Positions 1-64,000 of a stretch of DNA of 64,000 nt are shown in pieces. Source of the stretch: Methanosarcina vacuolata Z-761. GTDB taxonomy: Archaea > Halobacteriota > Methanosarcinia > Methanosarcinales > Methanosarcinaceae. The stretch lies in NCBI RefSeq assembly GCF_000969905.1, contig NZ_CP009520.1, positions 2,418,001 to 2,482,000 on the forward strand. Direction: 5' to 3'. The notes below the pieces were generated by a model. The model worked only from the letters and a program-made list of their open reading frames with translations, searched no databases and had not been told where the DNA came from. The position numbers and the translations under genes are program-made. The number at the start of each line of letters is the position of its first letter. Within the stretch, counting starts at the first letter, position 1.

Positions 1-390
1 GACATACTGGACCCGCGATTATACCCATTGTGGAAACTAGGAGTATTTGCACCGAATGCAGGGCTTTTAAAAGCTTTGTACCGAGTAGGTTGCGATTTTC
101 AGAGTTCAATATTGTCGGCCTTAAAAAACCGTCCGAGAAACATTTACGGTTTTACCCACAACCCTTACAAAATCCAGAAAATTGCGAACAAACACGATTT
201 AGAGATGCGCTATATACAATCAATGTACTATGAATATAAGTATCATGCAATAATGGGTCGTGTCCCCGAATTATAGATCAATTCCGAAAAAGCGAGTACA
301 TCCCACGCATTTAATGAATATATTGAGAGACTCTTGCGCTTTCGGTTTTCAATGATTCAAACCCACGACCCAATAATGTTTCGGACTTAA
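1..390 (+). pseudogene. decayed or partial coding remnant at window edge
   Basis: Frame 1 is open from the first base to a TAG at 274-276, giving about 91 residues including the motif FTHNPYKIQKIANKHD. The same frame continues with protein-like sequence to a TAA at 388-390. It then reads on as a hydrophobic stretch into the 3' end of the convergent membrane-protein gene. Two different in-frame stops suggest a decayed gene whose 5' part lies outside the window. I do not recognise the family firmly. The C-terminal part of a methyltransferase-like protein is conceivable, but this is a guess. Confidence 0.4.
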
Positions 391-535
391 AAGGATGAAC
401 TGAAAAAGGCAAATGAATTCCTAAAAAGTGGAAGAAACTTTACCTTCTTATTCCAGCTTGCCTGCAGTACCCAGATTTTCCTGATTATGTATTATCTTCG
501 GTTGTATCTCTTGACTCATGGCGACGACCTCGTTT

Positions 536-2260
536 TCAGCTTAAACTTATTCCACCAGCTATTTTTTCTGCTTTCTGTGCTTTTTCTTGGAACTCTTTGA
601 TTTTTGTCATTGAGTATCCACATAACTCTTCATATACCTTTTCAATATTTTTATTCTCGCTATTTGCTAATGCTTCTGCTTCGCTTTTGCAGTCGCAGAT
701 TTTCTCAAATACATCATTTGGATTACAGTTTTTCAGGTCATCAATATTTCTTATATCTGCGAAATAATAAAGTTTGAATGCCAGATCTCTGCCCATTCCT
801 AGTTCTTTGACTAATTCTGATTTCTCATCCATTCCCTTGTATTCTTGTGCCATTTTTACATACATTCTAATGGACTCAATTAAATAAGATTTTTCAGCAG
901 GAAGATCTGCTCCTTCTAGGTCTCGGATATTACTGTTAAATTTATTAAACAGATACTTAGGATTACAAAATGCAAGTTCATCTATTTTTCGTATTTTCGC
1001 ATTGTACAGCCTATATGCAACCTCTTCGTCAAGTCCCAGTTTTTTGACAAAGTCAGAATTTTTAACCTCATTTTGGATTCTGGATTCAAACTCAATCTTT
1101 TTATCCCCTGGGAGAAACTTTTGAACCCATGCATATATCCATTCTTCTATTGTTTTGGTGAATGCACCAACAATAAAAGAAAATACGAATACAAAAAAAT
1201 GATTTATATCCTTTAGATCTCCTGCCATATTTATATGTAAGAGGTAAATCAACAAGTAAAAACCTATGATCGCTATAAAAGGTGCAATAAGGAATCTCCG
1301 GAGGTACGACCAGACTTTGCTTAATTTTTCGTACTCCGGAATAAGGTAACTGAAATTCTGTTCGATGCTTAAAAGACTGTAAGAGATAATACCAATGAGC
1401 GAGGCAGTTATTATATAGACAGGGAACTTTAAATCCTCAATTCCATTAAAGGTAACATATTGTATTTTATAATAATAAAAATAAACCAGTATGGCAGGCC
1501 ATATAAGTAGGGCGCCAATTATGTTAATACTTCTTGCCTTGAAAAGAAAGTTCTCTTCTATATTTCTATCTAGTTTTGTATCATCCTCTATTTTTGTATA
1601 TTTATTATAAGCAACGTATAATAATAGCAGGTGTATTAATAAAATAGTAACTAAAATTACTAAAATGTATTCGAGTACTAAAATATATTTAGTAAAATTT
1701 GATAACACTATTATAAAATATATTAATAATATCGCATCAAGTAATAAAACAAAATTTAATTTTCTATTTTTAGAGTCTAGTTCTTTGATCTCATAATACA
1801 ACTCGTATAATAAAAGCAGGAGTACTAACGGAATCGATAAAAGTACTAGATTACTTTTGGTAGATCCTATTAATAATATCACAGCTAATAACAATAATAA
1901 CATAAGTAACACAAAACAAGAAGTTAATTCAGGGAAATATCTGCATACCCAGCCTAAAAAAAGAAAACACCCAAAAAAAAGTGGTAATAGAAGAGCCCAT
2001 GAAAACATTTGTGTGTTTCTTACAGTACCATCTACTGTGCCATTTACAGTACCATTTATAGTGCCAATTATTGTTTTATTTGTTTCGTTATATATTGTAC
2101 CATTTATTTTACCGTTTATTGAGCCATTAATCTCTGCTATTGTGTCATTTGAATTCGTATTTGTTTCATTATTTGCTTCTGCTGCCCAGGTCCCCTGAAC
2201 CAGCAAACTAAAAGTGAAAATTATTAATAGAAATTTACAGACTCCGCTTCCCCTCCCCAT
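536..2260 (-). CDS. polytopic membrane protein with sequon-rich N-terminus and two C-terminal helix-hairpin-like repeats
   Basis: This 574-aa protein starts with a signal-like hydrophobic segment (about residues 8-27). A Thr/Asn-rich external stretch follows, with many N-glycosylation sequons (repeated NGT/NGS, residues 30-80). Next come about eight to ten membrane helices (residues 87-370). The cytoplasmic C-terminus carries two related units of roughly 70-80 residues, each beginning like KKLGLDEEVAYRLYNA or KELGMGRDLAFKLYYF and containing a conserved CNP. They resemble helix-hairpin-helix or DUF4332-type modules. No enzyme motif is visible. The gene converges on the remnant at the window start. 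Function unknown; a sensor or scaffold in the membrane is inference. Confidence 0.75.
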   Translation of the reverse strand: MGRGSGVCKFLLIIFTFSLLVQGTWAAEANNETNTNSNDTIAEINGSINGKINGTIYNETNKTIIGTINGTVNGTVDGTVRNTQMFSWALLLPLFFGCFLFLGWVCRYFPELTSCFVLLMLLLLLAVILLIGSTKSNLVLLSIPLVLLLLLYELYYEIKELDSKNRKLNFVLLLDAILLIYFIIVLSNFTKYILVLEYILVILVTILLIHLLLLYVAYNKYTKIEDDTKLDRNIEENFLFKARSINIIGALLIWPAILVYFYYYKIQYVTFNGIEDLKFPVYIITASLIGIISYSLLSIEQNFSYLIPEYEKLSKVWSYLRRFLIAPFIAIIGFYLLIYLLHINMAGDLKDINHFFVFVFSFIVGAFTKTIEEWIYAWVQKFLPGDKKIEFESRIQNEVKNSDFVKKLGLDEEVAYRLYNAKIRKIDELAFCNPKYLFNKFNSNIRDLEGADLPAEKSYLIESIRMYVKMAQEYKGMDEKSELVKELGMGRDLAFKLYYFADIRNIDDLKNCNPNDVFEKICDCKSEAEALANSENKNIEKVYEELCGYSMTKIKEFQEKAQKAEKIAGGISLS

Positions 2261-2384
2261 AAATAGTAATTTGTAAATTCAAATATAAATATATTCTTTT
2301 TTATATATATTATGTTGAATGTGGGCCCCACCTACTCTTCTGCCATTTCCTTCCAAAAACAGCACAGTTCATTTACATGTACAA

Positions 2385-3473
2385 TCAGACCAGTAAATCC
2401 TCAATCCCTGCCTCTCTCACAATATCGATCGCCTTAACCTCTTCTTCCTGAGTCAGGCGGCGTCCAATCTCCGGATACTCCATAGCCCGGTAGCATGGCC
2501 TGTACTGGAACATCAGGTTGAACCTGATTTGAGGGATATGTTTTGCAACCCATTCGGCAATCGGCCTTGTACAGCATTCCAGATGGCCTGGCAGCACAAG
2601 ATGGCGAAGGAGAATTTCGGAGGTTTTGTAGGCGAATTCGAAATTTGGCTGCACGATTTCCAGGTAATTTTTTATTTTTGAGTATTTCCGGGCGCATACA
2701 TCGTTTCCGTACTTGAAATCTCCAAGGTAGACATCCACAACCCCTTCGAGGATTTCTGCAATTTCAGGGGAATGGTACATATTTGAGTTCCAGACCACAG
2801 GCGTATTTACAGAGATTTCCCGGACTATCTTCAGGACGGTATGCGCGTGCGGAGTCGGGGTAACGAAATTTACGTTCCTTGCCCCGTGCATTCTCCGGAG
2901 GTCGATAAGCTTTGCAAGTTTCCTGGGCTCAATTCGAATTCCAGCATCATGACAGGTCGAAATATCCCAGTTCTGGCAGTAAACGCAGGCAAAGGTACAG
3001 CCTGTAAAAAATATCGTGTGAGATGGTACAAGCTCAGGCTCTTCTCCCATGTGCAGGAACTCAGAAGCATAATTGGAAAGGTCTGTCAGCCTGCAGAATC
3101 CTTTTTCGCCGGCTTTCCTGTCAACCTCACAGCGCCACCCACAGCACTGGCATTTTTTCAGCATTCTGTCTACAATCGCAATTTTAAGGTCAAGAAGAGA
3201 GGGACTGGCTTTTGGAAGCTCCAGGAAGCTTCTGGTAAAAAATGCCAGCCTGTCATTTGCATTTTTATAGTCAAGGACTTCCGCGGCTTCTCGTTCAAGG
3301 TCTTCTTTGAGTTTTCGGTACTCTTCGATCTCGTTACCATGAATTTTCCTTAGCTCTTCAAGCTGCATGCCTGGATCAAACTGGACCGGAATTCTTTCGG
3401 TTATCTTAAAAAGGGAAGGCATTTCATCTCTCTGCACCTTGAAGTAACGTTTCAGGTACTTCGGGGCTGCCAT
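2385..3473 (-). CDS. radical SAM protein of the PflA/PflX-like group
   Basis: The 362-aa protein has the radical SAM [4Fe-4S] motif CTFACVYC (Cys159, Cys163, Cys166). A Cys-rich pre-motif KKCQCCGWRC sits around residues 107-115, with a further Cys near 127. This layout matches the COG1313 family, annotated as pyruvate formate-lyase activating enzyme-like. The N-terminal 90 residues are helical and lack recognisable motifs. The family is expected to cleave S-adenosylmethionine to make a radical, but the substrate is unknown and no glycyl-radical enzyme is nearby. The gene stands alone, with a tandem-repeat spacer upstream. Confidence 0.85.
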   Translation of the reverse strand: MAAPKYLKRYFKVQRDEMPSLFKITERIPVQFDPGMQLEELRKIHGNEIEEYRKLKEDLEREAAEVLDYKNANDRLAFFTRSFLELPKASPSLLDLKIAIVDRMLKKCQCCGWRCEVDRKAGEKGFCRLTDLSNYASEFLHMGEEPELVPSHTIFFTGCTFACVYCQNWDISTCHDAGIRIEPRKLAKLIDLRRMHGARNVNFVTPTPHAHTVLKIVREISVNTPVVWNSNMYHSPEIAEILEGVVDVYLGDFKYGNDVCARKYSKIKNYLEIVQPNFEFAYKTSEILLRHLVLPGHLECCTRPIAEWVAKHIPQIRFNLMFQYRPCYRAMEYPEIGRRLTQEEEVKAIDIVREAGIEDLLV

Positions 3474-3540
3474 ACTGAAATATTATTCCACATGGGTTAA
3501 AGGTTTATTGTCTGTTTCTTCTGGTTTTAATTCCAATATC

Positions 3541-3690
3541 CGGTTCTGATTTTTAGTTCTGATTTTTAGTTTTGAGTTCCAGTTTTGAGTTCCAGTTTGA
3601 GTTCCAGTTTGAGTTCCAGTTTGAGTTCCAGTTCTGATTTCCGGTTATGATTTCCAGTTCTGATTTCCAGTTTGAGTTCCAGTTCAGACT
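3541..3690. repeat. degenerate 11-18 bp tandem repeats (gagttccagttt type)
   Basis: The spacer between the divergent radical SAM and sugE genes contains repeated gagttccagttt units mixed with ttctgatttccag and ttctgatttttag units. The minus strand is incidentally open across it, giving an Asn/Trp-rich peptide (NWNSNWNSNWNS). I read that peptide as a by-product of the repeat and not a gene. Confidence 0.8.
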
Positions 3691-3890
3691 TCTATTTTGA
3701 TTTTTTAATTGCTGATTTTGCTGGTTTATTAAATCTGGATTTACATTCATTAGCGTACTTTTTAGAAACGAATAGGCTTTTCCAGGCTCTTCACATGCAA
3801 GGTTATAAGAATAAAAAGGCTTTTAACACTTTTTGACTGCTATCCTCACGGGTAACTCTAAAAATTCACATAAGCAGGTTGGGAACGAAA

Positions 3891-4208
3891 ATGGAATGGT
3901 TCTTTCTTTTTATCGCAGGTCTTTTTGAAGCAGCCTGGGCAATAGGTCTGAAATATACGGAAGGTTTCACGAAGCTTTATCCAAGCATCTTCACCGTCGT
4001 GTGCATGTCTCTTAGCTTCTATTTTCTTTCCCAGTCCCTGAAGACTCTGCCAATCGGAACCAGCTATGCGGTCTGGACCGGAATCGGGATTATCGGCACT
4101 ACGATTCTTGGAGTCCTGCTCTTTAATGAGCCCATGGACTTTGCCAGGGCTTTCTGTGTTATTTTAATATTCTCAGGGATTATCGGGCTCAGGATAATTT
4201 CTCCATAA
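3891..4208 (+). CDS. sugE: small multidrug resistance family exporter, SugE/Gdx type
   Basis: This 105-aa protein with four membrane helices aligns by eye with SugE/Gdx along its whole length. Shared features are MEWFFLFIAGLFEAAWAIGL, the essential membrane Glu at residue 13, GTSYAVWTGIG and a C-terminal GIIGL. I chose the ATG at 3891 because it gives the exact family length and places Glu13 correctly. An in-frame TTG at 3879 would add four residues. SugE/Gdx dimers exchange guanidinium or quaternary ammonium for protons across the membrane. No guanidine riboswitch could be recognised upstream. Confidence 0.92.
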   Translation: MEWFFLFIAGLFEAAWAIGLKYTEGFTKLYPSIFTVVCMSLSFYFLSQSLKTLPIGTSYAVWTGIGIIGTTILGVLLFNEPMDFARAFCVILIFSGIIGLRIISP

Positions 4209-4395
4209 CCTTTTGCAGAACTCCTGTTCTTTTTCAGGGCCTTTCCTGTACTACTGGAAGTAGACCTTTTTCTGCGGTTGGGAGCCAAAAATTAAAAACC
4301 TGCAAGACAATTTATAATGGGATTAAACCCGAGGGTTGTTTTGGTTCCGATTTTATCTTACCTTTTGATCAAGTGGTCAAAAATTAGCTTTAAAG

Positions 4396-5274
4396 ATGCC
4401 CGCGGGAGACTTTTGGGGGAATATTCTGGTTACGCTTGACAGCACGACAATTAGTCTCTGGGATTTAATGTCCCTTCTGTTTGTACTTCTGTTTCTCTAT
4501 GCAATAATCTACCCGCAGTCGCAGCTAAAACAAATCCGGTTGCGGCGCATGGCAAAACTGAAAGCTATGGAAAAAAGCCACGGCTGCAAGGTGCTCACTA
4601 TGATTCACAGGCGGGAGGCAATCTCTCTTTTCGGGATACCGGCCTACCAGTACATAGATGAAGAAGATGCCGAGCAGATCCTGCGCTGGATAAGAAAATA
4701 CAAAGATTACCCGCTTGAGCTGATCCTGCACACGCCAGGCGGTCAGCTCCATTCCAGTATCCAGATCGCACGCGCCCTGCGGCGGCCCCCGAAAAACACG
4801 AAAGTTATTATTCCTCACTATTCGATGTCAGGAGGCACAATCATCGCCCTTGCCGCAAATGAAATCGTGATGGATAAGGACGCGGTTATCGGGCCAATCG
4901 ACCCCCAGATAGGAGACTTTATTCGCGGGATGTACCCTGCTCCCTCCTGGATATATGCTGCAGAAACAAAAAAGGAACAATCCGATGACATCACCCTTGT
5001 TATGAGCGATATCTCAAGAAAAGCTCTCAAATTCACCAGAAATGTTGCAAAAGAGCTTCTTGAAGGCAAAATCCAGCCAGGCCCGGCTGGGGAAAGCAGG
5101 CTCGATGAAGTGGTCGAAAAACTGGTCAGCGGAGAAATGATCCACAGCACTCCTCTCTCAGCCGGCGAGGCAAAAGAAATAGGGCTTGTTGTCAGTACGG
5201 ATTTTCCGGAGGACGTGCACGAGTTTATGAAGCTCTTTAAGCCTGTAAAAAAGAGTGTGGAATACACTGAGTAA
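4396..5274 (+). CDS. membrane-anchored SDH-family serine protease (ClpP/SppA-like fold)
   Basis: The 292-aa protein has one N-terminal membrane helix (about residues 20-40) followed by a ClpP/crotonase-like domain. Diagnostic segments are LHTPGGQLHS (about 111-120) and HYSMSGGT (about 141-148), where Ser145 is the likely nucleophile. These are followed by AANEIVMDKDAVIGPIDPQIG. This matches the SDH_protease/DUF114 family of archaeal membrane proteases. Lys and Asp partners could not be assigned from sequence alone. It probably degrades membrane proteins or peptides at the inner face. It is monocistronic on the plus strand. Confidence 0.85.
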   Translation: MPAGDFWGNILVTLDSTTISLWDLMSLLFVLLFLYAIIYPQSQLKQIRLRRMAKLKAMEKSHGCKVLTMIHRREAISLFGIPAYQYIDEEDAEQILRWIRKYKDYPLELILHTPGGQLHSSIQIARALRRPPKNTKVIIPHYSMSGGTIIALAANEIVMDKDAVIGPIDPQIGDFIRGMYPAPSWIYAAETKKEQSDDITLVMSDISRKALKFTRNVAKELLEGKIQPGPAGESRLDEVVEKLVSGEMIHSTPLSAGEAKEIGLVVSTDFPEDVHEFMKLFKPVKKSVEYTE

Positions 5275-5432
5275 ACTGGAATGAAAATTGGCTTGAAGAA
5301 GTGAAGTTAGAGAAGTTTAGGCCTTGGAAATAAATTTACATAACCTATTAAATTTATCCATTATTTCATAGGATATTTTTATTCAACCCGTTTTTATCTA
5401 AAAACTTTAGTTCAAACTACTGTGAATTTTAT

Positions 5433-7367
5433 TCAAACTCCTGTTTTCTTCACCCTTGCACTCTCCTCACTCAGCCCTGCCCATATAACCTTATACTCTA
5501 GCTGTTCAAGCACTGGATAATAGAGGCTGCGGTCAAGCCCGAAACCTTCAAAAACCTTTACCGCATCAGCATACGTTTCTACTGCCCCCGGTCTTTCAAG
5601 TTCTTGATCTATTCTCTCAAGCAGTTGTCTGTGAATTAAGTAGTTTTCAAGGAGTACGTAATTTTTATATTTCTCCAGATCTTCGACCTTTCCGAATTCT
5701 TCGGCTTTTCCGGATTCCCTGATTTCTTCTAACTCTCTTGCTTTTTCGAACTCTCCAGTTCTTTCTGATTCTCTGATTTTTCCGAACTCCCCGATTTCTT
5801 TCAGTTCTCCAGCTTTTGCGAGCCTGTCTGCAACCACTTCCTTTAAAGCATCTGGCAGGACTCCTTTTCCGACTGCGATTTCCTCAAGGTTTACCAGTTC
5901 TCCTGAAATTGGAAATTCCATTTCCTCCAGTCTTGACCGGTCTTCTAAAAGCTTTTTTCCCTCGTACTTTCTGAGTATTTGCATGACTTCGTTTGCAGGG
6001 ATTTTTTTGTCAAAGAAGATTACGTCCTGCGAAGGGAAATCCTTTTCAGAACACTTGAGTTTTCTGTCAATCAGGAGAATTACAGGTTCCTTTACCTGCT
6101 TGAGCTTCTCAATCTTATTTTCCAGATATTCGGGAGTCCAGAAACCCACTATTTCCAGGTATACCCTCATTCCGTCCCTATGGAGAGAGAAGTCCGGAAC
6201 AAAAGCGTATTTTCCGGCTTTAAGAATCGTTGGCTCCCTTTTTATTTTCCAGCTTCCCAGACTGAGGCTGCCAAACATCTGCTCAAGAGTGCTGTCATAT
6301 GTAGCTTCTTCGGCATCGATTTCCTCAATCCTGGCTTCTTTTCCAGCTTCTTTCCCGGTTTCTTTCCCAGTTTCTTTCCCGGTTTCTTTCCCAGTTTCTT
6401 TCCCAGCTTCATATTTTTCCTTTTCTTCTTTAATTTGAAGCTCTGGCGAAAGGGCCTCTGGGTACACTGCTGCTTCAGGAGTGATTTTGAAAAACTTTTC
6501 TGAGTCATCAAGGGTAAAATTCAGGATGCGTTTCCCCTGGTAGCCTTTGTGAAGAATGCCTGCCTTGAGCCTCCAGCCTTTTGACCTCAGCAGTGCAGGA
6601 AAGATTTTTGCAAAGGAATTCCCATAGCGCTCCGAGATCCGAAAAAGAGAGGCAGGCCCGTCAAGGTGCAGATGAACGGCTTTTAATTCTTCGAAGTTTT
6701 CTCTGGTTTTTCCTTCCTTTCCTTCTTTTTCTCTATTGATTTCTCTATTGATTTCTCTATCGATTTTGCCTGTTTCCTCATCAGTATCTTCAAGGGAATA
6801 CATAAGCCCCGAACGAAGGATTTTCCAGAGGATTTTCTGAAAATCGCCTTTTATCCAGATATCGAGGTCAACTGCACGGAAAAGCAGAGTCTGAGTCAGA
6901 GAAATATTGTACTGTTTTAGGATTTCTGCAGGAGAAAGAGGTACGAAACTTTTGACGACCTGGTTTTCCTCAAGGTCCGCCCAGAGTGCTTTTTCAAGTT
7001 CTTTTTCCGAAATTGAAAGTTTTTTTGCAGCATTTCGCAGAGCCTCTTTTCTCTCGGCAGGAGAAAGTGCCATGCCTCCGCAGGCTTCAAAAACAGCTTC
7101 TCTCGCCAGAGACGGGTCAACAGCTGCATCTGTTTCTATAACGGTGCGCCTTCCAAGCAGCTGGGAAAGACCCCGGATAAAGCGGTAATTCATTTCCTCG
7201 TAACCATCAAGTTCAGCCAGAAGGTCACCATAGGTTTTTCCGATATGCTGCTCGAAAGTCTCTATCAGAAGCCTTGCAGGTTCAAGGTTTTCGGGATCAA
7301 AAGCTGCGTATACAGGCTTTATTTTCCCTCCGGAGATGCGGGTTACAAGAAGGTCAGAAGTGAGCAG
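5433..7367 (-). CDS. bax1: Bax1-type nuclease (DUF790), partner of archaeal XPB
   Basis: The frame extends upstream of the first ATG (7193) by 58 codons of conserved Bax1 sequence: LLTSDLL, ISGGKIKPVYAAFDPENLEPARLL, then EQHIGKTYGDLL. The next in-frame stop upstream is at 7398-7400, and no ATG, GTG or TTG lies between. A CTG at 7367 sits 8 nt after a strong GGAGG and overlaps the end of xpb, so I propose a CTG start and a 644-aa protein. Bax1 binds XPB and acts as a structure-specific nuclease in excision repair. The nuclease core is the PD-(D/E)xK-like region around FVPDFSLHRDGMRVYLEIVGFW. Two low-complexity inserts (GKETGKET type, and Glu/Arg-rich repeats) interrupt the protein. Confidence 0.88.
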   Translation of the reverse strand: MLTSDLLVTRISGGKIKPVYAAFDPENLEPARLLIETFEQHIGKTYGDLLAELDGYEEMNYRFIRGLSQLLGRRTVIETDAAVDPSLAREAVFEACGGMALSPAERKEALRNAAKKLSISEKELEKALWADLEENQVVKSFVPLSPAEILKQYNISLTQTLLFRAVDLDIWIKGDFQKILWKILRSGLMYSLEDTDEETGKIDREINREINREKEGKEGKTRENFEELKAVHLHLDGPASLFRISERYGNSFAKIFPALLRSKGWRLKAGILHKGYQGKRILNFTLDDSEKFFKITPEAAVYPEALSPELQIKEEKEKYEAGKETGKETGKETGKETGKEAGKEARIEEIDAEEATYDSTLEQMFGSLSLGSWKIKREPTILKAGKYAFVPDFSLHRDGMRVYLEIVGFWTPEYLENKIEKLKQVKEPVILLIDRKLKCSEKDFPSQDVIFFDKKIPANEVMQILRKYEGKKLLEDRSRLEEMEFPISGELVNLEEIAVGKGVLPDALKEVVADRLAKAGELKEIGEFGKIRESERTGEFEKARELEEIRESGKAEEFGKVEDLEKYKNYVLLENYLIHRQLLERIDQELERPGAVETYADAVKVFEGFGLDRSLYYPVLEQLEYKVIWAGLSEESARVKKTGV

Positions 7368-8859
7368 GTGAGCCGCCTCCTGAGCTTTTTTCGTTCTTCA
7401 TCTGTTTTTCCTTTCCTTGTTCTTTTTTTATCTGGTTTTCCTTTCCTGATTCTCTCTTCATTTGATTTTCCTGCGTTGATCTTCCAGAGCCTTTTTGATT
7501 TGAAACAGCTTCTTTTCTTCTCCTGGCAGTTCCGGCTTCGGTCGTTTCTTCGGATATAATCTCATAGAGTATGGCTTCTTTTCCTTCTTTCTTCCTGAGG
7601 ATCCTTCCCAGGCGCTGGATATACGCTAATTTACTCCCTGTACCGCTTGCTATAATCCCTATGTTTGCCTCGGGGACGTCTATGCCCTCGTCAAGAACCT
7701 TTGAAGTAACTACAGCCCTGTATTTTCCTTCCTTGAACTTCTCAAGGATGGAATTCCTTTCTTTTGCAGGCGTCCTGTAAGTGATTGCAGGGATAAGAAA
7801 TTCCCTGGAAATCCGGTGGACAAGACGGTTATGTTCCGTAAAAATGAAGACCCTGTCTTCCCTGTGTGTATTCAGGATCTCTTTTAACTTTTCAATTTTA
7901 GACTCCGTGTTGAAAGCAAGTTCTCTTGCTACGTTTCTTGCAAGAAGGGCTTTTCTGGCTTCAGGGTCTCTCCCACTTCTCATAACCAGTTTCTGAAAAT
8001 CCCCTGGCCCCCGAAGAACCATCCCGGTTTTCCGGAGATAATCTGTATAAGCCGAATAACATTTGTCGTATTCTTTTCTTTCCTCATCCGTAAGTGCAGC
8101 AGCTATCCGTTTTATTCTGTAAGGAGCAAGGTGGCTGCCTGCAAGTTCCGATACGTGCTTTTCGTATACTTTTCCCCCGACAAGCCTGTTAAGCTCCGAG
8201 TGTAATTCGTCTTCCCGTTCGTAAGTGGCTGTCAGCCCAAGCCTGTAAGGCGCTGCGGAAAACTCAGCAATGCTCCTGTATCCGGTTGCAGGCAGGTGGT
8301 GGACTTCATCAAAAACAAGGAGACCAAACCTGTTCCCGAGAGTTTCGGCGTGAATGTAAGCAGAGTCATATGTGGAAACGGTTATCGGAAGAATTTTCTT
8401 CTCCCCGCCCCCAAGCTTTCCGATTTCCATTAAAAAGGCTTCTTCAAGCTGTTTTTTCCATTGTTCAAGCAGATCAAGCGTCGGGACAACCACAAGGGCA
8501 GGGGTATTGCAGCCTGCAATTGCCCTGATCCCAACAAGAGTTTTTCCGCTCCCTGTTGGCAGGACAAGCACTCCCCATCTATTATTTTCTCCCCAGGTCA
8601 CAAGAGCTTCAGCCTGATAATCCCTTAACTTAAGTTTCTTTCCGGACGCTTCATAAGCTGCTGCCAGGTCAGGACAGGGGAAGAGGTCAAGAACTTCGTC
8701 TTTAAAAGGGATCTTAGAATTTTTCAGATAATCTGTTATATCTCTGTAATAAAGAGCAAGAGCTCTAAAATTTCCGCTTCTTTCATCCCAGACTGCATTG
8801 GGAACTCTCACATTACCTTCTATAAGAAGCGTTCCCTGCTTGAAGCTGATTTTGATCAT
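7354..8859 (-). CDS. xpb: XPB/RAD25-family DNA repair helicase
   Basis: This 501-aa SF2 helicase has an N-terminal damage-recognition-like region (residues 1-70). Motif I is PTGSGKT (101-107), motif II is DEVHH (184-188), motif III is GLTAT, and the XPB-specific RED motif is at 215-217. Motif VI is QRLGRILRKK. The last roughly 50 residues are a Lys/Gln/Glu-rich repetitive tail (QMKRESGKENQIKKEQGKEK) that looks like a coding repeat expansion. Its 3' end overlaps bax1 by 14 nt, so the two are translationally coupled. It unwinds DNA around lesions with Bax1 in the archaeal nucleotide excision repair pathway. Confidence 0.95.
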   Translation of the reverse strand: MIKISFKQGTLLIEGNVRVPNAVWDERSGNFRALALYYRDITDYLKNSKIPFKDEVLDLFPCPDLAAAYEASGKKLKLRDYQAEALVTWGENNRWGVLVLPTGSGKTLVGIRAIAGCNTPALVVVPTLDLLEQWKKQLEEAFLMEIGKLGGGEKKILPITVSTYDSAYIHAETLGNRFGLLVFDEVHHLPATGYRSIAEFSAAPYRLGLTATYEREDELHSELNRLVGGKVYEKHVSELAGSHLAPYRIKRIAAALTDEERKEYDKCYSAYTDYLRKTGMVLRGPGDFQKLVMRSGRDPEARKALLARNVARELAFNTESKIEKLKEILNTHREDRVFIFTEHNRLVHRISREFLIPAITYRTPAKERNSILEKFKEGKYRAVVTSKVLDEGIDVPEANIGIIASGTGSKLAYIQRLGRILRKKEGKEAILYEIISEETTEAGTARRRKEAVSNQKGSGRSTQENQMKRESGKENQIKKEQGKEKQMKNEKSSGGGSPAHF

Positions 8860-9248
8860 TGTTTATTAAAAGTCTGGACATTATATATAATAATTGAGTT
8901 ATCAGCCTCGGTTTCCATTGCCCGAAGTTAGAGTTGCTGCTCTCCAACCCGAGTTCCGTCACCAGATTCTCATCTCGGGTGGACTAACCCTTTTCGCTCA
9001 CCTCGTTCGCTCAAGAAGGCTGAATCATAATAAAGATGCTTGACTACGTTTTCAACTATCTCAGGATGTTTAATTTACCCGAATTTTTGTATGGATCATC
9101 CCGACAAAACAAGCCTGAAGAAGGAAAAAGATAGCTTTGTTTGAGGCAAATACCTGATTGCTTTTTTTCTTTTGTTCAGGTTATTTATAGTTTTATTCCA
9201 ATATAAACATTAAAAAATTTATCTTTATCGTCAACGGGGGCGTAATAA
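8860..9248. other. intergenic spacer, no gene seen
   Basis: The 389-bp gap between xpb and the small DUF4177-like gene contains the divergent promoters. It also has a GC-richer stretch near 8920-9030 with no open frame of interest and no tRNA-like fold that I could find. Confidence 0.5.
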
Positions 9249-9437
9249 ATGATACATCTATGGGAGTATGATTCTCGCAAGCTTAACGGCTTAAACATGC
9301 CGCAATTGATGAGCGAACTTGAAAGAATAGGAAATGAAGGGTGGGAACTGATTCTGATGAAGAACGATATCGATGAAGAAGGCAGAGTAACTGCAATTTT
9401 CAAGCGGAAAAAAGAAAGTGAGACTATAGCTTTATAA
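9249..9437 (+). CDS. small DUF4177-like protein
   Basis: The 62-aa protein contains LMSELERIGNEGWELI and ends in a basic FKRKKE. This is the usual shape of DUF4177 proteins: a short strand, a helix with a GWEL motif, and a strand. A Shine-Dalgarno-like GGGGG lies about 9 nt upstream of the ATG. The protein is soluble and probably cytoplasmic. The family function is unknown. It has no operon partner. Confidence 0.7.
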   Translation: MIHLWEYDSRKLNGLNMPQLMSELERIGNEGWELILMKNDIDEEGRVTAIFKRKKESETIAL

Positions 9438-9517
9438 CTCTACTTTTGTATCCTCTTCAAATTGAGTGGAAATCTCTCACCTTCCACTCACCGAGTTTTT
9501 TTCTCTGATTAGCTAGG

Positions 9518-9719
9518 CTAGAGATGGCATTTCAAATTCACAAGAAGGTAACCAGTTACAGCGGTGGGAAGGACAAGGGGAAGGGTCACGAATAACCCCG
9601 CAAGCCCTTTTCCCCGAAAATCACGGCCTTACAAACACATAAGCCATGATTAACGCCACGCAAAGGAAGAGAATAGAAGATATGGCTATGCCCGGAGCTT
9701 AAGAAATAAAGGAAACCAT
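9518..9719 (-). pseudogene. modB: modB (molybdate ABC permease) remnant
   Basis: Just 46 bp beyond the modA stop, in the same direction, the sequence reads in pieces as a ModB N-terminus. One frame gives APGIAISSILFLCVALIMAY and a second gives RGKGLAGLFVTLPLVLP then TAVTGYLL. The TLPLVLPxxVTGYLL segment is diagnostic of ModB. A stop separates the initial MVSFIS from APGIA, a frameshift lies near 9618, and the frame ends at a TAG (9518-9520) after about a quarter of a normal permease. No modC follows. The transport operon is therefore decayed here. Confidence 0.75.
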
Positions 9720-9765
9720 ATCTTGCCAAGCATGGAAATCATTTTTTATGTTTTTAGCTTATTTT

Positions 9766-10620
9766 TTATTCGGATTCTGGAGTAAATCCGTATTTTTCCA
9801 GTATTTCCTGTCCTTCTTCTCCAGTTACGAAATCCACGAATTCCTGTGATTCTTCTTTGTTATCAGAAGCAGAAACTAAGGCTATAGGATAACTGATGGA
9901 AGTATTAACAGGGACGGTAGCAACGATTTTTATAGTTCCGGGGTCTGCGGCCTTTGCATCGGTCATGTACACAAAACCTGCATCAACCTCTCCTCTTTCC
10001 ACGTATGTGAGTACTTGTTTAACGTCTTCAGCAAGTATCGTCTTATCTTTTAGCTGGTCCCAGAGTCCTGCGTCAGTCAATGCCTGGGTTGTGTATTTGC
10101 CTACAGGGGCAGTTTCGGGGTTTCCAATGCTGATTTTCCCCACATCTGAGGCTGTCAGGTCTTTTATTCCGGTTATATTAAGATCGCTGTTTGAAGGGAC
10201 TATGAGCACAAGGGAGTTCTCAGCAAAGTCTTTCCTGGTACTGTTGTCGATAAGGGTCTCATTGGCAAGCATGTCCATGTTTTTCTGGTCAGCAGAAGCA
10301 AAAACATCAACTGGAGCTCCTCCTTCGATCTGTTTACGCAGATTTCCTGACCCTGCAAAATTTAAATTCACATCCGTGCCAGGGTTTTCAGTTTCAAACT
10401 GGGATTCCATATCCGTAAAAGCTTCGGTAAGGCTGGCAGCGGCAGATACTGTTATAGCGTCAGGGTTCTGTTCAGAAACCGACGTTTCATTTGTGGCTGC
10501 ACCCGTTTCGTTTGTGGCTGGAGTAACAGTTTCGTTTGTAGCTTCATTTCCATTACCAGTACACCCTATTGCAAGGAATACTCCTAATATTACTAACAGA
10601 ACTATCAGTTCTTTTCTCAC
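9766..10620 (-). CDS. modA: molybdate/tungstate-binding lipoprotein ModA
   Basis: The 284-aa protein has a lipoprotein signal peptide with a lipobox ending at Cys20 (LAIGC) and a Thr/Asn-rich linker (residues 22-50). The ModA fold follows, with ITVSAAASLTEAF, FAGSGNLRKQI and GAPVDVFASADQ. It would bind molybdate or tungstate outside the membrane and hand it to ModBC. The downstream modB is a fragment and no modC is present in the window. The gene is intact but probably cut off from its own transporter, unless it serves a paralogous one. Confidence 0.9.
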   Translation of the reverse strand: MRKELIVLLVILGVFLAIGCTGNGNEATNETVTPATNETGAATNETSVSEQNPDAITVSAAASLTEAFTDMESQFETENPGTDVNLNFAGSGNLRKQIEGGAPVDVFASADQKNMDMLANETLIDNSTRKDFAENSLVLIVPSNSDLNITGIKDLTASDVGKISIGNPETAPVGKYTTQALTDAGLWDQLKDKTILAEDVKQVLTYVERGEVDAGFVYMTDAKAADPGTIKIVATVPVNTSISYPIALVSASDNKEESQEFVDFVTGEEGQEILEKYGFTPESE

Positions 10621-11215
10621 AATTTCACCTACTCAAAACATTATTATAATTAAGTACTTACGCGGTTGAATTCAGAATTGATAACAATGAACCTGCGGCA
10701 ATACAAGTTGTTTTTTTATTTTACTCATGCCTGTATTTTCTGACAAGGCAATATTATGTTATAAGTCGCGTTAGTCAGAGGAAATATATGGCAAATAATG
10801 CGTTATGTTTACTAGTACATAACGTTTTTCTCACATTTCTTTTAATAGTATAAGAAGATTCCCGGTGCCGGTCTCAAAGAGAATTTTAAGATCGACTTAT
10901 GGATAGTTTACAGTCGGATACAGCTCTTTAACAAATCTTTTTATACCAGGATTTAACAGATACCGGAATTTCATGAAAAACAAATCGTAAAATAAGACAG
11001 AATCAAAATTAAAAGAATAATTAGCCCTTATTTCTTGAGGTGAGCATTTTTAGGTCATTGCACTATTAGTTAGTTGGTGTTATTTCCAAAACATTTTTAG
11101 TGGCTTATCGTACCTTTTTTGCAATTCAGTAAGGTTAATAGCATGCTTGATGCACGAAACATAAGGCATTTTTTTCAGCACCGGAAAATTAATCACGAAA
11201 ACATCAACCGTGTAA
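10621..11215. other. intergenic spacer between modA and the IS1634-type element
   Basis: About 595 bp of AT-rich sequence with no convincing gene. It contains the modA promoter region. Its last six bases (gtgtaa, 11210-11215) form the left copy of the IS target duplication. Confidence 0.6.
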
Positions 11216-12916
11216 CCTAGATTCGGCAGGTTAACGCAACTATAGATATATATTTTCATATTTCTCTCCCATGAGACTCAATATTTTCCAGTGAATTTCT
11301 TCCATATTCAGTATTTCTGACTTTGTTTTCCCTTTTTTCTGCGTTATAAGTTCTGTAATTCCCTGAAACTTGAAAAATATCCATCTCATTGTTGGTCTTT
11401 TTGTTGGTTTCCCTTTTTGATCTGGAACCGTTTCATTTTCTTCTTCTAACTTTGTCCTTAATTTCCATTCTGCAATAGAATAAATCATTAAGCAGAGAAC
11501 CATTATCATTGTCAACGCTTCAATTCTTGATTTATTCTTGAGATAAACCTTCGATATGCTAAAGGCATCACTTTTCAAAAATCTGAATCCTTTTTCTACT
11601 TTATCCTGTCCTTTGTAATACTTCAGCATCTCTTCAGGAGAAAGACTGATATCATTACTTGCAAGAATGAAAAGTCCCATTTTTTCCATTTCTTTTAAAA
11701 CAAAAGCATCATTAACCTTTATAACCCCATCAATCTTATAATATGTCTTTAATTTTTCATTTTTTAAAGGTCTGCCTTTTTTACCTGCTTCGCGTTTTTT
11801 AATGGTTTTCAAATCTACTTTTTCAAAAAGAACGGAAGGGAAATCTGCAATCCATTTTTCTGCTGCTTTTAATGCATCTTCTTCACAGAAAAAGTCATCT
11901 CCTGCCAGTTTTTTAAGCGACTTTTCTGCTTTTTCAGCTTTTTTCAGCTCTTCTGAGGAGTACTCTTTTTTTCTTCATTTTATGAGAGAGTACAAAACCC
12001 ACTTTTGTTACTCCACCATAATCCACAAAGTTTGATAAAATGAGTATCTTCGTCGCTTTCACGTTTCAGGTTTAGATTGCATTTAGCAGTTCCTTTGCTC
12101 AGTAATTGTGCAGGAACACGACTGATCCAGAATGACTTTCCTATGTTCTTGATATTATTATCAGTGTAAAAAGAACTATCAGCTACATAGTACACTTTGC
12201 TTTCAGGTCTTAAAGCTGATTTGAGAGACTTGATTGCTTCCAGAATTGTGCTTTTGTCTGAAGCATTCCCTGAATGGGTGTTCATGAAAAGTGGTATTCC
12301 ATGCTGATTAACAATCAAGCTCAAAACAAATTGTTTGAGGTCCCATCTTCCGTTTTTGGGTATTCCAAAAGTAATATCAATATACTCAGTTTCTTCGTCT
12401 TCATAATCCCCATAAACGCTGACACTTGTAGTGTCAGCGTGTAAACAATGGACAGGAATAGGTAGACGATTCATAATGTGAAGAGTGATTTCAGTAAACA
12501 GTTTTGTAGGACCATACTTTACGATTCTGTCAAGAGTTTCTCCAATAGCATATTGATTCAGGTCTTCTCGTGTGACGCTGTCTCCAAAAAGTCTTCCTAT
12601 AGAAATAGTCCTGAAATAATCAGGAAAAAGGTACAGACGTTGCCCTATGAAACCAAGACCATTGAGTACCATGGCAAGGATACAGACGGAGTGAGGAACC
12701 TTGTGATCTCGTTCTTTAGGAAGTTTCTCATCGATCAATTTGTCAACTTCAAGCTCTTGGAAAACTCCAGCAATAAGACCAAGGTGACCTAAGAAGCTTG
12801 TACGTTTTATTGAGGATTCAACTCTTCTACTGTTGTTTTTATCTGCCATGGAAGATCAAGAAAAGAAATATGAAAATTAATTATATTAACTTATATGTTT
12901 ACCTGCCGAATCTAGG
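11216..12916 (-). mobile_element. IS1634-type insertion sequence with 6-bp target duplication
   Basis: The element is 1701 bp. Its ends are perfect 16-bp inverted repeats, CCTAGATTCGGCAGGT at 11216-11231 and its complement at 12901-12916. They are flanked by an exact direct repeat gtgtaa at 11210-11215 and 12917-12922. It carries one broken DDE transposase on the minus strand. The intact ends and target duplication indicate fairly recent insertion. The element cannot make its own full transposase but may be mobilised in trans. Confidence 0.9.
11240..12849 (-). pseudogene. IS1634-family (IS4-like DDE) transposase, frameshifted
   Basis: The N-terminal half (11980-12849, 289 aa) has the first catalytic block HADTTSVSVYGDYEDEE and the second ADSSFYTDNNI. 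The C-terminal half (11240-11812 and upstream in frame to about 11970) has the third block KVEKGFRFLKSDAF. The N frame ends at a TAA (11980-11982). The C frame is closed by a TGA at about 11971-11973, just after that point in the reading direction. At least two indels are therefore needed to rejoin them, one probably in the A7 run near 11966. A single programmed shift cannot do it. Confidence 0.85.
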
Positions 12917-12998
12917 GTGTAATGATGGAATACCAGAAAATCAACCGAATAACGATGAAATACCAAAAATCAACCGAATAATGGCGGACTACCCATTT

Positions 12999-13829
12999 TT
13001 AAGATTCCGAATAAACTTTTGTAAACTCCGCACCAAGCGTAATCATAATTGAGGAATAGTAAAATAGAAGAAATAATCCTATAACAGACCCTAATGCTCC
13101 ATATACGCTTGTAGGGTTACTGTATGCAAAAAAAAGTGCAATAGCGTATTTTCCTATTGTTACAAGAAATGCTGTTACGAGAGCCCCTACAAAAACCGAT
13201 TTCAAATCAAAACTCTTATCGGGAAGCACTCTATACACAAGTATGAAAAACAGCACAAGAATAAGGAAGCTGGCTATTGGACCTGTATAATCAGCAATTA
13301 CAGGTGAAAATGGTAGAAATTGCTGGAACAATTCTGAAGCCGCATAAAGAAATCCTTCAACAAATATGCTCATTACAAGCAGCCCTCCAAAGAAAATAAC
13401 AATAACAAAGGACATGATTGCATCCTTTGTAAAATCTTTAATGCTACTGGATTCAGCGGGTTTGATATCCCATGCTCTCTCAAGGAAATTCTTCAATTGC
13501 CTGAAAACGTTACTCGCACTCCAGAGAAGAAATACAAAACCTATTAATGCGCTTATTGAGAGAGAATTTAGTTCCGGAATACGTTCGAAAAGTAGAATTG
13601 TCATATTGATGATTCTCTCATCAGCGGCTCCTTGCAGGTGGTTTATTATTGTACTCTGGAGATTTTCAGATTTCAAAAAAATACTCCCTATAGATACTGA
13701 AAATAACAGGAGAGCAGGAAGACTCAGTACAAAATAATACGCCAGCGCGGCGCTGTAAGTCATTGCATCATCTTCCAGCCATTCCTTTATCGTTCTGGTA
13801 ACCAGATTTCTTACGTATTCCCGGCTCAT
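12999..13829 (-). CDS. YihY/BrkB family membrane protein
   Basis: The 276-aa protein has about six membrane helices. It shows the family signatures AMTYSAALAYYFVLSLPALLL near the N-terminus and GALGSVIGLFLLFYYSS near the C-terminus. YihY/BrkB proteins are integral membrane proteins of uncertain function, often called ribonuclease BN or virulence factor BrkB by historical misannotation. Length and helix pattern are normal. It stands alone between the IS element and an AT-rich spacer. Confidence 0.88.
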   Translation of the reverse strand: MSREYVRNLVTRTIKEWLEDDAMTYSAALAYYFVLSLPALLLFSVSIGSIFLKSENLQSTIINHLQGAADERIINMTILLFERIPELNSLSISALIGFVFLLWSASNVFRQLKNFLERAWDIKPAESSSIKDFTKDAIMSFVIVIFFGGLLVMSIFVEGFLYAASELFQQFLPFSPVIADYTGPIASFLILVLFFILVYRVLPDKSFDLKSVFVGALVTAFLVTIGKYAIALFFAYSNPTSVYGALGSVIGLFLLFYYSSIMITLGAEFTKVYSES

Positions 13830-14475
13830 ATTTTCCCCGATATGTAATATATTGCACTTTTATTAAATAGTTCTTATTAAATTTTGTGGACTTTGCTGTT
13901 TCTGCAAAGGATGGAGTAAAAAAGAAAATAGAATAGGGTCCTCCAAAATCAGTGTGTAAATTAAGATCCCAAAATGCTTATTTGAGATTATATGTATGTA
14001 ATTTGAGTTCCCCAAGCAAAAATACACTCGAAAAATCCAAATTTTAAAATAATAACTAAAATTAAGCTTTAAAATTGAGAACCGAATGTAATAATAACTT
14101 TATTTTTGACAAACTATATTTATTTGTAATTATGGCATTCGATCACATTTTTTCTTTATACTAAATTTAACATTAAAGAAGGACTAATCAGCATCTAAAA
14201 CTGAAATTGAAAGAATATTTTACTTTAAATACAAAATAAATTGTTTTTCATATGTATTTTACTCTGGGGGATAATGAAACAATATTTAATCTAAAAAATA
14301 AAGCTCATTAATCCTTAAAAAGCGGACCAATTTTTAAGGACCCTAAAATAGAAATTATTAATGAAGAGAAAAATAAAATAAAATAAAAAGGAACATTTAG
14401 AAGATTTTTTTAATATATATTGTGTGAAGAATTGGAAAATAATGACTGAAAATAATTTAAATGAAATAAAGCAAC
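13830..14475. other. AT-rich spacer, no gene seen
   Basis: About 645 bp of very AT-rich sequence between the YihY gene and the ABC importer operon. Only short open frames are present, and I see no clear repeats or RNA fold. Confidence 0.5.
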
Positions 14476-15312
14476 TCAATTTTTGTACTCGTGTATATGC
14501 TCTCTATAGTGAGCATGTAAATGTTCATGCATAAGCTTGCCGTGAACGTGCATGTGTTCATGGATAAGATTTGTAGAAAGTAAAAGTTCCCTGTTATTGA
14601 GCACCTTTTCCACATCTCCATCCACAACAATTCTATGATCTTCACCCATTACTATGGCTCTTTTGCTAATCTGCGCTACTGTTTCAAGGTCATGAGTAGC
14701 GGTAATTATCGTCTTTCCTGCCTTCCCAAGTTCCTGTAATAGCTCTATCAACCAGAGCTGAGTCCTTGGGTCCAATCCTGCAGTGGGCTCATCCAATAGA
14801 AGGACATCCGGGTTATTAGCCAAAACAGCGGCTATACAGACTTTTTTCTTCTCTCCTCCACTCAGTGTATGAGGATATCGATCTTTAAGCTTGGTAATTC
14901 CAATCATCTCCAGGACTTCTATCACTCTGGTTTTAACTTCTTCCAGAGTCATATTGAGTTGCAGGGGTCCAAAGGCAACCTCTTCATAAACTGTGGACGA
15001 GAAGAGCTGTACATCTGAGTTCTGAAAGACAAATCCTACTCTTTTCCTGAAATAAGACCTGAATTCATTATCTTTAATGGCATCGAAAACATCTTCGCTT
15101 ATCTCATTGTCAAAAGCATAGAATTCTCCCAAAGTAGGATATATAAGTCCATCCAGAAGGGTCAGTAGAGTCGATTTCCCACTCCCATTAGAACCCATTA
15201 TAGAGATTTGCTCACCTGGCATCACCTTGAAGCTGATATCATTTAATGCATTTATTTTTCCAACATATGTATATGATACATTCTTCACATCAAAAATTGT
15301 TTCCATGTTCAT
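14476..15312 (-). CDS. cbiO: ECF transporter ATPase CbiO/NikO
   Basis: This 278-aa ABC ATPase has Walker A GSNGSGKST (about residues 38-46), a Q-loop FQNSDVQLF, signature LSGGEKKKV, Walker B VLLLDEPTAGLD and a switch His (TATHD). It ends in a His-rich tail (HEHMHVHGKLMHEHLHAHYREHIH), which fits metal handling. It energises uptake of nickel or cobalt with the T-component CbiQ (next gene, 1 bp apart) and the S-component CbiM. The His-rich tail may bind or sense the metal (inference). Confidence 0.92.
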   Translation of the reverse strand: MNMETIFDVKNVSYTYVGKINALNDISFKVMPGEQISIMGSNGSGKSTLLTLLDGLIYPTLGEFYAFDNEISEDVFDAIKDNEFRSYFRKRVGFVFQNSDVQLFSSTVYEEVAFGPLQLNMTLEEVKTRVIEVLEMIGITKLKDRYPHTLSGGEKKKVCIAAVLANNPDVLLLDEPTAGLDPRTQLWLIELLQELGKAGKTIITATHDLETVAQISKRAIVMGEDHRIVVDGDVEKVLNNRELLLSTNLIHEHMHVHGKLMHEHLHAHYREHIHEYKN

Positions 15313-15313
15313 A

Positions 15314-16249
15314 TCACCTTATGATGTTATGGGAGATCAACACTAGCAATACGCTCATGGATATCGCAATTGCCACTGAAATGTAATCGCGATTGCGCAT
15401 TTTGAACTCCTGCATTATCTTAACATCACCATTGTACCCTCTGGACATCATGGATGCATGAACTTTTTCACTTGTATCCAGAGACCTTATTAGCGTATAG
15501 CCGATTCGTCCACCAACCCACTTTTGCTCCTCGAACATGCCTCCAGTCTTTATGGTCCTGGCTTTCTTGGCAATGTATATCTCCCGCACCATATCAGTTA
15601 GCAGAAAAATGTACCTGTAGGCCATCTCCAGCGTGAAAACATAGATTTTAGGAACGCCGACCGAGCGCAGAGATTTAAAAAGAACCTGCTGAGGCGTGGT
15701 GAGAAAAAGCAAAACTACGGCAGATACGCATGCTGCGACACGCATTATAAATATCACAGCAGAGTTGACGCCTTGTTTGGTGATATATATGCTCTCGGGG
15801 AGTGAAAACGGTCCCAGGTGTGCCCCAGGGCCAAGATAAGCTAACCTGATAAGAGGGTCTCCTGGAAAGAAAACATTGAAGATCATTGGTATGGCGATGA
15901 TTCCTGCAAAAATTGGTATGAAGAGCCACACCCGCTTGATAAAGAATAAGACATCGATCTTGCTGAGATATGCAAAAAGCAGAGTAAGCATATAAACAAA
16001 GATCAGTACTCTCAGGTCTCCGATTAAACTCGTTGCGAATATCACGGTCAGGATGGAAATCAGCTTGGCTCTAGGGTCCAAACTTTGCAGGAAACCATCG
16101 CGTTTCGAGAAGCTATCCGAGACAAAAGCTTCTTCCAAAAAGCCAAAGATTCCGTCAATCGTTTTTCCTATAAAACCTTTCTTACCGTGATGCACCGCTG
16201 AGCACTGACATGAAACGGTATCTGTTTTTTTCATCCAATCTGGGATCAT
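15314..16249 (-). CDS. cbiQ: ECF transporter transmembrane protein CbiQ/NikQ
   Basis: The 311-aa protein has an N-terminal cytoplasmic region (residues 1-60) and about five to six membrane helices. The coupling motif ARTIKTGG lies in the cytoplasmic loop, followed by KVHASMMSRGYNG. This matches the T-component of group II ECF importers for cobalt or nickel. It is followed at once by the ATPase gene. The upstream N and M subunits lie beyond a 416-bp spacer filled with inverted-repeat elements. Confidence 0.9.
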   Translation of the reverse strand: MIPDWMKKTDTVSCQCSAVHHGKKGFIGKTIDGIFGFLEEAFVSDSFSKRDGFLQSLDPRAKLISILTVIFATSLIGDLRVLIFVYMLTLLFAYLSKIDVLFFIKRVWLFIPIFAGIIAIPMIFNVFFPGDPLIRLAYLGPGAHLGPFSLPESIYITKQGVNSAVIFIMRVAACVSAVVLLFLTTPQQVLFKSLRSVGVPKIYVFTLEMAYRYIFLLTDMVREIYIAKKARTIKTGGMFEEQKWVGGRIGYTLIRSLDTSEKVHASMMSRGYNGDVKIMQEFKMRNRDYISVAIAISMSVLLVLISHNIIR

Positions 16250-16416
16250 TGTTAACCCACTCTAAAACCTGAATTCCAGCTAGTATTAAAATATGATATG
16301 AGTTAATTATAAAAATAAACAAAAATTAAAATTACAAAAAGGTGCCGATTTTATACAAAATTTTATATTCCAAAAGTTATGGGAAAGGAATTCCACATAA
16401 AGAGAACCAAATTATA

Positions 16417-16499
16417 GAGAATTTCAATAAATCTCATTAATCTATATTTTATAAGTATTATAAACGATCCCTCAAACTTACGGGTTTATTGAAATTCTC
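16417..16499. repeat. 83-bp inverted-repeat element in the ECF operon gap
   Basis: Exact 15-bp inverted repeats (gagaatttcaataaa at 16417-16431 and its complement at 16485-16499) flank a 53-bp centre. It could be a MITE-like element or an RNA hairpin in the polycistronic message between cbiN and cbiQ. Confidence 0.65.
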
Positions 16500-16517
16500 A
16501 CAATACCAAATATTTGT

Positions 16518-16618
16518 GGCTTTTCGTCATTCCATATGGATAAAATGATTTTCAATTCAAGACCGCATTGGTATTTATGGAGACATTATAAGATATCCAC
16601 ACAAAACAGCAAAGAGCT
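16518..16618. repeat. MITE family A, copy 1 (degraded)
   Basis: A 101-bp element related along its whole length to copies at 22225-22326 and 44506-44607. It has the shared core (tggataaaatgattttcaat), but its terminal repeats have mutated (ggcttttcgt against agcaaagagct). It lies in the gap that separates cbiMN from cbiQO. Confidence 0.8.
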
Positions 16619-16665
16619 ATATTTGTTTTCAATATATGATAAACTCACGGCAATATTTAAAAATT

Positions 16666-16980
16666 TTAATTTTTGGCAGCTTTTTTTCCTATAAAATACA
16701 GTAGGCCACCGCATATTACTACTCCTATCACTGCTGACAGAATATATGCTACAGAAGACATGGTCATCGACTCATCGCCGCCCGCAAAAGCATAATCAGG
16801 CATTGGAGCGCTCCAGAAATCAGAGAGCTCCTCAAGCCCTGGAGGCACAAAACCGAGCTTCTCCTTGACCTCTTCAGGTCCCCACTCACCGAAGGTTTCG
16901 CCGACGGCCAAAAGACCTAATGGTGCAAAAATCATAAGGATTATCAAGCCAATGCTTAAGTTTCTTATTATTTTCTCCAT
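16666..16980 (-). CDS. cbiN: small membrane component CbiN/NikN (PDGLE-like)
   Basis: The 104-aa protein has two membrane helices (about residues 7-27 and 76-98) around an external loop containing GPEEVKEKLGFVPPG and SAPMPDYAFAG. This resembles PDGLE/CbiN proteins, which assist the S-component in binding the metal outside. It starts 9 bp after the cbiM stop, so the two are co-transcribed. The PDGLE resemblance slightly favours nickel over cobalt, but substrate cannot be decided from sequence. Confidence 0.78.
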   Translation of the reverse strand: MEKIIRNLSIGLIILMIFAPLGLLAVGETFGEWGPEEVKEKLGFVPPGLEELSDFWSAPMPDYAFAGGDESMTMSSVAYILSAVIGVVICGGLLYFIGKKAAKN

Positions 16981-16989
16981 GTTTTTACC

Positions 16990-17709
16990 TCAGGCTGTAA
17001 CTGCCTTCTTCATTTTTTTCTTTTGTGCTTCGGATGTTTCCACATAAAGTATAGATGTATCCGTTTTCTGGATATAGGCAAAAATAAGTGCTGTAATCAG
17101 TGCTTCCAGGATGCTAAATCCAAGAGCATGCTCCAGTACCATGGCAGGAACAGTTACACTCAATGGGTAGGGCATATAAAGTGGGGTTCCAGCTGCAGTG
17201 TGATGCAAAATGGGCTGTATTCCGAATTCAACACCTGTACAGAAAGCTGCGATTGTTAAAGATAAGTAACCAGCTATAGCCGAAGCAATAACTCTTTTAG
17301 AGGACGTGATTTCAGAATTTCCGCTAATAAACTTGTAAATATAGTAACCGACAAAAGGCATCACCACTCCCATGTTGAAGCAATTCGCGGCTATGGCCGT
17401 TATTCCCCCATCACCGAACATCAATGCCTGTAACACCAGAGCTACAGAAATAGATATAACTCCTGCCCATGGACCCAGGACTATGCCGATAATTGCACCT
17501 CCAACAGCATGACCTGTGCTACCTCCAGGAATAGGTACATTGAACATCATTATTACAAATGAAAAAGCAGCTGATAGTGCCAGCAGAGGGACCTGTTTGG
17601 ACTTAAGTTCTGCATTCAGTTTTTTTCCAGCGTAATACCATATCGGAATCATAATGATCCAAAACGCGGTATAGGTATACGGCCCTAAATATCCATCTGG
17701 AATATGCAT
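16990..17709 (-). CDS. cbiM: metal-binding S-component CbiM/NikM
   Basis: The 239-aa protein begins MHIPDGYLGP. Its extreme N-terminal Met1-His2 is the known metal ligand motif of CbiM/NikM. About seven membrane helices follow, with GGSTGHAVGGAIIGIVLGPWAG and QALMFGDGGITAIAANCFNM, both family signatures. It captures Ni2+ or Co2+ for the ECF importer. In a methanogen both metals matter, for factor F430 and corrinoids. It is the first gene of the operon. No NikR-type palindrome was recognised upstream. Confidence 0.92.
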   Translation of the reverse strand: MHIPDGYLGPYTYTAFWIIMIPIWYYAGKKLNAELKSKQVPLLALSAAFSFVIMMFNVPIPGGSTGHAVGGAIIGIVLGPWAGVISISVALVLQALMFGDGGITAIAANCFNMGVVMPFVGYYIYKFISGNSEITSSKRVIASAIAGYLSLTIAAFCTGVEFGIQPILHHTAAGTPLYMPYPLSVTVPAMVLEHALGFSILEALITALIFAYIQKTDTSILYVETSEAQKKKMKKAVTA

Positions 17710-18332
17710 TTTTATTTCTTCCTATATTTATTTATTATAAATATAACTTTGCCTAAAAAGAAATCCCAGCTTCTTTAAATATCTTGCAACATTTTGCTGG
17801 TTATTTTTCTAAACAATGCCTTGACATGGCAGTATTGTTGAGTACTACTTATATATATTTTGGTATTACTTTTTTTGATAAATTTGTATTTAGATAGAAT
17901 TCAATATTCATATTTAACATAAAAATAAAATTAAGTATTCTTATCTCTGTCTTTTTATATCCCGAAATAGTTCTAATTAAATATTTTTTATTGGCTTTGT
18001 AGAAATTCTTTCTGTAAATCAACATCAAAAAGCTGAAAGACGTGAGTAAAAATAGATCAAACCATTCAGTTCAAATTAATGGAGATTTTTTGGAGAATAT
18101 TTACGGAGCCTTCTATCTTTCTTTAATTATCTGAACCTTATCCCTATCTGCTTTCACAGACCAGGTAAAAAGAAGTTCAGGCACTTAAACTATTCAGGAA
18201 GTGGTTTAAGGTTTGTGTCTGTTTGCTAGAGACATATTATCTATACTACTAATTAATATTTAATACTTACTTCTTATTTTTTATTACTATATATTATTTT
18301 TTCCAGATTTATTATTACGCATTTGGAGAAAA

Positions 18333-18382
18333 ATCAGTTTGAAGAAATCAGTTTGAAGAAATCAGTTTGAAGAAATCAGTTT
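18333..18382. repeat. 14-bp tandem repeat, 3.6 copies
   Basis: Three exact copies of atcagtttgaagaa followed by a partial fourth, in the spacer upstream of cbiM. Not coding. Confidence 0.9.
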
Positions 18383-18697
18383 CTTGGAAAGTATACTGTC
18401 TAATAATAGTTGGCAAACATTGAAAATGAGTTGAGAACCTTAAATTAAGAAAATTTTTCAATATATCTCTTTCTCAGAACCTTATGTTACAACCGGGACA
18501 GAAAAAGGTAGAATAAGTTCCTCTGTTACTCTGAATAAAAAAGATCCCATATGCCCTAACATTTTTATTGCTAAGGGAGTGAAAAGGGTTACGAATACCC
18601 GGTCTTGTGTTACATAATTCCATGTAACTTTAAAATAATATTTGTGTCATAAACTGCAATTATTTTCTTATTATGAATTTATCTGAGTAATCGATAC

Positions 18698-18787
18698 ACT
18701 AGTGTCGAGTCAATCATCAAGGATTCAATGATTCCGAATAATTGCAATCGATTTTATGCGACATTTTACTGTTGACTTGACACTAGT
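18698..18787. repeat. 90-bp MITE-like element with 16-bp inverted ends
   Basis: Ends are actagtgtcgagtcaa and, inverted, actagtgtcaagtcaa (one mismatch). There is no coding capacity. It directly abuts a truncated copy of the right end of another repeat (18788-18834). Confidence 0.75.
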
Positions 18788-18834
18788 TCTGAGACTTTCA
18801 TTGATTTGGGAATAAAATTGGTTTTGGGATGAAC
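18788..18834. repeat. truncated right end of the 30165-30297 element
   Basis: The segment ending gggaataaaattggttttgg then gatga closely matches the right 48 bp of the element at 30165-30297. The left part is missing exactly where the 90-bp element begins. Confidence 0.7.
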
Positions 18835-18947
18835 TATAGCATTGTCTGTATTTTCTTTTCGACTTTTTTCAATTCAATCCACGAAGGCTCAGGCCGCGGA
18901 TACTCTTCAAATATAAAGATTGCCGGCTTTTCCCTGCACGGATTAAA

Positions 18948-20498
18948 TTATGATGCAAGGGTCTTGAGTGGTTGAATGCGGAGACGGAGTCTATACCTGA
19001 AATTCTTCCTGATCTCGCCTATCATCTTCATTTCAGCATTGTCAAGGATTTTTGCGCGGTGAACGATCAGGAAATATCCAATTATGAAGGCTGTGTACTC
19101 CCATAGTGCTCCGGTAAGTAGATGTGCATTCTTGGCTGCGAGCATGGACCCGACCATCAAGATAACGATAAAAGTTAATTTCCTGTACATCGAGGTGAAA
19201 GGATGCATATTCTGCTTTCTCCAGGCCCTTAAAGTCATCAGAACTTCGATGGATGAAAAGGACACTGCAGTCCCTATAGCTGCACCTACCATGCCATACT
19301 CAGGTATAAGCATGAAATTGATTGCGACATTAATGCCTGCACTTGCGACCGAGCACTTCATAAGGAAATCCGAATCACCAGAGGCTAACAGAGTATGATA
19401 GTTAAACCCGAAGTACGAATTTGTTATGAACCCCAGGGCAAGGATACGCAGGGCTGTGGAGCCACTTACGTATTGCGCCCCATAGAGCTTTGTAATAAAG
19501 TACTCGGGATACACGAATATGAGTGCGAAGAGAGGGAATGTAAGCAGGAAACACCATTTAGTCATTACCTCATAAATTGAGCCAAGTGGAGCAGTCTCGT
19601 TTTGACCCCAGAGCTTTGATGTAACAGGGACATAAACAAAGCCTATGGAAGATATTACCAGAGACAAGAACCCTACAAGAGGGTATACTGCATTGTAAAT
19701 TCCAACGATTTCAGCCGACTTGAAATAGCCAAGCATTATTGTGTCTATCCAGCTCATAATGTTAAGCAGAGTTGCGGTTATCAAGAGTGGAAATGAATAC
19801 CTTATTAACTGCCTGGTTGTGTCACCAAATTGAATTTTCCTTTCCTGCTTGACTGTCTGCTTGATTGGAGGCTTCTTTATAAAGTACACGGACATTATGC
19901 CAAAGGTAAAGATCATTGAGAGCAGATCCGCAAATACGACTCCCTTCAGGGAAGCATTGATAAATACGGCAACTGTGGCAAACCCAAGTAGAGATACCGG
20001 CCTTATAATGTTATAGAAATACATGTTAACATTCGTACGGTCGAATCCTCTGTAGATTGCTACTGTCAGGTTCAGGAGTATGGTAAACGGAACTGCAAAG
20101 ATAAGAGTCTTCACTACGGACAGGACTTTACCCTGTGCATCAAAGCCATTTCCTGCCAGAGTATGGAACAGGGAGGGTGATACAAGAATTGAAAGCAAGC
20201 CTGCAATCAAGCCCATAATCATGGCTGAGATTATTAATTCATGCACCTTCTGTTCCTCATGCCTGCCCCTGAAGAACGCAATATATCTTGGAACTCCTTC
20301 ATTGAGTCCGAGGGTTGCGATTGCACCTGTAACTGAGATCACAGTGAGTGCAAGGGCATATGTGCCAAAGTCGGCTGGCGCAAGGTGTGACGTGAGTACT
20401 TTTTTGGTGATAATGTCGAGAAGCATTCCGATGAAGGTTCCTGCAAGTATTACACCGGAACCTGCCACTATCCGGTTGACCGAGTCGTTAACTGACAT
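18948..20498 (-). CDS. polysaccharide flippase (Wzx/MATE-like, RfbX group)
   Basis: The 516-aa protein has about 14 membrane helices. Its N-terminus (IVAGSGVILAGTFIGMLLDIITKK then VLTSHLAPADFGTYALA) is typical of polysaccharide-biosynthesis flippases. These proteins move lipid-linked sugars across the cytoplasmic membrane for surface polysaccharide or glycoprotein assembly. No glycosyltransferases are adjacent. The genes supplying sugar nucleotides in this window are the glm cluster 20 kb away. A small open frame lies 21 bp upstream. Confidence 0.9.
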   Translation of the reverse strand: MSVNDSVNRIVAGSGVILAGTFIGMLLDIITKKVLTSHLAPADFGTYALALTVISVTGAIATLGLNEGVPRYIAFFRGRHEEQKVHELIISAMIMGLIAGLLSILVSPSLFHTLAGNGFDAQGKVLSVVKTLIFAVPFTILLNLTVAIYRGFDRTNVNMYFYNIIRPVSLLGFATVAVFINASLKGVVFADLLSMIFTFGIMSVYFIKKPPIKQTVKQERKIQFGDTTRQLIRYSFPLLITATLLNIMSWIDTIMLGYFKSAEIVGIYNAVYPLVGFLSLVISSIGFVYVPVTSKLWGQNETAPLGSIYEVMTKWCFLLTFPLFALIFVYPEYFITKLYGAQYVSGSTALRILALGFITNSYFGFNYHTLLASGDSDFLMKCSVASAGINVAINFMLIPEYGMVGAAIGTAVSFSSIEVLMTLRAWRKQNMHPFTSMYRKLTFIVILMVGSMLAAKNAHLLTGALWEYTAFIIGYFLIVHRAKILDNAEMKMIGEIRKNFRYRLRLRIQPLKTLAS

Positions 20499-20519
20499 GT
20501 TAACACCGTTTTACTGCGT

Positions 20520-20885
20520 TTAGTTCCCGATTCTCTGGGTCAACGGGCAGGAGCAATGTTCGGTTGCCTTGCCAGTGACTGCTTGTAAAACGTTCTCAGT
20601 TGACTGAAGGTTAAAGCCTGAAAAGTCTTTCTTCGCAGTTTGCAGGATAGATAAAACTGGCCTTTCAACCTTGCAGGTACTACCAGATAGGGTACTGTTA
20701 CTGTATGTAATGAAAAATCTCATTTTGGGGTTTAGGGTTTCAAAGTTAGTTGTTTCGAATTCCTTTGAACATCTGTAAGTTTTAAGTTTGTCCGTATGTC
20801 GGCCTTTTTGCTCAATTTTTTGTCTGGCTACCTCTTTCTGAGCTTCCGAGACAAGGTCTATTTCGGGTTTCTTGATAAGCTGCAT
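20520..20885 (-). CDS. hypothetical protein upstream of the flippase
   Basis: A 121-aa open frame with no recognised family, signal peptide or membrane helix. It has four cysteines: Cys39, a Cys in the STCK motif, and a CSC pair near the C-terminus. A weak Shine-Dalgarno-like AAGGT precedes the ATG. It ends 21 bp before the flippase start and could be its operon leader gene. It could also be a chance frame at the edge of a repeat region. Confidence 0.4.
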   Translation of the reverse strand: MQLIKKPEIDLVSEAQKEVARQKIEQKGRHTDKLKTYRCSKEFETTNFETLNPKMRFFITYSNSTLSGSTCKVERPVLSILQTAKKDFSGFNLQSTENVLQAVTGKATEHCSCPLTQRIGN

Positions 20886-20903
20886 GATTTCTTACGACCT
20901 TCA

Positions 20904-20965
20904 GGATTGGATCGGAGCTAAATCTTGGATTGGATCGGAGCTAAATCTTGGATTGGATCGTGGGG
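20904..20965. repeat. 23-bp tandem repeat
   Basis: Two exact copies of a 23-bp unit (ggattggatcggagctaaat plus ctt) at 20904-20926 and 20927-20949, then a partial third. Confidence 0.9.
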
Positions 20966-21087
20966 TCAACTTCCAGGTTGTACAGGGGTTGAGTCCTGTT
21001 GGGTCCCAAACTGACTCGAATGCGGATCTTGGGCTAATCCTCGGTTAGGTGCTGAATATTCGAAGCTGATTTGAGGCTAATTCAGGA

Positions 21088-21235
21088 GGATCCCTGTTGG
21101 ATCACAGGTTGGGTTTTGGGTTAAATCTGGAAGACCCCTGTTGGATCGCAGGTTGGATTGGGTTAAATCCGGAAGACCCCTGTTGGATCACAGGTTGGGT
21201 TTTGGGTTGAATCGCAGGTTGGATGGGTTGGATCC
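21088..21235. repeat. imperfect direct repeats built on ctgttggatcacaggttggg
   Basis: Three related units of about 40-55 bp, each containing cctgttggatcRcaggttgg followed by gggttaaatc or gggttgaatc, with an intervening ggaagaccc. They diverge by small indels. Non-coding. Confidence 0.85.
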
Positions 21236-22224
21236 ATTTTAGGATCTCAGTGAGTTGCAGGGTGAATCCCGGGTAAGATTTATGGCTGGATTATGAAAGA
21301 CGGATCTGGGTTTTACCCGCCTTGCATTAATTCTGATTTGCTTCTGCTAATTTGCATCTTAATTCAATGAACGCTTCGCCTGTTTTTCGAAGCTTGGAAT
21401 CTGTTTTTGCATTCCTGGAACAGCTTACGAAACTCATCGAGTCTTTTTCTTTTCTAACTCCATAAGCGTCCGTAACCAATTTAGCCTTCAGAGGGCTGGC
21501 AGAGCAAATTCCGGATTATGTCGTTTTTTCTGAAACTTGAAGGAGAATAACTAAATATATATTTTTCAAAGTTCCCCCAAGATTTCCACGAAGTACCTCA
21601 TCGACTTAATATAAAAGCTTTTTGGAATCATCCCTGCATTATCATAATGAGGTAAGATCGCGGCCTGAAAGAAACCTTATTTGCTATGTCTCCTGTCAAA
21701 GATCGGTTGGATTTCGCTTCTCGGCTTTTGCAGCTTTAACCTGAAGCGATTTTCAAGGCAATTAAAAACCTCAAATTGAGGAAATAAGCCTTCAAAGAGG
21801 GTTTCAACTCTTTGAAAATCCTGATTACCCATACAGGATAATCCCAATTTCTTTTATTTGGTCAGGAACAATCCTGATGGAAAGGAGTTTTTTTCGGTAT
21901 TATTCAAATGCAGCCAGAGTAGAAAAAACGTTTTCGAAGATAAATATCTTGAGATGGAACTTTTTAAATATCAGTAGTAATCATTTGAATTGTTTTTTAT
22001 AACTTCACTGAAAATATTTAGGGTAATATTTGATAATTATTATAATTTACTTAATATGTACTTATTCATCAGTACAGAAGGCAGAAAAAGTCTTCATCAG
22101 TATGAGGTAAATAAGAGTTCACAAGGATCTTCAATTTACTCTTCAAAGTCATACAGAAAAGAAAAATGAAGGTTTAAAAACCTCAATTTGTTATTTAATT
22201 TTTCGTTATTCTAATTAATTTTTT

Positions 22225-22326
22225 GGCTCTTCGTGGTTTTGTGTGGATATCCTCATAATATTCTCATAAAAACCAATGCGATCTTGAATTGAAAATCATC
22301 TTATCCATAGGGAATGACGAAGAGCC
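22225..22326. repeat. MITE family A, copy 2 (inverted orientation)
   Basis: A 102-bp element with exact 10-bp terminal inverted repeats (ggctcttcgt and acgaagagcc). Its interior is the reverse complement of the copy at 44506-44607, with a few differences. Confidence 0.88.
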
Positions 22327-22327
22327 T

Positions 22328-22440
22328 AGTTTTTGTTAGGTTCCGCTATAGTTTTTGTTAGGTTCAGTTACAGTTTTTGCGGGATTATGTTACCGTTTTT
22401 TAGGTTCAGTTATCATTTTTACTCGATTCATCTGCCGTTT
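22328..22440. repeat. 22-bp degenerate tandem repeat
   Basis: Repeated agtttttgttaggttcagttac units with drift (about five) lie directly after MITE copy 2 and reach the 3' end of the NosD-PKD gene. Confidence 0.8.
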
Positions 22441-22444
22441 TCAT

Positions 22445-23983
22445 TTAATTTCCTGGTTTTACTTTTCTGTACAGGAACACAGCAAGCAAGGAAACTGCTC
22501 CGTAAAAGATTTCAAACCCTGGAGCATCTGTTTTATTTTCAAGTGCATATTCAACACTTGAAGTGTTTATTCCTCCATTCGCTTCTTCATTAAGGCCGGA
22601 AGCTTCTGATCCATTCTGGGAATCGAGCTCCACATTGGCAATTCCACTGTCCTCAGTTTGATTGTAATAGGTTCCGTTACCGCCTGCCTCAACATTTGTC
22701 ATGTTACCGGAACTTCCATTTGCAACTGTTGCGTTTTCGCCAGCTTCGGAATCATCGGTAATATTGTTCCCGGAGATGTTTTCTACAGGATAGGTAACCA
22801 TAACAGGATGTGTGACAATTACTGCGGCAGTTTTTGAATCTGTTCCATTTTTATTCGTAGCGCTGAGGGTAACAGTGTAAGTTCCGATTGTCGTAAACAC
22901 GTGAACAGGGTTTTCCTCCGAAGAGTCGATTTTCCCGTCACTCTCAAAGTCCCAGCTCCACGAGTCTGCATTTTCGGACATGTCGGTAAACTGGACTGAA
23001 AGAGGAACAGAACCATTGCTATTGTTCATTTCGAAGTTTGCTACCGGAGGTCCGGACCGCTGTGAGTTGGAAGACGAAATCAGAGGTAACTGATCAGAGT
23101 AGGTACTTTGCGAGAGCCTGTATTCGGAATCCGCAATTCCATCTCCATCCGCATCGACTGCTGTATCCGAAAAACCTGTACCATCAGGTTCTGCCCAGAA
23201 ATTGCCTCCAATGTAGGAACCGCCGACAATATTCTCGCCTTCGGTCTTTTCTGTGTTGTAGGCATTTCCGACTCCATTTTGAACCTCTGCATTGACGGTG
23301 TTGTTGAAATAGTTATTATAAATCAGATTGTCGTCACTCTCTGGACAGACGAAAAGGCCGTAAACGTCGTTTGAGGATACGTTATTGCCTGTAAGTGTGT
23401 TACCGTCGGAAGTGCTGATATGGACACCAGTGTCTTTATTTTCCGAAGCCGTATTTCCGGAGAGGGTATTATTGGTCGAGTCCGATAATAAGATTCCATA
23501 TTTTTCATTATCTGTAATCACGTTATTTGACAGCTTATTGCTTTTAGAGTTCGAAAGGTAAATTCCATAACCGTTGTTCAGGATTTTGTTATTCTCAATG
23601 ATACAGTTATTACTTCCTGAGAGATAGATTCCTGCATAGCTGTTTTTTGTTCCTGTAATCCCAAGTCCACTAATTTTCACGTTATAAGCCTTTAAAGAGA
23701 TTACATGATTGTCTGAGCTCTTAGCCGTAATTATCGTGTCATCAGGATTCCCAGATTCCGAAGATATTACGAGGTTATCTTTGTCTATTTTAATATTCTC
23801 GGTATAGATTCCTGGTTTTAAGATAATTAAATCACCTGAGACTGCATTATCCAATGCGGTTTGTATCGAATCTCCAGGCTGGACGTAAACCTCAGCCGCA
23901 GCTCCGATACCCGAGCCTAATGTTAAGAGAAGAAAGACTGCCAGTAAAATAGTTAACCTGTTCAATTTGATTCCCCAGTACAT
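22445..23983 (-). CDS. secreted NosD-type beta-helix protein with PKD domain and C-terminal anchor
   Basis: The 512-aa protein has a signal peptide (residues 1-29) and a right-handed beta-helix with repeated NxI/LxxN turns (about 30-290; motif NNCIIENNKILNNGYGIYLS). A PKD domain follows (about 310-395; FTDMSENADSWSWDFESDG), then a Thr/Asn/Gly-rich stalk and a final membrane helix preceded by APGFEIF, like PGF-CTERM sorting signals. It is probably displayed on the cell surface or S-layer. The NosD-like helix suggests carbohydrate binding or a structural role. Confidence 0.88.
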   Translation of the reverse strand: MYWGIKLNRLTILLAVFLLLTLGSGIGAAAEVYVQPGDSIQTALDNAVSGDLIILKPGIYTENIKIDKDNLVISSESGNPDDTIITAKSSDNHVISLKAYNVKISGLGITGTKNSYAGIYLSGSNNCIIENNKILNNGYGIYLSNSKSNKLSNNVITDNEKYGILLSDSTNNTLSGNTASENKDTGVHISTSDGNTLTGNNVSSNDVYGLFVCPESDDNLIYNNYFNNTVNAEVQNGVGNAYNTEKTEGENIVGGSYIGGNFWAEPDGTGFSDTAVDADGDGIADSEYRLSQSTYSDQLPLISSSNSQRSGPPVANFEMNNSNGSVPLSVQFTDMSENADSWSWDFESDGKIDSSEENPVHVFTTIGTYTVTLSATNKNGTDSKTAAVIVTHPVMVTYPVENISGNNITDDSEAGENATVANGSSGNMTNVEAGGNGTYYNQTEDSGIANVELDSQNGSEASGLNEEANGGINTSSVEYALENKTDAPGFEIFYGAVSLLAVFLYRKVKPGN

Positions 23984-24435
23984 TCAAAGTATGGGTGATA
24001 CTTCGATTAATTAACCGGAAATTAATATAAAGGAATATAAGTATATTGGTACATATTATAGTGAAATTGTGGTATTAATGTGCATATTGGAGTATTATTT
24101 GCCAATACGCTGTTAAAAGATTCAATTAAGTTTAATATTATTCAAGAAGGGCTAAGTTAATTAAAAAAACTCTATATAAGCTGGCACAAATGACTTGAAA
24201 AAATATAAAATGTTAAAAATGAATTGATTAATGTGTAATCATCTTATCTGAGAAGAAAAATAAGCAAATTGGTTTTTAATGTGCCTGAGAAATAACATAC
24301 ACAGTATAAGAAAAAGTAAACTGCCCTTGGTCTGTTGATATATATTGCTCTCTCTCACCTTGAGTCTATAAGCAAGTCTATAAGCGCAAGTCTATAAGCT
24401 ATCCAGAGCCATTGTTAACTTCGTTAAGGCTACCG

Positions 24436-24591
24436 TCATAACAGGAACGAAATGATTGCAAGTATGATAAAGATTATGACGAGCCACTTTGCAATCTCCA
24501 TTGATAAACCGGCAACTCCCCTTGCGCCCAATATATATGCAATCAATGCCAATATTAAAAAGACCACAGCAAGTCCTATCAAATCCGCTAT
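24436..24591 (-). CDS. small DUF1328-type two-helix membrane protein with non-standard start
   Basis: A 48-51 aa frame reads [20 protein letters not shown], then [20 protein letters not shown] and a third hydrophobic run. This is the helix-GVAG-helix pattern of DUF1328 proteins. The codon where Met is expected, well placed 6 nt after GGGGGAG, is ATA (24589-24591). A TGA lies two codons further upstream. The first usable standard start is a TTG at 24582, giving 48 aa. Either an ATA/TTG start is used or the start codon was lost. The protein is too short for usual ORF cut-offs. Confidence 0.7.
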
Positions 24592-24804
24592 ATTTCACTC
24601 CCCCAGTGATTATTTCCCGATAAATTAATAATTAGATTGAAGGTATTTATAATTTGACTGTCAAAGTAAGTCGTTTTGTTATCTATTGACATCTTTTTTT
24701 AATTGAAATCGTTCCTATTAAGATTAGATAAAACTATTCTAAGTACTTCCTGGCCATCACAATTAAACCGCATCGGGTTCTGTAGTCAGACACCAGAATG
24801 TAAT

Positions 24805-24937
24805 TAAGGAATGACACAAATATGATACCAGTATATGATACCAGGTGGTTTTGTTGACAAGGATGATTATTTAGGAAAGTGGAACAATGGATCAATTCCC
24901 AAACTGAAAATTTGAAGTTATATTTGTATCATTCCTG
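24805..24937. repeat. MITE with ISAzo13-like ends
   Basis: A 130-bp non-coding element with near-perfect inverted ends, aggaatgacacaaatat at the left and aggaatgatacaaatat inverted at the right (24920-24936). The ends resemble those of the ISAzo13-type element at 56083-57406. Its right half also matches the solo end at 56017-56042. Confidence 0.78.
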
Positions 24938-25034
24938 ATCATCTGAATTTCAAAAAATTTTTTGAGTTTCCTGCAAAAAAGTTTGAATAATGTCAAATCT
25001 GAATTATAATATCCGCAAACGTTATCGATCCAGC

Positions 25035-25122
25035 ATCTGGCTTTGAACTGTATCATATCTGGCTTTGAACTGTATCATATCTGGCTTTGAACTGTATCAT
25101 ATCTGGCTTTGAACTGTATCAT
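25035..25122. repeat. 22-bp tandem repeat, four perfect copies
   Basis: Four identical consecutive copies of a 22-bp unit (atctggctttgaactgtatc plus at). A shorter duplicated motif (tctcgatacagaa) follows. There are no spacers, so this is not a CRISPR array. It lies downstream of the DUF6325 gene. Confidence 0.95.
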
Positions 25123-25188
25123 TGGTCTCGATACAGAATACTTTCTCGATACAGAACACTTAATGCTTAAATTTGAGCAGGCAGCCTT

Positions 25189-25749
25189 TCAAAACGCAGC
25201 TGCTGCCTGAGGCCCCTTTTTCTTTTTCTCTGCAAATTTAACCGCTTCTGTCAGTTCTTCTCCTACTGCAACGAGCAGCTCAGGTGTGAGCATACCCTGA
25301 GAGACCAGTACTCCTCCTGCATCTCTTATTGCCTGTTTCAGGCTTTTTGCCCATAGGTGTTCGATAATAAGAATAGCAGCGGCGGTACCTTCAGGTATAG
25401 CCTCGGTTATCTCCAGAATATCTTCTTCAGTGATTCCATAATTCTCCTGGGCTGCTGCCAGGATTCCTGCCTCTGTGCCTCCTATAGCTCCTTCTTCACC
25501 GCCAGCCCCATACCCTATAAGTCCCCCAACGACAGCACCAAAATGCATTCTTTCCTCTTCATCCAGTTGTGTAGCCTCAAGAGACTTGATGTTACCAGCT
25601 TCGTCTTTCCATATGAACAGCAAATCAATAAGCCTGACCATCCCTTTATTCATGACTGATTCAAGTTCACGGCGGATCTGGCCGTGGAAGTTCGGATTGT
25701 CGAATACTATGACTAAAAGCTGCATTGGTCCATACATTACTTCATCCAT
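25189..25749 (-). CDS. DUF6325/DUF1269-type protein
   Basis: The 186-aa protein starts with YGPMQLLVIVFDNPNFHGQI. It has a Gly/Ala-rich central segment (GAVVGGLIGYGAGGEEGAIGG) and ends KKKKGPQAAAAF. This pattern of a strand-rich N-terminus with a glycine-rich hydrophobic stretch is seen in DUF1269/DUF6325 proteins of unknown, possibly membrane-associated, function. It has its own promoter region and lies upstream of the 22-bp repeats. Confidence 0.75.
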   Translation of the reverse strand: MDEVMYGPMQLLVIVFDNPNFHGQIRRELESVMNKGMVRLIDLLFIWKDEAGNIKSLEATQLDEEERMHFGAVVGGLIGYGAGGEEGAIGGTEAGILAAAQENYGITEEDILEITEAIPEGTAAAILIIEHLWAKSLKQAIRDAGGVLVSQGMLTPELLVAVGEELTEAVKFAEKKKKGPQAAAAF

Positions 25750-26078
25750 TTATTTACTCCCCCATTTGAAATTCTTTCCAGTTCTGCTGTCCCGTTTCTG
25801 TTGTGCTGTTTTTCACGGATAACTGGTGGTCACATTAATGAGCTATGAAATCTCGTACAATTCCTGTAGTCTTCTTCCCCCTCTGTCAGGAACTCTACAA
25901 TCAAAAAACAATCACAGCAGTATTAACACAAAAGATGTATAAAATTTAAAATATATATAAACGAGCATATATAAAATTCAGGTTAAGATTACGAGTGAAC
26001 AGGCAAAAAATATAGGCGGATTTTATTGTATATTTACAAAACCGATAGCTTCCGAGTATCTCTTCATCGGTCCAGATT

Positions 26079-27167
26079 TTAGTTTTCTTCTTCCTGCCCT
26101 GCACTTTCCTTAGCCTCTGCTTCATTTCCTACTGGGCCCATCAATCTGGCAAGCCATCTGGTTTCCTCAAAACTCTCCAGGATAATCTTCAAAACCATGG
26201 TAAGAGGCGTGGCAAGCAGCATTCCTGTAGCTCCAAGCACATAATTCCAGTAGAGAAGGGACAAAAATACAATAGCTGGAGATAGTTTCAGGCCTTTTCC
26301 TGCGAGTGAAGGAAATATTACGTTTTCAGTGAGTGCATTGACTATCGAGATAGCAATAATAACAGCCAGAGCTCCTATAAGCCCATACTGGATTAGCCCG
26401 AAGAACGCGGGTGGAATTGTAGTTAGAGCCAGGCCTATATATGGAATATAACCAAGAAAAAATGCCATGACACCCCAGAAAACCGCAAAGTCGATACCTC
26501 CTATAAGGAGAATAACCGTAATTCCGATGGCCGTAACAAGATTTACCTCTGTTCTTATAACAATAAATTCTATCAGACCCTTACCAAATTTATTCAGACG
26601 TGATTCGAATACGAGCTGTTCTTCAGCTTTTTGTTCTGTTTTTTCCTGAGCTCCGGCAGCGCCCAGCAACAAAAATGCTGCTGTGACTATGATTATTCCA
26701 ACCGTTGTCCCGGCATTTATGAGTCCGTTAAGGACGCTTACCATAAGGCTGACTGCAAGTGATGCAATACCACGAAAAACGGACTGCAGGGATAGGTCTT
26801 CGGTGGATGGAAGATACGGTAAAAGTTCGTCCAGGATCTCTATCAACTGACTCTGATAGTTTGGAAGTTGGTTTCCAATCTGGATTGCAGCACCTACAAT
26901 CACTGCCCCGAAAACCGAGATAAATAGAGTTAATAACAAAATTACCAGAAGCACGCTCAGTACTCCGGGAATGCCTTTTCGCTTGACCCAGCGGACAGGT
27001 GGGGTAAGTATCAGTGCGACGAAGATAGAGAAAAATACGGTTGTGAGTATCGGAGATATTTCCTTCATTCCTATTGTCAGGATAACAGCAAAAGTACTGT
27101 ACACTAAAATCTCAGCAGGTACCGAGATTCTATTTATTTTCATATTTTGCAATTCCCCCCATGTCAT
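26079..27167 (-). CDS. AI-2E/UPF0118 family transporter
   Basis: The 362-aa protein has about eight membrane helices in the PerM/UPF0118 arrangement. An N-terminal helix pair is followed by a long amphipathic region (NQLPNYQSQLIEILDELLPYLP). The C-terminal block has GYIPYIGLALTTIPPAFFGL and PSLAGKGLKLSPAIVFLSLL. Family members export small molecules or ions, and the AI-2 name does not fix the substrate. Translation may start at MTWGEL or at the internal MKINRI eight codons later. Confidence 0.88.
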   Translation of the reverse strand: MTWGELQNMKINRISVPAEILVYSTFAVILTIGMKEISPILTTVFFSIFVALILTPPVRWVKRKGIPGVLSVLLVILLLTLFISVFGAVIVGAAIQIGNQLPNYQSQLIEILDELLPYLPSTEDLSLQSVFRGIASLAVSLMVSVLNGLINAGTTVGIIIVTAAFLLLGAAGAQEKTEQKAEEQLVFESRLNKFGKGLIEFIVIRTEVNLVTAIGITVILLIGGIDFAVFWGVMAFFLGYIPYIGLALTTIPPAFFGLIQYGLIGALAVIIAISIVNALTENVIFPSLAGKGLKLSPAIVFLSLLYWNYVLGATGMLLATPLTMVLKIILESFEETRWLARLMGPVGNEAEAKESAGQEEEN

Positions 27168-27855
27168 TTTACAGTAAGCTGATTTTTTATTTCATAACCC
27201 GTTAACACAGGTTGATTGATTAACGCCTCCAGATAAATATTGTATCCGATAATCTTTATAGAATAGGGGAAGATTATCTGGTTAGCTTTCCAACCCCTGA
27301 AACCATAATAACACTCGAACCTTCTCCCAAATCTAGTTCAAACTAATGGCTCTTCGAATCATCCCACACCTGTTTTCATGAGCAAATAGATGTAAAACAA
27401 TATATATTCAAATTGATTTATAATATCTTGCATTTTTATGAGCTTAAGATATCGTTGTGAATTTTAAGGAAGACTATGTATTAAATCGCGGAGTATTGCC
27501 ATAATACGCCACCTTTTGCCCGCAAAATTTTGAATTTCCAGTTTAAAGTATTTTCCATGAAATAGCTTTCCTGTAAATTCGGTAATATTTTCTGAGATTT
27601 ATCCTGGATTTATGAGCCTGAAGATGTCCTGTATGGAGTTATCGGCCAGAAATTCGAGAAAGTTTTCCTTACTTACACCGAGTTCTTTTAAATTCAGCAT
27701 GGTTCTTCACATCTCTTGCTATAGTTTCCTTCCCATAGGCAACTGCTTCACACAAGTGTTTCAAAATAAGTTCTAAAATTAAAAACATTCGATTAACTGC
27801 GAATATTTTTTGAAACCAATTAATATAAAATATATATTATATATATAACCATATT
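27168..27855. other. intergenic spacer with a possible coding relic
   Basis: About 690 bp of AT-rich sequence. On the minus strand, 27599-27700 encodes a 33-aa frame (MLNLKELGVSKENFLEFLAD). Immediately upstream in another frame is KHLCEAVAYGKETIARDVKN. Together they look like a short, frameshifted remnant of a helical protein, which I cannot identify. The rest holds the promoter of the DUF389 gene, with a tatatata run near 27829-27848. Confidence 0.4.
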
Positions 27856-29148
27856 ATGCGTCTTGTTCAGGTACTCATTCCAGTGGGTAAGCGACAGCCT
27901 GTGCTCGCCGTGCTAGATGACGAAGGGATAGACTATGCCGTATGGGACGAAACAGGCAGAAAGGACTTTGAAGCCCTTGTCCAGTTTCCAATTCCTCCTG
28001 TTGGTGTGGAACCAGTACTTACCAGATTGCGCAAGGCTGGAATTAGCGAAAATACCTATACTATCGTCCTGACACCTGAAACTATAGTATCAAGACGCAT
28101 TGAAGTTCTAAAGCAGCGCTACTCTGGAACCCGTATCTCGCGAGAAGAATTGATTGCACGTGCAGAGAACCTTGCACCTGAAACTTCTACTTATCTTGCG
28201 TTTCTTGTTCTGAGCACGATTATTGCAACTGGAGGACTCTTGCTTGATTCGGCTGCAACAATCATCGGAGCAATGGTCGTGGCTCCCCTTATGGGGCCTG
28301 CAATTTCTGCAAGTGTAGGCACTGTGCTTGACGACAGAAAACTTGCGTCTCGAGGAATTAAGATGCAGATTGGAGGGCTTCTGCTCGCAATTGCAGTGGG
28401 TGCCCTTATCGGCATACTTCTTAAAGAATCGATACTTTTGCCACCTGGCCTTGATATCCGAGAAATATCCCAGATAGCCGAGAGGACCAGCCCTAATTTC
28501 CTTTCTCTTTTCCTTGCTCTGGGATCGGGTATAGCAGGAGCTATCAGTATTATCCGGAATGCAGGGTCTGCCCTTGTGGGTGTTGCGATTGCAATCGCTC
28601 TCGTTCCACCAGCTGCAACGGCAGGGTTGGGACTCGCATGGGGGCTACCCTTAGTAGCAATTACAGCTGCCGTGCTCGTGCTTGTTAACCTGCTTGCTGT
28701 CAACGTGTCAGCCCTCATAATGTTCTGGGTTTCCGGTTTTCGTCCGGTAGAGAAAGAAGCAGTTGTACATGCCCGTTCTTCTGTGATCTCGCATGTAGCT
28801 TTACTTGTCATTGCAATTGCCTCACTCTCTGTAGCTCTTGGGCTTGTTACCTATTCTTCTTTTCAGACATCTCTTGTTGAACAGGAGATTAACGGAGAAA
28901 TGATAGCTATGTTCAAAGATCCCGAATATGCAGAAAAGGATTTGACACTTGAAAAAGTTACAGTCGGCTATATGCCTTTAGATTTCTTGTTAAAAAAACC
29001 TGTAAAAGTATCCCTCCTGATAGGCCGCAAAGTAGGTCAGGAAGTCCCTCCAGATATGGCCAGTAAAGCTGCTTACCGCCTGACAGAAGCTACAGGTAAA
29101 GATGTCAGAATTAATATTGGCTTTGTAGAGTCACAGAAATTCCCGTAA
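27856..29148 (+). CDS. DUF389/TIGR00341 family membrane protein
   Basis: The 430-aa protein has an N-terminal soluble domain (residues 1-100; MRLVQVLIPVGKRQPVLAVL). About six membrane helices follow, with AATIIGAMVVAPLMGPAISAS and IRNAGSALVGVAIAIALVPP, which are hallmark DUF389 motifs. A C-terminal soluble tail completes it. It is an integral membrane protein of unknown function, proposed as a transporter by its helix pattern. Its last 38 bp overlap the convergent cas1 relic. Confidence 0.88.
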   Translation: MRLVQVLIPVGKRQPVLAVLDDEGIDYAVWDETGRKDFEALVQFPIPPVGVEPVLTRLRKAGISENTYTIVLTPETIVSRRIEVLKQRYSGTRISREELIARAENLAPETSTYLAFLVLSTIIATGGLLLDSAATIIGAMVVAPLMGPAISASVGTVLDDRKLASRGIKMQIGGLLLAIAVGALIGILLKESILLPPGLDIREISQIAERTSPNFLSLFLALGSGIAGAISIIRNAGSALVGVAIAIALVPPAATAGLGLAWGLPLVAITAAVLVLVNLLAVNVSALIMFWVSGFRPVEKEAVVHARSSVISHVALLVIAIASLSVALGLVTYSSFQTSLVEQEINGEMIAMFKDPEYAEKDLTLEKVTVGYMPLDFLLKKPVKVSLLIGRKVGQEVPPDMASKAAYRLTEATGKDVRINIGFVESQKFP

Positions 29149-29494
29149 GTGCTCCATTAAGAATCTTCTGCCTCATATCATAAGAATCAATTCTCTCAAT
29201 CTCATATTCAGGCTTAATAAAATCCAGTTTTTCCTTTTTGCTCGTAAGATTATGGGCTAGTTCTCTTACCTTCAGGAAGATAACATAGCTCCAGATGCTT
29301 TCTTTTCCCCGGTAACTTACTTTTTTGTTCAGCATATTGGAAAATTCATTAACAACCTTCCTGGATCCTGTAGGCTTTAATCCAGGATTATGATTTTCTG
29401 TCCTGATAAAGTCCTTACCTTCCATAGCCCCACTTTCAACCAGGCCAATAACCACCGGATCAACAAGGAGCCCGAAAGGCTCCAAAAGGGTCAT
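29111..29494 (-). pseudogene. cas1: cas1 C-terminal fragment (CRISPR integrase relic)
   Basis: The 127-aa frame aligns by eye with the C-terminal third of Cas1. Matching segments are LLEPFGLLVDPVVIGLVESG, KDFIRTENHNPGLKP, LNKKVSYRGKESIWSYVIFL, LDFIKPEYEIERIDSYDMRQ and KILN. The N-terminal two thirds and the final 20-30 residues are missing. The C-terminus runs into the end of the DUF389 gene. No cas2, other cas gene or repeat-spacer array is present nearby. It is therefore a relic of a lost CRISPR adaptation module. Confidence 0.75.
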
Positions 29495-29603
29495 AATGCT
29501 AAGCTGTTATATTGTGTCGTTTCCGTTCAAAAGAGGAAGCTTCATTAGAAATCAACCTCCTTTTTTTCTTTGAGAATTTTACGCAATAAACAATGGCGAT
29601 AAC

Positions 29604-30152
29604 ATGAACTATAGCAAAATGACAAAGGACGATTTTGACAGAATTCTTTACACACGTCTTAATGAGGAAAATCTTCAGTCAATAGTTAATATTCCGGGTG
29701 TTTCTGAAATAGTATCCAGGCATTTCAATAACGATACACTTCTTAACGAGGAAACTCTTCAATCAATAATTAATATTCCAGGCGTTTATGAAATAGTGTC
29801 CAGCCATTTCAATAATGATATACTTGAAGCGTGGGAATATGAGCAGTATATAAAGGTTAAAGATATTGTAGAAAGAATCGAGTTGTGGAATCCAGAATTC
29901 CAGCGAACCATAGTATTGTTAAATTTACTGAACAAATTAACTGAAATTCTTTACGATACCCTGGATCTAAAACTGGACAAATATGTTAACCTTCGAGCAC
30001 TTCCGGTCAGGGAGTTCCACAAAGAAACTGTGGACAAATATTCAGCATATCCTATCTGGACATGCGATTTTGAAGGGTCCTGTCTTGTTGGCGCTGAGAA
30101 GTTTGAAATCGAACCTATCGATTTAATTCTTCACCGCTTTGGGGATGATTAA
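29604..30152 (+). CDS. hypothetical protein with an internal 28-residue duplication
   Basis: The 182-aa protein contains two near-identical consecutive units, LNEENLQSIVNIPGVSEIVS then RHFNNDTL, and LNEETLQSIINIPGVYEIVS then SHFNNDIL (about residues 18-45 and 46-75). An unrelated C-terminal half follows (about 85-182, ending in EPIDLILHRFGDD). No signal peptide or membrane helix is visible, and no family is recognised. The duplication is also clear at DNA level, so it is fairly recent. Confidence 0.65.
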   Translation: MNYSKMTKDDFDRILYTRLNEENLQSIVNIPGVSEIVSRHFNNDTLLNEETLQSIINIPGVYEIVSSHFNNDILEAWEYEQYIKVKDIVERIELWNPEFQRTIVLLNLLNKLTEILYDTLDLKLDKYVNLRALPVREFHKETVDKYSAYPIWTCDFEGSCLVGAEKFEIEPIDLILHRFGDD

Positions 30153-30164
30153 AGGGTCCTGTGT

Positions 30165-30297
30165 GAGCTGATCCCAAAACGCAAAATTGCTTCTCTGAAT
30201 ATCTTATTCTGGATTATCAATAAGAGCTTCTGACCCTGTAAAAATAATTCTGAAACTCTTATTGATGTGGGAATAAAATTGGTTTTGGGATGAGCTC
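30165..30297. repeat. 133-bp MITE-like element
   Basis: Inverted ends gagctgatcccaaaac (30165-30180) and gttttgggatgagctc (30282-30297) match in 15 of 16 positions. The right 48 bp recur at 18788-18834. Non-coding, just after the duplicated-motif gene. Confidence 0.8.
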
Positions 30298-30760
30298 CGT
30301 GAGAAAGTACCCCATTGATTCTCGATTAAGGAGTTTTCTTGCCTGAAGCTATCGATTTTGCATTAGAAGCTGGCCTTAAATTTTGGCATATTTACATGAA
30401 ATCAATACCATGTTCCACCTCACAATCTATTGCAACATTTTACAAACGTTCTGGAACTGAAGACAATTTATCACTATTCCTCACTTAACCGAAAACGCTT
30501 GAATATACCCGAATTTCAAAATAAATTCCCGGATACAACAGTGAGGGTTAGTCGTGAAGATTAGTCGTGAAAGTTAGTCGTGAAGGTTAGTCATGAAAAC
30601 ATTCATGGAGCTTGACACTAAGAAAAAGAAGAAAGAAAACAGTCCTTGGAAGCATTTGTGCCGAAGATATTTACAAAGGAAAAAAGCAAGAAAAGCTTAT
30701 TGGCCGGAGAAAGCAGAAAACCTGTCCTGATGCCGGGTTTTTAGCCTAAATTTTGCTTTC
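30298..30760. other. spacer with a short frame and a 13-bp repeat
   Basis: A TTG-initiated 49-codon frame (from about 30340, reading LPEAIDFALEAGLKFWHIYM) follows a GGAG and may be a gene relic. About four copies of ttagtcgtgaaRR follow at 30548-30597. Nothing else is recognised. Confidence 0.4.
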
Positions 30761-32125
30761 TCAGGCCTTGTCTTCATGGCTTTTCCTTGCAACGCAACTT
30801 TCAAGTGATGCACCTGCAACAGCTTTTGCAACCGCAGGCACTACACGCTTGTCAAGAGGGTCAGGAATTATGTAATCTTCAGAAAGTTCACTGAGCGTTA
30901 CGACCTCCGAAAGAGCACGCGCCGCAGCTATTTCCATCTCAGGTGTTATTTTTCTCGCACAGGTGCTGAGAGCACCTTTGAAAACCCCAGGGAAGCTCAG
31001 GCAATTATTAAGCTGATTTGGAAAGTCCGACCTGCCCGTAGCAACAACCCTTGCTCCTGCCCGCTTTGCGGCATCAGGCATTATCTCAGGTAGAGGGTTT
31101 GCCATAGCCATTACAATTGCATCTTTTGCCATGGAACGAACCATTTCCTCACTGATTATCCCTCCCACGGAGACACCGATAAAAAGGTCAGCTCCCGGTA
31201 AAGCATTTTCAAGCCCCCCTTTCAATTTTCCATGATTTGTGAGCCTGGCAATTTCCTCTTTTACGGGGTTCATGCCGTTTTTCCGGCCTTCATACACGAG
31301 CCCTTTACTGTCGCAGACAAGAATTCTTGACGGATTTGCTCCTGCTCGAACCAGGAACCGGAAAATTGCTACTCCTGCCGCTCCCAGGCCTGAAATCACT
31401 ATACGGAGTTCATTTAACTTTTTATTCACAATTTTAAGAGCATTGAGAAGCCCGGCAAAAACTACAATGGCTGTCCCATGCTGGTCATCATGCATAACTG
31501 GCAGATCGAGTTCTTCGCGTAGCCGCTCCTCTATTTCAAAGCAACGAGGAGCACTGATGTCTTCAAGGTTAATACCTCCGAATGCAGGAGCCAGATGCTT
31601 TACCGCTTTTATCACTTCTTCGGTTTCCTGTGTGTCAAGGCAAATTGGAAAGGCATCAATGCCTGCAAATTCTTTGAAAATTATTGCCTTTCCTTCCATA
31701 ACAGGCAGCGCAGCATAAGGTCCTATATTCCCAAGCCCCAGAACTGCCGATCCATCAGTGATAACAGCAATAGTATTTCTCTTCAGGGTATAGAGGTAGG
31801 CAAGTTCAGGGTCCTTGACTATCTTCCTGCACGGCTCGGCAACTCCTGGTGTATAGGCGACGCTGAGGTCGTGTATCGTTTGAAGGCTAACTTTACTGGC
31901 AACCTCCAGTACGCCCCCAAGCCGTCGGTGCACGGCAAGTGATTCCTGATATAAGGATGTGTGTGGATCAGTGCCTTTTTCCTGGTACTTTTCCAGATCC
32001 TTCCCTGAATCCTTTTCCAGAGTTTTTTCGGAATTTTTTTCCAGATCTTTTCCGGAGTTCTTTTTCAGATCAGTTTCCAGCTCTGAGTCTGAGTGCATAT
32101 TTTTAATCGCAGTACCCCCTGACAA
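30761..32125 (-). CDS. malic enzyme (oxaloacetate-decarboxylating, NAD(P)-dependent)
   Basis: The 454-aa protein has the malic enzyme blocks AYTPGVAEPCRKI, LGLGNIGPYAALPVMEGKAI, FKEFAGIDAFPICLDT and MHDDQHGTAIVVFAGLLNAL. It also has a Rossmann motif GLGAAGVAIFRFL. It converts malate to pyruvate plus CO2 with reduction of NAD(P). The catalytic domain starts near residue 50. The first 45 residues are a Lys/Asp/Glu-rich repeat (KDLEKNSEKTLEKDSGKDLE) that other malic enzymes lack. That repeat looks like an expanded DNA repeat read in frame. Monocistronic. Confidence 0.92.
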   Translation of the reverse strand: MSGGTAIKNMHSDSELETDLKKNSGKDLEKNSEKTLEKDSGKDLEKYQEKGTDPHTSLYQESLAVHRRLGGVLEVASKVSLQTIHDLSVAYTPGVAEPCRKIVKDPELAYLYTLKRNTIAVITDGSAVLGLGNIGPYAALPVMEGKAIIFKEFAGIDAFPICLDTQETEEVIKAVKHLAPAFGGINLEDISAPRCFEIEERLREELDLPVMHDDQHGTAIVVFAGLLNALKIVNKKLNELRIVISGLGAAGVAIFRFLVRAGANPSRILVCDSKGLVYEGRKNGMNPVKEEIARLTNHGKLKGGLENALPGADLFIGVSVGGIISEEMVRSMAKDAIVMAMANPLPEIMPDAAKRAGARVVATGRSDFPNQLNNCLSFPGVFKGALSTCARKITPEMEIAAARALSEVVTLSELSEDYIIPDPLDKRVVPAVAKAVAGASLESCVARKSHEDKA

Positions 32126-32485
32126 TACTTAATATTGTAGCAAAGCCTTAACGCGACTGAATTCCAAGAATTAAAACTTCCATATAATTTTAAAGTTATT
32201 AGCACAGCCTTAGTCCATTAAATTTTAAGAAATAAACTTTCCGGTGTAATAGTCTACGCAGGCCGTAGATAAACCCACTGGCTAGAATTATGAAACTGGT
32301 CCATTGAACCAACCGACTTTAACTCACCGACCTGAATTAACTGCCTTAATTCTATGTTTACTGGCAGTCTTTGCAATCCAGAAGATTCCCGACCGATTGA
32401 ATTGCGGAAAAACTCGGCTGGCGAGAATTAATGCACTCTATCATTACCGCAGAAAAGATATACTATTTAAGAAGAATAGTCCAGT

Positions 32486-32881
32486 ATGCAAATTAACGGA
32501 ATAGCTCGTGATACTCTTAATTTTATCCTGGAGGCTAGTAAGTCCATCGCTCCCCAGGAATTTGCCGGACTTTTGCAGGAAAAAGATGGCATCATCACTG
32601 AAGTTCTTATATTACCTGGCACGGAATCCAGTGATTCAAATGCCGTTCTCAGGCTCTATATGATGCCGAACATCAAAGCCGCAGGTTCAGTCCACAGCCA
32701 TCCAGGCCCGAACCGTAGCCCTTCACAGGCTGACCTGCTACTCTTTTCAAAAACAGGCAACTGCCATATCATAGTTGGCCGCCCGTATGATAGTCAAAGC
32801 TGGACATGCTATAACAGGGAAGGAGAAGTAATTGAGCTTCCCGTGCTTGATGTTGAATTTGATGACTATGAAGAGATTTGA
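32486..32881 (+). CDS. JAMM/MPN metalloprotease (Mov34/PAD-1 family)
   Basis: The 131-aa single-domain protein carries a complete JAMM zinc site: Glu25 (in EFAGLL), His70-x-His72, Ser80 and Asp83 in the H-S-H-P-x6-S-x2-D spacing. Archaeal stand-alone JAMM proteins remove ubiquitin-like SAMP modifiers from proteins or from sulfur-carrier precursors. The acidic C-terminus (EFDDYEEI) is unremarkable. It is divergent from malic enzyme, with a 360-bp shared promoter region. Confidence 0.88.
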   Translation: MQINGIARDTLNFILEASKSIAPQEFAGLLQEKDGIITEVLILPGTESSDSNAVLRLYMMPNIKAAGSVHSHPGPNRSPSQADLLLFSKTGNCHIIVGRPYDSQSWTCYNREGEVIELPVLDVEFDDYEEI

Positions 32882-33004
32882 CTCAAGAACCAGCTCGGAA
32901 AAACGCTCGTCCTCCATGAATAAATCATCACTTTTGGAAACGTTCATCCAGTCAGAGATACTTTTCTGCAAACACGGTCATTAACAAAAAAGTACGGTAT
33001 CCAT

Positions 33005-33210
33005 AGCTGTCAAGTAATATCAAATAAACGACAGGTAGCTAGCAAATAAACGATAGGTGGCCGGCAGATAGTCATTAAACAGTTACCAAATAATTAATAA
33101 ATATCTATCAAATAACCAACAAATGGCTGTCAAATGATCAATAAGTAGCTGCCAAATAATCAGCAAATAACTACAAAATAATCGCAAATAACCGGCAAAA
33201 GCTTTCAGGA
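33005..33210. repeat. degenerate caaataa-type repeats
   Basis: About 200 bp of loosely repeated caaataaYNaNcaaataRctg units (roughly 20-22 bp) downstream of the JAMM gene. Strongly drifted and non-coding. Confidence 0.65.
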
Positions 33211-33453
33211 GGGGGGTATAAATAACTTTAGTTAGTTATCTTAATTTTCCGGCTGTTGACCGGATGCAAATCCCTACCTTCATTCTGTTAGCCTACCAAA
33301 AATGTTTTATTTACAGATACATATTATTTAGAGGATACATCCGTACTTAAGGTATCTGAAAATAAGTGATATCTTGCTTCAGAGGTTGTATCCGGGCAAA
33401 CACTCTGGGACTAAGACCAGGTGGCCTTCATATAACTGGAGGTAGTAATCCGA

Positions 33454-33627
33454 ATGCCTACATGCCAAGATTGTAGATTTTATACGGCTATTGATGAGCT
33501 AAAAGGCGAATGTTTCAGCCTGGGTTTTGAAGTGCGCGGAAAAACCGATTCCAAGAAGTGCCCGGAACGGGCTTTCAGGCCAAACAAAGGCCCCAAATCC
33601 AGAAAATCCGGAGCGCATAATTACTGA
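33454..33627 (+). CDS. 57-aa four-cysteine protein
   Basis: A short gene with a good GGAGG 11 nt upstream of the ATG. The product, MPTCQDCRFYTAIDELKGEC and onward, has Cys4, Cys7, Cys20 and Cys36 and a basic C-terminus. The CxxC-x12-C-x15-C pattern resembles the small iron-sulfur subunits found with glycyl-radical enzymes, or a zinc-binding mini-protein. No partner gene is adjacent. The family is not firmly recognised. The clean start signal and cysteine spacing support a real gene. Confidence 0.65.
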   Translation: MPTCQDCRFYTAIDELKGECFSLGFEVRGKTDSKKCPERAFRPNKGPKSRKSGAHNY

Positions 33628-33844
33628 AAATGTGAAAAATAAAAGGCAGAAAAAGCTCAGAAGGAAGAAAGAGCTAGCTCAAAAAAGAGGTTTAAAATGT
33701 TAAAATGAATTGAAGCGAACCTCCAGCCCTAACATAAATTCCGGTGTACCTGAATAACTTACTTTTTGTTTGCCGGAATTAAACAAGCTTAAACGAAATA
33801 TCATTAAATTTTTTTGTTTTGTATCTATTTTTAGTACTATTATA

Positions 33845-34035
33845 ACTATTCAGCCCAGGAAAAACAACATCATTAACCTGATTTAACAGAATTCAAGGGG
33901 TAAATTTCAGAAAATATATTTTATTTGATTATTGGCTATTGATTGCGTTTTTTCAATCCTCAAGAGTTAGAATTCAGACATACCGATTTCATCAAAATCA
34001 ATATCGATCAATAAATTCCGGAAGGCTGAATAGTA
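33845..34035. repeat. MITE family B, copy 1
   Basis: A 191-bp element with exact 11-bp inverted ends (actattcagcc and ggctgaatagt). Its interior is related to the better preserved copy at 55638-55832; both share ggaaaaacaa near the left end and aaaatcaatatc near the right. Short gene-like scraps follow to 34200 but contain stops. Confidence 0.75.
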
Positions 34036-34219
34036 ATCAATTTTATAAGGATTGATGGCCAGTGAAAACAGCGATTGTTTTAAAGCTTCAAGTTCCATTT
34101 TCTACCCCAAAATATGATGAGAGAAAATGGAACAATTATTATATTTTTCAGTGGTTGAAAATCCATTAAATTTGAAGAGAATGCCTGATTTGATAGTATG
34201 GTTTCTACTATTTTTGGCT

Positions 34220-34789
34220 TCATTTCCTTTCTTTGAGGGACTCAAGAGCTTTTTTGACTATAGTGCGGTAGTAACCGGTATCAGTCGAATAGTGTTCTTT
34301 TGCAAGTTTTGAGTTTTGATCCTCCTCTACCTCAATTGCCCTTATCCTTTCAAGAGTCTGTTTTGCAGTATCAAGCACCCAGAGATCCCGGGTAAGTTCA
34401 TCTACCTGCTGGATAGATTCTGGACGGATAGAAGTAAGGACATTCCCATCATCTGTAGTATAGGTACTGGTTTTGCCCACAACTGCTACAAAAGCTGGCA
34501 GTTCACACTCGGCAAGAAATTGAGCTGCTTCGGGCTGATACTGTCCGGCATAGACCAGGAAAGAACCTGTCGGGTCCGAAACTCTTCCCCTCCAGTACTC
34601 AGAATCAGTGCCGATATCTTCTTTTTCGATAAGTGTGCCAACAAGGAAGATACGGTTTACTTTAGCTCCCGTGGGCGTCAGGACATACTGTGGAGCATAC
34701 TGATCAGTTTCATCCCTTGAAGTCAGATTCGAATCCTTCAGTTCCTGGGCAAAAACCCTGCGGGCAGCTTCTCTGAAAAAACCTGGCAT
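34220..34789 (-). CDS. RPA-associated OB-fold protein (COG3390 type)
   Basis: The 189-aa protein starts MPGFFREAARRVFAQELKDS. It has an OB-fold region around VNRIFLVGTLIEKEDIG and WRGRVSDPTGSFLVYAGQY, then a helical C-terminus. This is the archaeal RPA-associated protein family that sits downstream of rpa. Its ATG follows the rpa stop codon with no gap, so the two are translationally coupled. It probably binds or modulates the RPA complex on single-stranded DNA. Confidence 0.85.
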   Translation of the reverse strand: MPGFFREAARRVFAQELKDSNLTSRDETDQYAPQYVLTPTGAKVNRIFLVGTLIEKEDIGTDSEYWRGRVSDPTGSFLVYAGQYQPEAAQFLAECELPAFVAVVGKTSTYTTDDGNVLTSIRPESIQQVDELTRDLWVLDTAKQTLERIRAIEVEEDQNSKLAKEHYSTDTGYYRTIVKKALESLKERK

Positions 34790-36061
34790 TTACTGCACCT
34801 CCATCCTGGCAAGTGTTTCATTAAGCGACAGCATTTCATCAAGCATCTCTCTATCCAGAGAAGTTTTTGGTGTAATGGAATCCACAAGGATATAACGATC
34901 AAGCTTGTGTCCGGTTACAGTATAGTACCTGCCTACCAGCTCATGTTTTAGATTATCCAGCACTACTCCGGGGTCGAGAGCGTCAGCGGCCATTGCAATT
35001 GCAGTATTAAGAGAAAGCCCTGCAAGCTCCTCGGTAAGTTCTCTGTTAATCAGGATGTCCTGAGTGGAAGTTCCGGAATCCAGAACCGCTTTTATCCTCA
35101 GGTCGTATTCACCTTTTACTTTTCCGTGCTCGGGACAGGCACCCTTAACCAGAGCCCTTTTACATTCGGGACAACGTTTTATGAGGCCTGAACCGGTCTG
35201 GATGTCCACCATTGCTCCGAAGTATGTGGAAGTTAAGGACCCGACTTTGATATCTTCATCAAGTTCTTCTATGGAACTTGACCGGTTAAGCTGAATCTGG
35301 ATCTTACCTCCCCATTCGTTGACAACTACATTTTTCAATATGTAGCTTTTGCCCTCTTCCATGTCAGGAAGCTCGGAACTGGCCCAATTAGTAAATTTGA
35401 TAACCCCTGTGGGGTCTCCTATAAGCCCTGCCTGTTCAATCGATTCATGAGAGTTTTCCCAAAGTTGAACCACTTTTCCTTTAACTGTAGCCCACTGGCC
35501 TCCGGCAAGGTCAGAGATGTTCCTGAGTTCAGACTCCCTTGCAGCCGGGATGAAGTCCCCGCCTCCAACTCCAATAGCCTCATCCAGTTTTTCGATAGAA
35601 GTATTCCTATTAAGCTGTACCTGGAACCTGCCATTGTACTCTCCTACGACAACGCTCCTGAATAAATAACTCTCACCCTGTTCAAGCCCAGGCAGTTCGG
35701 CATTTTTCCATTCGGTAAACTTTATAATTCCTGTTTCATCTCCCAGGAGCCCTACCTGAGAGATTGAGTCGTGAGTGTTTTCCCAGAGCTGGACAACTCT
35801 TGCCTTAATATTTGCCCATTGCCCATTTTCAGAAATATCTATTATCTTGGTAAGCTGCGGCTCAGCCTGCCTGGTATAAAATTCATTTTTAGGAATAGAG
35901 TATTTCTTCAAAAAGTAATTGGTCACACTACGCTGGGCTTCGTTTGAAGGAACTTTAAATTTAGTAATCAGTTCATCAAGTCTGCTTTCGATATCCTCTA
36001 CAGGTACGTCGATGCCAAGCTTTAAAAATCGATCTCGAATAGATTCAGCTATCTGTTTCAT
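34790..36061 (-). CDS. rpa: replication protein A with two OB folds and a zinc finger
   Basis: The 423-aa protein has an N-terminal helical region (residues 1-65). Two duplicated OB-fold repeats follow at about 68-170 and 180-275; both contain QWA(N/T)(I/V)K then VVQLWEN and (G/T)GxIKFTxW. A C-terminal zinc-finger OB domain contains CPECKRALVKGACPEH. The length and order match the RPA2/RPA3-type proteins described in Methanosarcina. It coats single-stranded DNA in replication and repair. Its stop codon abuts the start of the RPA-associated protein gene. Confidence 0.93.
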   Translation of the reverse strand: MKQIAESIRDRFLKLGIDVPVEDIESRLDELITKFKVPSNEAQRSVTNYFLKKYSIPKNEFYTRQAEPQLTKIIDISENGQWANIKARVVQLWENTHDSISQVGLLGDETGIIKFTEWKNAELPGLEQGESYLFRSVVVGEYNGRFQVQLNRNTSIEKLDEAIGVGGGDFIPAARESELRNISDLAGGQWATVKGKVVQLWENSHESIEQAGLIGDPTGVIKFTNWASSELPDMEEGKSYILKNVVVNEWGGKIQIQLNRSSSIEELDEDIKVGSLTSTYFGAMVDIQTGSGLIKRCPECKRALVKGACPEHGKVKGEYDLRIKAVLDSGTSTQDILINRELTEELAGLSLNTAIAMAADALDPGVVLDNLKHELVGRYYTVTGHKLDRYILVDSITPKTSLDREMLDEMLSLNETLARMEVQ

Positions 36062-36589
36062 TCTTCCTACCTCAAGCCTCTTGTTTATCTTTATTTATAG
36101 AGAGGCGTTTTAATCTACAACGCCACAGCATATAAAGTTAAGGAAAGCGGAGTGAAAGTATTTGCATCAAGGTCATAATTGGTATCTGGTGAAATTCTTC
36201 TTAAAGACTGATAAACCATGAAATTAACCCCTGCAACTCAATTCCATGCAGTGGAAATACTATTATTTTGAAACTGTTTTTAAATTCCCTATGCATAATA
36301 CCTGCTTCCTGCTTGAGTTCAATTTTGAAATTACTTCAATGATTCATTCAAATTTTTTTAAGAGATTATGTGTGTACTATACTTAAACTTATTTACCCAG
36401 AGATTTTGCAGCATTATTACAAAGAGCCTACTAGTCTTTTATTAAGAATTAAAAACATGCCAATTTTTGTAAATTTCTATTTCAGTAGGCCCTCTTCGGA
36501 CGCTTATAAGCTTTTACAAGTTATTTTCTGTTTTTGGAGCTGAGTCCCGTAAAGGTCAGCTCCATTAATATAATCCCCGTTAATATATT
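36062..36589. other. intergenic spacer upstream of rpa
   Basis: About 530 bp of AT-rich sequence containing the rpa promoter region and the 3' flank of the pilin-like gene. No gene, repeat or RNA is recognised. Confidence 0.5.
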
Positions 36590-38023
36590 TCATTTAATCA
36601 TAATGCTTCCAGAGTAGATTAAGGATTTGCTTCGGACATCCACTATTTTTATAAATATGCGGTCCCCCTGACTAAAGGTAAACTTGTTGCGAGTCTCTTC
36701 ATCATCATATTTAAGATCAAAAGTGACTGAATCCCCTACTTTGAAGGCCCCAATCTCCGTGAAATTGAGGTTGCGTTGTTCGTCTCCTTTCTGAATAATA
36801 ACTTTTGTCTCATTATTAAATTTAAAATTAATTGTATCTCCCCCAAGGTGCTCGATTACGAACTTGAGGGCAGTTCCACCTTGGGTTTCGTTTGAGTTTT
36901 CATCTTGGCTTTCATTTTGGCCTTCATTTTGGCCTTCATCCGGGGGTTCACTAAAGTCCGCTTTATGGGATTCAATTGCAGACTTTGAGGCATCTTCTCC
37001 GTTTACTGAAACCAAAATGACAAGATCCTGAAAATCAGCACCGGAGCTGTCCAAGTCTGTATTGCCCAGCTCAAAAATATATATAGCCTCATTTTCCTTG
37101 AGCTTGATACTACCGTTTTCAATGTACCCTTTTACAAAATCTTCAATCGAGTCCTGACCTTGAAATCCGGGGATATCAGGAACAGGGTCTCCGTTCTTAA
37201 GGACCTTCACATTTAATGGCAGAGTCGAAGTATTAACTGTAAGGATTTGTTTTGGTTTATATTCCCAGAAATATTCCCAGAAATATTCCCAGGAGCAAGC
37301 TTCGACCATTACAGGCGTATCCGCATTATAGGAAATTGGAGACTCCCAGAAGCGAGGATTTTTTCCATCGTTGATATTCCCTTCCGATACATTCGTGTAA
37401 TCTCCCCAGGGATCATAAGTATAGTTCCCTAACTTAAGGCGGCAAGTAACCGGAGACTGGCCCCAGTTCCTGCTAAAAGCACAACCAAGCACAGTTGCAT
37501 TGACTGTGAAGTTTTCCTTCGGTACTACCGTATTGTTGTTTATCACACTGAAATTCACGGTAAAACTCGCTTGAATACTGTGACTTGAAGATACATTATT
37601 GAAGGTATAGGTGGAAACCGGTCCAGCGGAATTTCCGTCCACCAGCACATCAAGAACTTTATGGTTTTCGTCATGTATCATACTGAAGATCTTATTGCCG
37701 CCAGCAGTCACAGAGATACTTCCCTCAGGAGAAATATTACCTCCAGACCCCGAAGAAGCCTCAATTAAATAGCCGGCTGGAGTCGTTTCATCCTGCGTTG
37801 GTGTCTCTGCGTTCTGCGTTGACGTCGTCTCATTTTGCGTAAAATTATGAGCTTCGATCAAGAGATTTGCCCTGGGTGCACTTTCCGGGATATTGGGATA
37901 CACCAGTAATGCAGCAAGTAGGATGGTCACCACAACCATTAATATTTGCCCGTATACTTCTGAGACTGCCTGGCATTTCTCGCCAGGAGTCCTTGACTTT
38001 TTACCCTCCACGATAAAAATCAC
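36590..38023 (-). CDS. secreted protein with type IV pilin N-terminus
   Basis: The 477-aa protein carries the archaeal pilin leader QAVSEVYGQILMVVVTILLA (about residues 18-37), a processed N-terminal helix that anchors or polymerises. A repeat-type beta domain follows (about 90-155), then a beta-rich region with ENEAIYIFELGNTDLDSSGA (about 310-345) and an Asn/Glu/Gln-rich linker (QNEGQNESQDEN). A final beta domain ends the protein. A 12-bp coding repeat gives WEYFWEYFWEYK. It is far longer than a structural pilin, so it is probably a minor pilin or pilus-tip adhesin (inference). Confidence 0.78.
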   Translation of the reverse strand: MIFIVEGKKSRTPGEKCQAVSEVYGQILMVVVTILLAALLVYPNIPESAPRANLLIEAHNFTQNETTSTQNAETPTQDETTPAGYLIEASSGSGGNISPEGSISVTAGGNKIFSMIHDENHKVLDVLVDGNSAGPVSTYTFNNVSSSHSIQASFTVNFSVINNNTVVPKENFTVNATVLGCAFSRNWGQSPVTCRLKLGNYTYDPWGDYTNVSEGNINDGKNPRFWESPISYNADTPVMVEACSWEYFWEYFWEYKPKQILTVNTSTLPLNVKVLKNGDPVPDIPGFQGQDSIEDFVKGYIENGSIKLKENEAIYIFELGNTDLDSSGADFQDLVILVSVNGEDASKSAIESHKADFSEPPDEGQNEGQNESQDENSNETQGGTALKFVIEHLGGDTINFKFNNETKVIIQKGDEQRNLNFTEIGAFKVGDSVTFDLKYDDEETRNKFTFSQGDRIFIKIVDVRSKSLIYSGSIMIK

Positions 38024-38798
38024 CTTAAAAAGATTTATTTCCTGACTATTTAGACTGCCACTCTTTGATATTAATTTAACTGTTTGAGAAAACTATTAAT
38101 TTTAGGTGTTATAATGATCGATTACTCAAGGCTAAAAAGAGAAATTTTATTTATTTTGGGTTATAGAAGTCTTTTTAGTCAGCCGGTATGTTAACATTCA
38201 GGAACATGGGACTTATGACCGATCACGCTTTAGAGAAAGAGTATGAACGCAGGTTTTCAGGGTTAATCGAAAAAGTGACCCTCAAAACTGATTTTCCAGA
38301 AACTGAATAACTAGTTAATATTTTTTACTTTCTGACTTTATATAAATTCTAAAGTATTCCGAAGGAATTTAAGGATTGGAGTAATATTTTCAGCATGTTG
38401 TCACAACTATATATCAAATGTGTGGCAGTTAATGAAACGTTCAATAGAAAAAGTTCCTTAAGAATTGTCCGGGTTTTCAAAGGTTAGGAAGCATAAAACA
38501 TAAAAAGTAGGAAAGACATACAGGATTTTATGAAATAAATAAGTTTCGAGACTGTTAAAAAGATAAAATTGCCTGTAAAAGCTAGAAAATGGGATGGAAT
38601 TCTTATTAGAATTACTGGATTCATGTTATGGAGTTGTTTATCTTGTAGGAAGAACTTATTTCTCAATTACGTAGGATTACTTTTTTATTGTTAGCTGTAC
38701 CTTATTCAGATATAAAACTCTAAATATATTTACAGATAGTTTATTCGTATAAAACTTTTGAAGGTAACGTATAAATTCTAAAAAAGGTTCTTAAAATT
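38024..38798. other. intergenic spacer upstream of the glm cluster
   Basis: About 775 bp. A 40-codon frame at 38188-38310 (MLTFRNMGLMTDHALEKEYE) lacks a clear ribosome site and is uncertain. The stretch before 38799 is AT-rich, with a TATA-like tataaaactctaaatatat near 38711, and probably carries the promoter for the amino-sugar operon. Confidence 0.45.
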
Positions 38799-40016
38799 AT
38801 GAAAGCTATTATCCTTGCAGCAGGAGAAGGGCTGCGCTGCAGGCCTCTTACTCTAACTCGTTCAAAAGTAATGCTTCCTATAGCCAACAGACCTATTTTA
38901 GAGCATGTAATAGGTTCGCTTGAAAAAAATGGAATAACTGACATTATATTGATTGTTGGATATAAAAAAGAACGCATAATGGACTATTTCGAAGACGGGC
39001 TAAACTTCGGAGTGAAAATAAAGTACGTTGAACAGAAAGCTCAGCTTGGGACTGCACATGCAATTGAGCAGGCAAAAAAATGGATTGACCCCGAGGACTC
39101 TGTATTTCTCGTGCTCAATGGAGACAACCTGGTGGAACCGAAAACTATAGCGGATCTTCTAAATAATTATGAAGGGGATGCAAGCCTTCTAACTGTTCAG
39201 ATGGAAGAGACTGCAGGCTATGGTGTGGTTCTGAAAGAAAAAAAGAGAGTCACAAGAATTCTGGAAAAAAGGCCTGGAGACCTGAGCCGTATTGTAAATA
39301 CAGGAATTTATATTTTTACGCCGAAGGTCTTTGAAACCATCGAAAAAACCCCGATATCCGAAAACGGGGAGTATGCAATAACCGATACCCTTCAGCTTAT
39401 GATTGACGAAGGAAAAATCATTACTTCCGTCCCTACCGAATCAAAATGGCTTGATGCTGTCCATGCTTGGGACTTATTAAAAGCTAATGCCATCGTCTTA
39501 AATTCAGCCAGGGAACCGAAGCTTGAAGGGGAAATTGAAGAGGGAGTTTTCCTCAGTGGAAAGGTGGCAGTAGGAAAGAATACCAGGATTCGCTCAGGAA
39601 CTTACATTGTAGGCCCTGCAGTCATAGGGGAAAATTGTGATATAGGTCCCAATGTAGTTATTCTTCCCTCCACAACAATAGGAGACAATGTATCGATCAG
39701 GTCATTTACCGAAATACAGAACAGCATAATAATGAATGACTGCAGGATATACTCTCATGGGCAGATCTCTAATTCCATAATAGGAAGCAACAATACAATT
39801 GGCTCAGGTTTCTTTGTTGAAGAAAAAGAAGGTCTATCGATCATTATGAACGGAAATATTCATCGAGCTCCCAAACTCGGCACCATCTTCGGAGACGACA
39901 ACCGGATTGGGAATAGCGTACTTGTAAAGGCCGGAGTAACAATAGCTGTTGACTGCCAGGTGGAATCTGGAAACACCATATACAGGGATCTGTCCCGTCA
40001 TTCGGTTGTTCTTTAA
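38799..40016 (+). CDS. glmU: GlmU-like sugar-1-phosphate nucleotidyl/acetyltransferase, paralogue 1
   Basis: The 405-aa protein has an N-terminal nucleotidyltransferase (residues 1-230; LAAGEGLRCRPLTLTRSKVM, NGDN) and a C-terminal left-handed beta-helix acyltransferase (about 245-400; hexapeptides such as [14 protein letters not shown]). The usual G-x-G-T-R-M of the nucleotide loop reads GEGLRC here. The expected role is acetylation and uridylylation of GlcN-1-P to UDP-GlcNAc. It is first in the operon, with glmS 18 bp downstream. Specificity between glucosamine and other sugars is not certain. Confidence 0.85.
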   Translation: MKAIILAAGEGLRCRPLTLTRSKVMLPIANRPILEHVIGSLEKNGITDIILIVGYKKERIMDYFEDGLNFGVKIKYVEQKAQLGTAHAIEQAKKWIDPEDSVFLVLNGDNLVEPKTIADLLNNYEGDASLLTVQMEETAGYGVVLKEKKRVTRILEKRPGDLSRIVNTGIYIFTPKVFETIEKTPISENGEYAITDTLQLMIDEGKIITSVPTESKWLDAVHAWDLLKANAIVLNSAREPKLEGEIEEGVFLSGKVAVGKNTRIRSGTYIVGPAVIGENCDIGPNVVILPSTTIGDNVSIRSFTEIQNSIIMNDCRIYSHGQISNSIIGSNNTIGSGFFVEEKEGLSIIMNGNIHRAPKLGTIFGDDNRIGNSVLVKAGVTIAVDCQVESGNTIYRDLSRHSVVL

Positions 40017-40034
40017 CCCTATAAAGGTGGAAAA

Positions 40035-41888
40035 ATGTGTGGAATTGTAGGATATGCAGGGGAAAACTCTGCTGCATCTGTCATCATAGAATCTCTCAAA
40101 AAACTTGAGTATCGTGGATATGATTCTGCTGGGATTTCAATTCTGGGCAGCGGAATCGATACTTACAAGTCAGTGGGCAAAATCGTAAACCTTGAAGCCA
40201 CAATCCCAGAAGGAATAAGTGGCAACATCGGAATAGGGCACACCCGCTGGGCAACCCACGGAAGACCCAGCACAATAAACGCTCATCCGCATACCTCTGG
40301 AAACCCATGTAAGATCTCAGTTGTGCATAACGGAATAATAGAGAACTACATGGCATTGAAAGAACAGCTTACTGCAGAAGGATATGAATTCAAATCGGAA
40401 ACTGATACCGAAGTGATCGCACACCTCCTGCATAAGCACATATACGGTAAGCCAGATGGAAGAGAAGCAAAATGCGAACTTCTTACAGGACTGCGGGAAG
40501 CGCTAAAAGAGATCGAAGGTTCTTATGCTCTTGCAGTTCTCTGTGCTGACGAACAGGGAAAACTTGTGCTTGCCCGGAAAGACAGCCCACTTGTTATAGG
40601 ACTCGGCAAGGGAGAGAACTTTGCCGCATCGGACGTAACTGCTTTTTTGAATTATACAAGGGATGTAATTTTTGTAAATGACTTTGAAACCGCAGTTCTA
40701 ACTCCTAACAGCGTAGAGATCTTTGACAGAGACGGAAAAGTCCGCGAAAAGAAGATAGAAAAGATCGAGTGGGACTTTGAAGCTGCCGAAAAAGCCGGTT
40801 ACGAACACTTTATGCTCAAGGAAATTCACGAGCAGGTGAGTGCGATTCACAATACACTTGCAGGCAAGGTCTCGGAACTTGAAGGAAAGATAGATCTCAA
40901 AGAACTTAATATGACCGATGAAGAGATAAGGAAACTTTCAAGGGTCCAGATTCTGGCATGTGGGACTTCCTGGCACGCAGGGCTGCTTGGGAAATACCTT
41001 TTTGAGCAGCTTGCAGGAATTCATTGCGATATAGACATCTGCTCGGAGTACAGGTACAGAAGCCCGGTTATAAGTGATGGAACCCTTGCCATTGCAATCA
41101 CCCAATCCGGGGAGACTGCAGATACCCTCGCAGCTGTTAGGGAAATAATGTCTTACAACTGCCCTACACTTGCTATTACAAACGTTGTAGGAAGCACTAT
41201 TACAAGAGAAGCTAACAGTGTGCTCTATACCAGAGCAGGACCTGAGATTGGAGTTGCCGCGACCAAAACCTTCAGTACCCAGCTTACACTTCTTTATCTG
41301 CTTGCTGTCAAGTTCGCCCTCTCAAGAGGTAAGCTAAGTCCTGATTATGTTAAAGGATTCATTACGGGTCTAAGAAAAATACCAGGTCAGATTCAGCAGA
41401 TTCTCAACCAGAAAGAAGCAGTAAAGGAATGTGCAGAGAATTTTGCTCATTCAGATAACTACTTCTTCCTCGGCAGGAACCTTAACTATCCGATTGCCCT
41501 AGAAGGAGCTCTCAAATTAAAAGAAATTTCATATCTGCATGCTGAGGGTTTTGCCGCAGGCGAACTTAAACATGGACCGATTGCGCTGCTTGAGAAAGGG
41601 ACGCCTGTAGTTACTATTGCAACAAAAGGGCAGACTTACGATAAGGTGCTGAGCAATATAAAGGAAGTAAAAGCCAGGGATGCGACGGTTATCGCAGTGG
41701 CCGATAATAAAGACACCGAGATCGGAAAATATGCGGATGTTGTTCTTACAATACCTCCGAGTAGCGAATTGCTTTCTCCGTTGCTCAGCGTTGTAGTCCT
41801 CCAGCTGCTTGCTTATTATACTGCTCTTGCTCGTGGGTGCTCGATTGACAAACCACGCAATCTTGCAAAAAGTGTCACAGTTGAATAA
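40035..41888 (+). CDS. glmS: glutamine-fructose-6-phosphate aminotransferase
   Basis: The 617-aa protein starts MCGIVGYAG, exposing the N-terminal nucleophile Cys2 of the glutaminase domain (residues 1-240; GIGHTRWATHG). Two SIS isomerase domains follow (about 290-425 and 460-600; ACGTSWHAGLLGKYL, ITQSGETADTLAA). The C-terminal signature is DKPRNLAKSVTVE. It makes glucosamine-6-phosphate from fructose-6-phosphate and glutamine, the entry step to UDP-GlcNAc. A GGTGG-type site lies 8 nt upstream. It sits between the GlmU-like gene and glmM. Confidence 0.97.
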   Translation: MCGIVGYAGENSAASVIIESLKKLEYRGYDSAGISILGSGIDTYKSVGKIVNLEATIPEGISGNIGIGHTRWATHGRPSTINAHPHTSGNPCKISVVHNGIIENYMALKEQLTAEGYEFKSETDTEVIAHLLHKHIYGKPDGREAKCELLTGLREALKEIEGSYALAVLCADEQGKLVLARKDSPLVIGLGKGENFAASDVTAFLNYTRDVIFVNDFETAVLTPNSVEIFDRDGKVREKKIEKIEWDFEAAEKAGYEHFMLKEIHEQVSAIHNTLAGKVSELEGKIDLKELNMTDEEIRKLSRVQILACGTSWHAGLLGKYLFEQLAGIHCDIDICSEYRYRSPVISDGTLAIAITQSGETADTLAAVREIMSYNCPTLAITNVVGSTITREANSVLYTRAGPEIGVAATKTFSTQLTLLYLLAVKFALSRGKLSPDYVKGFITGLRKIPGQIQQILNQKEAVKECAENFAHSDNYFFLGRNLNYPIALEGALKLKEISYLHAEGFAAGELKHGPIALLEKGTPVVTIATKGQTYDKVLSNIKEVKARDATVIAVADNKDTEIGKYADVVLTIPPSSELLSPLLSVVVLQLLAYYTALARGCSIDKPRNLAKSVTVE

Positions 41889-41967
41889 TTAAATGCCCGA
41901 AAATTTAAAAATTAAAAAACAAGATAATTTAGAGAAAAAAACTTTAGAAAATTTCGGAATGGGATAT

Positions 41968-43272
41968 ATGAAACTCTTCGGATCTTCAGGAATAAGAGGG
42001 ATAGCAAACAAAGAAATTACGCCCGAACTTGCACTTAATGTAGGGCTTGTACTTGGAAGCCGAAAAAAAACTGCAGTTATCGGGAGGGACCCCAGAGTTT
42101 CGGCCCCTATGATCGAGCATGCCCTGATTGCGGGAATGACTGCAACAGGGTGTGCTGTCACAGAAATAGGCCTTGTATCTACCCCAACCCTGGCATATGC
42201 ATCCAGAGAATACGAATGTGGTGTAATGGTTACAGCCTCCCACAACCCCTCAGAGTATGTAGGGATCAAGCTCTGGAACCCTGATGGCATGGCCTTTGAC
42301 TCGGCGCAGCAGGAAGAGATCGAAAAAGCGATTGAAGATGCGGACTTTTCCCTGGTTCCCTGGAACCTGATAGGCAAGTTCGAAGAAGACGGAAATGCTA
42401 TCCGGGCCCATATGAATATGATCAAAAAGCTTGTAGGAAGTTCCAGCCTGAAAGTTGTACTGGACTGCGGATGCGGAGCGGGAGGAACAATTACACCCTA
42501 TCTCCTCCAGGAGCTTGGTTGTGGGGTAATAACCCTGAACGCCCAGCCTGACGGCCACTTCCCTGCGAGAAACCCTGAGCCAAACGACGAAAACCTTTCC
42601 ATGCTCAAAAAAGCCGTTGTGGATTTCGGAGCCGATCTTGGAATTGCACATGACGGTGATGCGGACAGGATGATGGCAGTGGACGAGAAAGGCAATTTTG
42701 TTTCAGGAGATGAAATGCTTGCAATTTTTGGGCTGTATGAGTGCAGCGGTAAGAAAGGAACAGTCGTCGTGCCTGTGGACACATCAATGATGGTTGGGGA
42801 TTCTCTTAAGGGTTCGGAGATTGTGAGGACAAGAGTCGGGGACGTTTACGTCGCAGAGGGCATAAAAAAGTGTGGTGCTATCTATGGAGGCGAGCCATCA
42901 GGAAGCTGGATTTTCCCGAAGATTTCCTACTGTCCGGATGGGATTTATGCAGCCGCAAAACTTGTTGAGATTGTCAAGGAAAAGAAGTTAAGCAAGCTTC
43001 GAGAAGAGCTTCCCAGGTACGCCACAAAAAGAGGAGCCCTTCCCTGTGCAAATGACAAAAAAGCAGAGTTTATGGAAAAAGTTAAGGCTAAACTCGAGCC
43101 CATGGGAAAAGTCCTTGATATCGACGGTATTCGCGTGGAAATGGACAATGGCTGGGTACTTATCCGCCCCTCGGGAACAGAAGCAAAAGTTAGAATCACA
43201 GCTGAAGCCCGGGAAAATGTTGATGAGATTTTCGAGATGGCTGAAAAGCTAGCAAAGGAGGCACTTAAATGA
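41968..43272 (+). CDS. glmM: phosphoglucosamine mutase
   Basis: The protein has the alpha-D-phosphohexomutase signature [17 protein letters not shown], with the phospho-acceptor Ser. It also has the metal loop DGDADRM, the sugar loop GGEPSGSW and the phosphate loop [14 protein letters not shown]. It interconverts GlcN-6-P and GlcN-1-P between GlmS and GlmU. I start at the ATG before [10 protein letters not shown], which is the family N-terminus and gives 434 aa. An in-frame ATG at 41893, four bases after the glmS stop, would add 25 Lys-rich residues. The stop overlaps the next start (ATGA). Confidence 0.93.
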
Positions 43273-44462
43273 AAGCGGTTGTCCTTGTGGCAGGCAAAGG
43301 CACAAGGATGGAACCTCTAACTTCCGGCTGTCCTAAAGTTATGCTCCAGGTTGCAAATAAGCCAATCCTCGAACATATACTCAATTCAGCCATAGAAGCA
43401 GGCATTGAAGGCTTTGTCTTCATTACTGGTTATCTCGAAGAGCAGATCAAAGAGTATTTCGGGGACGGAAGCAAATGGGGAGTAAGCATAGAGTATGTAC
43501 AGCAGAAGGAGCAGTTAGGGACTGCAAATGCAATAGGCTGTGCAAAAGGCTATGTTGATGGAGCTTTCCTTGTACTTAACGGAGACATGCTCATAGGAAA
43601 GGAGGACTTAAAAGCCCTGGTCTCAAGGACAGAGGAAGCTGTCATCTGCGTAAAAGAAGTGGAGAACCCGTCGGATTTTGGAGTGCTTGAAACTGAGAAT
43701 AATAGAGTTGTCAGGATAATAGAAAAACCTAAAAATCCTCCTACTAACCTTGCAAATGCCGGAATATATCTCTTCAGGGAATCTGTTTTTGACTTTATTG
43801 ACAGAACCCAGGCTTCAGTGAGAAATGAATTTGAGATTACGGACTCCATCCAGATGTTGATCGATAGTGGAGCAGCCGTGGGTTACAGCCCTCTCGGAGA
43901 CAGATGGATAGATATAGGGTATCCCTGGGACCTCCTGAAAGCAAATGAGTACCTCCTGAAAGACCTTAAGAGCAGCTTTGAAGGTACCGTGGAACCGAAT
44001 GCTACGATAAAGGGAGAGGTTGTAATCGGAAAAGGCACTCTTATCAGGAACGGTTCTTATATCGAAGGCCCGGTGATAATAGGAGAGAACTGCGATATCG
44101 GCCCTAATTGTTTTATCCGTCCTTCTACTGCAATCGGGAACCATGTCAGGGTGGGAAATGCTGTAGAGATAAAAAATACGATTATCATGAAAGATACTCA
44201 TGTGGGACACCTGAGTTATGTTGGAGACAGCATTATCGGGCACCGCTGCAACTTTGGAGCTGGTACGAAGGTTGCAAACCTCCGCCATGATGGAAAAAAC
44301 ATAAAATTAATGGTAAAAAGCAGGATTCTTGACTCGGGCAGGAGAAAACTCGGAGTGATTATGGGAGATGACGTGCATACCGGTATCAATACAAGTATAA
44401 ATATCGGCACGATAATGGAAAAAGGAAGATATACATATCCTGGAGAGATTGTCAAACATTAA
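43269..44462 (+). CDS. glmU: GlmU-like sugar-1-phosphate nucleotidyl/acetyltransferase, paralogue 2
   Basis: The 397-aa protein has the nucleotidyltransferase loop [20 protein letters not shown], which matches consensus better than the first paralogue, and NGDM at the metal site. The C-terminal half is a beta-helix ([36 protein letters not shown]). The NFGAGT-xxN-R-DG segment is typical of GlmU acetyltransferase domains. It overlaps glmM by four bases and closes the operon. The two paralogues may divide the acetyl- and uridylyl-transfer steps or act on different sugars (inference). Confidence 0.88.
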
Positions 44463-44473
44463 CCTTTGATACT

Positions 44474-44500
44474 AAGGAATGATAAAAATATAACTTCAAA
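44474..44500. repeat. solo ISAzo13-like terminal repeat
   Basis: The sequence aaggaatgataaaaatataa followed by cttcaaa matches the left end of the ISAzo13-type element at 56083. It stands alone here, a few bases before MITE family A copy 3. Confidence 0.6.
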
Positions 44501-44505
44501 TTCTC

Positions 44506-44607
44506 GGCTCTTCGTCATTCCCTGTGGATAAGATGATTTTCAATTCGAAACCGAACTGGTTTTTATGAAGACATTATGAGTATAGCCACACAAAACAACG
44601 AAGAGCC
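44506..44607. repeat. MITE family A, copy 3
   Basis: A 102-bp element with exact 10-bp inverted ends (ggctcttcgt / acgaagagcc) and the shared interior tgtggataagatgattttca. Copy 2 (22225-22326) is its inverted relative and copy 1 (16518-16618) a degraded one. It lies after the glm operon. Confidence 0.88.
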
Positions 44608-45316
44608 AAATTTTCATTTTGGGAATTGATCTATAGAGGCTGTCTTAAAATTCAAATCATTTACATTCGTCATCAGTTAAGATACGCTCTGTTAAAAACG
44701 TGTTACTATTATCCTGTTTTTCTGTAAACCTGTAACGTAAATCAAGATGCGTAGATAAATGTAGTAGTATATCGATTCTCAAATATATACATAATAAGAA
44801 AATAAATACAGCTTATGACGCAAATATTATTTTAAAGTCACATGGAATTTTGTAACACGGAAAACGCAGCCTGTCGCATAGTGATTCTATCTGGATATTA
44901 CAACTACGGAAAGCACGGAAAGCACGGAAGAAACACGCCTTTACTACTGATTTGCGTGTCTTCCGTGCTTTCAGTGGTTTTTAAAAAATTCATTTTTGAC
45001 ATACTTTGGAATCGATGCAGTAGTCATGTTATGGTTAACTGATCCCTTAACCGAAGACGCATGAAATCATTTTACAATTGGATGATAGGCAACGTTCCGT
45101 TTAAATTCATATTACGCACTCGATGTATAAAATCAAATACAATAAACATCATGGTTTAAATTTTCGTTTTGGACATTAGCAGTTTGACACTCCGTTTATC
45201 AATTCAAATGCATAAGTCCTATCCCAATTATAGAACCAAATTTAATTTTACGACGCTCTCTCTGAGAATAGACAAAACTTTCCAGCTTTATTCTAACAGA
45301 TTTTTTAAATTTATCT
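44608..45316. other. intergenic spacer after the glm operon
   Basis: About 700 bp of AT-rich sequence. Apart from the long hairpin at 44919-44971, I see no gene or RNA. Confidence 0.5.
44919..44971. repeat. long hairpin (aaagcacggaag / cttccgtgcttt)
   Basis: Arms 44919-44938 and 44954-44971 pair over about 18 bp with a two-base bulge around a 15-nt loop. An extra copy of agcacgga lies just before the left arm. It is GC-richer than its surroundings. It may be a structured RNA, a terminator-like hairpin or a small palindromic repeat. Confidence 0.65.
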
Positions 45317-46120
45317 TTAAAAAATCTTTCCCGGCCTGTCTTCGTTTATGGCTCTGACCCTTCTGAGCAATACAGGATGGGTTGAAAACAGATTGGTAGT
45401 CCAGACCCAGAAACCTTCAGGACTTATTGTGGCTTCAAGGTATTCCTCATAATCAACAACTTTGTAGAGGTGTTCGCCTGCTGAAAGAACTATGAGTCCT
45501 TTTTCGCCTGAAGGGACAAGCCGAATTGCAATTCTGTCCGAGGTATATTCCCTTGCCCGGCTCAGGGCAGTCCATAAAAAGTCCTTGAGGACAGGCACAA
45601 AAGCAATTGGAAAGATAGAAAGATTGTAGAGCAGGGTCACATGGCCTGCCTTTATGTGGGCCAGCTCATGAGCAACGATAAACTCAAGTGAATCAAAATC
45701 TCCTTCTCTATATGCGACCTCAACTATATCCGCGTAAAAAACCACATAATTTTTTCGGAAGTACAGCCGGGTAGCAAACGCATTTAACAGTCCGCCTTCC
45801 TGGATTAAAAAAGCATCCGGAACTTCTTTAAAGTTCAGTTCATGAGAAAGGCGTTTTATGATTTCATAGAGTTCAGGAAACTGCTTTTCTGAAAGCTTGA
45901 TCGCATTTGACATCATTCCTCCGTAGGTCTGCCCGGAAACAAATGAGAGAAAAGCAATCGCTGCCGGAACTACCAGTATATATTCAGGTCCCAGTTCTTC
46001 AGGATATAAAAGCGGAACTGTCATTAGTGTGACATAAATAAAAATACTGATCAGCAGACAGATAACAAAAAGAGGTATTTCGGCAGGATGTCTGAGATTT
46101 CTTACTTCGCTGTCTAGCAA
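45317..46120 (-). CDS. M48 family membrane metalloprotease (HtpX-like)
   Basis: The 267-aa protein has two N-terminal membrane helices (about residues 15-38 and 45-65), the zinc motif HELAH (151-155) followed by IKAGH, and a third Glu ligand region near SRAREYTSDRIAIRL. A C-terminal STHPVLLRRVRAI is typical of M48B proteases. Such proteases degrade damaged or unassembled membrane proteins. It has its own promoter region and no operon partners. Confidence 0.88.
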   Translation of the reverse strand: MLDSEVRNLRHPAEIPLFVICLLISIFIYVTLMTVPLLYPEELGPEYILVVPAAIAFLSFVSGQTYGGMMSNAIKLSEKQFPELYEIIKRLSHELNFKEVPDAFLIQEGGLLNAFATRLYFRKNYVVFYADIVEVAYREGDFDSLEFIVAHELAHIKAGHVTLLYNLSIFPIAFVPVLKDFLWTALSRAREYTSDRIAIRLVPSGEKGLIVLSAGEHLYKVVDYEEYLEATISPEGFWVWTTNLFSTHPVLLRRVRAINEDRPGKIF

Positions 46121-46637
46121 GTTATTCTTTCCTCTACTTTTTCTAAAGATTGAAAATACATTATTAAGTTAAGTAAAGAGTATATTACATAGTAATTACA
46201 TATTAATTTTATTAACAAAGATGGCGTTAGGCCTCATGAAACATATCTAATCCTTTCATTCTCATGAAGCTCAAGCAAAAGAACCATGTAGAGAAAAGGA
46301 GATTGAGATATGGAGAAATCCTTTCTTTTTTAAAAAGTAGCCAGGAGCAAAAGTAAAGAAATTATTATTTTGCCGTTAACAACCGTTTTTACCATTGACT
46401 TATCTATTGCGATGTCTCCTTTCCCTTAAAATAAAAAATTATTTCAGTATGATTAAATTATTATTGTTTTGCACGATTTCGAGAGAAAATCTGAAGACCA
46501 GAAAATAATAAAAAGTCTTATTAATTAACAGAATCTGTCAAATTTAAGGTTATTCGCTAATCGATTAACCCTTCTTTAAATTTGGAATTAAATTTGAAGA
46601 GAGTACTTTTAAACTGCCGTATTAAGCGCAATACGGA
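46121..46637. other. intergenic spacer, no gene seen
   Basis: About 517 bp of AT-rich sequence between the M48 protease and the next hypothetical gene. It has only short frames and no clear repeat. Confidence 0.5.
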
Positions 46638-47009
46638 TTATATGTAGTACTCAACATAGAAACGGTAAGCAACCTGAACTTCTTCGAGCTCCCTGGTTTC
46701 CAGTTCAAAATCAGACTGGCTGGTTTTGTAAATCTTATCTCCAACATTCTTAAAGGTGACTTCACATTTTATATTTTCTGGAAGTTGAGCCTCAAAGCTG
46801 CTACATTTATTACGGATTCCCATGACAAGCTTTTCGATTTCTGCGGTACTGAAGACTTTTTTCTTTATAGGTACGTAATTTACCTCAACTATCAGTTCTT
46901 CTTTGCTCGTTAAGTCTGCCCAGAAGCCGGAAAGTTCGGTTCCTTCTATCCTGTAGTCCTGAAGCTCAAAACTTCTCGTGATTGTATTCTTCATTTTACC
47001 TTCTTCCAT
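46638..47009 (-). CDS. conserved-looking hypothetical protein
   Basis: The 123-aa soluble protein is strand-rich: NTITRSFELQDYRIEGTELS, ELIVEVNYVPIKKKVFSTAE, CEVTFKNVGDKIYKTSQSDF, then a YRFYVEYY ending. It has no signal peptide, membrane helix or catalytic motif and no recognised family. Codon use looks normal. The start may be the ATG at 47009 or the one five codons in (MKNTIT). Confidence 0.6.
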   Translation of the reverse strand: MEEGKMKNTITRSFELQDYRIEGTELSGFWADLTSKEELIVEVNYVPIKKKVFSTAEIEKLVMGIRNKCSSFEAQLPENIKCEVTFKNVGDKIYKTSQSDFELETRELEEVQVAYRFYVEYYI

Positions 47010-47223
47010 ATGCGTAATTTAGAAAGTGGATATATATAAACTATCTTAAAAACAAAGCAGATTCTTAAGAACACAGTTATTCTTTATTACATCAGGAACT
47101 TACATCAGGAACGCAAAGGATCACGAATACCCGTTCCTTCAAGTAGGGAATGAAGTGACCTCTTTCCTCTTTGTTTTTCTCTTCAAAAGCGCATAAGATT
47201 CCTCGAATAACAGGCACAAACAA

Positions 47224-47283
47224 ATGAAAGTACTTTTCACCTCACCCTTCTTTGACTATCGGCATCGTCATTACCTTGGGTAG
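47224..47283 (+). pseudogene. possible truncated N-terminus of a B12-radical SAM or glycosyl-type protein
   Basis: A 19-codon frame, MKVLFTSPFFDYRHRHYLG then TAG, resembles the first residues of cobalamin-binding radical SAM or nucleotide-sugar proteins (KVLFTSPF). Nothing downstream continues it. It may be a relic or a chance frame in the 670-bp spacer 47010-47681. Confidence 0.2.
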
Positions 47284-47576
47284 TAATGGTGCCCTAATTT
47301 TGGTTTTTTGAAATTTTGCCAAAATTAACGAAAAAGCGTTAAAAGCAAAAAATTGCATAAGGTAACTTAGTTAATCAAAAAATTACATCTAATGCCTGTA
47401 AAATAGCATTGCAAAATGTAGATGGATATAGAGGTCAGTGATAAAAGCCTAATTAAAGATACCTATTGATAAAATATTAGCATTTTATGCGAGTTTCTTT
47501 TAGAACTTGAGTAAAAAACACAAATAGTAGTTACATGTTGAAAATTTAAATAAGGCATTTTTTTATTACACAACTA

Positions 47577-49082
47577 CAGTAGTTCCGAATAACCCAAGTT
47601 CCGAATGCTGAATTTAGAACATTAGTAACTAATTAGAATTAGCCGAAAAAAAGTTTTATTAGATCATGGAATTTATTTTTAATGCCAACAAAAAACGATT
47701 CCATGACCACAGATACAGCCAGCTTGCTGGCTGTATCATCTGAATTGATTAGCAAATATAATATAATAACTTTGCCAGAATCTGCAAATTATGAATGTCA
47801 GGACACTTTAAACATATTGCTGCATGCCGCAACATCCTCTACAGACTCTCTTGAATCTGCAAGTAATGATTTGCAAAGAAAAAATCCTGACTTAAGAATA
47901 CCTTCAGCAGATACTATTTTCAATTACATCAAAGAAAATAAAATTGAAGATATTCTTTCCTCTTTTAGAAAAATGAATCTTGAGCTTTTCAAGATGATGA
48001 AACTTGAAAACAATATTCATGATATAGCTATTGATTTTCATGACATTTCGTATTATGGAGACAAAAATACTCCTGGTATTAGAGGAATAAAACTAAAGAA
48101 TGGTAGTTCATGGGGTAAATCGTTCTGTACTCTTGATATAATTGGAACTTCTCACTTAACACTTGACGTAATAGACATCAATAGTTTGAACAAGAATTAT
48201 TCTCTTTTAATCGAATCTTTATTCAAAAGACTTAAAAACGATAGGTGTTAAAAACAGGAACAACATACCTTGATAAAGAATTTTTTAACACAGATGTAAT
48301 TTCAAAGTTGGATGAACTTAAAGTCAATTTTGGTTATAGCAGCTAAATCGACTCAGGTTATCAATAGAGAACTTAAAAATCATCAAAAAGAGTATGGAAA
48401 TACTTCGACTATTTTTGAATATCGATTCCAGAAAGGAGGACCTTCTTTCAATGTTGTGGCAATATATAATAATAAAAAGAAAAAGTATCTTCTGTTTGCT
48501 ACAAACAAAAAAGCAGAATCAATTGAGAAATTTGAAAAGATGATTCCTGAAGAATATAGAAAACGATGGAATATAGAAACTGGGTATAGAGTGAAAAACG
48601 AGTTCAAGATACGATCATGTACAAAATCTCCAGTAGCAAGAGTATTGTTCTTTATTATTCAATGCATCATGTACAATGTGCTAAATATGCTAAAGTCAGT
48701 TCTAGAAATTACAGCTTATGAGCTAAAATCATTAATAAATGAAGACATAAAAAAAGTTGTAAGATATGGACTAAGGTCGCTGAATTTTATTCCTGTTAGT
48801 GTGTTACTGGATTGTTTGAGATGGGTCAATGAAGAAAGAAATCGAGTGCTACGCACTCGATTAACTATAATATAACTCATCTCAAATTAAAATTTAAGAA
48901 CCTAATAGCGTATGCTATAAAATTACTCAATGTGATCTGATTTTTTGAAAAATGTAAGTGAAAGTTATAGCTTAAGAATTTTAATATCTGATCAATAATA
49001 TAGTCTACTTTGAAAATTAATGGATAAAATGTAAGTTCAATTTGTTTTTACCATTCGGAAGTCAGTCTGATCGGAACTACTG
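47577..49082 (+). mobile_element. ISH3-type insertion sequence with 5-bp target duplication
   Basis: The element is 1506 bp. Terminal inverted repeats are cagtagttccga at the left (47577-47588) and its exact complement at the right (49071-49082), with a second shared inner block ttccgaatg. Direct repeats aacta flank it at 47572-47576 and 49083-49087. It carries one disrupted ISH3-family transposase. Confidence 0.85.
47682..48875 (+). pseudogene. ISH3-family transposase, frameshifted
   Basis: The N-terminal frame (47682-48251) has the first catalytic region DIAIDFHDISYYGDK. A middle piece in a third frame (about 48246-48340) has the second region TYLDKEFFNTDVISKLDEL. The C-terminal frame (48312-48875) has YRKRWNIETGYRVKNEFKIR, the third region with the catalytic Glu. 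At least two frameshifts therefore interrupt the gene. The pieces together would make a DDE transposase of near-normal length. Confidence 0.82.
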
Positions 49083-49248
49083 AACTAAAAGGTACTATAA
49101 TTAAAATTATTGGCAGAAAAATTCATTAAATTGAATTCAAACTGCTTTGAACAAATTTTTTGGTAAAATATATATTATTATCTAATATTATTGAAAACGA
49201 AGATATTTTATAAAAAACAGTGAACCTCAAATAAATAATTATTTAAAG

Positions 49249-49264
49249 CCCGCCCGCAGGCGGG
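49249..49264 (-). terminator. GC-rich hairpin after rps6e
   Basis: A six-base-pair stem (ccgccc type, 49249-49254 with 49259-49264) and four-base loop lie 20 bp beyond the rps6e stop, followed on the minus strand by ctttaaataatta. It is probably the 3' end of the translation operon transcript. Confidence 0.6.
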
Positions 49265-49283
49265 AACTTGAAATTGATTGAAA

Positions 49284-49691
49284 TTACTCTGCCGGAGCTT
49301 CTGCTGCGGCTTCGAGACCGAGAAGAGCTTTTATGGATTTGCTTCCGTACTCAACGACTTTTGCATTTATCTGGACAATGTCATGAGCAATTTCCTTGCC
49401 GCGGACCATCTTTCGCCTGCGCTGCCCTGGATGTTTAGGGGTATACCCCACACCTACTGCCATCAGAATTCTCTGTCTTCTGGGGCCTGGAAGGTCGGGT
49501 TTCATAACAAAACCGCTGCCATCACAGCCGCCTGTGATCTTGACTTTGTAGCCGGACATACCGAAAATTGAACCATCAACAACGTTGCCTATTGACTTTC
49601 CGATTAATGCATTTGCTTCAGCGTCTTTTACATCGACCTGGTAAGCACGCCCTTCCTTTGGGTCAGAAACTACAACTTTGAAATTAGCCAT
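49284..49691 (-). CDS. rps6e: ribosomal protein S6e
   Basis: The 135-aa protein starts [20 protein letters not shown] and contains [20 protein letters not shown] and [20 protein letters not shown], the S6e fold of the small subunit. I chose the ATG at 49691, which has GGAGG 7 nt upstream. An upstream in-frame ATG at 49748 would add 19 unrelated residues. It is the last gene of the L7Ae-S28e-L24e-NDK-aIF5B-S6e operon. Confidence 0.96.
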
Positions 49692-49840
49692 GTGAAATCC
49701 TCCAATATCAAATTTACTTTTAATAATTCCTTTGCCTTGCCTCTTCATCCGAGACTTAACCCGGATTTTCCTGAATTTTTACCTGAGCTTTCCGTGCATT
49801 CAGAACATAATTTCTGAATATAATTGCGCACTTGTAAGCA

Positions 49841-51616
49841 TTATTTTGCCCAGAACGGATTATCTTTTCTTTTCAGGGAAAGAAAAATATCAAGAGTTTC
49901 CTTTTCATCGGTTGAAAGAGAATCGTAGATCTCGTGCTCAAGAACTTTGGCATGCCTTTCAGGCACATTGATATAGAGCACGTCTTCCTCTTTGATCTGC
50001 CTGCCTACGGTTGCACCGTCAATTGCCATTGCAACCTCTTTGCCTACCCCTGCAGACGGGATATTCTCTCCTTCGATCTGCAGGCCTTTGATCTTGCCTA
50101 CAACGTTTCCGTTCTCAAGCATCACATCGGCATTTGTCCGCACGACTCCACCAAGCACTCTTACGCCAACAACTGCTGGTTTACTCTGACGGAATATGCA
50201 ACCTGGAAGGATTTTGAATTTTCCCGGACGGATTATTGTTTCAAAAATCTTCTTTTCAGCCTGTTCCTGCTGCTCTTTTACATATTTTTGGTAATCTTCA
50301 ACCAGACGATAAATCACGTCACTCGTGAATACCTTCACAGTGCTTTCCTGCAGGAAATCTCTGGCGTCAGGGTGAACTTTGACATTGAAACCTATAACCA
50401 CGGAATAGAGAGGATCTTCAACCGTCGAAGCCTCAATTGCATCCCGGTGTGAAATATCTCCTACTTCGGCTTTCCTGATAGGCACATCATCTTTCTGGAA
50501 CTCATGGACAAGGGCTTCAAGGGAGCCAAGTGTATCGGCTTTGATCATAATCCCGACTGAACCAGTATCAATCCTGACCTCATCGATCTCGGATTTTACC
50601 TGGGCTGCAATCTCGTCAAGAGTCTCTTCGGTAGCAACCCTTATTGGAGAGCCTGCAAGTGCACCTTCAAGGCCGGGAGCCGAAATCTTTACTCCAGCCG
50701 CAGCAGTAACCTTATTCACCTGCTTGAACTTGCTCTCATAACGCATCTCAGAAAGTTCCCTTGGCTTTAAGAGAGCCCGGACCTTTGTCTGAATTGGTTT
50801 TCCCAGGCTTCCAATAACAACCGTATCGCCCTTTTTCAGAGTGCCGTCATAGAGAATAACATCAAGCGTTGCACCAAGTCCTTTTTCTTCCTTGACCTCA
50901 AGCACAGTGCCAACTCCAGGACCTTTTGCACTGTAATGCAGGTTTGCTTCAAGGAATTTCTGGGCCAGACCAAGAAGCACCATCAGGACATCAGGAATTC
51001 CTTCGCCTGTCATAGCACTTACAGGAACTACACCCAGGGTTTTCTGGAAATTTGTAACCCTGTCATACCGTTCTGCTGCAAAGCCCTGGTTGTATAATTC
51101 ACCAATTACCTCGTAGAGCTTTGTTTCAAGCCGGGCCTGGACGTCTTCGGACTGTTTTTTGAAAGTGGCCGCAAAAGGCAGATCTTTTTGTGAGACCCAG
51201 CCGCCAATCCTGTCAATCTTATTCGCAACAACAACAAAAGGAGTTTTGAACCGCTTTAAGATCTGCAGGCTTTCGTAGGTCTGGGGTTTGAAGCCTTCGT
51301 TTATGTCCACTACAACGATTGCAAGATCTGCAAGAGCGCCTCCCCTGCTCCTAAGAGTTGTGAAGGCATGATGTCCAGGTGTATCGATAAAGAGCAGTCC
51401 TGGCACTATGAACCTATCCCGAAGCCTTGGGTCCCCAAGCTTGTTGATAATTACATCTATTGGGACTTCAGTTGCCCCGATATGCTGGGTGATGGCACCG
51501 GCTTCTCCACTGACAATTGCAGTACCCCTGATCTTGTCCAGGAGAGTCGTTTTCCCGTGGTCGACGTGCCCCATCACGCAGACTATAGGAGTCCTCAAAT
51601 TTTTCTTGTCGGCCAT
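49841..51616 (-). CDS. infB: translation initiation factor aIF5B
   Basis: The 591-aa GTPase has G1 GHVDHGKTT (about residues 15-23), G3 DTPGHHAF and G4 NKID, followed by the IF2/eIF5B domain II, a helical linker and domain IV (VGVRVLGGVVRTNADVMLEN). It promotes subunit joining and initiator-tRNA positioning. I start at MADKKNLRTPIV, where GAGG lies 8 nt upstream; an ATG six codons earlier is less likely. No intein is present. It lies between ndk and rps6e with about 150-bp gaps on each side. Confidence 0.96.
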   Translation of the reverse strand: MADKKNLRTPIVCVMGHVDHGKTTLLDKIRGTAIVSGEAGAITQHIGATEVPIDVIINKLGDPRLRDRFIVPGLLFIDTPGHHAFTTLRSRGGALADLAIVVVDINEGFKPQTYESLQILKRFKTPFVVVANKIDRIGGWVSQKDLPFAATFKKQSEDVQARLETKLYEVIGELYNQGFAAERYDRVTNFQKTLGVVPVSAMTGEGIPDVLMVLLGLAQKFLEANLHYSAKGPGVGTVLEVKEEKGLGATLDVILYDGTLKKGDTVVIGSLGKPIQTKVRALLKPRELSEMRYESKFKQVNKVTAAAGVKISAPGLEGALAGSPIRVATEETLDEIAAQVKSEIDEVRIDTGSVGIMIKADTLGSLEALVHEFQKDDVPIRKAEVGDISHRDAIEASTVEDPLYSVVIGFNVKVHPDARDFLQESTVKVFTSDVIYRLVEDYQKYVKEQQEQAEKKIFETIIRPGKFKILPGCIFRQSKPAVVGVRVLGGVVRTNADVMLENGNVVGKIKGLQIEGENIPSAGVGKEVAMAIDGATVGRQIKEEDVLYINVPERHAKVLEHEIYDSLSTDEKETLDIFLSLKRKDNPFWAK

Positions 51617-51770
51617 ATGCAAAACCTCTCTCATTCCCGCGTCTTATTTGCTGCAGGTCCAGAAGGGTCCGGGTTTACCCTGACGGACCCATATTGCAGG
51701 TCGGATGAACAAAGGCCTTGAATCGTGCCCTGAAGTTTCAGGAACGAGAAAAGGCTTTGATGCACCTGCT

Positions 51771-52220
51771 TTATTCGTACAAACAGACCTCGTCGATCCT
51801 GGAATAGTTCCCGATTTCGGAGTCCTTAAAGTGAATTGCAATTTCCCTTGCAGCAGCTTCTGGGGAATCGGAAGCATGAACTACATTTCTGCCTACATCC
51901 AGAGCAAAATCCCCACGGATTGTACCGGGAGCCGCATCTACAGGATTTGTAGCCCCGTTTATAGCCCTCATGACCCGAATTGAATCTTTTCCTTCAACTA
52001 CCATTGAAACTGAAGGTCCCGACGTTATGAATCCGACAAGGCCGGGGAAGAAAGGCTTGGCTGCATGTTCACTGTAATGCTCTTTTGCAGTAGCTTCACT
52101 GATAACGTTCATCCTGAGGGCAACGATCTTCAGACCTCGCTTCTCGATTCTGGAAATTATCTCTCCTACCAGCCCGCGCTGGACTCCGTCAGGCTTTACC
52201 ATAACGTATGTCTGTTCCAT
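51771..52220 (-). CDS. ndk: nucleoside diphosphate kinase
   Basis: The 149-aa protein starts [20 protein letters not shown] and has the active-site His in [13 protein letters not shown]. It also has [20 protein letters not shown], the standard NDK motifs at normal length. It equilibrates nucleoside triphosphates through a phospho-His intermediate. Placement within ribosomal genes is typical of euryarchaea. Confidence 0.97.
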
Positions 52221-52260
52221 ATGAACACCTTAATTATCCGAACAAATAAACTGACAATTC

Positions 52261-52701
<441 letters not shown>

Positions 52702-52710
52702 TTATCAGGA

Positions 52711-53118
<408 letters not shown>

Positions 53119-53381
53119 TCATAGGTTTTTAACACACATCTGTCAACATTGAAATCAAATCTTAAATCGAAACCGTATAGACTTCAATGCGGAGAGTAAA
53201 TGAGTTGAAATATAGATACTGCTAGCTAAATGCTGCAGATCGAACCTTACAAGTACATGATCACCTATAAACTTTCTGCTTGAAAACATGAGTCATAGAC
53301 CAAAAGCAGAAGTAGATCGATAAGAAATTCATATATATAAGGCTATTTTCAATTCCAGGATAAAAAATGAACTAATACGTC

Positions 53382-54029
53382 ATGGTTATAAGGAATGTAA
53401 GAAATTTTGATCTCATGGACACAATTTACTATGAAGCTCATAAAAATCTCTATATTAATCTTACAAACCGCTGCAGTGCAGACTGCGTCTTTTGTATCCG
53501 TAATTTTGCAGACGGGGTTTACGGATATGACCTGAGGCTTTCAAGAGAACCGACAACAGAGGAAGTTATAGGAGCCCTTGAAGGACTGGACCTTTCAAAA
53601 TACAGAGAAATCGTATTCACAGGCCTTGGAGAGCCAACAATCAGGTTTGATGTAGTGCTGGCAGTAACCCGCTGGCTGAAAAGCCGGAATATTCGAGTAA
53701 GGCTAGATACTAATGGACAGGCAGCCCTTATAAATCCGGGAAGATATGTGGTCTCAGAACTGAAAACCGCAGGTCTAGACTCTGTTTCCGTAAGTTTGAA
53801 TGCCGAGTCCGAAGATAAGTATAACAAACTCTGCAGACCGATTCATAAAAATGCTTATTCTGCAGTACTTGATTTTGTTAAGGAAGCAAAGAAGGCAGGA
53901 ATCAGTACAAGGGTTACAGTAGTTAATGTGCCCGAAGTTGACCTGGAAAAATGTAGAAAGCTTGCAGAGGAGCTGGATACAAGCTTCCACATAAGGACTT
54001 TATCCGAAGCTGCAAGCAAAGAAATCTGA
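53382..54029 (+). CDS. radical SAM protein, TatD-linked type
   Basis: The 215-aa protein has LYINLTNRCSADCVFCIRNF. This is the radical SAM CxxxCxxC motif followed by the IRN segment seen in the TatD-linked radical SAM family. The motifs VFTGLGEPTIRFD and RLDTNGQA follow. It lacks an extra iron-sulfur domain. The substrate is unknown; the family often neighbours a TatD nuclease, which is absent here. It is divergent from the ribosomal operon, and a long tandem repeat follows its 3' end. Confidence 0.85.
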   Translation: MVIRNVRNFDLMDTIYYEAHKNLYINLTNRCSADCVFCIRNFADGVYGYDLRLSREPTTEEVIGALEGLDLSKYREIVFTGLGEPTIRFDVVLAVTRWLKSRNIRVRLDTNGQAALINPGRYVVSELKTAGLDSVSVSLNAESEDKYNKLCRPIHKNAYSAVLDFVKEAKKAGISTRVTVVNVPEVDLEKCRKLAEELDTSFHIRTLSEAASKEI

Positions 54030-54072
54030 AAACTGTTAAAAGTTAAAATACTTAAGAAATAACGACTTAAGA

Positions 54073-54282
54073 AGTATAACTTGAAAAGTATAACTTGAAA
54101 AGTATAACTTAAAAAGTATAACTTAAAAAGTATAACTTAAAAAGTCTGACTTAAAAAGTATAACTTGAAAAGTTTAACTTAAAAAGTATAACTTGAAAAG
54201 TATAACTTGAAAAGTTTAACTTAAAAAGTATAACTTGAAAAGTTTAACTTAAAAAGTCTAACTTAAAAAGTCTAACTTAAGA
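54073..54282. repeat. 14-bp tandem repeat, 15 copies
   Basis: Fifteen consecutive units of agtNtRacttRaRa (agtataacttgaaa and variants agtttaacttaaaa, agtctaacttaaaa) fill the 3' flank of the radical SAM gene. Variants alternate in a pattern that suggests repeated slippage or unequal exchange. Non-coding, with no spacers. Confidence 0.95.
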
Positions 54283-54695
54283 AGCCCAGATACTTAAGAT
54301 TCGAGAAAGATTGATCCGCTCTATAGTTGAAAGTTGATAGATTTGGGAAATTACATAACTGAATTATAAAATTGAAATTAAATAACTGAAATTCATTTAT
54401 GTTCGATTAATATACGAAATGTATAGTCACGAGGCTAAATAATGCAACTGCCCAATGAGGTACAATGAAGTTTTTTGTTGCAAAAATTACAGGCGTGACT
54501 ATAAGTGATGTATTATTTTGTAGTGATTTATGTACTTAGAACCACGAAATCTACATCCTTTGTAAATTTGAGTAGCCATTTTGAAGTTAACCTCTTCTTT
54601 AACCGAACACAAAGAAAGAAGAACCTGAAACTATGAAGAGAATCTTGACATCTGAATCTGAAAGTTCCGTGTAGATACAAATTTGAGGGTATAGC
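54283..54695. other. spacer, no gene seen
   Basis: About 410 bp of AT-rich sequence between the tandem repeat and the next gene, containing that gene's promoter region. Confidence 0.5.
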
Positions 54696-55532
54696 ATGGA
54701 TAGAACAACAGGTAAAGAGCAAATCTTCCGCCTATTGCCCAAGTATGATATGGAGCACGCATTGAGGACAGCCTGGGATAAAAAGGCGTCAATCTTCAGC
54801 AAAGGATTGGTAAGTTTAATCTCGCGCCCTAAACCAGAAGAAATTAAAATCACGGATCAAAATTACTTATATGAGCCTTTCTGGCATATCAAATGCAATG
54901 TGCACTACGAGTATGATCGCACACGCGATTATAACTTTTCGATCCTCGATCCCGAAGTTAAGAGTGTGACGATCGATGGTAAGGATTACTCAGTAGCGAC
55001 CACATCGCGACAGTTCACTATTATGGGGATTGAACACTGTATAACAGAAGGCAGTAAAGAAGTTATATTCGATGCTGTGAGCAGACAAGAAAAACAGGAT
55101 TGGGAGAAATATTTGCTCTTTGAGAAAGAGTCAGTGAGTGATGTACCCGAGCTTTCCACTGATGGAAGCACCTATGTGTCGCCAGAAATGCTTCCAAAAG
55201 CTGCGGTACAGCAAGTATTCTCCTCTTTACCTCAACCAATCAGGCCTGATACAACTCCTGAAGAAAAAAAGGATGTCAGCATAGTGAATCTTTATTTTCG
55301 GCCAGTCTACGTCTTCGAATATAAGTGGGAGAGAAATGGCAAAACAGCAGTTGCTGAATTCGATGGCTTAACTGGGGAGATGACCTTCGTTGGGGACATT
55401 ACATTGCGCCAGAAGATCGAGAAGGTAATGACCCGCGATCTTTTCTTTGATATAAGTACAGAAGCAGCTAACCTGGTTATCCCTGGTAGTGGTATTGCAG
55501 TTAGGGTTATTAAGGAAGTGGCAAAAAAATAA
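54696..55532 (+). CDS. hypothetical protein, 278 aa
   Basis: It has a GAGG ribosome site 9 nt before the ATG. The N-terminal part reads EQIFRLLPKYDMEHALRTAW. The middle is strand-rich with aromatic residues (YEPFWHIKCNVHYEYDRTRD). A second strand-rich block (NLYFRPVYVFEYKWERNGKT) ends in AEFDGLTGEMTFVGD, and the C-terminus is amphipathic helices. The FW-IKCNV.Y and YVFEYKW blocks look like a duplicated beta fold. I do not recognise the family. There are no membrane helices and no operon partners. Confidence 0.65.
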   Translation: MDRTTGKEQIFRLLPKYDMEHALRTAWDKKASIFSKGLVSLISRPKPEEIKITDQNYLYEPFWHIKCNVHYEYDRTRDYNFSILDPEVKSVTIDGKDYSVATTSRQFTIMGIEHCITEGSKEVIFDAVSRQEKQDWEKYLLFEKESVSDVPELSTDGSTYVSPEMLPKAAVQQVFSSLPQPIRPDTTPEEKKDVSIVNLYFRPVYVFEYKWERNGKTAVAEFDGLTGEMTFVGDITLRQKIEKVMTRDLFFDISTEAANLVIPGSGIAVRVIKEVAKK

Positions 55533-55637
55533 TGAATAAAGGTTGTCTCAAAACTTTTCCTGGTTGTACATTTGGGTCATAAAAATCACCAATATTGATC
55601 TTCCTTAAACGTAGTATTACATAATACATAAGAACTA

Positions 55638-55832
55638 GTATCTATTCAGCGTAGGAAAAACAATCTCAATAGGCATCTTCTTAAATATAAAATGGACAAA
55701 ATTCTATTGCCTAATTTTTCATAACTGTTGCTATTGATCGTGCTTTTCGGTTTTATACAGTTGGTAATTCTATGCTTATGAAACCTTAAAATCAATATCA
55801 TTCGGCCTATTTTTTGTACGCTGAATAGATAC
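55638..55832. repeat. MITE family B, copy 2, with 8-bp target duplication
   Basis: A 195-bp non-coding element with perfect 16-bp inverted ends (gtatctattcagcgta). It is flanked on both sides by the direct repeat aagaacta (55630-55637 and 55833-55840). Related to the older copy at 33845-34035. Confidence 0.9.
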
Positions 55833-56016
55833 AAGAACTATAGTTATAAAGAAAATCAATTACAGTGTTTCTTATGTTCAAAAAGAATGAGCCACTTCAG
55901 GAAAAACACTTTACGGCTCTTCTTTATTTTATAGAGGCAGTTTGAAATTTAACTTTCCTAATTTCAGATAAATCATTGTGATAATGAAATTATGGATAAA
56001 TTCCTGAACTGCAAAT

Positions 56017-56042
56017 TTGAAATTATATTTTTATCATTCCTA
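56017..56042. repeat. solo ISAzo13-like terminal repeat
   Basis: The sequence ttgaaattatatttttatca then ttccta is the inverted form of the left end of the neighbouring ISAzo13-type element. It resembles the right end of the MITE at 24805-24937 over about 40 bp. It lies 40 bp before the element. Confidence 0.7.
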
Positions 56043-56082
56043 AATATATTTTTACGACGCTCTCACTATAAAGGAGTCATTT

Positions 56083-57406
56083 AAGGAATGACAAAAATAT
56101 AAATTCAAATATATTCATTGCCTAAAGCTAATTCTGTTTTAACTGATACAACCAGAAAGGACTTTACTTAAATGCTACGCAAAAAATACCCTGAAGAAAC
56201 AGAAAAGCAAATGAAATCATTTTTTGATTCTTTGAATGAGAGAGACAGAAGGAGATACGCAGCCATAGAAACAATGAAGTTAGGTCATGGCGGACAAAAG
56301 TATATAAGTAGTGTAATGAGCTGTCATTTTCAAACTATCATGGCTGGAATTAATGAAATCACTAATGGTATAGAAACTCCAGATAACAGGATTCGAAAGC
56401 CTGGTGGAGGTAAAAAGAAAATCATCGACAATGTGGAAAATATAGATGAAGTTTTCTTTGAGATCTTAAAAGATCATACTGCTGGAAGTCCTATAGACGA
56501 AGAAATAAAATGGACAAACCTCTCCCTTAAAGATATTTCAAATGCTTTCAAATCGAGAGATATGAATATATCACCATATGTAGTAAAGCAGCTATTGAAG
56601 AAACATGGTTTTGTAGAAAGAAAAATGACTAAAGCTGTCACAATGAAAGACTGTAAAGACAGAAACAGGCAATTTGAGAGAATTAAAGAGCTGAAAGAAG
56701 AGTACTCTAACAGCGAAAATCCGATTATCAGTATAGATGTTAAAAAAAGAATTCATAGGTAATTTCTACCGAGACGGAAAATTTTATTGTACTGGACCGG
56801 TAAAAGTATATGATCATGACTTCAATACATTTTCAAATGGTGTCGTAATTCCACATGGCATATACGACGTGAAACTTAATGAAGGCTATATCACTTTAGG
56901 AACCAGTAAGGATACGAGTGAATTTTGTTGTGACTGTATTAAATACTGGTGGGAAAATTACGGCAAGGAAAATTACCCCAGTTCATATAGCATTTTGGCT
57001 TTTGCAGATGGTGGTGGAAGCAACTCAAGTAGACATTATATTTTCAAGGAAGATTTACAAAAGCTGGTAAATGAAATTGGAATTGAAATTCGAATGGCTC
57101 ATTACCCACCATACACTTCGAAATATAACCCAATTGAACATAGGTTATTCTGCCATGTAACGGCTGCCTGTAAAGGTGCCGTTTTCAGCAATATTGATGT
57201 GGTTAAAAGTCTGATTGATAAGACTTCGACATCAACAGGATTGAAAGTGTTTTCGACTATCAAGGATAAAGTTTATGCGACAGCAAGAAAAGTAAGTGAA
57301 AACTTCAAGAAAAATATGAAAATTGTATTTGATGATTATTTGGGAAAATGGAATTATAGAGTAATTCCAGAAGTGAAAACTTGAAGTTATATTTCAAACG
57401 TTCCTA
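56083..57406 (+). mobile_element. ISAzo13-type insertion sequence
   Basis: About 1324 bp. Imperfect terminal inverted repeats of about 26 bp: aaggaatgacaaaaatataa-attcaa at the left and, inverted, taggaacgtttgaaatataa-cttcaa at the right. It carries a two-frame transposase. No clear target duplication was found; an imperfect aaggagtcat / aaggagttat pair lies near the two ends. Confidence 0.8.
56172..57384 (+). CDS. ISAzo13-family transposase split by a +1 frameshift
   Basis: The first frame (56172-56762, 196 aa) has an N-terminal helix-turn-helix region, RIRKPGGGKKKI, and ends in IISIDVKKRIHR. The second (from 56737 to 57384) continues KKEFIGNFYRDGKFYCTGPV, then LAFADGGGSNSSRHYIFKED and YPPYTSKYNPIEHRLFCHVT, the DDE blocks of ISAzo13 transposases. 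The switch needs +1 (or -2) within an A7 run right after SIDVK, beside the first catalytic Asp. It may be programmed frameshifting or a single-base indel; both halves are otherwise well preserved. Confidence 0.78.
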
Positions 57407-58012
57407 AGGAGTTATCTGAGCAAGAATTTTTTACTGTTATGAAAATATTACCGCAATAATATATTAGAATATCAATATATTATTAAGAGAAAAAACATAT
57501 TAAAATGTAATGTTTAATATTTTTAAACAGACAATAGTAAATAATTAATTAAGAACAGATTAACTGTTCGTGATGCATCCATCCAATCGGCTGGAGATCT
57601 AACCCTTCCAAAATTAAGTCCTGTTTTTTTCCTGCCCATTTGCCAGAATACTGATATATTTAAATCTAAGAAACCATGTACCATTATTATTCATACCAGT
57701 CTTCTCTTTTTTCATCCAATATTATTAAAATAAAACATATAAATATATAAATCAGCCGGTAAAGCCTCACTAAAATTGAAAGCCGGATGAAAAAACATCC
57801 AGTATCCGGAATAATTTCAGATTTAACGTTTGAGGATTTGGAATGAAATCGAATAAGATATGTGTGAAGTTGCTAGTACAGAAACAATTATTCCTACAAA
57901 TATATATATGATTGTAAAATAATAGCTCCGGGATATATTAATCAAAACAGAGAAATATTCTTGACATAGCATCAATATAACACAAAAAAATAAACAAGTA
58001 AACATAAATCTA
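57407..58012. other. intergenic spacer, no gene seen
   Basis: About 605 bp of AT-rich sequence between the ISAzo13-type element and the secreted protein gene. No repeat or RNA is recognised. Confidence 0.5.
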
Positions 58013-58027
58013 ATGGGAGTGGGAGTA

Positions 58028-58585
58028 ATGAGACAAATTACGGCATTAATCATGGCACTGGCATTATGTATTATTGCGATGCCTGCTATAGGGGGAGCAG
58101 CGTCCCTGGGAGATGATGACGACATCTGGATTGCTATCTCTCCTACGGAGAGCCATCCGGCTCTTGTTGACAGACCGGCAGCTGTATTACCGTCAATAGG
58201 TTCATACCGTATTAGGGTGGCAGTGTACAGCAATCCTTACCAGGAAGTTACATATGACGGCACTAATCCTTTCGATGTTACTTTACTAGATGAAGATACG
58301 GTGAGGCTTCAAATCCCAGGCGGTACAAGTGTAAAGCCTTATACAGTGCATAAGGAGAGCACCGAGAAATATACATACATATTCATGGTACGTGATTTCA
58401 AGGGAGCACTTAATTCAGACGTCACTAAACTGATCTTCACTGCAACAGAAATAGATGGAGTTACTACCCATCAGGGAAGTGGCGCAGTGAAAATAACTGA
58501 TGCAGCAAAGGGCAACGGTGGCAATGGCGGCAACGGTGGTAATGGCGGTAACGGTGGTAATGGCGGCAACGGTGGTAGAAAATAA
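58028..58585 (+). CDS. secreted protein with C-terminal Gly-Gly-Asn repeats
   Basis: The 185-aa product starts MRQITALIMALALCIIAMPA, a clear signal peptide cleaved near Gly-Gly-Ala. A beta-rich domain follows (about residues 30-155; RIRVAVYSNPYQEVTYDGTN), then a tail of eight GGN units. The ATG at 58028 has GGGAG 9 nt upstream; one five codons earlier is less likely. The tail probably acts as a flexible or cell-wall-spanning linker. No family is recognised, and there is no membrane anchor. Confidence 0.75.
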   Translation: MRQITALIMALALCIIAMPAIGGAASLGDDDDIWIAISPTESHPALVDRPAAVLPSIGSYRIRVAVYSNPYQEVTYDGTNPFDVTLLDEDTVRLQIPGGTSVKPYTVHKESTEKYTYIFMVRDFKGALNSDVTKLIFTATEIDGVTTHQGSGAVKITDAAKGNGGNGGNGGNGGNGGNGGNGGRK

Positions 58586-58848
58586 AATCCCTTTGTTTCT
58601 GGAATAATTCCGGAATGCCCCCATAGAAGGTTACAAAACACTGAAGCATTTCAATATAAATTTTGAGCTAAAAAATAGACCGAAAATATATAAAAAATGA
58701 TTAATGTGAGATATATAAGGGGAATAACAGATCATAAAAATTTGCAGGTTATCCTTGAATATATTTCACTGTTTATATTTATATAACGTATAGAAATAAA
58801 CTAACCGATAATCCTATTTTCGAAAAATGTCATTTAAAGTCGCAGACC

Positions 58849-59364
58849 TCATCTTAATATGGCAAAGATTTTTTCAGGCAGCTCATCACGGTTTTCCTCA
58901 TTAACTATAAAAACCTCGAATTCTTTCCTTATCCTCTGAGCCAGCTGGTTACTGCTTGACCGATGCAGCACTGCAAGAACCGGTTTATCGGATTCCAGGA
59001 CTACCTCAACTGCCGAAACAAAAGCTTCGGATTTTAGCTCCATCGGCCCGACCTCATCGATAACTATAAGATCACATTCCAGGGCACTCCTGAGAGCATT
59101 TGCCCCGATATTTTCAAGGTCTTCCAGGTTGACGTGATATTTCCCAACTCTCGGCCCGCGTCCTCTAATGCTGCCCAGAATTCCGGTTTTTCCTGTAGCA
59201 AGGTCCCGTATCGAAAAACCTTCTCTCTTTCCTTCTTTCCGGATTTCGGAAGTCTGGATGCCTCCTATTTTGAAGCCAGGCTGGTCGGCAAGTTTTTCAG
59301 CAGCTCTTGCCACAACTGTTGATTTTCCAATACCCGGACTGCCGGTTACTGCTATTCTCAACAT
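58849..59364 (-). CDS. THEP1-type nucleoside-triphosphatase
   Basis: The 171-aa protein has Walker A GSPGIGKST (residues 8-16), Walker B LIVIDEVGPMEL, and the THEP1 segments GGIQTSEIRKEGKREGFSI and RGPRVGKYHVN. This matches the archaeal nucleotide phosphatase THEP1 family (NTP to NDP) in fold and length. The physiological role is unknown. Monocistronic. Confidence 0.92.
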   Translation of the reverse strand: MLRIAVTGSPGIGKSTVVARAAEKLADQPGFKIGGIQTSEIRKEGKREGFSIRDLATGKTGILGSIRGRGPRVGKYHVNLEDLENIGANALRSALECDLIVIDEVGPMELKSEAFVSAVEVVLESDKPVLAVLHRSSSNQLAQRIRKEFEVFIVNEENRDELPEKIFAILR

Positions 59365-59551
59365 GGTATTTTTCGTCCCCCTTGTTATCCCATTTCCCAG
59401 AAAAATAGAACTTGATTTTACTTAAATTAGCCAGCAGTGAGGTTTTACGTTGACTATAAAATGATTGCAGGATATACTGGAATATACATCGAAAGCTTCA
59501 ATTAATCTAAATTTAGTAAATATATATGGAAATATATATGGAGTTGAAATT

Positions 59552-59707
59552 ATGACCACAGACCAGGAGATTCTTGCCAGACTACAGGAGATAGAGAAGA
59601 AAATGGAAAAGATGGAAGCTTCACTCGAAAATATTAACAATATCCTGAAAAAGGTCGAGCAAAATACCTATTTTGGGTGCTATATGCCGGAGGAGAAGCC
59701 GGAGTGA
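59552..59707 (+). CDS. small coiled-coil protein, 51 aa
   Basis: From the ATG at 59552, with GGAG 8 nt upstream, the product is MTTDQEILARLQEIEKKMEK and onward. It is one heptad-patterned helix followed by a short tail with NTYFGCYMPEEKPE. It is probably a small helical oligomer or adaptor. An upstream extension to 59465 lacks a ribosome site. The function is unknown. Confidence 0.6.
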   Translation: MTTDQEILARLQEIEKKMEKMEASLENINNILKKVEQNTYFGCYMPEEKPE

Positions 59708-59750
59708 AGAGATAAAGAGGAATAAATTTTTAGATTTTACATATAATTTT

Positions 59751-59797
59751 ACAGATGATTTTACAGATGATTTTACAGATGATTTTACAGATTTTAC
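59751..59797. repeat. 12-bp tandem repeat
   Basis: Three exact copies of acagatgatttt and a partial fourth, in the spacer upstream of the CHAT gene. Confidence 0.9.
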
Positions 59798-60060
59798 TTT
59801 TTTCGACGCTCCTCTGTTAATCATTTGATGTTATTCTGAGGCAACAAAAAAGCGTATCAAGGTTTATTGTTTCTCACCGAGGCGCGGCTGGAACTAATTG
59901 GCTTTGATCGAATGAAAACTGAAATCTCTCTCGCTATGAAAGAATTGAGGTAAAATCTCAATTTTTTAGCAGTTGGCGGCCTTTTTTTCGACTTTAGCAT
60001 GAACTCATTTTTTCATTATGAGCTCTATTAATTCTACATTTTCGTAAAAAATACTTTCTT

Positions 60061-60074
60061 TTTTATATTTATAG
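60061..60074 (+). promoter_or_regulatory. TATA-like element upstream of the CHAT operon
   Basis: The sequence tttatatttatag lies about 75-85 bp before the GTG start of the CHAT-STAND gene. It fits an archaeal TATA box with a short leader. No BRE could be judged with confidence. Confidence 0.35.
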
Positions 60075-60147
60075 TCACTTCTGACAATAAAAACAAAACT
60101 ATAAATTTGATAGTTTCTAATTTTTGTTACTGAGAAGGTGTTTTTTT

Positions 60148-63006
60148 GTGGACTATTATTCCCTGGACCTGCGAGTATCAAAAGGACCTGAAGGTTCCTA
60201 CAACCAGTATACAGCTTCAATTCTTGAAAATGGAGATGCTAAAGCCACCCAGAACTTTGAACTCCGGCGCGATCTGAAACTTATTCAGATGCTGGACCGG
60301 ATTGAAGAAAAAGTTATTATTCCCAAACCGCAGCCTGAAGAGACAACTCATATCGAATTTGGAAAAATGCTGTACGATACTGTATTTTCAGGTGAACTGG
60401 GAGAGTACTTCAACAAACGTCTTAACGAAGGCCAGGACAAAAATTGCGGACTCAGGATTTCAATGCAGTTTGCTGAAGATATTCCTGAAATTGCAGCTTT
60501 GCCCTGGGAATACCTGCACAACGGAGAAGACTTTTTAATCACCAGAAGGAGCATTTTGCTCTCAAGGCTTCCACCTGAAGTAAAGAAAAACGAATCTCAA
60601 CCTCTTGATTCCATTCTCCGAATGCTGGTAGTAATCTCAAGTCCAGATGGTCCCGGAATTTCACCATTAAACACTGAAAAAGAGCAGGAAATTATTCTGG
60701 AAGCCCTGGACAAACTCCAGAAAGACCAAAAAATTAAGGTAGATTTTACAGAAGACGCCACTTTTGAAAACGTCCAGGGTTACCTGAATGAGCAAAACTA
60801 TCACATTGTTCATTTCACAGGGCACAGAGTAAGCAGAAACGGCAAAGGACACCTTGTATTTGAATCCGAAGATCGAACAGCCAGACTCATAGATAATAAA
60901 ATCCTTGCAGACCTTTTTACAGACATGGGCATAAAGCTTGTTGTGCTCAGCTCCTGTGAATCAGCCAAAGGCTCGAACAAAGAAGCTTTCGGTGACCTTG
61001 CCAGTATGCTTTCGAAGCAAAGAATCCCGGCTGTAGTAGCCATGCAATATTCGGTACTTGATGACGTGGCAATCCAGTTTGCATACACTTTTTACAGGAC
61101 GATTGCAAGCGGAAAATCGGTTGATGTTGCACTCAAAGAGGCCAGAATTGCGATGAAGGATTCGGAAAAGAGCAATGGATTTGACTTCGCAACTCCTGTT
61201 CTGTATCTTTCAGACTGCAACTGCGTCCATACAGGAAAAATAAAACCGGAACCTTCTGAATTCGAGTTCAAACCCAATAAACTGTCAGATTTGCTGGATT
61301 TGCCAGTGATGAATAAAGGCTTCGTTGCCAGGAAAAAAGAGCTTCGAATTCTGGAAAAAGGCTTTAGATCCGATGTAAAGCGTGCTGCTATTATTCATGG
61401 TTTTGGAGGTATGGGAAAAACCGTTCTTGCAACCCGACTTGCGCTAAAAATGAATGAATATTTTGACGGAAATTTTGGGATGAAGTGCACTTCAACCACC
61501 CGACCTGAAGATATCCTGAACAAAATTAATAGCTTTTTAATGATGAACGGAAGATCTGAACTTAACCAGGTTCTTAATCAGCCTGAACCACTTGAAATTA
61601 AAACCTCCAGACTGGTAAACATACTCAACCAGTTTCGTTTCCTGATAATCCTTGACAACTTTGAAGATTGCCTGGACGAAGACCGAAAAGACATTGAAAA
61701 CCCCGAACTCAAGGCATTCATCCGACATCTTCTGAATAATACAATCAGCAATACAAAATTCATCATAACAACCCGTTACGATTTTGATCCTCTGGAAGGC
61801 AGGCTGCCTGAAAGCATTGAACATATTTCCCTTCCTGAACTCCATTTCTCGCAGACCAACTGGCTGATGAACAACTATACGGAGTTAGCAGATCTGGATA
61901 TTCCGAAAAAGAAGCAGATATACGATGTAATAGGCGGACATCCCTGGACGGTGGGGCAGTTTGCTAAACGTGCTTCGGTTCAGGGCGTGGACAGTTTAAT
62001 GCTGGACTTGAAGCCCTTGAAAAAGGAACTTATGGAGTTTACCCTGCTGGAGAAATCTTTCTCAAAACTTGACTCAGATGCTAAAAAACTTCTTCTTTAT
62101 GCTTCTATTTACGGAGAAGCCGTTCCTGAAGAAGCATTATCGTGGATTATAGGAGACGAAAAAGACGAAAGCTCCTCTATCGTAGAGCCCCTGCAAAAAC
62201 TAATCCAGTGGGGTTTGATCTCAAAAGAAAAATATGACCAGACTGTCTACATGGAACATACAATAGTCAGAAATTTCGCTCAAGATAAGCTGAAACAAGA
62301 TAAGCTGAAACAAGAAGGACTGGACAAAAAGAAGCTTCTCATCAGGGCTGCCAAATATTACGAAAATCTGGTATCTCAAACTGGAAGTCTCTGGGATTAT
62401 CTGAAAGCACGAGACTACTACTTCGAAGCAGAAGATTGGAAAAGGGCAAACGAAATTGTAGAAAATGTCTCAGACCTTATGATCTGCTGGGGACACATTG
62501 AACTTGCAATGAACCTGTTAAATGATTCTATCAACACGACATCAGGAGATACGAGAACAAACGCTGAATATACCCTTGCGACGATTTACTACCGCCTCGG
62601 AGACCTAAATACAACATTAAAAATATATAATAACATAAAATATAAATAGGAGGAAAGGGGGGATAATAGGGGGGTTGCAGTTGTACTTCATGCAATTGGA
62701 ATGATTCATCAGGATCAGGGCAACTACGAAGAAGCAGTGAAAAAGTATAACCAGTCCCTGAAAATGAAAGAAGAGCTGGGAAACAAAAGCGGAATTGCAA
62801 TAACATTAGGGCAGATGGGAAGGGTACTCGAAGAAAAAGGAGAGTATGAACTTGCCCTAAAGGATTACTATACTGCGCTTGAAATATTCGAAGAACTCAA
62901 ATCTCCGAACAGGGAACTTGTTCGAAAATGGATTGCAGGATTAGAGGGAAAAAGAGAGAAGAGGAGTTTAAAAACCATAATTGGAAAAATTTGGGGTAAA
63001 AGATGA
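60148..63006 (+). CDS. CHAT protease - STAND NTPase - TPR protein with in-frame TAG (position 62647)
   Basis: The GTG at 60148 has GAGAAGGTG 8-16 nt upstream. A CHAT (caspase-like) domain (about residues 60-360) has His222 in HFTGH and Cys270 in LSSCESA, the expected catalytic pair. A STAND/NB-ARC NTPase follows with Walker A GFGGMGKT (418-425), Walker B LIILDNFED (Asp503) and KFIITTRYDFD. Helical domains and TPR repeats end the protein. Residue 834 is TAG (62647-62649). The same frame then continues for 118 codons as regular TPR sequence (GVAVVLHAIGMIHQDQGNYE) to a TGA at 63004-63006. TAG sits where TPR copies usually have Lys. The product is 833 aa if it stops, 952 aa if read through, possibly as pyrrolysine. 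A stop-plus-reinitiation arrangement is also possible. Confidence 0.88.
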
Positions 63007-63212
63007 CTATTGAACTTATTAAATGCCCTCATTGCGGGTACAAATATAAGACTGATGTAGAAAAAGTTGTTAAAGATGGAGAAACAGTTGTAGTGCTCGT
63101 GGGGTTTTCTGATACAAAGGATAAACTCAGGAGAAAAACTGCTAAAAGCTTATTTATAGATCTCACTTGCCCCAATTGCAAGAAAGAATTTGAATATGAA
63201 GTGAAAACATGA
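63003..63212 (+). CDS. zinc-ribbon protein of the CHAT operon
   Basis: The 69-aa protein has two CxxC knuckles, Cys8/Cys11 (CPHCGY) and Cys56/Cys59 (CPNCKKEF), separated by a basic, strand-rich insert (VVVLVGFSDTKDKLRRKTAK). Its ATG overlaps the stop of the CHAT gene (ATGA). It overlaps the next gene in the same way, so all three are translationally coupled. It could bind nucleic acid or act as an adaptor for the protease or its membrane partner. No known family name is assigned. Confidence 0.8.
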   Translation: MTIELIKCPHCGYKYKTDVEKVVKDGETVVVLVGFSDTKDKLRRKTAKSLFIDLTCPNCKKEFEYEVKT

Positions 63213-63682
63213 ATAGTGAGGATTCCGGAGGAAAAGGTGCTGAAGAGGAAGCTCCTGTAAGGGAAGCGGAACCGAACCCTTTCTGGAAGCAGAATGCCGA
63301 AAAACTTGTTGGGGAATCCATTTCCAGCGTGGAAGACACTGCAAAACAGTTTGTTATCATTACAGGGCTGCTAGAAGGGATTTATTTCCATGCCATAACG
63401 TTTTCGGATGTAAAGAGCATGGAAGGAGTTTCAGTCCTGATATACGCGGCTCCGCTTATTTTGTGGCTCATAAGCCTTATTTTTGCGGTGATGGTGCTGG
63501 TCAGGAAAAAATATGGTATAAACATAAATTCAAGCCGGGATTCTAAGGAAAAATTTGAGAAGATCCTGGAAGGGAAATCTCAGCTTATACGGATATCCGG
63601 TTTGTTTTTGATCCTCAGCTTTGTGGCACTTACTATTGTTCTCCTGGATTACCTGGGGATTATTTCGTACCACACATTTTGA
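63209..63682 (+). CDS. three-helix membrane protein of the CHAT operon
   Basis: The 157-aa protein has a charged soluble N-terminus (about residues 1-45, with acidic and Pro-rich stretches). Membrane helices lie near 48-66, 76-98 and 128-152, with a Lys/Glu-rich loop between the last two (SSRDSKEKFEKILEGKSQ). It overlaps the zinc-ribbon gene by ATGA. Small multi-helix proteins beside CHAT/STAND regulators may be membrane effectors or receptors. A cleavable N-terminal region would suit a protease substrate. The function is inferred from context only. Confidence 0.78.
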   Translation: MNSEDSGGKGAEEEAPVREAEPNPFWKQNAEKLVGESISSVEDTAKQFVIITGLLEGIYFHAITFSDVKSMEGVSVLIYAAPLILWLISLIFAVMVLVRKKYGININSSRDSKEKFEKILEGKSQLIRISGLFLILSFVALTIVLLDYLGIISYHTF

Positions 63683-63784
63683 GATCTGGCAGAATTCTTC
63701 AGTGTAATTGTTCCAGAAATAATTATTTCTTCTTTTAGGTTTGCGTCTTCTTAGTCTTTTTTCTCAGTCTTTTTTTCGGAAAAG

Positions 63785-63802
63785 CCGGTCGCTTGCGACC
63801 GG
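63785..63802. terminator. GC-rich perfect hairpin after the CHAT operon
   Basis: An 8-bp perfect stem (ccggtcgc / gcgaccgg) with a 2-nt loop lies about 100 bp beyond the last operon stop. T-rich stretches lie before it (63749-63777). It could mark transcript ends of the convergent genes. Confidence 0.55.
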
Positions 63803-63866
63803 TGAGATTCCGGGGTTAAGAAAAAGCAATGACCTGATGGCCCGCGAAAAGTAAATTCAGCAATTC

Positions 63867-63995
63867 TCAATTGTTTTTCCTGTTATGAGTAATTTCACAG
63901 CTTCCATTTCCTCTGACTGTGCGGTCCCTGACAAGCTTTTCTCCTGGGACAAGATTCAGTTTTTCCGGCATCCTGGCGGATCTTTTATTCTTCAT
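63867..63995 (-). CDS. small basic protein or C-terminal part of a gene crossing the window edge
   Basis: The minus-strand frame is open from the window edge to a TGA at 63867-63869. From the ATG at 63995 it reads MKNKRSARMPEKLNLVPGEK then LVRDRTVRGNGSCEITHNRK, 42 residues, basic and with one Cys. The frame also stays open to base 64000, so the true start may lie outside. No family is recognised. Confidence 0.45.
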   Translation of the reverse strand: MKNKRSARMPEKLNLVPGEKLVRDRTVRGNGSCEITHNRKNN

Positions 63996-64000
63996 CCATT

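Follow-up and report, generated by a model that had tools for sequence, protein, structure and literature searches.

The locus and its Cas1-like reading frame

The window analysed here, a 64-kb stretch of the Methanosarcina vacuolata Z-761 genome, contains on its minus strand an open reading frame (ORF) of 127 aa that opens with ATG (29111-29494) and lies between a DUF389 gene and a gene of 182 aa. The initial annotation had read it as the C-terminal relic of an orphan CRISPR cas1 gene overlapping DUF389. The features of the locus are as follows.

27856-29148, plus strand: intact DUF389 membrane protein gene (PF04087, E 3.6e-38; same-length homologue in G007).
29111-29155, minus strand: terminal residues of the reported ORF, not Cas1, antisense to the DUF389 3' end plus the first seven downstream bases (orthology with G039/G040).
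29156-29571, minus strand: whole casposase relic, made up of the 5' end, a 676-bp internal deletion and the 3' part.
29156-29508, minus strand: casposase 3' part, codons about 239-356 (M. mazei-type), which keeps the E247 position and stops before the HTH (blastn edges against intact casposon loci, 6opm match, alignment).
29509-29571, minus strand: casposase 5' end (blastn 29512-29571 against L036, 85%; same junction in six genomes).
29604-30152, plus strand: 182-aa gene without an assigned family that appears to travel with the relic; 12 of the 30 genomes of the genus have it at full length, and one more has only pieces of it.

The DUF389 gene is collinear with its orthologues until seven bases beyond its stop codon. 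This side of the locus is about 95% identical to the sister genomes G039 and G040 up to 29155, where the identity ends, and the relic begins at 29156. Given this exact left edge, the ORF ends in antisense DUF389 sequence, and a true gene overlap was rejected on the orthology boundary (29155/29156). The open frame does run into DUF389, as had been claimed, but by antisense read-through, with no gene fusion and with DUF389 left intact. Sister orthology restarts at 30680 (G040) or 30710 (G039), from a site that lies apart from DUF389 in those genomes; as it resumes from a separate place, the unit formed by the relic and the 182-aa gene sits at a rearrangement breakpoint. Two dispersed MITE-like repeats with many copies genus-wide were also observed (window 30164-30297 and about 30313-30504). 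No CRISPR-like repeat or array was found in the 64-kb window, which upholds the earlier remark that an array is lacking, and comparison of the three larger ORFs near the relic with Pfam revealed no cas protein.

Affinity of the fragment with casposases

The similarity of the ORF to Cas1 is real. The NCBIfam model TIGR00287 matched it significantly, though under the curated cut-off of the model (E 1e-07, residues 9-88), as did Pfam Cas_Cas1, also under its cut-off (E 0.0045, residues 3-52), and a phmmer search matched it to PDB chain 6opm (E 2.1e-54, residues 3-113), which we take to be the crystallised M. mazei casposase. The Cas1-like share of the ORF is 29156-29494 only; 29111-29155 is not Cas1. 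The segment LDFIKPEYEIERIDSY, offered earlier as a Cas1 C-terminus, lies at the edge of or outside the generic profile match (residues 9-88), but does match the casposase stretch preceding the HTH domain. Passages of PMC6977970 likewise give 6opm as the casposase of Methanosarcina mazei. As the match to 6opm is strong and those to the generic Cas1 models are weak, the nearest family is that of the casposases, the integrases of casposons, which are jumping elements; these integrases are cousins of CRISPR Cas1. Generic Cas1 profiles match casposases as well, and the tempting misreading of such a match is corrected here.

In BLASTP comparisons the fragment was 81-85% identical to the casposases of L034, L035, L036 and L063 and to the truncated one of L037, 82% identical to a second relic within the M. 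vacuolata Z-761 genome, and 53-56% identical to a second casposase clade (L038-L040), and a tree placed it inside the casposases. An intact CRISPR Cas1 is encoded elsewhere in the genome (C2:743523-744386), which also contains 122 copies of a CRISPR repeat outside the window. This Cas1, which is about 24-27% identical to full-length casposases, gave no significant BLAST match to the fragment (E 8.0). A CRISPR cas1 origin was rejected on two grounds: the sequence is that of a casposase, and it does not significantly match the Cas1 of the resident CRISPR system. Full-length casposase ORFs were extracted by script from four of the seven loci tried (none from the other three), and matches at E 0.001 or better occurred in 18 of the 39 genomes searched, all of one genus. 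The fragment is thus, with high confidence, a dead piece of a casposon integrase gene (casposase, Cas1-solo) and not a CRISPR cas1 leftover.

Casposon homology in the window falls into two blastn blocks, 29156-29508 and 29512-29571. The rest of the gene, which had been described as absent, is not quite so: the casposase 5' end survives at 29509-29571, with a ribosome-binding site (GGAGG, 29556-29560), a start codon at 29545 and 12 codons. After codons 1-12 and two bases of codon 13, the deletion junction (29509/29508) leads out of frame into codon 239, a loss of 676 bp by codon count from the alignments. The frame that opens with ATG at 29494 owes its origin to two more 1-bp insertions, at about 29488-29498, which also restore the casposase frame. 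Passages of PMC6977970 name E162, H232 and E247 as the casposase catalytic residues; the deletion removes E162 and H232, leaving only the E247 position. The HTH domain, the removal of which abolished casposase integration in vitro according to the same passages (PMC6977970), is also missing, as homology stops at 29156, before the HTH part. Compared with family-2 casposases, the relic nests among them by sequence, without the set of catalytic residues and without the C-terminal HTH. Since it is a dead derivative in which only the E247 position remains, it was filed as a pseudogene of the family and not as a casposase. Judged from its sequence, the 127-aa ORF would be an accidental open frame devoid of integrase activity, because E162, H232 and the HTH domain are gone. 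The description of the locus as a truncated, displaced Cas1-family relic was borne out.

The TIR core was not found in the 64-kb window at up to 3 mismatches, and neither TIR nor TSD was found at the relic; a looser scan of 25000-34000 (6 mismatches) gave three weak TIR sites, without casposon-like flanks. As the relic has no TIR or TSD, its arrival within a complete casposon is our inference and not an observation. The M. mazei-type casposon polB had no match in the whole genome, in a search run without a positive control. When 18 casposase loci were scanned for the 19-base TIR core at up to 4 mismatches, it occurred twice or more in six, once in nine and not at all in three (L038, L040, L068); L035 has both casposon ends, with a shared 14-bp flank. 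Matches between casposons and 94 CRISPR spacers of 25-60 nt, drawn from part of the arrays (L071, L084, L086), were limited to 15-16 nt.

A second decayed casposon, of 3.8 kb, was observed elsewhere in the M. vacuolata Z-761 genome (C2:1880101-1883887; L041 4102-7888). Each end carries a TIR core, one with 0 and the other with 2 mismatches, and the flanking 14-bp TSD is perfect; read on one strand, this duplication starts with CGCA, which passages of PMC6977970 give as the target motif in M. mazei. Inside lie the 3' part of a casposase gene, interrupted by a single in-frame stop, both halves of a split mrr gene, and a repeat of about 200 bp that is present twice.

The adjoining 182-aa gene

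The 182-aa gene matched no Pfam or NCBIfam family above cut-off, and its fold, predicted without an alignment, had a mean pLDDT of 38.8 and was not used. Six of the 12 genomes with the full-length gene (M. vacuolata Z-761, G013, G043, G044, G007 and G041) carry the casposase 5' end upstream of it, with an identical deletion junction; in G041 the two are separated by a 1.6-kb insertion. The outer edge of the casposase fragment varies between these genomes, and those other than M. vacuolata Z-761 keep shorter pieces. The same deletion beside the same gene indicates that all six hold one old pseudogene, and this one diagnostic deletion points to an old casposon insertion. In the other six genomes, homology to the window starts 17 to 13 bases before the start codon of the 182-aa gene. 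Four of them (G008, G018, G039, G040) have a CRISPR repeat at -63 or -64, within 9 mismatches of 31 bases; in G012 the upstream repeat is degenerate (13 of 37), and no recognisable CRISPR repeat was found upstream of the gene in G006. No such repeat was found in the six relic-bearing loci (0/6).

The 182-aa gene is under purifying selection, with dN/dS of 0.17-0.26 in the six pairs tested. The relic evolves neutrally: against seven homologues, its private changes number 16 nonsynonymous (two of them in one codon near the frameshift, one of these two being scored as a stop only because changes were counted singly) and 2 synonymous, the nonsynonymous share under neutrality being 0.85. Selection on the relic frame was rejected, since 16:2 is as expected without selection. 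Upstream of the 182-aa gene, approximately 104 bp have diverged to the same extent as the third and fourfold positions within it (ten pairs).

By rpoB, M. vacuolata Z-761 is closest to G039 and G040 (93-94%), whereas in the 182-aa gene it shares 83-84% identity with these two and 90-93% with the other relic-bearing genomes. The tree of the 182-aa gene splits the relic and CRISPR-repeat contexts with a support of 1.000. Given this conflict between the two trees, horizontal transfer of the gene and the relic between Methanosarcina species is the simplest reading; as rpoB is a single marker, with G018 included by only 645 bases, the case for transfer depends on the disagreement of two gene trees.

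Gene-sized intervals between CRISPR repeats were observed in several genomes. In G008 (L086), 56 repeats in a run are followed by an interval of 609 bp, taken up by the 182-aa gene, and then by a final repeat. In G012 (L084) the gene occupies an interval of 607 bp, with a degenerate repeat on one side and a better one on the other, and eight further intervals of 349-1298 bp separate repeats. The array trailer of M. vacuolata Z-761 (C2:732803-737455; L131, C2:728000-738000) has five intervals, of 1005, 444, 1518, 109 and 1242 bp. Some of the repeats counted are degenerate, with up to 12-13 mismatches of 37, and 338 kb of control strands gave 0 matches at 12. The longest ORF lies on the strand opposite to the repeats in four of the nine G012 intervals (one IS-like) and on the repeat strand in all four ORF-holding intervals of the M. 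vacuolata trailer. Pfam assigned the trailer ORFs to DUF7557/VapB-like (just under cut-off) and Fic, DUF1330 and GNAT, and methyltransferase; one trailer ORF has no Pfam family, and the intervals include an ORF of 124 aa. In G039 and G040 (L087/L088) and G018 (L085), a single repeat stands at -64/-63 of the 182-aa gene and no array was found in the locus; this repeat may be an array fossil or have a regulatory role.

It is conceivable, though doubtful, that the 182-aa gene is a mobile cassette moved by Cas1-family integrases, present as a 607-609-bp 'giant spacer' in some genomes and fused to the casposase gene in others, and that Methanosarcina array trailers, that of M. vacuolata Z-761 among them, are integron-like. 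If this were true, genes of like orientation (toxin-antitoxin, acetyltransferase, methyltransferase, prenyltransferase) would be stored in the trailers, separated by CRISPR repeats. The gene-sized intervals are accounted for at least as well by ordinary insertions into old array ends as by cassette capture. Among the papers listed in a literature search on genes between CRISPR repeats, none was relevant, and the intervals at array trailers merit separate study.

Origin of the relic and comparison with known casposons

Taken together, we propose that a casposon with an HTH-bearing Cas1, like those of family 2, once adjoined the ancestor of the 182-aa gene. An internal loss of 676 bp from the casposase gene of this element would have brought codons 13 and 239 together out of frame, and the remainder of the casposon would also have disappeared; the junctions are visible in the sequence, and the order of events is our reconstruction. 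The dead fragment may then have stayed attached to the 182-aa gene, itself under purifying selection, and the conflict between trees suggests that the two spread together among several Methanosarcina species, by vertical inheritance as well as by horizontal transfer. In M. vacuolata Z-761, the pair lies at a rearrangement breakpoint directly after DUF389, with the casposase cut before its HTH. An old casposase pseudogene, transferred with the 182-aa gene, is the best explanation of the locus (probability roughly 0.93). Counting against it, 110 casposase codons still lack a stop; fewer than one stop is expected for 18 changes at a 3.8% share.

The generic Cas1 profile match, and the CRISPR repeats that adjoin the 182-aa gene in other genomes, could be taken to favour a remnant of a lost CRISPR-Cas adaptation module (a cas1 of type I or III), as the initial annotation had proposed. 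However, the fragment nests among casposases in sequence and finds no significant counterpart in the genome's own CRISPR Cas1, and not one of the six relic-bearing loci has a CRISPR repeat, so that such an origin is extremely improbable. It is also very unlikely, though a little less so, that the fragment was kept as a small functional protein, a domesticated C-terminal part of the casposase. The 127-aa frame with its ATG would suit this idea, but purifying selection is not seen in the private changes, the C-terminus comes from sequence antisense to DUF389, and in the other relic-bearing genomes the pieces are shorter and have different outer edges.

Better placed than either, yet still unlikely, is the suggestion that the casposase 5' region (29509-29603) was kept because it had been co-opted as the promoter region of the 182-aa gene. 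Five relic-bearing genomes do have upstream sequence in common up to about -105, but this region changes as fast as third and fourfold codon positions do, and in G041 the 1.6-kb insertion parts it from the gene. A conserved promoter was rejected, since the divergence equals that of third and fourfold positions. The old casposase pseudogene is an ordinary but well-resolved casposon relic, and the evidence does not support the loss of a CRISPR adaptation locus. Before a lost CRISPR locus is inferred from an orphan Cas1 fragment in a methanogen, the fragment should be compared with casposases.

In the parts consulted of the literature on Methanosarcina casposons, their remnants and degraded Cas1-solo genes (including PMC10359463, PMC6977970 and PMC4046053), we found no mention of this relic, and we make no claim of a first report. 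The genome's own CRISPR Cas1 (C2:743523-744386) belongs to the same superfamily as the relic but has no significant BLAST match to it. The M. mazei casposase (6opm; casposon family 2) is the same gene by sequence (E 2.1e-54 over residues 3-113), and the relic has the same start region and upstream ribosome-binding site. The relic differs in its internal 676-bp deletion and frameshift, in the loss of E162, H232 and the HTH domain, and in having no TIR or TSD at this copy. Decayed casposons are known: passages of PMC4046053 describe MetBur-C3, which has amber mutations, and a second M. psychrophilus element without recognisable TIRs. The relic resembles these in that they too are inactivated by mutation or without recognisable TIRs. 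Whereas the elements in those passages adjoin other casposons, the relic is a solitary gene fragment on an unrelated gene, common to genomes of several species.
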